From Bryobacterales bacterium (GTDB taxonomy: Bacteria; Acidobacteriota; Terriglobia; Bryobacterales; Bryobacteraceae): a stretch of DNA of 34,359 nucleotides. Under the pieces are notes generated by a model that was given only the letters and a program-made list of their open reading frames with translations, was not told where the DNA came from and did no database searches. The number at the start of each line of letters is the position of its first letter. Within the stretch, counting starts at the first letter, position 1. The position numbers and the translations under genes are program-made. Below are positions 1-34,359 of the stretch, piece by piece. Location of the stretch: positions 1 through 34,359 of the forward strand of contig DAHVTI010000075.1 of assembly GCA_027324255.1 (NCBI GenBank). Direction: 5' to 3'.

Positions 1-609
1 CTGGCGAACCTGCTGCTGCGCTTCTACGACATTCAGAAGGGCGCCATCCGCATCGGCGGCGTCGATATCCGGGAGTTCAGCCCGACGGAGCTGCGGCGCC
101 ACTTCGGCATCGTGCTGCAGGACCCGCACCTGTTCACGGGCACCATTGGCGGAAACATCCGGCTGGGCTCCGAACACGTGGACGAAGAGGCCGTGGAGAT
201 CGCGGCGGGTCAGGTGAACCTGCTGGAATTCGTGCGCGGCCTGCCCAGCGGATTCGACCACCCGGTGCGGGAGCGGGGCAGCGGCCTGAGCACCGGCCAG
301 AAACAACTCATCGGCTTCGCCCGCGCGCTGGCCCACAATCCGCGCTACCTGATCCTGGACGAAGCCACCTCGAGCGTCGACACCGAGACGGAGCTGAAAG
401 TGCGCGAGGCGCTGGAGCGCATGGTGGAGGGGCGCACCTCGATGATCATCGCGCATCGCCTGTCCACCATCCAGCGGGCGAACCGCATCTTCGTCCTGCA
501 CAAAGGCAAGCTGCGCGAAACGGGCAGCCACCAGGAACTGCTGGCCGCGCGGGGCATCTACTGGAAGCTGTACCAGTTGCAATACAAGGATCAGGAAGTT
601 CGGCGCTGA
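1..609 (+). CDS. ABC transporter (permease/ATPase fusion type), C-terminal nucleotide-binding domain, 5'-truncated
   Basis: The frame is open from base 1 and ends at TGA 607-609, so the start lies outside the window. The visible 202 residues are the second part of an ABC ATPase: the Q-loop region ([13 protein letters not shown]), the signature LSTGQKQ, Walker B with D-loop ([11 protein letters not shown]) and the H-loop histidine (IIAHRLSTI). Walker A and any membrane domain are upstream and not seen. The sequence type (LFTGTI...[14 protein letters not shown]) is that of MsbA/MdlB-like exporters with a fused transmembrane domain, which would sit in the inner membrane and export lipids, drugs or peptides; this is family inference. 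The last 19 bases overlap the convergent acyltransferase gene at 591. Confidence 0.93.
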
Positions 610-1145
610 TCGCGAGCCACGCCGCGCCGGACCAGTTGCGGCAGTTCATCCAGGCGCAAGGCCATCGGCACGAACGCAGCCTGGCCCTGCGGGACCGGCG
701 GCCCGAGCGGCCTGAAGCCCAGGCGCTGGTACATCTCCACCCGTCCAGCAACGCCTGAGATCAGCAGCGTGCCGGCGCCCTGCTCCAGAACCGCCCGCAG
801 CAGACAGAGCAACAGGCCGGAGATCACCAGGGTGTTGCGGTGCGCGGGTTCGATGGCGAGCAGGCGCACTTCGCAATGGGGCTGGGGGAACGAGTCGAGG
901 ATGGCTGTGCCGGGCAGGCGGGATTCCACCGAGAACGGCGGGGTGGTGGAGGCGCAGACCATACCCACCACGCGCTCGCCGCAGAGCGCCACGAAGTACC
1001 GGCTTCTCGCTTCTCGGTCATCCACCAGCCGGCCGTCTGGCGAAGGCGGGTGCTGGCCGAGTTCGTCGGCGAAAGCGCGGTGGTTCAGCCGGCGGATCTG
1101 TTCGAACTCGGCTTCGTGGTCCGCCTCGCGAAACTCGTAGCTCAC
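591..1145 (-). CDS. FeeM-like N-acyl amino acid synthase (GNAT-fold acyltransferase)
   Basis: This 184-residue protein has a GTG start at 1145 that overlaps the upstream aminotransferase stop by four bases (GTGA), so translation is probably coupled. It reads like the N-acyl amino acid synthase/FeeM branch of the GNAT fold: [12 protein letters not shown] near residue 21, [16 protein letters not shown] near 39-54, GMVCAST...PFS at 61-72, [14 protein letters not shown] at 91-104, and [13 protein letters not shown] followed by FVPMAL near the C-terminus. The usual acetyl-CoA loop (RxxGxG/A) is replaced by [10 protein letters not shown], which fits a family that takes long acyl groups from acyl-ACP. 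Known family members make N-acyl amino acids such as N-acyltyrosine; the substrate here is not known. It is the last gene of an operon with an Aas-type acyl-ACP synthetase, an MFS transporter and an aminotransferase. The alternative is an ordinary GNAT acetyltransferase. Confidence 0.8.
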
Positions 1146-2209
1146 GACAGGGCCTCGACGAGCCGCACATTCTGTGCCGCGTTCTTCACGGAGATCCGCA
1201 GGCACCTGCCGGCCAGCAGGCCGGAACGGAACTCGCGCAGAAAGATGTCCCGCCGCCGGAGCCGCGCGGCCAGCGCCGCCGCATCCGGAGGCCGGACGAG
1301 GAAGTAGTTCGCGCGGGACGGACAGGGGGAGAGGTGCGCAAGGCGGGCAGCAAGATCCGCACGTAAGGAATGCGTCTCCGCGTAGCGCGCGGCGTAGTAG
1401 CCGGGATCGCGCAGCGCCTCCATGGCGGCCGCCTGGGCCAGAAGCCCGACGGGCCAGGGCGGAAGCCAGGGCCGCAAGTTCGCGGCGATTTCGGGATGCG
1501 CGACCAGGTAAGCCACACGCGCGCCGCTGAGCGCGTACACCTTCGACATGGACTTGATGACGACGAGGTTGCGCCGGCGGGCCGCCTCGCCCTCCAGCGA
1601 TTCCGAGGCGCCCACATACTCCAGGTAGGTCTCGTCGACGACAATCAGGATTTCCGGGGGCACCTGATCGAGGAAGGAGAGGATCCCGGCGCGCGGCCAT
1701 AGCTGGCCGGTCGGGTTGTTGGGGTTCACGAGCAGCACGGCCTCCGGACCAAGGCGGCACACCCCTTCGAGCAGAGTCTCCGGATCCACTTCGAAGTCCC
1801 GCTCTTCGCTCAGGGCGTGCCTCAGCACCTCGCCCTGTAGAAGGTCGCCGATGATGTGCTCGTACTCGCTGTACATGGGGTCCAGCAGCATGGCCCGGCA
1901 GCCGGGGCGGAGCAGGCGGGGCAGGCAGGCGAACAGCAGCGACGAAGAGCCCGAGCCGGGCAGAACGCATTCCGCCGGGACCTCGCGCCAGCGGGCCACT
2001 TCCTCGACGAAGCCCTCGGCGTGATTGGGAGGCGAGGTTCGCAGCAGGAACGGGAGATACTCGCGCAGGGCGGCGATCACCCGCGGAGAGGGATCGAACC
2101 AGGCGTCGAGAACGTCGGCGCTGATGACGCTTTCCGACCGCTCGAGGTGGCGGAGATCGACACCGATGGCATCGAAAAAAGCTCCGCCGTGAAAGGCCTC
2201 CACGCTCAT
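1142..2209 (-). CDS. Class I/II PLP-dependent aminotransferase, HisC-like
   Basis: A 355-residue fold-type I aminotransferase. The cofactor site is intact: NPNNPTG at 162-168, the Asp that binds the pyridine nitrogen in VVDETYLEY (D192), and the Schiff-base lysine in KSMSKVYALSG (K223). The C-terminal arginine that binds the carboxylate lies in CLRISVK. The closest familiar type is histidinol-phosphate aminotransferase and related amino acid or phosphonate aminotransferases; the sequence does not settle the substrate. The ATG at 2209 overlaps the MFS stop by four bases (ATGA), and its own stop overlaps the N-acyltransferase start by four bases. No other histidine biosynthesis gene is nearby. 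A role in making the amine or amino acid that the neighbour acylates is therefore more likely than a housekeeping one; this is inference. Confidence 0.85.
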   Translation of the reverse strand: MSVEAFHGGAFFDAIGVDLRHLERSESVISADVLDAWFDPSPRVIAALREYLPFLLRTSPPNHAEGFVEEVARWREVPAECVLPGSGSSSLLFACLPRLLRPGCRAMLLDPMYSEYEHIIGDLLQGEVLRHALSEERDFEVDPETLLEGVCRLGPEAVLLVNPNNPTGQLWPRAGILSFLDQVPPEILIVVDETYLEYVGASESLEGEAARRRNLVVIKSMSKVYALSGARVAYLVAHPEIAANLRPWLPPWPVGLLAQAAAMEALRDPGYYAARYAETHSLRADLAARLAHLSPCPSRANYFLVRPPDAAALAARLRRRDIFLREFRSGLLAGRCLRISVKNAAQNVRLVEALS

Positions 2210-3531
2210 GCTTCGTTACCAGCTTCGCGCGCCGCACGGCGTACGTCCACGCGGCCCAGCACCAGCAGTCCAGACACGAAGAAGATGACCAGCGAGAGGA
2301 TGGCCAGTTGATAGCTGCCGGTGAACTGCAGCGTCAGGCCGAACAGCAGGGGCGCCAGCCAACTGGTGCCCTTGTCGCTGATCTCGTAGAGCGAAAAATA
2401 CTCGGCCTCCTTGCCCTTGGGGATCATGAGCGAGAAGAGGGAGCGGCTGAGCGCCTGGCTGCCGCCCATCACGATGGCGACGAGGGCGGCGGCAACGAAA
2501 TAGTCGCGCGTGGTCCGCACGACGAACACGCCGCACATCAGCAGGGTCCAGATGACGAGGCTGGCAACGACCGCCCGATATCCTCCCACTTTCGAGGCGA
2601 CGAAGTTGAAGGCCATGGCGCCGGCGAAAGCGACGAACTGGACCATGAGAATGGCGAGCGTCAACGACTCCATGGGAATCCGCAGGTAGTCCGAGCCGTA
2701 CTGCCCGGCCAAAGTGATGACCGCCTGGATGGCGTCGTTGTAGACGAGGTACGCCACGAGGAAGGTCAGCGTCTGCGGGTAGTGCCGCATGTCTTTCAAC
2801 GTGTGAAAGAGCTGCAGGAAACCCTTCGAGAAGACGCTGGCTCCCGCTTCCATTTCTTTCGCGGGCTTGCGCCGCCGCAGGCCGAACATGGGGATCAGCG
2901 CGAACGCCGCCCACCAGGCTCCGGCGGAACCCAGGCTGATGCGCACCGCAAATTCGCCGCTCAGTCCCAGGCGTGCGGCGTTCTGATAGAGCAGCAGATT
3001 CAAGGCGAGCAGCGTGCCCCCGCCAAGGTAGCCGATGCCCCAACCCTTCGAAGAGACGGAATCGCGATCCTTCTCCGGGGCAATGTCGTTCAGGAAGCTG
3101 TTGTAGATGACGATGGCGGCGCCAAAGGCCAGGTTGGCGGCGAGGAACAGGAAACCGCCCAGCAGGTACATGCCGTCCGTCAGGGCGAACATGGCGATGG
3201 TGGCCGCGGCGCCCGTGTAGGTGAAGATGGCCAGCAGCCGCTTCTTGTTCAGGCTGTAGTCGGCCACCGCGCCCAGCACCGGCAGGCAGAAAACCTGCGA
3301 GAGGACGGAGAGGGAGATGAGATAGCTCCAGTAGCTGCGGGCGTCCACCTGGATGCCGAGCGGGTAGATATGGCCGGCGCTGTCCGCGGCGGCCTTGGCC
3401 AGAACGGTCAGGTAGGGGCCCAGGAAGAGTGTGACGACGGTGGAGGCGAACGCCGAGTTCGCGAAGTCGTACATGTACCAGGCGCGCTGTTCGCGCCGGC
3501 TGTAGGGCAGATCAGGCGTTGGGTTGGGCAA
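2206..3531 (-). CDS. MFS transporter, UMF1/Atg22-like family
   Basis: An inner-membrane carrier of about 441 residues with roughly a dozen hydrophobic helices. The N-terminal hallmark RREQRAWYMYDFANSAF is typical of the UMF1 (Atg22-like) branch of the major facilitator superfamily. I place the start at TTG 3531 because GGAGGA stands five bases before it and the overlap with the upstream acyltransferase gene is then 20 bases. The ATG at 3642 would overlap that gene by 131 bases and gives an Arg/Cys-rich, non-membrane leader. The ATG at 3474 would cut into the conserved motif. It lies between an Aas-type gene and the aminotransferase, overlapping both. In E. coli, aas is paired with the unrelated-branch carrier LplT, so this protein may move lysophospholipid or the product of the operon. 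Its substrate is unknown. Confidence 0.85.
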   Translation of the reverse strand: MPNPTPDLPYSRREQRAWYMYDFANSAFASTVVTLFLGPYLTVLAKAAADSAGHIYPLGIQVDARSYWSYLISLSVLSQVFCLPVLGAVADYSLNKKRLLAIFTYTGAAATIAMFALTDGMYLLGGFLFLAANLAFGAAIVIYNSFLNDIAPEKDRDSVSSKGWGIGYLGGGTLLALNLLLYQNAARLGLSGEFAVRISLGSAGAWWAAFALIPMFGLRRRKPAKEMEAGASVFSKGFLQLFHTLKDMRHYPQTLTFLVAYLVYNDAIQAVITLAGQYGSDYLRIPMESLTLAILMVQFVAFAGAMAFNFVASKVGGYRAVVASLVIWTLLMCGVFVVRTTRDYFVAAALVAIVMGGSQALSRSLFSLMIPKGKEAEYFSLYEISDKGTSWLAPLLFGLTLQFTGSYQLAILSLVIFFVSGLLVLGRVDVRRAAREAGNEA

Positions 3532-5659
3532 GCAGTTCCTCCACGATCTGTGCCAGGTGCGGGTAGTCCTTCTTGCCGGTGCCGAGCAGCGGCAGCTTGT
3601 CGACGAACACGATTCGCCGCGGGATGGCCAGTTCGGGCGCACCCAGGGAGCGCGCCGCCTGCTGGAGGTGCTCGCGCTTCAGGTTGCGATCCTGCGTGGC
3701 CAGAACGATCATTTCGCCGCGAGCCGGATCCGGGCGGCTCACGGCGCCATGGACCGAAGTGGGGGAGGCCGTTTCGGCGATCCGCTCCACCACTTCCAGC
3801 GAGATCATCTCTCCGGCCACCTTGGCGAAGCGCTTGACGCGGCCCAGGAGTTTCAGGAAGCCATCGTCGTCGATCAGGGCAAGGTCGCCGGTGGCGTACC
3901 AACCGGGCCCGAAGATCGACTGCGGCGGCTCGAGCACGCGCGGATTGGACTCGCGCCAGTATCCGAGCATGACGTTGGGGCCTCGCACGTGCAGCAGGCC
4001 GCCCTCCCCGATGCCTGGCACCGGCTCCAGCCTGCATTCCATGAGCGGTAGGGGCTCGCCGACCGTGCCGGACTTCGCGCGCATGGCCGTGCTGACGGCG
4101 ATCACGGGCGAGCACTCCGTGGCGCCATAACCCTCCAGCAGGCGCACGCCGAACTTCTCCATGTAGAGCTGGCGGATGTCGTCGGTCAGCTTTTCGGCGC
4201 CGGCGAGAAGCAGGCGCACGCGGCGGAAGTCGTAGGGATGCGCCCGCTTGGCGTAGTGCTTCAGGAAGGTCGGCGTGGCGAACATGATGGTGGCATCGCG
4301 GTCGTAGAACATCTCGGGCACGATGCTGTAGTGCAGCGGCGACGGGTAGAGGAACAGCCGGATGCCGCTGACGACCGGCAGCATGAAGCCGGCTGTCAGG
4401 CCGAAGCTGTGGAAGACCGGCATGGCCGACAGGATCTTGTCGGCGCGCGAGGCGTCCACCACGGCAAGCGCCTGCTCGATATCGGAAAGAATGGACCAGT
4501 GGCTGAGCACAACGCCTTTGGGCTTGCCCTCCGAGCCGGACGTGAAGAGCACCACGGCTGGGTCATCGGGCTGCGGATCCAGCGTCGCGGCCGTGGGGCG
4601 CCGCAGGGCGTAGAGCACGAGCCATAGCTTGTCGGCGAGGGTGAGCCGCTGGCGCAGGTCCTCGAGCAGGACGATGCGGACGTCCTGCAACCGGTCCACC
4701 ACAGGCTGCAGCTTGCCCCGTTCCAGGAAGGTGCGCGATGTCAGGATGGTCTTGATTTGCGCGGCCCGGATGGCGCTCTGCAGCCCCTCGACGCCGGCCG
4801 TGAAGTTGAGCATGGCCGGAATGCGCCGGACGCCGAACATGCCAAGCGCCAGTGCCAGTGTCGCGGCCGCATTCGGCATCAGCACGCCCACCACCTCGCC
4901 CGGCTCACTCATCTTGGAGACGAGCCGGCCCAGCGCAAGCGAGCCCTTCAACAGCCCGCCATAGGTGAGCCTGGCGCCGCCGGCGTCTTCCACCATCGCC
5001 CGGCCGCGGCCGTGCATCTCAACCGCATCCAGGAAGGCGGCGTGCAGGCTGCGCTTGGGTCTGGCCAGACAGAGGCAGCGCAGCAGCAGGCGCCGCATCT
5101 CGTCGCCGGCCTTGCGGCGGCGCAGTTTGCCGGAGGGCGCTTCCGGCATGGGGATGACCGTCGGCGGGAAGATGGTCGCGCGAATTTTCGGGAACCAGGC
5201 GAGCTCGAAATCGCCGCTCATCCGGCTGAAGCCGCGCGCGCGGGCGGCGCCGTCGAGGATGACGGGCACCACGCGCGCGCCGGACTTCGCGGCGATGAAA
5301 GCGGGGCCGTCGTAGATCTTCATCAGCGCGCCCGTCACCGTCACGCGGCCTTCGGGGAAGATCACCACGGGCCTGCCGCTTTCGATGACGTCCACCGTGG
5401 ATTTGAGGGCGAACGGGTTCTTGGCGTCGAGGACGATGTGGTCGGCCGCCTTCAGCAGGACGCGAAAGACCCACTGGTCCATCACTTGCGAATGCACCAC
5501 CCAGAGCGCGTTGTCCGGCAGGAACGACCAGAGGATGGGCGCGTCGAGAAACGACTGGTGATTGCCGATGATCAGGGTCTTGCCGTCCGGAGGCACACTC
5601 CCGTGCACTTCCAGGCGATAGAGGAGCCGCAACAGCAGGCGGATGATGAGCTTCAGCAT
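3512..5659 (-). CDS. aas: Bifunctional lysophospholipid acyltransferase / acyl-ACP synthetase (Aas type)
   Basis: 715 residues, close to E. coli Aas (719). The N-terminal PlsC-like domain carries the catalytic HX4D motif (NHQSFLD, 33-39) and FPEGR (101-105). The second half is an AMP-forming acyl-activating domain with the P-loop [12 protein letters not shown] (371-382), YGATE (511-515), a YATGD motif near 580 and a C-terminal catalytic lysine region ([10 protein letters not shown]). In the family the synthetase domain charges free fatty acids onto ACP, and the acyltransferase domain reacylates 2-acyl-lysophospholipids at the inner membrane. It is the first gene of the four-gene operon and diverges from uvrA. 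Next to a FeeM-like enzyme, which uses acyl-ACP, it could also supply acyl groups for N-acylation; that link is inference. Confidence 0.9.
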
Positions 5660-5795
5660 AGTTCAGGGCCGCCCTCGCGCCACGGCCGGCGATACAGGCA
5701 AGTTTACGACGAAGCGCCGGGCGGGTGCGGTTTCGCAATCGCGCCGCCGCGCGAAGCCGGGGGCAGGTAAGGGACAATGGGAGCATCGGGCATTC

Positions 5796-8558
5796 ATGAT
5801 CCAGCACATCTCCGTGCACGGGGCGCGGGTGCACAATCTGAAAAATGTCAGCGTCGAAATCCCCCGCAACACGCTGACCGTCATCACTGGACTGTCCGGC
5901 TCCGGCAAGTCGTCGCTCGCCTTCGACACGATCTACGCCGAGGGCCAGCGGCGGTACGTGGAGACGCTGTCCCCCTACGCGCGGCAGTTCCTGGACCAGA
6001 TGGAGCGGCCCGACGTCGATTCGATCGACGGACTTTCGCCCGCCATTTCGATAGAGCAGAAGACCACGAACCGCAGCCCGCGTTCGACGGTCGGCACCAT
6101 CACGGAGATCTACGATTACCTGCGCCTGTTGTGGTCCTCCATCGGGATCCCGCACTGCCCCAATTGCGGCACGCCGATTGCCAGACAGACCATCCAGCAG
6201 ATCCTGGAGCAGGTGCTGGCGCTCAAGCAGGATGAGCGGATCATGATCCTGGCCCCCATCGCGCGGGGCCGCAAGGGCGAATACAAGAAGGAACTGGAGA
6301 AGTTCACCCGCGCCGGCTTTGTCCGCGCGCGCATCGACGGCACGCTGCGTTCGCTCGACGAAGAGATCAGCCTGGACAAGCGAAAGAACCACACGATCGA
6401 AGTGGTAGTGGACCGCCTGCTATTGAAACCCGGCCTGGAGAAGCGGCTGGAGGCCTCCATCGAAACCGCCACCAAGCTGGCCGGCGGACTGGTGATCATC
6501 GCCGTGGTGAACGGCGGCGAGCGGCTGTACTCGCTCAAGATGGCGTGCCCGGACTGCGGCGAAAGCGTGCCGGAAACGGAGCCGCGCTCTTTCTCCTTCA
6601 ACAGCCCCTACGGCGCCTGCGACGTGTGCCACGGGCTGGGCTCGAAGTGGGCCTTCGATCCGCTGAAGGTGATCGTCGATTCCTCCAAGCCGCTGTTTGA
6701 CGGGGGTCTGGGCCCGGGCGGCTCCTCGGCGCTGATGCAGCAGGCCGTGTCCGACGCGGCCCGCACGCTGAAGATCAACCTCTCCAAGCCGTTCGAAGAT
6801 CTGCCGCAAAAACACCAGCAGGCCCTGCTGAACGGCAGCGGCTCCTTCGTCGGAATCATCCGCATTCTGGAGCGCGCCTTCGAGGAGTACAGCGAAGGCT
6901 ACCGCGACTACCTGATGGACTTCATGTCGGCGACGGATTGCGCCGCCTGCGCCGGCCGCCGTCTGCGGCCGTCCTCGCTGGCAGTGCAGGTGAAAGGAAC
7001 CGGCATCGCCGAGTTCACCGCCCTGCCGGTGGCGCGCGCCCTGCCGGAGTGCTGGTCGTGGGTCCTCACGGAGCGCGAGGAGCAGATCGCCGGCCGCATT
7101 CTGGAAGAGGTCCGCAACCGCCTGGAATTCCTCACCGCCGTGGGGCTGGACTATCTGAGCCTCAGCCGCTCCGCGGCCACGCTTTCCGGCGGCGAGTCCC
7201 AGCGCATCCGGCTGGCGACGCAGATCGGCTCAAAGCTGCGCGGCGTGCTGTACGTTCTGGACGAGCCGTCCATCGGCCTGCACCCGCGCGACAACGACCG
7301 GCTGCTGGAAACCCTGGAGCACCTGCGCGACCTCGGCAACACCGTCCTCGTCGTGGAACACGACCAGGAGACCATCGAGCGCGCGGACTATGTCATCGAC
7401 CTGGGTCCGGGCGCCGGCCGCCTGGGCGGCGAACTGGTGGCGGAAGGCACGCCAGACCAGATCGCGGCCATCCCTTCCTCGCTCACCGGCCAGTATCTGG
7501 CCGGCGCACGCAGCGTCGAGACGCCCGCCTACCGGCGTCCCGGCAGCGGCAGCAAGCTGACGCTGCGAGGCGCGCGCGAGCACAATCTGAAGGACATCGA
7601 TGTCGAGTTTCCGCTCGGCACGCTGATCTGTATCACCGGCGTCAGCGGCAGCGGCAAATCCACCCTCGTCCACGACCTGCTCTACCGCGCCATCTCCCAG
7701 CATCTCTACGGCAGCAAGGCGGCGCCGGGCAACTTCGACGGCCTCGAAGGCCTGGATCTCATCGACAAGGTGATCGAGATCGACCAGTCCCCCATCGGCC
7801 GCTCGCCGCGTTCCAACCCGGCCACCTACACCGGCACGTTCACGCCCATCCGCGAGTTGTACGCCATGCTGCCGGAGGCGCGCGAGCGCGGCTACAAGCC
7901 GGGCCGCTTCTCCTTCAACGTCAAGGGCGGGCGGTGCGAAGCCTGCCAGGGCGACGGCATGAAGCGCATCGAGATGAACTTCCTGCCGGATGTCTTCGTG
8001 CCCTGCGACGTCTGCCGCGGCCGGCGGTACAACTCCGAGACGCTGGCCGTGCGGTTCAACGGCTCCTCGATCGCCGACCTGCTGGAAACCACCGTGGAAG
8101 ACGCGCTGGAACTCCTGCAGAACATCCCCGCCATCAAACTGAAGCTCCAGACGCTGGTGGACGTCGGCCTCGGCTATCTGCACCTGGGCCAGTCGTCCAC
8201 GACGCTCTCCGGCGGCGAAGCCCAGCGCATCAAGCTGGCCCGCGAACTCTCGCGGCGCCAGACCGGGCGCACCCTCTACATCCTCGACGAGCCGACCACC
8301 GGCCTCCACTTCGAGGACGTGCGCCGGCTGCTGGATGTGCTGAACCAACTGGTGGACCTCGGCAACACCGTGCTGGTGATCGAGCATCAGATCGACGTCA
8401 TCAAGTCGGCGGACTGGATCCTCGACCTCGGCCCTGAAGGAGGCGAAAAGGGTGGCACCATCGTGGCCGCGGGCACGCCGGAGCAGGTTCTGAAATCCCG
8501 CCGCAGCCACACGGCGCGCGCACTTGAAAAAGTGTTGAAAAACGGCAAAGCTGGGTAG
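5796..8558 (+). CDS. uvrA: UvrABC excinuclease subunit A
   Basis: A 920-residue DNA damage-recognition ATPase of nucleotide excision repair. It holds two ABC ATPase modules: Walker [10 protein letters not shown] (32-40) with signature [12 protein letters not shown], and Walker [10 protein letters not shown] with signature [12 protein letters not shown], each followed by an LDEP Walker B ([24 protein letters not shown]). Zinc-binding cysteine sets are visible as CPDCG...CDVCHG and CEACQGDG...CDVCRG. The start at 5796 gives the conserved N-terminus [17 protein letters not shown]; the open frame extends upstream to 5643 but without family similarity. It diverges from aas and is followed after 6 bases by the next gene, so cotranscription downstream is likely. 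I saw no convincing LexA operator in the 136-base upstream gap. Confidence 0.98.
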
Positions 8559-8564
8559 GAAGTC

Positions 8565-9524
8565 TTGAGTAAGTACACTCGCGAGCCCCTCGATTTTTCC
8601 AGTCTCTCCACCGTGCCCATCGCCGAGCGCGGCGGAAAAGTGCGCCTGGAGCACATGGCGCGGCCGCACACCGCCGGAACGACCGTTTCAGCCTGGCTGG
8701 AATCCCTGCCGAAAATCCTTGCCGCCGATTCGCTGCGCGCCGTGGCTGCCGACCTGATTCGCGCCAGGGCATCCGGGCGGGCCATCGTCTGGGGCCTGGG
8801 CGGCCATGTCGTCAAGTGCGGCCTGGCGCCGGTCTTCATCGACCTGATGGATCGCGGCTTTGTCACGGCCCTGGCCATGAACGGCGCAGCTTCGATCCAC
8901 GACTTCGAACTCGGCTTTGCCGGCTGCACCAGCGAAGACGTGGAAGCCGTGCTGCCCGACGGCCGCTTCGGCTCGGCCGACGAGACCGGACGGTTCATGA
9001 ACGAGGCCATCCTGAAGGCTGAAGGCCGCGACTGCGGCATGGGCGAGGCGCTCGGCCAGGCGCTGAATGAACTGGCTCCGCCGGAGTCCGCCGGCTTCTC
9101 TCTGCTGGTGCAGGCGTGGCGCCGCTCGATTCCCGTCACGGTCCATGTGGCCGTTGGAACGGATACGCCGCACACCCATCCGTCCGCCGGTGGAGCGGCC
9201 ATCGGAGAGGCGTCCCTGCGGGACTTCCGGCTTTTCTCTTCCGTGGTGCGGGAGCTGAACGGCGGCGGTGCGTATCTGAACGTCGGCTCGGCCGTGGTGC
9301 TGCCGGAAGTATTCTTGAAGGCCGTCTCCGTGGTGAGGAACCTGGGGCACCCTCTGACCGGGTTCATTACGGCGAATTTCGACTTTCTCCAGCACTACCG
9401 CCCCCGGCTCAATGTCGTCGAACGGCCGCACGCCCGCAGCGGAGGCCGCGGTTACTCCATCACGGGCCACCACGAGATCATGATTCCGCTGCTGGCCGCC
9501 ATCCTGGCCGAGGCGGCGGAATGA
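8565..9524 (+). CDS. Conserved protein remotely resembling deoxyhypusine synthase
   Basis: 319 residues with a TTG start at 8565; AGGAAG lies just before it and uvrA ends 6 bases upstream. There is no signal peptide, so it is probably cytoplasmic. I do not recognise a characterised enzyme. Several blocks look strongly conserved: IVWGLGGHVVKCGLAP, MNGAASIHDFELGFAG, IPVTVHVAVGTDTPHTHP, LNVGSAVVLPEVFLKA and GHHEIMIPLL. Their order (S-LL..A...IPV...TD...H, then a glycine-rich strand followed by a lysine) recalls the C-terminal half of deoxyhypusine synthase, an NAD-dependent spermidine-using enzyme, where GGG(V/L)PK carries the catalytic lysine. This is a weak, remote resemblance and a deoxyhypusine function is not claimed; few bacteria have its usual substrate. 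The stop overlaps the next start by four bases (ATGA). Confidence 0.8.
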   Translation: MSKYTREPLDFSSLSTVPIAERGGKVRLEHMARPHTAGTTVSAWLESLPKILAADSLRAVAADLIRARASGRAIVWGLGGHVVKCGLAPVFIDLMDRGFVTALAMNGAASIHDFELGFAGCTSEDVEAVLPDGRFGSADETGRFMNEAILKAEGRDCGMGEALGQALNELAPPESAGFSLLVQAWRRSIPVTVHVAVGTDTPHTHPSAGGAAIGEASLRDFRLFSSVVRELNGGGAYLNVGSAVVLPEVFLKAVSVVRNLGHPLTGFITANFDFLQHYRPRLNVVERPHARSGGRGYSITGHHEIMIPLLAAILAEAAE

Positions 9525-10252
9525 CCCGGCCCCAGCCCCTGGAGCCCCAGCCGGGCGTGTTCCCGCCCTGGTCCTGGACGGATGCCGCGGTGCTCGCCGG
9601 CCTCACCTTGCCTTGCCTTCTGCTGGCGGTTGCCTTGAGTTACGGCATCCTGCTGCTGCTGCCGGGCCCACAGCCGGATGTGGTTCGCGCCATCGCCCCC
9701 CAGTTTGGGGCCTACGCACTGTGGTTCGGCGCGCTCTGGGTGGTTCTGAAGCAGCGCTACAACCTCGCCTTCTGGCCGTCCATGGCGTGGCGGATTCCCT
9801 GGCCCAAGATGGGACTCACCCTGTTCGTGGGCCCCCTGCTCGTCCTGGTGGTGGCGGTGCTTGGTGAAGTGATGCGCACACCACAGATCGAGAACGCCGT
9901 GCAGCGCCTGCTGCGGGACCGCTTTTCCATCCTGCTGGTCGGCTTCTTCGCGACGACGCTGGGCCCGCTGGCTGAAGAGCTGATCTTCCGCGGCTTTCTT
10001 CAACCGCTGGCGATGCGCACCTTCGGCTCGTGGCTGGGCATCGCCCTGGCGAGCCTGCCCTTCGCCCTGCTGCACGGCCCGCAGTATTCGTGGAGCTGGC
10101 AGCACGTGTTGCTGCTCTTTCTGGCTTCGTTCGTGTTCGGCCTGGTTCGCTGGAGGACGGACTCCACCGCCGCTTCCACACTGACCCACGCCACCTACAA
10201 CCTGACGTTCTTCACCGCGTTTCTGCTGCAAAGGAAGGATCTGTTTACATAA
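9521..10252 (+). CDS. CPBP family intramembrane metalloprotease
   Basis: A 243-residue polytopic membrane protein with the three motifs of the CPBP (CAAX protease/bacteriocin-processing, Abi) family: EELIFRG with the EExxxR triad (E152, E153, R157), FALLHG with a metal-ligand-type histidine (H185), and LTHATYN (H223, N227) near the C-terminus. Members cleave within or near the membrane and include Rce1-type prenyl-protein proteases and bacteriocin-immunity proteins; bacterial substrates are mostly unknown. The ATG at 9521 overlaps the previous gene's stop, and its own stop TAA shares a base with the mtnA ATG (TAATG), so it is translationally locked between those two genes. The hydrophobic helices begin near residue 22 and alternate through to residue 235. 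Confidence 0.92.
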
Positions 10253-11283
10253 TGGTCGAAACCGTTCAATGGACCGGCTCCGGCGTCGTCATGATCGATC
10301 AGACGAAGCTGCCGCGGGTAGAGGAGTTCGTTACCTGCACGACATACCAGGAAGTGGCGCACGCCATCCGCACCATGGTGGTGCGCGGCGCCCCGGCCAT
10401 CGGCGTCTCCGCCGCCATGGGCGTGGCGCTCGGCGTCCTGAAGGCCGACCCGGCCAACCTGGATAGCGAGTTCGAAACCATCTGCTCGACCCTCGCCGCC
10501 ACGCGGCCCACGGCCGTCAATCTCTTCTGGGCCATCGACCGGATGAAGCGCCTCTACGCGAGTTTGCAGGGCCGCCCGATTGAGGATATCCGCACTGCCA
10601 TGGTGGCCGAAGCGCAGGCCGTGTACCGCGAGGACATCGCCATCAACCGCGCCATCGGCGCCCACGGCGCTCCGCTGGTCCCCGACGGCAAAACCGTGCT
10701 CACCCACTGCAACGCCGGCGCGCTGGCTACGGCCGGATTCGGCACCGCGCTCGGCGTCATCCGCGCCGCCGTCGAAGCCGGGAAAAAGATCGACGTGTTC
10801 TCGGATGAAACGAGACCTTTCCTGCAGGGCGCCCGTCTCACCGTTTGGGAGCTGCAGCAGGATGGAATCCCGGTGAAGCTGATCACGGACAACATGGCGG
10901 GCCACTTTCTGAAGTCCGGCCGCATCGGCTGCGTCGTGGTCGGGGCCGACCGCATCGCCCGCAACGGCGACGTCGCCAACAAAGTGGGCACTTACGGTGT
11001 TGCGGTGCTGGCCAAGGAGAACAACGTCCCCTTCTACGTCGCCGCGCCCATCTCCACCCTGGACCTTTCGCTTTCCTCCGGCGAGGAGATCCCCATCGAG
11101 GAACGCCCCGGCAGCGAGGTGACAGAAGTTTTCGGCGTTCCGGTTGCGCCCGCGGGCACCGCGGTCGAAAACCCGGCTTTCGATGTCACCCCCAACCGCT
11201 ACGTCACCGGCATCATCACCGAGAAGGGCGTCGCTTTCGCTCCGTTCGAGGAGAGCCTGACACGCCTGGCAAAGGAGAACTGA
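10252..11283 (+). CDS. mtnA: S-methyl-5-thioribose-1-phosphate isomerase
   Basis: 343 residues of the MtnA/eIF2B-alpha-like family. MtnA converts methylthioribose-1-phosphate to methylthioribulose-1-phosphate in the methionine salvage pathway, using the methylthioadenosine left by polyamine synthesis. Visible motifs are [11 protein letters not shown] (45-55), [10 protein letters not shown] with the catalytic cysteine C153, [21 protein letters not shown] and [14 protein letters not shown] with the catalytic Asp D233; both sit seven residues earlier than C160/D240 of the Bacillus enzyme. The ATG at 10252 overlaps the preceding stop by one base. Other methionine salvage genes are not in the window. 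Relatives acting on 5-deoxyribose-1-phosphate or ribose-1,5-bisphosphate are possible alternatives, but the motif set favours MtnA. Confidence 0.95.
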
Positions 11284-11285
11284 GA

Positions 11286-11807
11286 ATGAAACGACTGATC
11301 GCCACCCTTTTCCTGGCCGGCCTGAGTCTTTGCGCAGGCCCGATTTCCGGCAAGCGCCTGGCCAGTTTCACGCTGCCCGACGCCACGGGCAAATACTACG
11401 ATGTCCTCGATTTCCGCGGCAAAGTGCTGCTGGTGGACATCATGAAGACGAACTGCCCGCACTGCCAGACCCTCAGCAAGACCCTGGAGCGCATCAAGGC
11501 GAAGTACGGCAACCGCATCGCCGTGCTGTCCATCGTGAATCCGCCCGACAACCCGCAGACCGTGGCCGGCTACATCGCCAGATACAAGGTGACCAATCCG
11601 GTGTTGTTCGACTTCGGCCAGGCCACCGCCGCCATGCTGCGCATCACGCCGCAGAACCCCCAGATCAACCTGCCTACCTTGCTGGTGGTGGACGCTAACG
11701 GCATCGTCCGCGACGACCTGGTTTACAGCGACTCCCTCAAGTCCGTCTTCGAAGGCGACGGACTGATTCGGATCATCGATCGCGCCCTGGCGCCGGCCAG
11801 GAAATAG
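11286..11807 (+). CDS. TlpA/AhpC-TSA-like thioredoxin-fold protein, exported
   Basis: 173 residues beginning with a signal peptide (MKRLIATLFLAGLSLCAG, cleavage near residue 18), so it acts outside the cytoplasm. The thioredoxin fold shows CPHC (57-60) after the DIMKTN strand, and the cis-proline loop in NLPTLLVVD. CPHC is the DsbA-like active-site sequence, here in a TlpA-like frame. The family acts as thiol reductase or oxidase in cytochrome c maturation or envelope protein folding; the partner here is unknown. It starts two bases after the mtnA stop and is the last gene of the uvrA-led run, followed by a hairpin terminator. Confidence 0.88.
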   Translation: MKRLIATLFLAGLSLCAGPISGKRLASFTLPDATGKYYDVLDFRGKVLLVDIMKTNCPHCQTLSKTLERIKAKYGNRIAVLSIVNPPDNPQTVAGYIARYKVTNPVLFDFGQATAAMLRITPQNPQINLPTLLVVDANGIVRDDLVYSDSLKSVFEGDGLIRIIDRALAPARK

Positions 11808-11820
11808 CCGATCCCCGCGC

Positions 11821-11854
11821 GCCGGTCCCTACCGGACCGGCGGGGTGGGCTTTT
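11821..11854 (+). terminator. Rho-independent terminator after the mtnA operon
   Basis: A perfect 8-bp inverted repeat, GCCGGTCC at 11821-11828 and GGACCGGC at 11834-11841, encloses a 5-base loop. A GC-rich stretch and TTTT at 11851-11854 follow. It stands 13 bases after the TlpA-like stop, in the right orientation for the + strand. The right arm and T-run lie inside the last codons of the convergent sulfatase gene, whose stop is at 11829-11831. There is no T-run on the other side, so it should act mainly on + strand transcripts. Confidence 0.65.
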
Positions 11855-13250
11855 CCTCTCCCGTCAGCCCCCACCCGGGCCAGGCCGGATCGGCATTGGG
11901 GTTCTTCTGCGGCATTACCGCCCCGGACTTCCTGCGCCATTCGTCGAGCTTCGCCGCCAGGCGGCGCGCCACTGCAGGCTCTTTTTCGATCAGGTTCAGC
12001 TTCTCGGAAAGGTCTTCACGCAGGTTGAACAGTTCGCGCCTGCCGTCCTTGTGGAACTCGATCAGCTTCCAGTCGCCTTCGCGAATGGCGCTGCCCGGTT
12101 CCCCGCCCTGGTTCGAGTAGTGGGGATAGTGCCAGAAGAGCGGGCGCGGCTTCAGCGTCCCGCCCCTAAGCAGCGGCAGCAGGCTGACGCCGTCGACGTC
12201 CCCTGGAGCCACGCCGGCCGCGTCGCACATCGTCGGGAAGAAGTCCACGCTGGAGACGGGCGTATCGACGGTAGAGCCTGGCCTCGGAACGCCGGGATAC
12301 CGCACGATCAGCGGCTCGCGGATGCCGCCTTCGTACAGGTGGCCTTTCCCGGCCCGCAGCGGCGCATTGTCCGTCACGGATCGGGCCGACTTGCCTTCGT
12401 ACCGCAGCCCACCGTTGTCGGCGAAAAACATGACCATGGTCCGGTCCGCCATGCCCGTCCGGTCGATGGCGGTCAGAACCTGCCCGACGCCCTCGTCCAG
12501 GCTTTCCACCATCGCGGCGTAGACAGGGTTGTAGCGGCCCTGAGCCTTCTCCTTGTGGCGGGCCACGTCCGCATCCCGGGCGCCGAGCGGAATATGCACC
12601 GCGTAGTGCGGCAGGTAGAGCAGGAAAGGATTCGCGCTGTTCTGCGCGATAAAGCCAGCGGCGGCCTGGGTCAGCTTCTCCGTCAGGAACTCGCCGGGGC
12701 CGGCCTTCAGATTCGGCAGCTCAAACGGGCCGAAGTACGGCTTGGGGCTGCGCGGCGGGCTACCGGTATGGTTGCCTCCGATGTTCACGTCGAAGCCCTG
12801 GTCAGTAGGGTAGAAGCCCTCGCCGCCCAGGTGCCACTTGCCGACGCTCGCGCTGCGGTAGCCGGCCGGCTTCAGCTTCTCCGCAATGGTCGTCTCCGAC
12901 AGTCTCAATTCCATTGCCGTGCGCGGAGTGATAATCGGACCCCTCGCGTAGGAAGGCCTCCCGGGGATCCAGTCCGTCACCCCGGTGCGCACCGGGTACT
13001 TGCCCGTCACGATGCTGGCCCGCGTTGGCGAGCACACCGGACACGCTGCGTAGGCGTTGGTGAAGCGCACGCCCTGTGAGGCCAGCCGGTCGATGTTCGG
13101 GGTAGAGAAGTAGGAGTTGCCGTAGCAGGCTAGATCGCGCCAGCCGAAGTCGTCCGCCAGAATGAACACGAAGTTGGTCTTGGGCGTCGCCAGCAGCCGC
13201 GCGGAGAGCGTGCCTCCGGCCAGCCCGCCCAGGAAGGTTCGTCTGAGCAT
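11829..13250 (-). CDS. Exported arylsulfatase-family sulfatase (formylglycine-dependent)
   Basis: 473 residues of the alkaline phosphatase/sulfatase superfamily, hydrolysing sulfate esters. The N-terminus MLRRTFLGGLAGGTLSARLLA has a twin-arginine and hydrophobic stretch, suggesting Tat export. The calcium-binding aspartates are in LADDFGWRD (31-39). The sulfatase signature CSPTR (C73-R77) would be matured at Cys73 to formylglycine, followed by the further conserved GKYPVRTGV. GKWHLGG and MFFADNGG give the remaining active-site residues. No formylglycine-generating enzyme gene is in the window. The ATG at 13250 has AGGAGA upstream and follows the receptor stop by 8 bases; the frame is open to 13685, but that part lies inside the receptor gene. 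Position behind a TonB-dependent receptor suggests joint use of a sulfated substrate, by inference. Confidence 0.95.
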   Translation of the reverse strand: MLRRTFLGGLAGGTLSARLLATPKTNFVFILADDFGWRDLACYGNSYFSTPNIDRLASQGVRFTNAYAACPVCSPTRASIVTGKYPVRTGVTDWIPGRPSYARGPIITPRTAMELRLSETTIAEKLKPAGYRSASVGKWHLGGEGFYPTDQGFDVNIGGNHTGSPPRSPKPYFGPFELPNLKAGPGEFLTEKLTQAAAGFIAQNSANPFLLYLPHYAVHIPLGARDADVARHKEKAQGRYNPVYAAMVESLDEGVGQVLTAIDRTGMADRTMVMFFADNGGLRYEGKSARSVTDNAPLRAGKGHLYEGGIREPLIVRYPGVPRPGSTVDTPVSSVDFFPTMCDAAGVAPGDVDGVSLLPLLRGGTLKPRPLFWHYPHYSNQGGEPGSAIREGDWKLIEFHKDGRRELFNLREDLSEKLNLIEKEPAVARRLAAKLDEWRRKSGAVMPQKNPNADPAWPGWGLTGEEKPTPPVR

Positions 13251-13258
13251 ATCGTCTC

Positions 13259-16200
13259 CTAGTAAATCAGCTTCAGCCCGAAATGGATATAACGCGGGAA
13301 GCCCGTGGTGGCCGTGATCCTGCCGAACAGGGAATTTGTGGGAGCCGTGTTCGGAGCCGCCAGGTTCGAATGGTTCATGGCATTCAGAAACTCCGCGCGG
13401 AACTGCATGCGCAGCTTTTCCGTTAGCGAGAAGTTCTTCACACCGGAGATATCCCATACATCCACGCCGGGCGCGCGCACGCCGGAGAACCGGCTCGACA
13501 TCGTCACGATGTTGTACTGGAGCTGTTGCGCGGCGTTCCTGTTGAAGGCCGCTGGATTGAACCACGTGTTCAGGGTCTGGGCCGAGCCGGACAGAGGCAC
13601 TCGCCGGATGTCGTCGGTCAGGATGGAGTTGCCGAAGCCGAGGGGCTGCCCCGTGTTGCTTTGCCAGACCGCCTGCAACTGCCACCCGCCGGCGGCCTGC
13701 CGGACAAAGGGATTCGGGCCTGACAGGAACTTCTTGCCCGGGCCGAAGGGTAGCTCATAGATGCCGCTGATGGCGATGCGGTGCGTGCGATCGAGGTCCG
13801 AGATGACCTTCGCCGGGATGGGATTGGCGTCGTTCTGGAAGGCCGTCGCTTCCATCATCTTCGAGTAGGTGTAGTTCGCCTGAAAAGTAAACCCGGCGCG
13901 GAGACGGCGCTCCACGGTGGTCTGCAGCGAGTGGTACCAGCTAAAGCCCTGCGGTTCGTCGCTGGAAATCCCGGTGAACTGCGGGTAAGGCCGCAGCAAC
14001 TGGTTCCGGGCCACGTTGGTGCCGGCGATGTTCGTTCCCGGCAGGGGATAGAACGGGTTGGGCACCTGCGCGCTGAGGTAGTTGATGGTCTGCTGGTCGC
14101 GGGAGAGGGAAGTGGACAGCAGCGAATTCGGGATCCCGTTATACTGCCTCGTCGCGCTCAGCTTCGTGCCGCGGTTGCCAATGTAGGAAACGTCGAGCAC
14201 GAACTCCTGCGGCAACTGCTGCTGGATGCCGAACGAGTAGCGCTGCATGTAGCCGTTCAGGGCTTGAGGGCGGAAGTAGCTGACCGCCTTGCCGACGTCG
14301 GTGCCGAGTCCGAGGGAGGCGCCGGGCGGCTTGGGCCAGCCGCTCGGGAACGGGTTGGACAGAGAAGCGATGTAGCTCTGGCCGTTGTCCGTAGAGGCCA
14401 CCAGCGACGTCCGCAAAGTATAGCCGGACTGGTTCACCGAGCTGCGGTCCGCCCCAAGCGGAACGACGAAGATGCCGTAGCCTGCCCGCAGCACCGTGCC
14501 TTTGAACATCGAATAGGCCAGCCCGATGCGCGGCGCGAAGTTGTTCTTGTCCGCGCTCCAGAGGGACCGCGAATTGTCGCCGATCCCGGCGAACGTCAGG
14601 CCGCCGTTCACCTTGAACTGGCTCAAGGGAAGCTCAGGCAGCGGTTTGTTCGCATAGTTGGCGATGGCCCGCGGCCCTTCGGGGTTCTGGGCGTCGAAGT
14701 TGAAGCCCTGCACGGAGCGGTTGTAGCGCTCCGTGATCGGACTGTCGAAGTCGTACCGCATGCCGAGGTTCACGGTCAGTTTCGTGGTCACGCGCCAGTC
14801 GTCCTGGATGTAGAAGGCCGTCGTCTTCGACTGCTCGGCGGAGGAGTCGTTCACGTTGATCTGGCCGCCCGACGGGATGCCCAGCAGGAAGGAGGCCAGG
14901 CCCTGGCCGATGGGCGCCGCCGGGGAGTTGTCCAGCGGTCCGCCCGTGTAGGCACTGGCGAAGGTTTCCAGCGGAGTCATGTTGGCGAAGTTGTAGTTGT
15001 GCTCACGGTAGAGGCGGAACTCGGCGCCCATCTTCACCGTGTGCTTGGCTTTCGTCCAGGTGACGTCATCGGAGAAGGTGAAGTAATTCGAAAGCGAGCG
15101 GGACGGGCTGTTGGCGCCCAGACTCTGGTAACCCGTAATCTGGAGCCCCGGGAAGACTCGGGCCTGCGGATCGATCGCATCGGCCAGAGTCTTGGAGAAG
15201 CCCGCCGCGGCCAGGTCGAAGCCGATCGACATGGGGTCGTTCCGCTGCTCGAACCGGGTGAAGCCCACGCGGACGTTGTTCAACAGCGACGGGGAGAGGA
15301 CGTAGACATCGTCGAAGACGCCGCCGAAATTGTAGCGGTACCTGTCGTTGCCGTTGGCCGTGTTCGGAAAAGTCTGCCCGGAGCTGAACAACTGGTACCA
15401 CTGGTTGTAGCGGCCGAAGACGCGGTGCTTCTCGCTGAAGTTGTGGTCCACCTTGGCGGTGTGGGAGCGGTATTCGTTATAGGACGTCTGCAGGCGGACA
15501 TAGTTGTTCCGCCCGTCGTTGGTGCCCTGGGTGTTGGAATCCGGCCAGTAGGGCAGCAGCCCGGCGGCTGTCTTGTCGAAACGCGACTGCGGCACAATGT
15601 TGCCCGCAAACGGCTGCCGGGCGTAGCGCCCGCCCGCCGCCGGAGCGGTGGTCCTCGGATCGTAGATCTGATAGACGGAGCCCAGCGGCAGCAGCGCCGA
15701 GAAGTCGCCTTGCCTTTGGGCCGTCGTCGGCACGGTGAAGAACGTGTTGCCACGCTCCACCCCCGGCCGTGTCAGGCCTTCGAACGAGTAGATCCAGAAC
15801 GTCCTGTTCCGCCCGTCGTAGAGCTTCGGTAGCATCACGGGACCCGAAAAGGTCGCCCCGAATCGGTTCAGGATGTTCAGCGGGTTGATGGTCTTCTTCT
15901 TCTGGTCTGTCACCGGTCCCGTGGCCGGGTTGTAGAGGTTCTGGCGCTGGAAGAGGTCGAGCGACTGCAGGTGCTGGTTGTTGTGATACCAGGACAAAGT
16001 GGAGTGGAACTGGTTTGTCCCGGTCCGCAGCACCACGTTCACGTTCCCGCCCGGAGCGCGGCCAGCGCTGGCGTCATACGTGGCGGTCTGCACCTTGAAT
16101 TCAGCCACCATCTCCGTCGGCGGGGCGTAGGCCGCATTGGTCCCCCACATCGCCGGTGTGCCGTCCACGGTGAACTCGATGTTGCCGGACCGCACCCCGT

Positions 16201-16744
16201 TCACGGAAAGCTGCGACAACACCTCCGTGGCCGGCCCAAGCGAAGGGTGGTTTGGCGCGGACAGGTTCACCACGCCCGGCGCCAGCCGCGACAGCGATAG
16301 CGCGTTGCCGCCCGGCAGCGGCAGGTCCAGGATGCGTTTGCTGTCCACCACCCGTCCGACGCTGGCCGTCGAAGTCTCCAGGAGCGAGGCCTGGCCTGAC
16401 ACCGTGATGGACTCCGACACCTGCCCTACCTCCAGCGGAATGTCGATCGCCAACTGATCGCCCACCCGCACCTGCAGTTCCTTCCTCTCGTAGCTCTTGA
16501 AGCCGGCGGCAGTGGCCGCCAGCGTGTAGACGCCGGGCTGCAAGTAGGGGATGTCGTACATGCCGGCATCGTTTGTGGTGGCCGACACTTTTACCGCCGT
16601 CTCCGTGTTGGTGACGGTGATGAGGACATTGGGCACGGCTGATCCGGATGGGTCCATGGCCCGGCCTGCGATGCGGCCGCGCGCGTCCTGCGCGGGCAGC
16701 AGCGTGGCTACGACAGCGGCAAGAAGTAGGAGACGGTAGTTCAT
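13259..16744 (-). CDS. Oar-like TonB-dependent receptor with carboxypeptidase-regulatory-like domain
   Basis: 1161 residues, outer membrane. A signal peptide (MNYRLLLLAAVVATLLPAQ) is followed by a carboxypeptidase-regulatory-like Ig-fold domain at about 22-110 (GRAMDPSGSAVPNVLITVTN, NDAGMYDIPYLQPGVYTLAA), a plug at about 115-240 (DLPLPGGNALSLSRLAPGV, SQLSVNGVRSGNIEFTVDG), and a long beta-barrel ending in the aromatic FGLKLIY typical of outer-membrane barrels. This architecture is the acidobacterial/myxobacterial Oar-like type, thought to import large or complex substrates with TonB energy. The ATG at 16744 is preceded by AGGAG. The sulfatase follows in the same operon, and a membrane protein diverges at 16892. 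A 683-codon antisense frame over this gene is judged a composition shadow. Confidence 0.95.
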   Translation of the reverse strand: MNYRLLLLAAVVATLLPAQDARGRIAGRAMDPSGSAVPNVLITVTNTETAVKVSATTNDAGMYDIPYLQPGVYTLAATAAGFKSYERKELQVRVGDQLAIDIPLEVGQVSESITVSGQASLLETSTASVGRVVDSKRILDLPLPGGNALSLSRLAPGVVNLSAPNHPSLGPATEVLSQLSVNGVRSGNIEFTVDGTPAMWGTNAAYAPPTEMVAEFKVQTATYDASAGRAPGGNVNVVLRTGTNQFHSTLSWYHNNQHLQSLDLFQRQNLYNPATGPVTDQKKKTINPLNILNRFGATFSGPVMLPKLYDGRNRTFWIYSFEGLTRPGVERGNTFFTVPTTAQRQGDFSALLPLGSVYQIYDPRTTAPAAGGRYARQPFAGNIVPQSRFDKTAAGLLPYWPDSNTQGTNDGRNNYVRLQTSYNEYRSHTAKVDHNFSEKHRVFGRYNQWYQLFSSGQTFPNTANGNDRYRYNFGGVFDDVYVLSPSLLNNVRVGFTRFEQRNDPMSIGFDLAAAGFSKTLADAIDPQARVFPGLQITGYQSLGANSPSRSLSNYFTFSDDVTWTKAKHTVKMGAEFRLYREHNYNFANMTPLETFASAYTGGPLDNSPAAPIGQGLASFLLGIPSGGQINVNDSSAEQSKTTAFYIQDDWRVTTKLTVNLGMRYDFDSPITERYNRSVQGFNFDAQNPEGPRAIANYANKPLPELPLSQFKVNGGLTFAGIGDNSRSLWSADKNNFAPRIGLAYSMFKGTVLRAGYGIFVVPLGADRSSVNQSGYTLRTSLVASTDNGQSYIASLSNPFPSGWPKPPGASLGLGTDVGKAVSYFRPQALNGYMQRYSFGIQQQLPQEFVLDVSYIGNRGTKLSATRQYNGIPNSLLSTSLSRDQQTINYLSAQVPNPFYPLPGTNIAGTNVARNQLLRPYPQFTGISSDEPQGFSWYHSLQTTVERRLRAGFTFQANYTYSKMMEATAFQNDANPIPAKVISDLDRTHRIAISGIYELPFGPGKKFLSGPNPFVRQAAGGWQLQAVWQSNTGQPLGFGNSILTDDIRRVPLSGSAQTLNTWFNPAAFNRNAAQQLQYNIVTMSSRFSGVRAPGVDVWDISGVKNFSLTEKLRMQFRAEFLNAMNHSNLAAPNTAPTNSLFGRITATTGFPRYIHFGLKLIY

Positions 16745-16764
16745 CTTGAAAACTCCTGAACGAG

Positions 16765-16776
16765 CTCTGAGCAGAG
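16765..16776. promoter_or_regulatory. Short inverted repeat in the receptor leader
   Basis: CTCTG-AG-CAGAG, an inverted repeat with 5-bp arms and a 2-base spacer, lies 21-32 bases upstream of the receptor start codon, in the gap between two divergent genes. It is placed where a repressor operator could act on the receptor promoter. It is short enough to occur by chance. Confidence 0.25.
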
Positions 16777-16819
16777 TATGCAGCCGATGCGCCCGGCCAT
16801 CCAGAGTTTCGCTCCGTTA

Positions 16820-16848
16820 TTGACCGTCTCTTCGCCAAGTCCTTTCAT
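16820..16848 (+). promoter_or_regulatory. Putative sigma-70-type promoter for the divergent membrane regulator-like gene
   Basis: TTGACC (16820-16825) and TTTCAT (16843-16848) are 17 bases apart, five and four matches to the consensus hexamers. Transcription would begin near 16855. This supports a start for the next gene at GTG 16874 or ATG 16892 and argues against the upstream ATG at 16778. Confidence 0.45.
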
Positions 16849-16891
16849 CTTCAGTTATTTGCGCCCCCGTTTCGTGGACGTTACGCGTGAT

Positions 16892-18112
16892 ATGCTTGCT
16901 CCGAGCCTAGTGCCTACGAGTCTCCAGCCACGTTTCACACCCGCCGAGATCGGGGCACACCTCGATCGTGTGCTCGCCAGTGAACCTTTCCGCAACAGCC
17001 GCCGCAGCCAGGAGTTTCTGCGCTTTGTCGTCAATCAGGTTCTGGAGGGACGAGAGGAATCCATCAAGGAGCGCAACATTGCCGTCGAGGTGTTCCAGCG
17101 TGGGCTGGGCTACAATTCCTCGGAAGACTCCTTTGTCCGCGTGAAGGCCGGAGAAGTCCGGCGCAGGCTGGCCGCCTACTACGCCACCGAGCACGCGGAA
17201 GACCATCTGCGCTTTGAATTGCCCGTCGGCAACTACGTGCCCCACTTCGTCCGGCTGGAGGCGGCGGCAGCCCCTCGGGAGACAGCAGACGCCGCAGCGG
17301 CGGTTGCGTCCCGGCGGCGGCCGCGCTGGCCGTGGATCTCAGCAGCCTTGTGCGCCACCATTGCAGCGGCCGCCAGCCTGACCCTGCTCCCCAGGCGCCA
17401 ATCCGCCCTGGAACAGTTCTGGGCCCCTATCCTGAGGTCCCCCGAGCCCGTAGTCATCTTCCTTCCGATTCCGGCCTCCTACAGCGCCATCGGCGAGGCC
17501 GAGGCACGCCGCCAGACCGATCCCGTCTGGCAGGGGGTCGGCCCTGCCGGCGAACTGCGGTTTTTCGCCTCCGCGCCACATAAGGTCGGGGTGGGCGCGG
17601 CGGTCGGCGCCATTCGGTTCGCCGTCCTCTGCGCGCAAACCGGCAAGCCGTACACTCTCAAGTCGGGCACGGACTTCTCTTTCGCCGACCTCCGCAACCA
17701 GCCGGCCGTGCTGTTCGGCGCTTTCTCATCGCCCTGGACCGTGGAGATCAACAACGAGTACCGTTTCAAGCTCATCGGCGGCCCGGGCCAGCACATCCTC
17801 GACAGCCTGAACCCTTCCCGCCAATGGCGTGCCACACCCGGGCGCTACCCCGGCACTCCTTCGGAAGACTACGCCTTGGCCAGCCGCGTGATCGACTCCA
17901 AAAGCGGCCGCACCGTGATCATCGCCGCCGGCATCTCCACCTACGGCACTCAAGCGGCGGCCGAGTTTCTCACCGAGCCCTCACGGCTGGAGGAACTGAG
18001 CCGCCGGGCGCGCCGGCCCCTGAGCCAGGGCAACTTCCAGGTCCTTCTCTACACCAAGGTGATTGGCAACAGCCCGACGCCCGCCAGGATCATCGACGCC
18101 CACTTCTGGTGA
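16892..18112 (+). CDS. Membrane-anchored protein with acidobacterial putative regulatory N-terminal domain
   Basis: About 406 residues with one predicted membrane helix at 147-167 (WPWISAALCATIAAAASLTLL), giving a cytoplasmic N-domain and an outer C-domain. The N-domain (13-125) has blocks I recognise from a large, uncharacterised set of acidobacterial proteins: FRNSRRSQEFLRFVV, IKERNIAVEVFQR, EDSFVRVKAGEVRRRLAAYY and LPVGNYVPHF. In other members this domain often precedes TPR or TolB-like repeats and is suspected to bind DNA; that is not proven. The C-domain ends in the family-type VIGNSPTPARIIDAHFW. The start is uncertain: ATG 16892 or GTG 16874 fit the candidate promoter, while ATG 16778 gives an atypical leader. 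It diverges from the TonB receptor, as a ToxR-like one-component regulator might. The 3' end overlaps the methyltransferase gene by 23 bases. Confidence 0.8.
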   Translation: MLAPSLVPTSLQPRFTPAEIGAHLDRVLASEPFRNSRRSQEFLRFVVNQVLEGREESIKERNIAVEVFQRGLGYNSSEDSFVRVKAGEVRRRLAAYYATEHAEDHLRFELPVGNYVPHFVRLEAAAAPRETADAAAAVASRRRPRWPWISAALCATIAAAASLTLLPRRQSALEQFWAPILRSPEPVVIFLPIPASYSAIGEAEARRQTDPVWQGVGPAGELRFFASAPHKVGVGAAVGAIRFAVLCAQTGKPYTLKSGTDFSFADLRNQPAVLFGAFSSPWTVEINNEYRFKLIGGPGQHILDSLNPSRQWRATPGRYPGTPSEDYALASRVIDSKSGRTVIIAAGISTYGTQAAAEFLTEPSRLEELSRRARRPLSQGNFQVLLYTKVIGNSPTPARIIDAHFW

Positions 18113-18776
18113 GGTCCGCAATGCGCCACAGCGCCAGCGTCTTGTCCTCGTAGCCGCCCCCGCTCTCCGTGCACTCTTCCACCAGCACGCGTCGCGGCGG
18201 CCCCCACAGGAAGGGCGGCAGCTCGAAGTTCAGCATGCGCCAATCGCCGTCCTCGATGTCCTGGTTCTTCTCGCATTCCAGGAAATGCGTCGTCAGCAGC
18301 CACTCGGAGCCGCTGCGCATCAGGTTCTCCACTGCCCGCCGGATGTTCGCGCAGGAGAGGTGCACCAGGCAGTCACGGCACAACACCACATCGGCGCGGG
18401 GCAGTTCGTCCGCACAGAGATCCAACCGCAGGAACTCACGGCCATACTTCGCCCGGTTCTCCTCCACCAGCGACGCGACGATATCTCCGCCCAGGTATCG
18501 GACGCCCGCCAGGTCCACTTCACTCATCCAGCGAAAGTCGCCGCAGGGAATGTCCAGCAGGCTCTTCGCTTCCAGGTCCGCGAGCAGCCTGGGCAGTTCC
18601 TCGCGCACTTTGGCGGTGGCTGCCAGCTCGGAGCCCAGCCCGGAGACGGACTCTTCCGCGCCCCACAGGTTCGTCTCCCGGACGCGCGTGAACCGGCCCG
18701 CCAGGTCCATCCCGGCAAACTCATCTCTGCGCTCGTCGAACCGGACTTTCGCAGTCACCGGCGGCCGCCGCTTCAT
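18090..18776 (-). CDS. Class I SAM-dependent methyltransferase
   Basis: 228 residues with a Rossmann-type methyltransferase core: motif I LLDIPCGD (73-80), an acidic residue after the second strand (YLGGDIV), DVVLCRDCLVHL as the motif IV region, and a late strand WLLTTHF. The substrate cannot be told. No metal-binding or DNA-recognition motif is obvious. The ATG at 18776 overlaps the dehydratase stop by four bases (ATGA), so the two are probably translated together as part of the 20652-18090 operon. The last 23 bases overlap the convergent membrane-protein gene. Confidence 0.85.
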   Translation of the reverse strand: MKRRPPVTAKVRFDERRDEFAGMDLAGRFTRVRETNLWGAEESVSGLGSELAATAKVREELPRLLADLEAKSLLDIPCGDFRWMSEVDLAGVRYLGGDIVASLVEENRAKYGREFLRLDLCADELPRADVVLCRDCLVHLSCANIRRAVENLMRSGSEWLLTTHFLECEKNQDIEDGDWRMLNFELPPFLWGPPRRVLVEECTESGGGYEDKTLALWRIADLTRSGRR

Positions 18777-19723
18777 AGCGTCCCGAACGCCTCCAGATCC
18801 ATGTTTCCGCCGGAGAGCACGACACCCACCTTGCGAATCCCTTGCGGCAGCTTGCCGTGAAGCACCGCCGCTGCGCCCACCGCCCCGCTCGGCTCCACCA
18901 GCAGCTTGGTGCGCGACACAACGAACCGGGTGGTCTCCCGGATCTCCTCCTCCGACACCAGCAACACCTCTTCCACCAGTTCGCGGATCACCGCGAAGTT
19001 CAGCTCGCCCGGCTTCGTGGTCCGCAGCCCGTCGGCGATGGTCGGTGGAGACGCGATCTCGATCCGCTCCCCTTTCTGCAGCGACAGCCAGTAGTCGTTG
19101 GCCACTTCCGGCTCCACGCCGAAGACGCGGATGCCGGGGTTCAGCGCCTTGGCGGCGAGGGCGCAGCCGGATAGCAGGCCGCCCCCTCCCAGGCAGACGA
19201 CCATGGCGTCGAGCCCCGGCGCCTGCTCCATCAACTCCAGCCCGCAGGTGCCGGCCCCGGCGACGATCCAGGGATGATCGAAGGGCGGCACCAGCGTGGC
19301 GCCCGTCTCGGCGGCGATTTCGCGGCCGATGCGTTCGCGCGAATCCTTGTGGCGGTCGTAGATCACGACGCGCGCACCCTGCGCTTTCGTGGCTTCCAAC
19401 TTCGATTTGGGCGCATCGTCGGGCATCACCAGCGTGGCCGGCATGCCCAGCACGCGGGCCGCGATCGCCACGGCCTGCGCGTGGTTGCCCGACGAGAAGG
19501 CCACCACGCCCCGGCTCCGCTCGCTCTCGGGCATCGAGTACAGGAAGTTCGAGGCGCCCCGAATCTTGAACGCGCCGCCCTTCTGCAAATTCTCGCACTT
19601 GAAGTGGATCTCCAGCCCGCTCCGCTCATCGCAACTCCGGGAACGCCATACCGGAGTCCGCTGGGCGATGGGTGCAATCCGCTGTGCAGCCGCGCGAATG
19701 TCTTCGAGAGTCACTTCCGTCAT
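18773..19723 (-). CDS. Threonine/serine dehydratase (PLP fold-type II)
   Basis: 316 residues of the tryptophan-synthase-beta fold. The PLP lysine is K53 in GGAFKIRGA, with SSGNHAQAVA and the phosphate-binding loop GGGGLLSG. The family deaminates threonine or serine to 2-oxobutyrate or pyruvate, and includes serine racemases and hydroxyaspartate dehydratases. There is no C-terminal ACT regulatory domain, so it is the catabolic-length form rather than biosynthetic IlvA. The ATG at 19723 shares its first base with the stop of the D-2-hydroxyacid dehydrogenase (TAATG), and its stop overlaps the methyltransferase start. A path of 2-oxo acid formation then reduction by the neighbour is possible but inferred. 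Confidence 0.9.
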   Translation of the reverse strand: MTEVTLEDIRAAAQRIAPIAQRTPVWRSRSCDERSGLEIHFKCENLQKGGAFKIRGASNFLYSMPESERSRGVVAFSSGNHAQAVAIAARVLGMPATLVMPDDAPKSKLEATKAQGARVVIYDRHKDSRERIGREIAAETGATLVPPFDHPWIVAGAGTCGLELMEQAPGLDAMVVCLGGGGLLSGCALAAKALNPGIRVFGVEPEVANDYWLSLQKGERIEIASPPTIADGLRTTKPGELNFAVIRELVEEVLLVSEEEIRETTRFVVSRTKLLVEPSGAVGAAAVLHGKLPQGIRKVGVVLSGGNMDLEAFGTL

Positions 19724-20652
19724 TAGTAGCCCGCCTTCATGTCCGCCATATTCTTCAGATTCTCGCCGCGCTCGAACCGCCCGAAGTTCTCGATGAACAA
19801 CTCCATGGCCTCGTTCAACCAGGTGGTGGTGTTGTCCGCGCAGTGCGGCGACAGCAGCACGTTGTCCATCTCCCACAGGGCATGGCCCGCCGGCAGCGGC
19901 TCCTGATCGTAAACGTCCAGCACCGCCCCCCGGATCCAGCCCTCCTTCAAAGCCCGGATCAGCGCCTCTTCCACTACCACCGGGCCGCGGCCCAGGTTGA
20001 TGAGCACCGCCCCCGGCTTCATCTTCTTCAGCTCCGCCTCGCCGATCATGCCTCTGGTCTCCGGCGTGAGCGGAGCGCTGAGCAGCAGAAAATCCGAGTG
20101 CGCCAGGATCTCTTCCAACTCTTCCGGCCTGTGGCTCCGGCCGACGCCCCGCACCTGCATCCCGAACGCCGAAGCCAGCGCCGCCGTGGCCCTGCCGATG
20201 GAGCCGTGGCCGATGATGCCCAGGTGCTGCCCGTGCAGTTCGGAGACGGTGAACTTCTCCCAGTGCTTCTCCCGCTGCTGCCGCCGCATCCGCCGCACGT
20301 CCTTGGCAAACCAGAGCATCCCCGTCAGGGCAAACTCGGCCAGCGACCGCGCAAACACGCCCTTGCCGTTCGTCAGCACCACCCCGCTCTCCGCCAGCGC
20401 CGGGAAGAGCAGCGTCTCCAGACCCGCCCACATCGAGTGGACCCATTTCACGTTCGGCGTCATGGGCCAGACTTCTTCCACCAGCGTCCGCGGCACCGCC
20501 CCCACCAGCACGACGTCCGCCTCCGGCGCCGCCTTGCCGAAAGCCTCGGCGCGTTCCGCAACGACGATTCTGGTTTCGGCCGGCAGCCGGTCCAGCAGCG
20601 CCAGGTACCGCGCGGCGGGGTCGTTCAGCACCAACAATGTGTGTCCAGGCAT
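19723..20652 (-). CDS. D-isomer-specific 2-hydroxyacid dehydrogenase
   Basis: 309 residues, NAD(P)-dependent. The nucleotide-binding motif is GIIGHGSIGRA (145-155). The catalytic triad is in place: Arg222 in NLGRGPVV, Glu251 in DVYDQEPLP and His270 in LLSPHCAD. The family reduces 2-oxo acids to D-2-hydroxy acids or the reverse (lactate, glycerate, 3-phosphoglycerate and others); the truncated length without an extra domain speaks against SerA with ACT. Substrate undetermined. It heads an operon with a dehydratase and methyltransferase, and diverges from the zinc-ribbon gene across a 69-base gap. Confidence 0.92.
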   Translation of the reverse strand: MPGHTLLVLNDPAARYLALLDRLPAETRIVVAERAEAFGKAAPEADVVLVGAVPRTLVEEVWPMTPNVKWVHSMWAGLETLLFPALAESGVVLTNGKGVFARSLAEFALTGMLWFAKDVRRMRRQQREKHWEKFTVSELHGQHLGIIGHGSIGRATAALASAFGMQVRGVGRSHRPEELEEILAHSDFLLLSAPLTPETRGMIGEAELKKMKPGAVLINLGRGPVVVEEALIRALKEGWIRGAVLDVYDQEPLPAGHALWEMDNVLLSPHCADNTTTWLNEAMELFIENFGRFERGENLKNMADMKAGY

Positions 20653-20721
20653 GTATCGACTTCCAGGATACTGCCCTGCCCCGCCTTGCGGCTGCGCCGC
20701 GCCCTACGGGACACTGGTGAG

Positions 20722-21378
20722 GTGGACGGTTATTGCACTTGCGGCGCCAAGCTCCCGGAGGACGCCCTCTTCTGCCATCGCTGCGGAAGGCCCCTGCGCG
20801 AACTGGTGGAACCGGAGCGGGAAGAGAATCCGCAGCCGGCTGTGGTGAGTCTGCCAGTGGAGCAGGCGGTAGCGCCGGAGGCCCCGGAGCCTTCCGTCAA
20901 TTTCCGGAACGGCGCCGCGGTGCGGGTCGGCTTCCTGGCCGCCGCGATCGTCCAACTGGCGTCCACGCTGAGCGCGGCCGCAGGCGCCTCGCTGCTGCTG
21001 CCGCTGGTGCTGCTGGGCGGCGGCTTCTACGCCGTAGTCCTTTACGCCCGCCGTACGGGCGCCCGCCTGTCCGTTCTGAACGGTGCGCGCATGGGCTGGA
21101 TCACGGGCATCTTCTGCTTCGTCATCATGACCGTCTTCTTCACCGCCGGAATCGCCTTGCTCGCCGGCAGCGATCAACTGATGAAGGCCTACAAGGACAG
21201 CGCCGCCAGCCTGGGCCTGCCGCCGGAGGCCGCACAGCAGTTCGAAAAGCTCGCCTCCGATCCGGGCGCCTTTGCCGCATCCATCATTCTCGGACTGGTC
21301 TTCCAGTTCGTGTTTCTCACGCTGTTCTGCTCCATGGGTGGAGCCCTCGGCGCGAAACTCCGCGGCCAGAAGCCCTGA
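20722..21378 (+). CDS. Zinc-ribbon membrane protein of unknown function
   Basis: 218 residues from GTG 20722, with a GGTGAG sequence close before it. The N-terminus is a small zinc ribbon with four cysteines (CTC at 5-7, CHRC at 18-21). An acidic/proline linker follows to about residue 65, then four hydrophobic helices to the C-terminus (about 72-90, 92-112, 130-150, 185-210). Zinc-ribbon plus membrane-helix proteins are common in Acidobacteria and Gram-positives and have no uniform function. It stands alone, divergent from the dehydrogenase operon, with its 3' end 9 bases from the convergent EamA transporter gene. The open frame extends far upstream, but that portion is antisense to the dehydrogenase. 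Confidence 0.8.
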   Translation: MDGYCTCGAKLPEDALFCHRCGRPLRELVEPEREENPQPAVVSLPVEQAVAPEAPEPSVNFRNGAAVRVGFLAAAIVQLASTLSAAAGASLLLPLVLLGGGFYAVVLYARRTGARLSVLNGARMGWITGIFCFVIMTVFFTAGIALLAGSDQLMKAYKDSAASLGLPPEAAQQFEKLASDPGAFAASIILGLVFQFVFLTLFCSMGGALGAKLRGQKP

Positions 21379-21387
21379 CCGGCCGGC

Positions 21388-22281
21388 TCAACTCCGCCGC
21401 GCTTCCATTTTCTTGACCAGCGCCACGCCGAAGAAAATAACGGCCATGGCCAGGGCCTCCCGCACGCCGAACTGCTCGCGGTAGAACAGCCACCCCAGGA
21501 TCACGGCCACCACCGGGTTGACGTAGTTGTACAGCGAGACCAGCGCGACCGGCAGGCGCTGCAGGGCCACGACGTAACTCGAATAGCCGACGATGGAGCC
21601 GAACGTCACCAGGTACAGCAGGGCGCCCACCCCTCGCGCCGACCAGTGGATCTCCCCCGGAAACAGCAGCGCCACCGGCACAAAGGCTACACCAGCCGCC
21701 AACTGCTGCACGGCTCCGGCGACGATGGGATTGACGTCCGAAGCCTGCCGCTTCTGCAGCAGCGAACCGAGCGTCCAGGCCAGGCAGCCCAACTGCAGCA
21801 CCGCCACGCCCTGCAGCATGGCCGCGCCGGCGCTTCCGCCCTGCCACGCGCCGGGCCCCACCAGCAGCGCGGCGCCGCCGAGGCCCACCAGCATGCCGAA
21901 CAGTGTCGGAGCGTGCAGCCTCTCGCGGGGCGGCAGAACCGCATTCAGGCCCACCAGCCAAAACGGGCTCACCGTGATGATCAGCGCGGCCAGGCCGCTG
22001 GGGACCCACGTCTCCGCCAGCACCAGCGCCCCGTTGCCGATGCCAAGGATCACCACTCCGTTCAAGGCTGTCAGCCACAACTCGCGGCCACGGGGCAATT
22101 TGGCGCGGACCGCCAGGCAGCCGGCCAGAAGAATGCCGCCCGATAGAATGAATCGCGTGGCCACCAGCAGCATGGGCGGCCACGTCTCCAGCGCCATGCG
22201 GATTGCCAGGTAGGTGGTCCCCCAGAAGAAGCACACGGAACCGAGAGCCGCGTAGGCCCAGAATTGAGGATGCTTCGTCAA
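21388..22281 (-). CDS. EamA/DMT-family transporter
   Basis: About 297 residues with ten hydrophobic helices forming two EamA repeats, beginning with the signature FFWGTTYLAIRMALE and, in the second half, LYNYVNPVVAVILGWLFYRE. The family moves metabolites or amino acids across the inner membrane, usually outward; the substrate is not predictable. There is no ATG near the expected start. I chose TTG 22281 because it places TKHPQFWAYA at the N-terminus; TTG 22308 is an alternative. No clear ribosome binding site precedes either. It diverges from the PfkB kinase gene with only 46 bases between the two TTG codons. Confidence 0.88.
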   Translation of the reverse strand: MTKHPQFWAYAALGSVCFFWGTTYLAIRMALETWPPMLLVATRFILSGGILLAGCLAVRAKLPRGRELWLTALNGVVILGIGNGALVLAETWVPSGLAALIITVSPFWLVGLNAVLPPRERLHAPTLFGMLVGLGGAALLVGPGAWQGGSAGAAMLQGVAVLQLGCLAWTLGSLLQKRQASDVNPIVAGAVQQLAAGVAFVPVALLFPGEIHWSARGVGALLYLVTFGSIVGYSSYVVALQRLPVALVSLYNYVNPVVAVILGWLFYREQFGVREALAMAVIFFGVALVKKMEARRS

Positions 22282-22315
22282 AACGTTAGGGTACCATTCA
22301 GGCGGCAATTCCCGA

Positions 22316-22321
22316 TAAAAT
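22316..22321 (+). promoter_or_regulatory. Putative -10 element of the PfkB kinase gene (leaderless)
   Basis: TAAAAT, five of six to the -10 consensus, ends six bases before the TTG start at 22328. No good -35 hexamer was found, nor a Shine-Dalgarno sequence. If used, it would make a leaderless transcript beginning at or next to the start codon. Confidence 0.3.
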
Positions 22322-22327
22322 GACGGC

Positions 22328-23260
22328 TTGATCGTAACTCTGACCGCCAACCCCGCCATCGACCGCAACGTGACGGTCGATCGTCTCGTCTTTGAAGACC
22401 GGGCCTATATTCTGTCCACCCGCAAAGCGGCTGGAGGCCGCGGCATCAACGCCTCCTGCGTCATCCGCGCCTACGGCGCAGAAACGCTCGCCATCGCGCC
22501 CTGCGGTGGAAAATCCGGCAAGCTCCTGGAGGAATTCCTCTCGTCCTGCGGCTTCCCCTGCGAACTGGTCCGCGTGCGCAACGAGATCCGCACCAACATG
22601 ACCATCGCCGACCGCAACGGGCTGGCCGTCAAGCTCAACGAGAAAGGGCCTGAGCTGAGCGCCTCCGAGGTCGGCAGGCTTGAAAAGGCCGTCCGCAACC
22701 ACCTCAGAAGCGCATCCTGGCTGATGCTCTGCGGATCCCTCCCGCCGGGCGTGCCGCCGGATTTCTACGCCCGCCTGGTCCATGCCGCTTCCAAGCAAGG
22801 CGTCAAGACACTGCTCGACGCCGACGGTGACGAGTTTGATGCCGCCCTGGATGCCCGCCCCACCGTCGTTACGCCCAACCAACAGGAGGCCGAAAGGCTT
22901 TTGAACCGGGCCCTCCTCACCCGCAACCACTTTCAGGAAGCCGCCGAGCGCATCCGCGGCATGGGCGCCGGCAGCGTCGTCCTCTCGCTGGGCGCGCGCG
23001 GAGCCCTGGCGGCTTTGGAAGATGGTTCGATCTGGGAAGCCGTGCCGCCGCGAGTGGAGGCGCTTTGCCCCATCGGTGCCGGCGACGCCCTCGCCGCCGC
23101 CTACGTCTGGTCCATCCGGCGCAACCCCGACCCCGCCGACGCCTTGCGCTGGGGTGTCGCGGCCGGCACGGCATCCGCCCGTTTGCCCGGCGTCAGCTTC
23201 GCCTCTCTAGACCAGACTCGCGAGGTCTACGACCGCGTCACGACCCGCCGCGTCGGCTAG
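22328..23260 (+). CDS. PfkB-family sugar kinase, 1-phosphofructokinase-like
   Basis: 310 residues. The N-terminus IVTLTANPAIDRNVTVDRL and the sugar-binding AAGGRGINAS (GGKGxN type) match the 1-phosphofructokinase/tagatose-6-phosphate kinase branch. CGSLPPGVPPDFY and the catalytic GAGDA loop (Asp253) are present. It would phosphorylate a hexose phosphate with ATP in the cytoplasm; the exact sugar is open. The start is TTG 22328, since ATG 22320 in another frame stops after three codons, its TGA overlapping this TTG. No PTS genes are nearby. The last 54 bases overlap the convergent cobA gene, a long overlap that both protein C-termini use. Confidence 0.9.
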   Translation: MIVTLTANPAIDRNVTVDRLVFEDRAYILSTRKAAGGRGINASCVIRAYGAETLAIAPCGGKSGKLLEEFLSSCGFPCELVRVRNEIRTNMTIADRNGLAVKLNEKGPELSASEVGRLEKAVRNHLRSASWLMLCGSLPPGVPPDFYARLVHAASKQGVKTLLDADGDEFDAALDARPTVVTPNQQEAERLLNRALLTRNHFQEAAERIRGMGAGSVVLSLGARGALAALEDGSIWEAVPPRVEALCPIGAGDALAAAYVWSIRRNPDPADALRWGVAAGTASARLPGVSFASLDQTREVYDRVTTRRVG

Positions 23261-23959
23261 TTTTCCCCGCAGCGCGACGACCTCCCCGATCACCATCACC
23301 GCCGGAGTACCGACGTCGGCCCCGCCAGAGCCGGCCAGTGTCGTCACCACCACGCGCTCCTCCGGCGTGGTCCCGTTCTCGATGAACGCCACCGGAGTGT
23401 CTCCGCCGCGCCCGTGCCGCATCAGGCAAGCGGCGATCTCGGCCCGCCGCCCCACACCCATCAGCACCACCAGGGTATCGACGCGGGCGTAAGCCTCCCA
23501 TTCCTGGCAGCACCCCGCCATGCGGTTGCCCGTCACCACCGCAAAGCCGCCGGCCACGCCGCGGAAGGTCACCGGAATGCCGGCCAGTTCCGGCACCGCC
23601 ACCGCGGAACTGATACCCGGCACCACCTCCACGGCGTAGCCTCGCTCCGCGAGATGCAGCCACTCTTCGGCCCCGCGCCCAAACACCATGGGGTCTCCGC
23701 CTTTCAGGCGGACCACGACCTCATGCCGGCGCGCGCAATCTTCCAGCAGTTCCAGGATGTGGCGCTGGATCTCCTCCTGCCGGCCCTCTTCTTTCCCCAC
23801 GGCGTGCAGTTCCGCGCCGGGCCGGACCAGTTCCAGCACCTCCGCCGACACCAGCCGGTCATAGAGCACCGCGTCTGCTCGCGCCAGGATGCGCGCCGCC
23901 CGAACCGTCAGCAGGTCCGCCCGCCCCGGTCCGGCCCCCACAATGTGAATCGTGCTCAT
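23207..23959 (-). CDS. cobA: Uroporphyrinogen-III C-methyltransferase (SUMT)
   Basis: 250 residues of the tetrapyrrole methylase family. It has VGAGPGRADLLTVRAAR at the N-terminus, YDRLVSAEVL, the SAM-binding RLKGGDPMVFGRG, VVPGISSA and GIPVTFRG. It methylates uroporphyrinogen III at C2 and C7 to give precorrin-2, the entry to siroheme and cobalamin. The protein lacks the N-terminal dehydrogenase/ferrochelatase part of CysG, so those steps must be encoded elsewhere. Its ATG at 23959 overlaps the sulfite reductase stop by four bases (ATGA), which ties siroheme supply to the siroheme enzyme. Its 3' end overlaps the PfkB kinase gene on the opposite strand by 54 bases. Confidence 0.95.
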   Translation of the reverse strand: MSTIHIVGAGPGRADLLTVRAARILARADAVLYDRLVSAEVLELVRPGAELHAVGKEEGRQEEIQRHILELLEDCARRHEVVVRLKGGDPMVFGRGAEEWLHLAERGYAVEVVPGISSAVAVPELAGIPVTFRGVAGGFAVVTGNRMAGCCQEWEAYARVDTLVVLMGVGRRAEIAACLMRHGRGGDTPVAFIENGTTPEERVVVTTLAGSGGADVGTPAVMVIGEVVALRGKLADAAGRDAVVDLASLV

Positions 23960-25587
23960 GCGACCCGGTGCCACCAGTCTCCAAAGGCTTCGCCCGGCGC
24001 GCGTTCCACGGCGTACCGGTCGAACAGCGGCCGCAGCGTGGAGGCCAGTTCCTCCACTGGAATCAGCTTTTTCCAGGCCACGGAGAGGCGATCGGCGCGA
24101 GGCGATCCGCCCAGGTAGATCGTGTACTTGCCCACCGTTTCTCCGACAATGCCGATCTCAGCCGTGTACGGCCTCGCGCAGCCGTTCGGGCAGCCGGTCA
24201 TCCGCACGTGAATGGTCTGTCCCGCCGCACCCGCGGCGTCCAGCTCATTCTGCAGCGCCGCGGCCACATCCGGCAGGATCCGCTCCGCTTCCGTGATCGC
24301 CTGGCCGCACGTGGGCAGGGATACGCACGCCATGGAGTGGCGCAGCACAGGAGGCAATTCCGCCGCATGCGGCACGGCGTGGTTCTTCAGAATGCCATCG
24401 ACCAGGGTTTTCTGTTCCGGCCCGAGTCCGGCAAGCAGGAGGTTCTGCTGAGCCGTGAACCGCACCTCGCAGCCCGTCGCTTCCACAATCTCCCGCACCG
24501 CCTGCCGGATGCCGCCCTTCAGCCTGCCGCTGATCACGCGCAGGCCGAGGAACCAACGGCCGTCGCCCTGCTCGTGCCAGCCGAGATAGTCCTCCTGCCG
24601 CGACCACCTCAGCTCCAGCGGAGGCGCCGGAGTGCGGCCCAGCCGGCTCGCGAGTTCCTGCTTGAACCACTCCACCCCGCGCTCGTCCAGAATGTACTTC
24701 AGCCGCGCCAGCCTGCGGTTTTCCCGGTTGCCGAAGTCGCGGTGGATCGACACCGCTGCCCGCGCCACCTCCAGCACCTCTTCTTCCGAAGGGCCAACGA
24801 AGGCAACGGCATCCGCCATCCTCGGATGACTCTCCTTGACTCCGTTCGACTGCCCCATCCCGCCGCCAGCCAGCACCGTGAATCCCGCCAGAGCGCCCGC
24901 TTCGAAGTGCGCCACAAAGCCCAGATCGTTCGAGTAGATGTCGATCAGGTTCTCGCCTTCGAACGAGAAAGCAATCTTGAATTTGCGCGGGAGATAGACG
25001 TCGCCGTAGACCTCTTCCGTCTCCGCCTCCAGCGATGCGGCCTTCTCGCCGTCCAGCCAGATCTCGGCGTAGGCCCGGCTCTGGGGGTGGAACGACTTTC
25101 TCACCTTCCGCGCCAGCGCCAGCAGATCGCTGCGCTCAGGGCTCACGAGCGGCGTCGAATCGTAGGTCACGTTGCGCACGACGTCGCCGCATGCTGCATA
25201 GGTGGATAGCCCCGCTTCATTGACGGCCGCGATCAACCCCTTGAGATTGACCTTGCCGACGTAGTGATACTGAACGTCCTGCCGCGAGGTCACCCGCAGC
25301 GTACCGTCGCCTGCCGTATCCGCCAGCTCATCGAGCTTCAGGTACTGTTCCGCCGAAACCACGCCGCCGGCGATGCCCACCCGCACCATGCAGCCGTAAA
25401 CCTTTTCAGGCTGGGTCTTCCGCAGGTCCCGGTCATCTTGCTGATAGATCCCATGGAACTTCAGCAGCCCGTTCGAGGGTTTTGTGAACGAGTTCGATTC
25501 GTTCAGAAGCTCTTCGGCAATCCCACCGCGCAGGTGACGGCTGCCGCCCTTCAGAATCTCCGCCGCGGACACTTTTCCTGAGGCCAT
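23956..25587 (-). CDS. cysI: Assimilatory sulfite reductase hemoprotein (CysI type)
   Basis: 543 residues. The siroheme/4Fe-4S cysteines are C421 and C427 (CVSLPTCGQA) and C466 and C470 (TGCPNGCARPY), the same spacing as E. coli CysI. The N-terminal block LLKFHGIYQQDDRDLR is the CysI signature. It reduces sulfite to sulfide in the cytoplasm with six electrons. The ATG at 25587 begins just behind a TTGAG. CysI normally receives electrons from the CysJ flavoprotein, which is absent; an FAD/NAD(P)H oxidoreductase lies two genes upstream instead. The gene overlaps cobA, its likely siroheme supplier. A ferredoxin-dependent sulfite or nitrite reductase is the alternative reading; the motif set favours sulfite. 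Confidence 0.93.
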   Translation of the reverse strand: MASGKVSAAEILKGGSRHLRGGIAEELLNESNSFTKPSNGLLKFHGIYQQDDRDLRKTQPEKVYGCMVRVGIAGGVVSAEQYLKLDELADTAGDGTLRVTSRQDVQYHYVGKVNLKGLIAAVNEAGLSTYAACGDVVRNVTYDSTPLVSPERSDLLALARKVRKSFHPQSRAYAEIWLDGEKAASLEAETEEVYGDVYLPRKFKIAFSFEGENLIDIYSNDLGFVAHFEAGALAGFTVLAGGGMGQSNGVKESHPRMADAVAFVGPSEEEVLEVARAAVSIHRDFGNRENRRLARLKYILDERGVEWFKQELASRLGRTPAPPLELRWSRQEDYLGWHEQGDGRWFLGLRVISGRLKGGIRQAVREIVEATGCEVRFTAQQNLLLAGLGPEQKTLVDGILKNHAVPHAAELPPVLRHSMACVSLPTCGQAITEAERILPDVAAALQNELDAAGAAGQTIHVRMTGCPNGCARPYTAEIGIVGETVGKYTIYLGGSPRADRLSVAWKKLIPVEELASTLRPLFDRYAVERAPGEAFGDWWHRVA

Positions 25588-25596
25588 CTCAACCCC

Positions 25597-25621
25597 AGGG
25601 TATCACAACACCTAATACCCT
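25597..25621. repeat. Inverted repeat between the two-TM gene and cysI
   Basis: AGGGTAT at 25597-25603 and ATACCCT at 25615-25621 are perfect complements separated by 11 bases, in the 40-base gap before cysI. It could be a hairpin in the cysI leader or an operator. There is no T-run on the - strand, so it is unlikely to be a terminator. Confidence 0.3.
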
Positions 25622-25627
25622 ATCAAC

Positions 25628-25891
25628 TTAGTCCAGATTTGAATCCGGCTTCGCCTCAGGATTGGGCTTCGTTCGCTTGCGGAAGAAAATGTCCGGCGAC
25701 CGGAGCCAGGTGGTCAACAATACGGCGAAGAGAACGACGAGGGCGAGGAATGTGGCAACGGAACCAACCACCAGGTAGTCGGTTTCGTTGTGCGGGCCGG
25801 GGAGGATCTTCAGGCCGATGGCCACGGTGACCCCAAAAACGATGACGGCTGAAGCGACAAGCATCAGCGCGCGGCCGGTGGCAGTACCCAT
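25628..25891 (-). CDS. Small two-helix membrane protein
   Basis: 87 residues with two hydrophobic helices (about 8-29 and 40-63) and a short, charged C-terminal tail (FFRKRTKPNPEAKPDSNLD). I do not recognise a family. It lies 10 bases behind the oxidoreductase stop and 40 before cysI, on the same strand, so it belongs to the same presumed operon. A role in anchoring or in electron transfer to the sulfite reductase is conceivable, but it has no cysteine or histidine pair suited to a cofactor. Confidence 0.75.
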   Translation of the reverse strand: MGTATGRALMLVASAVIVFGVTVAIGLKILPGPHNETDYLVVGSVATFLALVVLFAVLLTTWLRSPDIFFRKRTKPNPEAKPDSNLD

Positions 25892-25901
25892 GCCTCTGAT
25901 T

Positions 25902-26591
25902 CTAATCGTATCTTTCGGCGATAATCTGCTTGCGGTCGAAGCCGCGCGCTTTCAGCAGGGTCCGGACCTCCTCCACCATCTCCTTCAGGCCGCAGATGTA
26001 GACGTCCAGGCCGGTCCGGTTCGCCAGTGCTTCTTCGAGGTGCGCCTGGACGCGGCCCTGGCGTCCCTGCCAGCCGTTGGAAGGGCGGGTCAATGTTGGA
26101 ATGTAGGTGAAACCGGGCCAGGATTCTGCCAGCGCCTCGAACTCGGCGCGGTACAGGAGGCCCTGTTCGTAGCGGGTGCCGAAGAGCAACGTGACCCGCG
26201 CCCCGTTGTCCAAAACCGTATCAGACTGCAGGAAGGCCCGAAAAGGAGCCACACCGGTGCCCGTCGCCACCAGGACGGCGTCACGGAAGGGGCTCCGAGG
26301 AGTGAAGTAGCCCAGGGGTCCACGCATGACGACACTCTGCCCGGCCTGCAGCTCGAAGAGCCAGGGAGAGAAGAGACCTTCCCGGACGCGGTTCAAACAG
26401 AGTTCAAAGCGGTTTCCCCGCGGCAGGGAGGCGATGGAGTACGCCCGGGTCACCGGCCGTCCCTCCAGTTCACCGCGGAACGAAACGAACTGGCCCGGTT
26501 GGAAGGCCAGCGAATCCAACTCCGGCACTTCAAACAGAAACTGGCGCACTTCCGGCGCGATTTCGTGCGTTTCGATCAATCTGGCCTGCAT
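25902..26591 (-). CDS. FAD-dependent ferredoxin/flavodoxin-NADP reductase-like oxidoreductase
   Basis: 229 residues of the ferredoxin-NADP reductase superfamily. An FAD-binding beta-barrel domain shows RAYSIAS (49-55), and the nucleotide domain shows GTGVAPFRA (111-119) and YICGLKEMVEEV near 196-207. No 2Fe-2S cysteine motif is present, so it is a plain FNR-type flavoprotein. It would pass electrons between NAD(P)H and a small carrier, or to a partner. It sits upstream of the two-TM gene and cysI in one run, which makes it a candidate electron source for sulfite reduction in place of CysJ; that is inference. A flavohaemoglobin-like or phenol hydroxylase reductase is less likely given its short length. 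Confidence 0.88.
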   Translation of the reverse strand: MQARLIETHEIAPEVRQFLFEVPELDSLAFQPGQFVSFRGELEGRPVTRAYSIASLPRGNRFELCLNRVREGLFSPWLFELQAGQSVVMRGPLGYFTPRSPFRDAVLVATGTGVAPFRAFLQSDTVLDNGARVTLLFGTRYEQGLLYRAEFEALAESWPGFTYIPTLTRPSNGWQGRQGRVQAHLEEALANRTGLDVYICGLKEMVEEVRTLLKARGFDRKQIIAERYD

Positions 26592-26614
26592 AGCCCCTCA
26601 CTCAGTGGGATGCT

Positions 26615-27247
26615 TCAGGCCAGGCTGAGGTTGTTTTCCTCCTGGGGCGGCGGGAGCAGGCTGAACAGGCTCTCGATGAACGCCCTGCCCTTGCGGCGGC
26701 CGTTGTTGCGCTGCCATTCCATGCGCTGCCAGAAGACGAGCACGCCGAGCAGGTCCTTGTCCCGCACCGTGTGCGCGCCCGTGTTCTGCGCTACGTGCTC
26801 CCGAAACTGGCGGACCTCCTGCTGAAACCGGTCGACGACGGCCGCGGCGATGCCGTTGGTGGGTCGCGATTCGTACACCAGTCCCGTCTCCGCGGTGCGG
26901 TAGGTGCGGGTCAGTGCGTCGAGCGCGTCTCGCATGTCCGGGTCCACTGTTCCGGGCGTTTCCATGGCCGCAACCAGCAATAAGCGCCCTGTGACGATGG
27001 CCAGCGGTTGCTGCTGCTCCAGAAAGGCGTCCGACAGTTCGATTTCGGGATTGGGCAGCGACTTCGGATCCATGGGAGGGAGCTTTTCGTGCTCCCGGGC
27101 ATCGCGCAGGTGCGGGCACTCCAGGGGGCAGTCGATGCTCACCTCGCGCTCCTGGCCGCAGCAAGGTGCGCAGATGTCCCGGCCCAGTGCCGGGCAGGCG
27201 CGGCGCGGCGGCCTGGACTCGCACAGATGGCAGTTTACGCGCTCCAT
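26615..27247 (-). CDS. Cys-rich (zinc-ribbon-like) conserved protein of unknown function
   Basis: 210 residues from ATG 27247. The N-terminal 45 residues carry eight cysteines in pairs: NCHLC (C6, C9), C18, CAPCCG (C26, C29, C30) and CPLEC (C40, C44), a likely zinc-binding region. A mostly helical C-domain follows, with no motif that I know. The block CPALGRDICAPCCG is one I associate with uncharacterised acidobacterial proteins. The gene is first in the run leading to the oxidoreductase, 2-TM protein, cysI and cobA, with a 23-base gap to the next gene. It diverges from the 51-aa gene at 27272 with only 24 bases between the start codons. Confidence 0.8.
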   Translation of the reverse strand: MERVNCHLCESRPPRRACPALGRDICAPCCGQEREVSIDCPLECPHLRDAREHEKLPPMDPKSLPNPEIELSDAFLEQQQPLAIVTGRLLLVAAMETPGTVDPDMRDALDALTRTYRTAETGLVYESRPTNGIAAAVVDRFQQEVRQFREHVAQNTGAHTVRDKDLLGVLVFWQRMEWQRNNGRRKGRAFIESLFSLLPPPQEENNLSLA

Positions 27248-27254
27248 TGCGACT

Positions 27255-27264
27255 ATCGTATCAT
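27255..27264. promoter_or_regulatory. Overlapping divergent -10-like elements, both leaderless
   Basis: On the + strand TATCAT (27259-27264) ends seven bases before ATG 27272. On the - strand TACGAT (27260-27255) ends seven bases before ATG 27247. Each fits a -10 element that would start transcription at the start codon. Neither gene has a good Shine-Dalgarno sequence in the 24-base gap, and -35 boxes are weak. Confidence 0.35.
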
Positions 27265-27271
27265 CCGAGAG

Positions 27272-27427
27272 ATGAAAGCCATTGACGTGTACCTGAAGGT
27301 GGAGGTCGATCTGGAGGAGAGCGAGGATCCGAAGCGTTTCGCGGAGGAGTTGTGCCGTGAACTGCGCAAGGTTTACGGGGTCCGGCGCGCGGAGGTTTCC
27401 ACGCTGCACGATGTCAGCGTCGAGTAG
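27272..27427 (+). CDS. Small conserved protein (51 aa)
   Basis: 51 residues: MKAIDVYLKVEVDLEE at the start, RFAEELCRELRKVYGVRR in the middle, and a short C-tail ending in SVE. It is acidic-to-basic alternating, with a predicted strand, helix and strand, and no signal peptide. I believe similar small proteins occur next to varied genes in Acidobacteria, but no function is known. It sits divergent from the Cys-rich protein gene and 7 bases from the convergent dgt 3' end. The reading frame is open further upstream, but ATG 27272 gives the conserved-looking N-terminus. It is short enough to be missed by gene finders. Confidence 0.65.
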   Translation: MKAIDVYLKVEVDLEESEDPKRFAEELCRELRKVYGVRRAEVSTLHDVSVE

Positions 27428-27433
27428 GCCGGC

Positions 27434-28546
27434 TCAGCCCAGCAGCCGCGCGGCCGTGCGGCGAAAGTATCCGTCCGTCATCCCGGCAATGTAGTCGCAG
27501 ACCACGCGGTGCAGGGGCAGTTCTTCCATCCGCGCACGATGCGATTCGGGCAGTTCATCGGGCTGCGCCAGGTAGAAATTGAACAGCGCTGAGACGCCTT
27601 CGCACGCCCTTCGCCGCTCTTCCAGCAGCAACGGGGTCGAGTAGACCATCTCAAACAGGAACCGCTTCAGCGCCCGGTTTGTCTCGCCGGCCCCGGGTGA
27701 GAGCCGGACGAGCCGGGGGAGCCGGCGAATGTCTTCCAGCGCCTGCGCGCCGCTCGACGCGACGCTGGCCGCGGTTCCCTCGATCAGTCCTGAGACCAGC
27801 AAGTCGATCAGGCGCCGCAACACCTCCTGGAACCGGACCTTTTCCGGTGCGGCCGGGAACTGCTGCTCGATCTCGGCCGTGAGTTCCCCGTAGTGCGGCA
27901 CGGCCGCCGCGATCTCATCCATCGTGAAGAGGCCGGCGGCGTAGCCGTCGTCCAGGTCGGCGGTGTTGTAGGCGACTTCGTCGGCCAGGTCGATCAACTG
28001 AGCCTCCAGCGGCGGCCGCAGTCCGGGTAGGTATTCGTCGAACTCGGGGCGTTCGCCGGGCTCGAAATCCCGCGAATGCTTCACCATCCCTTCCCGCACT
28101 TCGAAGGTCAGGTTGAGCCCGGGAAAGCGTGCATACCTCAGCTCGAAGCTCTCCACCAGGTGCAGCGCGTTCAGATTGTGGTCGAAGGACTCGCCGAAGG
28201 CCTGCATCTGCCGGTTCAGCTCTTCCTCGCCGGCGTGGGCAAAGGGCGGATGGCCGATGTCGTGCGCCAATGCCAGGGCTTCCGTGAAGTCTTCGTCGAG
28301 CGACAGCACGGAAGCGACGGTGCGGGCGATCTGCGAAACTTCGATGGTGTGCGTGAGCCGGTTGCGGAAGTGGTCGGACAGGCGCTCGCCGAAGACCTGC
28401 GTCTTGTCTTCAAGCCGCCGGAAGGCGCGGGCGTGCACGATCCGGTCGCGATCGCGCTGGAACTCGCTGCGATAGGGGTGGGGCGGCTCGGGGTAACGCC
28501 GGCCCCTCATGGATTCGCTGGGATACCGCAGCCGCGCAAGCGTCAC
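27434..28546 (-). CDS. dgt: Deoxyguanosinetriphosphate triphosphohydrolase (HD family)
   Basis: 370 residues of the dNTP triphosphohydrolase family, which cleaves dGTP and other dNTPs to the nucleoside and tripolyphosphate. The HD-domain metal ligands are H66 (RLTHTIEV), H95 and D96 (LALAHDIGHPPFAHAGEE), and an Asp in the LADEVAYN block. FRRLEDKTQVF and LTHTIEVSQIAR mark the substrate-type I/II group. The start is GTG 28546, which follows the TPR gene by 14 bases; ATG 28510 is a possible internal start. Beyond dNTP pool control, some dGTPases act in phage defence, but nothing here indicates that. Confidence 0.93.
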   Translation of the reverse strand: MTLARLRYPSESMRGRRYPEPPHPYRSEFQRDRDRIVHARAFRRLEDKTQVFGERLSDHFRNRLTHTIEVSQIARTVASVLSLDEDFTEALALAHDIGHPPFAHAGEEELNRQMQAFGESFDHNLNALHLVESFELRYARFPGLNLTFEVREGMVKHSRDFEPGERPEFDEYLPGLRPPLEAQLIDLADEVAYNTADLDDGYAAGLFTMDEIAAAVPHYGELTAEIEQQFPAAPEKVRFQEVLRRLIDLLVSGLIEGTAASVASSGAQALEDIRRLPRLVRLSPGAGETNRALKRFLFEMVYSTPLLLEERRRACEGVSALFNFYLAQPDELPESHRARMEELPLHRVVCDYIAGMTDGYFRRTAARLLG

Positions 28547-28560
28547 GGCACTGGCCCGCG

Positions 28561-29268
28561 CTACTTGGTCTGGCCGATCTCGGCGTAGGCCTGAATCGCC
28601 GCGCGGCTCACGGGGCCGGTGGAAGCGCGCAGCGGCTCGAGCAGCTTCCTGGCCTCCTCCGGCTTCGATTTGGCCAGGATCTTGGCCAGGCTCAGAGAGG
28701 CGGCTTCCTTGGATACCAGCACCGTGGGGTGGGCGATCACCTCACGGAGAAGCGTCTCCGCCTCGGCCGTCTTGCCCTGCGAGGCATAGATCTCAGCCAG
28801 GGATTGCCGGGCCAGGGAGGCGTAGTCCTTCCCAGCCTCTTCAATGGCCCTCTTCAGATCCTGCTCGGCCTCGTCCAGCCGCCCGTTGTCAGCCGCATTT
28901 ACACCCAGCAGATACGTTGCGACGGCGGCTTCGTCGGTGCCGGAGTACTTGGAGACGATCGCGCCGAGGTCCTTCTGGATAGCCGCCTGCCGCTCCTGTT
29001 CCGTGCGAAACGACTTGACGCCCTCGGGCGCATTCTGGGGCATGACGGGAGCGTTATAGGTTTCCAGCGCCTCGTACAAGGCGGCCTGCCGCCCCGCGGC
29101 ACGGCTCTTCATGAAGAAGTAGCCGGCGCCGGCGAGCACCAGCACCGCCAGGGCGATGCCGCCGTACCGCAGCATCTGCGGCTTGTGCTCTTCGAGAAAA
29201 TGTACGGTCTGGCCGACCTCTTCGACGAATTTGTCGGACTTCAGCTCATGTCTGGTAAGACGATCCAC
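28561..29268 (-). CDS. YfgM-like single-pass membrane TPR protein
   Basis: About 235 residues. A cytoplasmic N-segment (TRHELKSDKFVEEVGQ) precedes one membrane helix at about 34-54, and then an exported helical region with TPR-type repeats (ATYLLGVNAADNGRLDEAEQ, ASQGKTAEAETLL and others). The layout matches the YfgM/TPR_21 family, which in E. coli associates with the SecYEG translocon and periplasmic chaperones. I chose GTG 29268 because GGAG lies six bases before it and an extended -10 at 29296-29304 would start transcription near 29289; an upstream GTG at 29292 adds eight residues but would lie at or before that start. It forms an operon with dgt, 14 bases apart. Confidence 0.8.
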   Translation of the reverse strand: MDRLTRHELKSDKFVEEVGQTVHFLEEHKPQMLRYGGIALAVLVLAGAGYFFMKSRAAGRQAALYEALETYNAPVMPQNAPEGVKSFRTEQERQAAIQKDLGAIVSKYSGTDEAAVATYLLGVNAADNGRLDEAEQDLKRAIEEAGKDYASLARQSLAEIYASQGKTAEAETLLREVIAHPTVLVSKEAASLSLAKILAKSKPEEARKLLEPLRASTGPVSRAAIQAYAEIGQTK

Positions 29269-29295
29269 AAAATACTCCGCTAAGACAAACACTTC

Positions 29296-29304
29296 ATTTT
29301 ATCA
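29296..29304 (-). promoter_or_regulatory. Extended -10 promoter for the TPR-dgt operon
   Basis: On the - strand TGATAAAAT matches an extended -10 (TG-N-TATAAT) with one mismatch in the hexamer. The -35 region is GC-rich and has no good hexamer, as expected of extended -10 promoters. Initiation near 29289 supports the start of the downstream gene at GTG 29268. Confidence 0.5.
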
Positions 29305-29355
29305 CGCGCCGCGGGCCGGGGCGCTCCGGCGTGAGGCGCAGTGCCGGGCCACAGG

Positions 29356-30024
29356 TCAGGAGGGGAGGATTTGCCGTTGGATGGCAAAGCGGACCAGGCC
29401 GGGCACATCGTGGATGTCAAGCTTTTTCATGAGGTTCGCGCGGTACGTGTCCACTGTCTTGGGGCTCAGTTGCAGGCGCGCGGCAATTTCCTTGGCGCGC
29501 ACCCCTTCCACCAGCAGGCAAAAGACCTGGTACTCCCTCGCACTCAGACGGCCCAGGGGATCGTCCCCCCCGCTTCGGCCATCCGGCGAAAACAGGCTTT
29601 GGACATCCACGCCGGGCGAAACGTAGACCCCGCCCTCCAGCACCTGATCCATGCAATCCCGCAACTGACCTCCGCTCGCGGACTTCAGAAAGTAGGCTTG
29701 CGCGCCCGCTTTGAGCACTTCCAGCACGGTCTTGCGGTCGGTTCGAGTGGCCAGGATGATGCAGCGTGTCCTGTAGGAACGCGGCCCGGAAATCGGCTCC
29801 GCCAGCTTCTTGGCGATCTCCAGCGAGTGCAGAAGCGGAACCTGCAGATCGATCAGCACCAGGTCCGGGTCAAGGGCCTCGACGTGCCGCCAAGCCTCTT
29901 CGCCCGAGGCCGTGACAGCCATCACTTCATACCGGCCTGTCGCCTGGCACAACGCGACAAGGCCATCGCGGAACAGCCCTGGCTCTTCCGCGATGACAAG
30001 TTTCCTGAAGGCCGCCGGCTCCAT
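29356..30024 (-). CDS. NarL/FixJ-family response regulator
   Basis: 222 residues. The receiver domain shows the acidic pair E13-E14, the phosphoacceptor D59 (LVLIDLQVP), T93 and K114 (FLKSAS). A LuxR-type helix-turn-helix at about 158-215 has LSAREYQVFCLLVEG, AKEIAARLQLSPKTVDTYRANLMKKL. It would act as a cytoplasmic DNA-binding regulator after phosphorylation by an unidentified histidine kinase. The gene is 35 bases behind the STAS gene on the same strand, so it may be cotranscribed with the RsbW/STAS pair, linking partner-switching to a two-component output. No sensor kinase is in the window. Confidence 0.93.
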   Translation of the reverse strand: MEPAAFRKLVIAEEPGLFRDGLVALCQATGRYEVMAVTASGEEAWRHVEALDPDLVLIDLQVPLLHSLEIAKKLAEPISGPRSYRTRCIILATRTDRKTVLEVLKAGAQAYFLKSASGGQLRDCMDQVLEGGVYVSPGVDVQSLFSPDGRSGGDDPLGRLSAREYQVFCLLVEGVRAKEIAARLQLSPKTVDTYRANLMKKLDIHDVPGLVRFAIQRQILPS

Positions 30025-30059
30025 GGCGTGCAGGTCCGGAATCGATTCCCGCCACCGCC

Positions 30060-30404
30060 CTACTTCAAGCTGGCGAGACCTCTTGCTTCGTCGTCGAACA
30101 CCTCAAAAATGGTGTAGAGCTTCGTGATCTGCAGCAGATCGTGGATGCGTTTGGTGAGGTTGAGGAGCTTCAGGCTCCCGCCGGCATTCGAAACCGTGGT
30201 ATAGCCGCTCACCAACTCGCCAATCCCGGAGCTATCGATGTAGCTCACTTCGGCCAGGTTCAACAGGATCTTCTTCTGGCCGGCGTTCACCATTTCCTTG
30301 ATCGTGTCACGGAAGGTGGAAGAGCCTTCGCCGAGGGTGATGCGCCCTGCGGCATCGATTACCGTCACGTCTCCAACCTGTCGGGTGGTCAGTTTCACGC
30401 TCAC
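30060..30404 (-). CDS. STAS-domain anti-sigma factor antagonist (RsbV/SpoIIAA type)
   Basis: 114 residues forming a single STAS domain. YIDSSGIGEL holds the phosphorylatable serine at position 58, as in SpoIIAA. The N-terminal strand is KLTTRQVGDVTVIDAAGRI. In the family the unphosphorylated form binds an RsbW-like kinase and frees its target. The start is GTG 30404 with AGGAGG nine bases upstream, one of the strongest ribosome binding sites in the window. It follows the RsbW-like gene by 46 bases, a gap holding an 8-bp palindrome CCCGCGGG at 30438-30445, and precedes the response regulator. Confidence 0.93.
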   Translation of the reverse strand: MSVKLTTRQVGDVTVIDAAGRITLGEGSSTFRDTIKEMVNAGQKKILLNLAEVSYIDSSGIGELVSGYTTVSNAGGSLKLLNLTKRIHDLLQITKLYTIFEVFDDEARGLASLK

Positions 30405-30450
30405 TCTGAGTTGCCTCCTAAGTATCTTCTTGCGGTTCCCGCGGGCTGTC

Positions 30451-30891
30451 TCAACCCGCCACTATGGATTTTTTCATGACCATGCGCGTGCCGCCACGGG
30501 GAGCAGCCGCGATCTGCAGTTCGTCCACGAAGGCCCGGATTATCATGATACCCCTGCCGGACTGATTGAGGAGGTTCTCTTCCGCCAGGGGGTCTCCCTG
30601 CGTGTCCGGCGAAAAGCCCCGCCCCTCATCTTCGATCTCGATCTGCAGCGTATGCTCGCTGCGGCTGAGAACAAAACGAACGCGCTTGTTGGCGCTGTAC
30701 TGGTTGCCATGCACCACCGCGTTCACGAGGGCTTCGCGCACGGCATAGCCCACCTGGTAGGCGTCTTCTTCTGAAAAGCCGATGCCCAAGGCCGCGTCCT
30801 TGGTCTTTTCCTCGCAACTATCCACGCTATCGAGGCTCGACTCCAGGTACTCGTCCACCAGAACCGTAAAGGGATTGTCAGCGTTTTGCAT
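30451..30891 (-). CDS. RsbW-like serine-protein kinase / anti-sigma factor (HATPase domain)
   Basis: 146 residues of the GHKL ATPase fold. The N-box is REALVNAVVHGN (N57), G1 is DEGRGF (88-93), G2 is SGRGIMII (111-118), and a final GGTRMVMKK strand follows. This is the single-domain form that phosphorylates a STAS antagonist and binds a sigma factor or another regulator. The partner STAS protein is the next gene. No sigma factor or PP2C phosphatase is in the window, so the target is unknown. The ATG at 30891 begins a presumed operon that runs through the response regulator. Confidence 0.93.
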   Translation of the reverse strand: MQNADNPFTVLVDEYLESSLDSVDSCEEKTKDAALGIGFSEEDAYQVGYAVREALVNAVVHGNQYSANKRVRFVLSRSEHTLQIEIEDEGRGFSPDTQGDPLAEENLLNQSGRGIMIIRAFVDELQIAAAPRGGTRMVMKKSIVAG

Positions 30892-30920
30892 GGTGGTTGG
30901 TGGACGGCTCAGAAACCGCT

Positions 30921-30950
30921 AAGGTATTTCAAAACAAGGCGCCAAGTCAA
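30921..30950 (-). promoter_or_regulatory. Putative promoter for the rsbW-STAS-regulator operon
   Basis: On the - strand TTGACT (30950-30945, five of six) and TACCTT (30926-30921, weak) are 18 bases apart, about 30 bases before ATG 30891. The -35 is good and the -10 poor. The gap 30892-31099 also holds the 10-bp palindrome ATCTTAAGAT at 30972-30981, upstream of the -35 and thus placed as a possible regulator site. The rest of the gap has no gene or RNA that I can support. Confidence 0.4.
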
Positions 30951-31099
30951 GCTAGAGAGCGTTCACCCTCTATCTTAAGATCGAGTGCGCCGGAAGGCCC
31001 TCCACGGATAGGATGGAGCCATGCTTAGGGTCCGCGCAGGAGTCTTACGCCCGCGCGGTCATTTGAAATTCTGGTGAAAAAAGTCAACAAGGAGATTGC

Positions 31100-34000
31100 A
31101 TGATGCTTCAGGCTCTGCGTAGAGCTTCTGTCGCGTGCGCGCTGCTACTTGCCGTAGCCCTGTGCGCGTTCGGACAGTCTGACAACTCCAGCATCTCGGG
31201 AATCGTCAAGGATCCGACGGGTGCTGTCGTCGCCAACGCAAAAGTAACTGTCAAGAACGAAGGCACCGCCTTCGAACGTCAGACCACCACCAACGAGTCC
31301 GGCTTCTACACCGTGACCAACGTCCAGCCCGGCTTCTATGAAGTCAAGGTGGAAGCGACCGGCTTCAAGGCGTTCATGAAGACCCGCAACAAGCTGGAGG
31401 CGACCATCCCGATTCAGGTCAACGCCGACCTCACCGTAGGCCAGATTACCGAGTCCGTCACGGTCGAAGCCAGCGTGGCGCAGCTCAACACGGAATCCGC
31501 CACTGTCGGCAAGACCGTCGAGCAGGCGCAGATTCAAAACCTCGCGCTGAACGGACGCAACCCGCTGTTCCTCGCCATCCTCAAGCCGGGCGTCCGCCGC
31601 GGCTCCCCGATGAACGGATTCAGCTACGGCCTGGATTCGGGCGGCCTCACCATTAATGGCGGCCGCTCGCAGGATTCGCTCATCACCTTCGACGGCGCCG
31701 TCGGCATCCGCACTCGCGCCAACGGCACCTCCATCGGCACCGCCGACCTCGACACCGTCCAGGAAGTCCAGGTGCTCACCGCCAACTACTCGGCCGAATA
31801 CGGCCGTTCGGCCGCCGGCCAGATCCGCATGGTGACCAAGTCCGGCACCAAGCAGTTCCACGGCACCGCCTACGAGTACTTCCGCAACAACAACCTCGAC
31901 GCCAACAGTTGGAACCGCAACCGCCGCGCGTCCACCAACTTCGTCGCGCCGCTGAAGTTCAACCAGTTCGGCTTTAACGTCAACGGCCCGGTGACCATTC
32001 CGAAGGTCTTCAACGAGAACCGCGAGAAGCTGTTCTTCCTCTTCAGCCAGGAATACGTCCGCCGGCGCTGGGAAGACACGCTCCAGCAGCGCGTCCCCAC
32101 CCTCGCCATGCGCGGCGGCGACTTCAGCGAACTGCTCCAGTCCAACATCTTCTACAGCGGCAGCCGCGTCATTAATGACCCCAGCACGGGCACGCCCTTC
32201 GCCGGCAACATCATCCCGTCCAGCCGGCTGAGCCCCAACGGCACCGCGTTCCTCAAAACTTACTACGCGCCCAACGGCAACTTCGGCAGCAACAACTGGC
32301 TCCTTGTGCGGCCCGGCTGGCAGAACCAGCGCAAGGACACCGTCGCCATTGACTACAACCCGACGACGAACCAGTTCGTGAAGTTCCGTCTGGCCAACTA
32401 CAGCTACCAGGCTCTCGACACCAGCCGCAGCGGCTTCGACTACGCCATCACAGATTGGGACCGCCCGAACCGCACCGCCAGCCTGGCCCACACCTGGACC
32501 CTCAGCCCGACCATGATCAACGAGTTCCTGGTCTCCGGCTCGGTGGACCGCGTGCGCATCGGCGTCGACCGCACCGGCGAGCGCTACCTCCGCTCCCGCC
32601 CAGGCATCAACTACCCCTACATCTTCCCCGAAAACAAAGAGATCTACGACAAGGTCCCCACCATCGAGATCCCCAACTTGGGCACCATCGACGGCGGTCC
32701 GTATCCGTCCAGCTCGGCCGGCCCCATCTACCAGATCTCCAACAACATCACCAAGATCGTGAACAACCACACGTTCAAGTTCGGCGTTCTCTGGGAACGC
32801 TCCGGCCAGAACGACTTTGACCAGATCAACGTCAGCGGCGTCCCCGGCGGCACCAACAACCAGAACGGCCGCTTCATCTTCCAGGACAGCCGTCCCGCCG
32901 GCGCGCCCGGCACCGGCACCGGCATTGCCAACGCCGCCATGGGCCTGTTCTCCACCTACGCCGAAATCGGCCCCCGCGCCTACACCCCCTACCGCAGCCA
33001 CATGTTCGAGTTCTTCGGCCAGGACTCCTGGCGCGTCAACGACAAGCTGAAGCTCGAAATCGGCTTCCGCGCCACCTGGCAGAACGGCTACTACAAGTCG
33101 CTGTGGGGCAACATCGCCATCTTCGACGCCAACAAGTACGATGCCACCAACGCCGCGGTGATCGACCGTGCCACGGGCTACGTGCTCTCCGGCAACCGCT
33201 TCAACGGCGTCGTCATCCCCGGCGCTTCCTTCCCCGACGCCGGCAAGGGCCGCGTGCCCGCCATCGACTCCGGCCTGTACAACAACCTTCTGAGCGGCGG
33301 CAGCGCCTACCCCTCCCAGAACCAGTGGAACTGGATGCCGCGCATCGGCATCGCCTACTCGGCGACGTCGAAGGATGTCGTGCGCCTCGGCTTCGGCGGC
33401 TTCGCGTCGCGCCCCGGCGTCTACGACAACGCCTTCCTCGGCGGCAATCCGCCCTGGCAGCCCATGGTCTCCATCACCAACGGCGTCGCTGACAACCCGG
33501 GCGGCGGCTCCAAGAACGCCTTCCCGCAGTTCTTCCAGACGGTGGACCCGGCCTACAAGATCCCGGTCAGCTACAACTGGAACGCCACCTACCAGCGCCA
33601 GATCACTGGCGACACGACGGTCGAAATCGGCTACATCGGCACCACGGGCAACTACCTGGCCCGCACGCGCGACGTCAACCAACTGAAGACCGGCACCACG
33701 TTCCTGCCCGCGAATGTGGGCGCGAACACCAACTACCTGCGGCCCTACAAGGGCTTCGCCGACATCACCATGACCGAGCACTCCGGCCGCAGCACTTACA
33801 ACGCGCTGCAGCTCGAAGTGAACCGCCGCTTCACCAAGGGCCTGATGTACGGCTTCGCCTACACCTACGGCAAGACGATGGACAACAATTCCGGCCTCCG
33901 CCAGTTGTTCATCGACGCCTTCAACCCGCAACTGAACTGGGGCAAGTCCGACAACGACGTGCGCCACACTGCGGTGATCAACGCCGTTTGGGACATGCCG

Positions 34001-34359
34001 TTCTTCAACAACGCCGGCTCCAACCTGGTCAAGACCGTGGCGGGCGGCTGGCAGGTGTCCGGCGTGATCCAGTTCCAGACCGGTGCGCCTTTCACCATCA
34101 GCCGCACCGACGACTACCTCGGCACCGGCGCCGCCAACGACAAGCCGTGGAGCCTGACCGGTGACACCGATCGTCCCCTGAAGTTCGCCAACGAGACGGC
34201 CGCCGGCAACTACGTCGGCGTCACCGACTACTGGTTCAACCCCAAGCCGAACGGCACCCTGTGGGCCTACAAGCCGGCCAACGGCACGCTGCCGAACCAG
34301 AACCGCAACTCCATCGCCTTCAACAACGTCGGCTTCCAGAACTGGAACCTGGCCCTGTT
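31100..34359 (+). CDS. Oar-like TonB-dependent receptor, truncated by the window edge
   Basis: The frame opens at ATG 31100 (AAGGAG at 31089-31094; ATG 31103 is in another frame) and stays open to base 34359, giving 1086 codons with no stop, so the C-terminus lies outside. A signal peptide (MMLQALRRASVACALLLAVA) leads to a carboxypeptidase-regulatory-like domain (GIVKDPTGAVVANAKVTVKN, TTTNESGFYTVTNVQPG), a plug (NLALNGRNPLFLAILKPGV, LTINGGRSQDSLITFDG, GTADLDTVQEVQVLTANYSA) and a barrel (AGQIRMVTKSGTKQFHGTAY, then aromatic, Asn/Gly-rich strands). It is the same general type as the receptor at 13259-16744 but clearly a different paralog. The substrate is unknown. The codon choice is strongly biased to C at third positions, which creates a 940-codon antisense frame over it. 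Confidence 0.95.
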   Translation, partial: MMLQALRRASVACALLLAVALCAFGQSDNSSISGIVKDPTGAVVANAKVTVKNEGTAFERQTTTNESGFYTVTNVQPGFYEVKVEATGFKAFMKTRNKLEATIPIQVNADLTVGQITESVTVEASVAQLNTESATVGKTVEQAQIQNLALNGRNPLFLAILKPGVRRGSPMNGFSYGLDSGGLTINGGRSQDSLITFDGAVGIRTRANGTSIGTADLDTVQEVQVLTANYSAEYGRSAAGQIRMVTKSGTKQFHGTAYEYFRNNNLDANSWNRNRRASTNFVAPLKFNQFGFNVNGPVTIPKVFNENREKLFFLFSQEYVRRRWEDTLQQRVPTLAMRGGDFSELLQSNIFYSGSRVINDPSTGTPFAGNIIPSSRLSPNGTAFLKTYYAPNGNFGSNNWLLVRPGWQNQRKDTVAIDYNPTTNQFVKFRLANYSYQALDTSRSGFDYAITDWDRPNRTASLAHTWTLSPTMINEFLVSGSVDRVRIGVDRTGERYLRSRPGINYPYIFPENKEIYDKVPTIEIPNLGTIDGGPYPSSSAGPIYQISNNITKIVNNHTFKFGVLWERSGQNDFDQINVSGVPGGTNNQNGRFIFQDSRPAGAPGTGTGIANAAMGLFSTYAEIGPRAYTPYRSHMFEFFGQDSWRVNDKLKLEIGFRATWQNGYYKSLWGNIAIFDANKYDATNAAVIDRATGYVLSGNRFNGVVIPGASFPDAGKGRVPAIDSGLYNNLLSGGSAYPSQNQWNWMPRIGIAYSATSKDVVRLGFGGFASRPGVYDNAFLGGNPPWQPMVSITNGVADNPGGGSKNAFPQFFQTVDPAYKIPVSYNWNATYQRQITGDTTVEIGYIGTTGNYLARTRDVNQLKTGTTFLPANVGANTNYLRPYKGFADITMTEHSGRSTYNALQLEVNRRFTKGLMYGFAYTYGKTMDNNSGLRQLFIDAFNPQLNWGKSDNDVRHTAVINAVWDMPFFNNAGSNLVKTVAGGWQVSGVIQFQTGAPFTISRTDDYLGTGAANDKPWSLTGDTDRPLKFANETAAGNYVGVTDYWFNPKPNGTLWAYKPANGTLPNQNRNSIAFNNVGFQNWNLAL

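Follow-up and report, generated by a model that had tools for sequence, protein, structure and literature searches.

A predicted membrane-anchored one-component regulator faces a receptor-sulfatase operon in a Bryobacterales bacterium

The question raised by this locus is whether the gene divergent from a TonB-dependent-type receptor and a sulfatase encodes their regulator and, if so, what it may sense. The window (the whole stretch of 34,359 nucleotides that was analysed) contains a minus-strand operon in which the receptor gene comes first and the sulfatase gene second, with 8 bp between receptor stop and sulfatase start, opposite a plus-strand gene that ends at 18112. All three open frames lie where a previous sequence-only reading had placed them:

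11829-13250, minus strand: S1 sulfatase with a twin-arginine signal, operon gene 2 (PF00884; alignment to PDB 9FO1)
13259-16744, minus strand: Oar-like TonB-dependent-type receptor, operon gene 1 (CarboxypepD_reg plus PF25183 barrel)
16910-18112, plus strand: gene for a membrane-anchored regulator (GTG 16910 the likely start, ATG 16892 possible)

In its longest version the regulator frame opens at 16778, and ATG 16892 was the start chosen originally. Alignment of five orthologous intergenic regions places GTG 16910 level with the starts called in loci L029, L030 and L073, and for this reason GTG 16910 looks the more likely start, with ATG 16892 still possible. The operon is flanked by one thioredoxin-like and one methyltransferase-like gene. 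The plus-strand gene probably encodes a membrane-anchored one-component regulator of the facing operon that reads a sugar, and the best reading of the locus is that this protein belongs to an undescribed family, with a ToxR/CadC-like layout, that would switch adjacent glycan-uptake operons. The sequence-only reading, which had proposed an uptake system for sulfated compounds with its own one-component sensor, is supported: the two outcomes that it named as refuting, an N-domain with no DNA-binding fold and a neighbourhood that does not recur, were both contradicted, the first by structural alignments with middling scores.

The receptor (1161 residues) combines a CarboxypepD_reg domain (PF13620, residues 25-104, E 7.2e-18) with an OMP_b-brl_4 barrel (PF25183, residues 238-1153, E 9.8e-199), and on these domain matches it is assigned as Oar-like; its match to the TonB plug (E 0.0039) falls below the family cut-off. 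It would import a sulfated oligosaccharide, presumably in a TonB-dependent manner. Pfam searches found no SusD-like gene among the two operon genes and their flanks, which agrees, for this operon, with the earlier claim of an Oar-like receptor in place of SusCD, and a SusCD-type polysaccharide utilization locus was dropped because the receptor has no SusD-like neighbour. The operon also contains no glycoside hydrolase; this and the absent SusD count against a sugar-uptake reading. Anti-sigma signalling via the receptor was likewise dropped, there being no STN-type match and an NCBIfam 'antisigma' match (E 0.026) far below its cut-off.

The sulfatase begins MLRRTFLGG, with the twin arginine retained in two syntenic orthologs, and matches PF00884 (E 2.9e-57). 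Its CSPTR motif conforms to the C/S-X-P/A-X-R maturation motif, and a maturase is encoded (TIGR03942, above cut-off). The best PDB match is 9fo1 (E 4.6e-165), AMOR_S1_16A, described in PMC11760155 as a kappa-carrageenan sulfatase linked to a metagenome genome of Bryobacteraceae. Active-site residues were read by hand from this alignment, in the AMOR_S1_16A numbering of that source. The D-D-D-N metal site is present (equivalents of D18, D19, D263 and N264), as are the Cys, His125, His201 and Lys287; like AMOR_S1_16A, the enzyme has Trp79 and the substrate residues Glu270, Asn369 and Gln370. Unlike it, the window sulfatase, whose activity is predicted only, has Ser for His149, within a GSP motif shared with the syntenic orthologs L073 and L074. 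Because His149 aligns to Ser, although Trp79 and His125 are retained, the enzyme is filed as S1, nearest to S1_16 but outside that subfamily. The Tat-exported enzyme would strip a sulfate from the imported oligosaccharide, perhaps the 4-sulfate of a terminal galactose; the replacement of His149 counts against the preferred reading.

The facing protein is divided as follows (residues counted from 16892):

16934-17254, plus strand: predicted N-terminal winged-helix domain (residues 15-121)
17327-17389, plus strand: single membrane helix (about residues 146-166)
17399-18109, plus strand: predicted periplasmic alpha/beta sensor domain (residues 170-406)

As claimed before, there is one membrane helix: a single hydrophobic segment at residues 148-166 (mean hydropathy 1.86), helical over 146-164 in the AF2 model, gives the protein the membrane segment that a transmembrane transcription regulator carries in the same chain. 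The model has a mean pLDDT of 85.6, mostly above 90 in the N-domain. Searches of Pfam, NCBIfam and PDB sequences gave no convincing match for the regulator (no Pfam match at all for the window protein), and Foldseek against the PDB returned nothing at E <0.001 for either the full-length or the N-domain model; no description of the family was found in the literature searched, in keeping with the earlier phrase 'unstudied regulator type'. We propose that the winged-helix domain is cytoplasmic, that the helix spans the inner membrane, and that the periplasmic domain reads a sugar which would be the substrate or product of the facing operon. In VIA-align the C-domain resembles BcsB (Z 10.6 over 162 residues) and GH67, GH115 and GH84 enzymes in their N-terminal parts (Z 9.1-10.4). 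It also resembles 9fsa, an archaeal domain for surface-layer anchoring (Z 9.5), and the link to carbohydrate is therefore not exclusive.

The regulator was compared across related loci. The 45 starting loci were the window and a sample of 44, which leans to the window's kind because it was retrieved with patterns from three regulators of the window's own genome; a survey of genomes scored at most 24 first-look candidates in each. A first alignment and tree comprised 36 of the sampled 44 together with the window (leaving out L056, L063, L065-L069 and L072), and a second added nine own-genome paralogs. The window's regulator falls in a clade of 11 members (support 100/98), or 12 with the own paralogs (100/98), of which 11 are found with a receptor and a sulfatase; the exception, L029, is cut by a contig end. 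This clade holds 11 of the 14 sulfatase-linked regulators, and the other three (L026, L027 and L028) lie in a distant, mixed clade, so that a single clade of sulfatase-linked regulators was rejected. A second clade, of 21 members, has SIS, GH20, symporter and PIG-L genes among its scanned partners, and also includes members that face receptors alone, a kinase gene or a SIR2-like gene. The family is not confined to sulfatase loci, since other members face amino-sugar genes or genes that are not clearly connected with sugars.

In the first rival to the sugar-sensing proposal, the outer domain reads the state of the envelope or a protein partner, for instance a periplasmic binding protein or the receptor itself. 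Such a sensor would suit the likeness of the C-domain to BcsB, which works in a protein complex, to a surface-layer domain, and to parts of carbohydrate enzymes that are non-catalytic, and it would suit those members that face genes for a TPR-TonB_C protein or a DUF481 protein (one each in the own genome) or an ApbE gene (L078). Yet the tree partly tracks substrate class, with the sulfatase clade of 12 set apart from the clade of 21 that has SIS, GH20, symporter and PIG-L partners, and we consider a non-sugar sensor somewhat unlikely.

The regulator would act on the intergenic region shared by the two transcription units (16745-16909), in which the five aligned orthologous regions reveal conserved blocks:

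16752-16757, minus strand: inferred receptor ribosome-binding site (ACTCCT on plus, AGGAGT on minus), invariant in the five regions
16775-16780, minus strand: possible -10 of the receptor promoter, inferred (AGTATG on plus, CATACT on minus), invariant
16816-16826, no strand assigned: candidate operator, GTTATTGACCG, the longest invariant intergenic block (permutation p 0.00045)
16879-16892, no strand assigned: candidate operator or autoregulation site, CGTTACGC-gTGATA, the second conserved block, just ahead of the regulator start

Most likely the regulator activates the receptor-sulfatase operon and controls its own gene. OmpR-type regulators act both as activators and as repressors, and a repressor released by sugar is the second rival, which the block adjoining the regulator start would suit as a site of autorepression. 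Against it stands the position of the main invariant block: it precedes the candidate receptor -10, as is usual for an activator site, the two being 35 bp apart in the window with no conserved -35 seen in that interval. This is weak evidence, and repression seems to us unlikely. Motifs of the AACGGT/CGTTAC type are common to many intergenic regions faced by such regulators: AACGGT occurs in 33 of 51 regulator-facing regions and, among the remaining intergenic regions of those loci, in 24 of 262, a comparison in which p-values leave the kinship of loci uncorrected and near-copies make up four of the 51. Direct repeats of CGTT 11 bp apart (the best of ten spacings tried) were found in 7/51 and 2/262 regions, respectively. 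The window's own intergenic region has no exact ACCGTT, and a family-wide operator search by expectation maximisation with held-out groups in four folds failed in the fold that held the window's group (AUC 0.59, p 0.13), having worked in the other three (AUC 0.72, 0.78 and 0.89).

For the N-domain, the predicted fold aligns best with DNA-binding winged helices of the OmpR/PhoB type. Aligned within the whole model by VIA-align, the N-domain resembles the DNA-binding domains of SaeR (Z 7.2, 87 residues, rmsd 3.5) and PhoP (Z 6.7). Aligned alone, it has as its first 12 matches domains that we take to be all of the OmpR/PhoB type, among them SaeR (7.2), PhoB on pho-box DNA (6.8), ArlR, GlnR, RpaA and a Deinococcus response regulator, with CadC at rank 14 (Z 5.8). 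These scores are middling: according to the tool's own guidance, models that lack a clear match typically reach a best Z of 7 to 8. The third rival, that the N-domain is a helical scaffold of common arrangement and its adjacency to receptors some other partnership, draws on the absence of significant matches for this domain: Foldseek against the PDB gave a best E of 1.4, and none of 34 N-domains matched Trans_reg_C (PF00486), which leaves them outside that family. On the side of DNA binding, three of ten own-genome paralogs do match PF00486 weakly (best E 0.014). Set against the 15 PF00486 domains that the genome encodes, the 34 showed no kinship in hhalign (probability 0.3), and the 13 more diverse own-genome N-domains gave a probability of 22.6 (E 9e-4, 68 columns), which is no proof of kinship. 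In L018 the N-domain is fused, moreover, to TPR repeats. What makes a scaffold very unlikely is the run of 12 DNA-binding domains at the head of the structural matches, the motifs conserved in regulator-facing regions, and contig C167 of the same genome, where a protein that clearly matches PF00486 (E 1.7e-14) occupies the slot opposite a receptor-sulfatase operon.

The preferred reading, of a DNA-binding regulator for the facing operon, is consistent with how often the arrangement recurs. The earlier description of the N-domain as common in paralog families is borne out by 13 genes and one fragment in the window's genome, ten of the 13 having the full layout of N-domain, helix and C-domain. 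Seven of these ten are divergent from an Oar-like receptor gene or gene piece no more than 3.5 kb away, six of them directly. The genome has 65 such receptor genes or pieces, counted after split matches had been merged by hand and without the C3 receptor, which a contig end truncates; a binomial test that assumed a total of 5000 genes is given no weight here. A regulator is found at five of eight sulfatase-adjacent receptors and at two of 57 others (Fisher p 1.3e-4), and chance adjacency of receptor and sulfatase was dropped, given that five of eight such receptors face a regulator. The exceptions are C167, C66 (no regulator within the 1.6 kb remaining on its contig) and C327 (receptor begins at the contig end).

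Beyond this genome, 33 of the 45 starting loci were usable, after exclusion of those in which the gene finder called no N-domain gene (L063, L067, L068, L069 and L072), those with nothing on the 5' side (L032, L035, L036, L062 and L071) and near-copies (L045 and L070). A divergent gene lies opposite the regulator in 32 of 33 loci, compared with 102 of 353 background genes. An Oar receptor is found within five divergent genes at 22 loci, ten of them with a sulfatase as well; at 17 the first gene opposite is not a receptor, which counts against the reading. The neighbourhood was nevertheless, as anticipated, recurrent, with a receptor directly opposite in 16/33 loci, far over the background of 2/353. 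Chance or the shared ancestry of one locus as the source of this clustering is scarcely credible: related loci are not independent even after removal of the two near-copies, but the receptor-first excess is large and the receptor-sulfatase layout is found in two distant clades.

Taken more widely, and tentatively, an unnamed regulator family may run substrate-specific glycan-uptake loci in Bryobacteraceae and related Acidobacteriota, a group found widely, and often in abundance, in soils (PMC3174227). Members of the family would have a winged helix missed by domain libraries and a sensor whose fold resembles that of non-catalytic N-terminal regions in glycan enzymes. The sensor clades partly match substrate classes (a sulfated-sugar clade and an amino-sugar-containing clade), and the regulator could therefore help to predict what each receptor imports; if so, a substrate-sensing neighbour would give a handle on the function of the genome's Oar-like receptors, 65 in all when pieces are counted, and through the clade pattern the link between regulator and substrate can be tested.

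In regulators with the ToxR/CadC layout, the DNA-binding domain and a membrane segment are found in one protein. PMC10269533 describes transmembrane transcription regulators as combining these two elements, and so sensing and regulating in a single protein. Because the census published there detected DNA-binding domains by Pfam models, it could hardly have counted the present family, which would, if real, add regulators hardly visible to such a survey (PMC10269533). The window regulator would share with the ToxR/CadC kind its union of a predicted DNA-binding domain and a membrane segment; it differs in an N-domain without a PF00486 match, a sensor domain without a family, and a position facing receptor and glycan operons. 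The receptor, for its part, is a TonB-dependent-type outer membrane protein like Oar of Myxococcus xanthus, which carries CarboxypepD_reg. Oar is needed for protease secretion in that organism, according to PMC6434023, whereas the window receptor is paired with a sulfatase. SusR and hybrid two-component systems are regulators of polysaccharide loci in Bacteroidota. Hybrid regulators are also mentioned in PMC10269533. Pfam searches matched the window regulator to none of the histidine kinase, receiver and Y_Y_Y domains, and the locus differs further in having no SusD and an Oar-like receptor; what it has in common with those systems is a predicted membrane regulator adjacent to a glycan-uptake operon under its probable control.

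The receptor and the sulfatase are encoded on one strand, with a gap of 8 bp between their genes, and face away from the regulator gene:

13259-16744, minus strand: receptor, with CarboxypepD_reg and PF25183 barrel domains (Pfam)
11829-13250, minus strand: sulfatase, with PF00884 and SGSH_C domains (Pfam)
ending at 18112, plus strand: regulator gene, divergent from the receptor-sulfatase pair

Each flank carries a gene that converges on its neighbour: past the sulfatase a thioredoxin-like gene on the plus strand, and past the regulator a methyltransferase-like gene on the minus strand. Two relatives of the same genus (L073, L074) keep regulator, receptor, sulfatase and thioredoxin-like gene in this order. 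About 5 kb past the regulator lie a tetrapyrrole methylase gene and a nitrite/sulfite reductase-type gene (23207-25587), possibly linked to the handling of released sulfate; look-alikes were seen by eye for both in L073 and for the reductase in L074. A second Oar-like receptor (31100-34357; PF25183, E 1.1e-154) runs past the window end and has no neighbouring N-domain gene within the window.

The divergent arrangement, which the sequence-only reading had suggested could be a sulfated-compound uptake system with its own one-component sensor, proved to be recurrent. Scanning 84,980 genomes with a pattern-based search returned 44 loci, all labelled as Acidobacteria or subgroups of these; with the window included, 33 loci were usable for counting neighbours. 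A divergent gene lies 5' of the regulator in 32 of these 33, against 102 of 353 background genes of the same loci. The first divergent gene is an Oar receptor in 16 loci, the background count for a divergent receptor being 2/353; in two more a sulfatase precedes the receptor, and a receptor is found among the first five divergent genes in 22. A sulfatase is present in ten loci, each time with a receptor. In the window's own genome, where 65 receptor genes or pieces were counted, seven of ten regulators have one of these close by in divergent orientation, six facing it directly and one (contig C494) with a sulfatase in between, and a regulator accompanies 5/8 receptors with an adjacent sulfatase versus 2/57 others (Fisher p 1.3e-4). 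The N-domain was found at E 1e-10 in 26/199 genomes of a phylum sample, and the window protein was matched at E 1e-8 in 29/41 genomes of a nearer set, own genome counted in both. On contig C167 of this genome, the gene opposite another receptor-sulfatase operon (L076:3590-5602) encodes 670 aa and combines beta-propeller repeats with a clear PF00486 winged helix (E 1.7e-14), a different regulator occupying the same slot.

Sequence searches with the regulator protein returned no Pfam family, no NCBIfam near cut-off and no PDB sequence. PF00486 gave weak matches in three of ten own-genome paralogs and none among 34 N-domains; profile comparison of the N-domain with the genome's own PF00486 domains gave a probability of 0.3 or 22.6, varying with the alignment used. 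An AlphaFold2 model built on the 37-row regulator alignment (mean pLDDT 85.6) places winged-helix-like helices and a beta hairpin before a long helix (146-164) and an alpha/beta domain. In VIA comparisons, for which the tool's note warns that models without a clear match typically still reach a best Z of 7 to 8, residues 18-119 aligned with the DNA-binding domain of SaeR (Z 7.2, rmsd 3.5, 87 residues) and with PhoP (Z 6.7). Modelled alone (pLDDT 90.2), the N-domain gave OmpR/PhoB-type domains in its first 12 VIA rows, with Z 6.8 for PhoB on DNA and 5.8 for CadC; Foldseek of this model returned no significant match. The N-domain is likely, but not proven, to be a winged helix. Residues 170-406 aligned with BcsB (Z 10.6, rmsd 3.3, 162 residues), with the N-terminal regions of enzymes from GH67, GH115 and GH84 (Z 9.1-10.4) and with a domain that anchors an archaeal surface layer (Z 9.5).

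The window's own genome holds 13 N-domain genes and one fragment. Ten combine the N-domain with a membrane helix and the common C-domain, two have different, long C-terminal parts (TPR repeats in L018, the only one scanned), and one is short. A 174-aa protein (L022:7978-8502) has an N-domain and a C-terminal hydrophobic stretch without the sensor domain. The short N-domain match at C231:14891-15004 (L077; E 7.5e-4), at a contig end and divergent from an Oar receptor, is probably a truncated regulator; a sensor-domain piece interrupted by an in-frame TGA, near a receptor-like fragment (L024, C572:10165-10491), may be a copy of the pair that has decayed or was misassembled.

Of the 165 alignment columns spanning 16745-16909, 56 are invariant across five orthologous regions. 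The conserved elements are:

16816-16826: GTTATTGACCG, the longest invariant run (permutation p 0.00045)
16879-16886: CGTTACGC, following GTTATTGACCG
16888-16892: TGATA

AACGGT occurs in 33/51 regulator-facing regions versus 24/262 of the remaining intergenic regions in those loci, and CGTT direct repeats 11 bp apart, the strongest of ten spacings tried, in 7/51 versus 2/262. OmpR/PhoB-type sites are known for the same 11-bp spacing. With a held-out motif, regulator-facing regions could be told from control regions in three of four folds (AUC 0.72, 0.78, 0.89), the exception being the fold with the window's group (AUC 0.59). Conserved blocks and motif counts thus point to a site common to the orthologues and a related one in much of the family, of which the window's own candidate site would be a variant.

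In a tree of 37 regulators that of the window groups with ten others (support 100/98); of these 11 rows, ten have receptor and sulfatase, and the operon of L029 runs off its contig. With nine own-genome paralogs added, the clade has 12 rows, 11 with both genes. A distant clade made up of seven own-genome rows takes in three more sulfatase-linked regulators (L026, L027, L028), along with members that have a receptor alone and one opposite a TonB_C protein, and therefore sulfatase pairing occurs in two deep branches and is exclusive in one only. Because sulfatase motifs differ within the window's clade (CSPTR, CCPFR and CSPSR among seven of its ten sulfatases), the regulator clade tracks sulfatase loci more than a single enzyme type. 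At loci with another gene in first place, the partners scanned included genes of amino-sugar type, namely those for SIS-domain proteins (L033, L051, L055, L056, L065), GH20 (L033, L054), a sodium:solute symporter (L033) and a PIG-L deacetylase (L038). Other members face DUF481 (L017), a TPR-TonB_C protein (L025), a protein kinase (L052), a SIR2-like gene (L041), an endoribonuclease L-PSP-type gene (L058), an ApbE gene (L078) or genes without a family (L044, L064), so that glycan loci are a main theme of the family and not its sole one. L078 is one of four similar loci (L078-L081) from four genomes of the same genus, with ApbE look-alikes seen by eye in L080 and L081 and with neither a receptor nor a sulfatase called around them.

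The closest solved relative of the sulfatase is AMOR_S1_16A (9fo1; E 4.6e-165), described in PMC11760155 as an exo-acting kappa-carrageenan sulfatase tied to a Bryobacteraceae genome. In an alignment read by hand, the metal ligands, the modified Cys, Trp79, His125, His201 and Lys287 are kept, as are the substrate residues Glu270, Asn369 and Gln370, and His149 is replaced by Ser; this pattern would favour the 4-sulfate of a terminal galactose lacking an acetyl group as substrate. In the 6.2-Mb acidobacterial genome (G000), 63 PF00884 matches pass the cut-off, a large set that includes some pieces. The genome also has one radical-SAM maturase over cut-off, and long open frames contain three matches to FGE-type domains.

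Only layout, recurrence, predicted folds and conserved sites are established here; beyond these, the locus would most likely work as follows. A sulfated oligosaccharide would enter through the receptor and be trimmed by the exported sulfatase; the periplasmic domain of the regulator would read the sugar or its product, and this would alter binding of the putative cytoplasmic winged helix to candidate sites in 16745-16909, changing how strongly both the operon and the regulator's own gene are expressed.

Our literature searches (Acidobacteria/Bryobacter TonB-dependent receptors, polysaccharide utilization, sulfatases and regulators) met no description of the family in the titles or abstract openings of the papers they covered, and the Solibacter genome paper (PMC3174227), in its available portion, names receptor and regulator paralogs and does not mention this pairing. 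Transmembrane transcription regulators form an established class, and a census that identified DNA-binding domains by Pfam models (PMC10269533) describes them as somewhat enriched in the Acidobacteriae. Such Pfam models do not match the window's regulator family.
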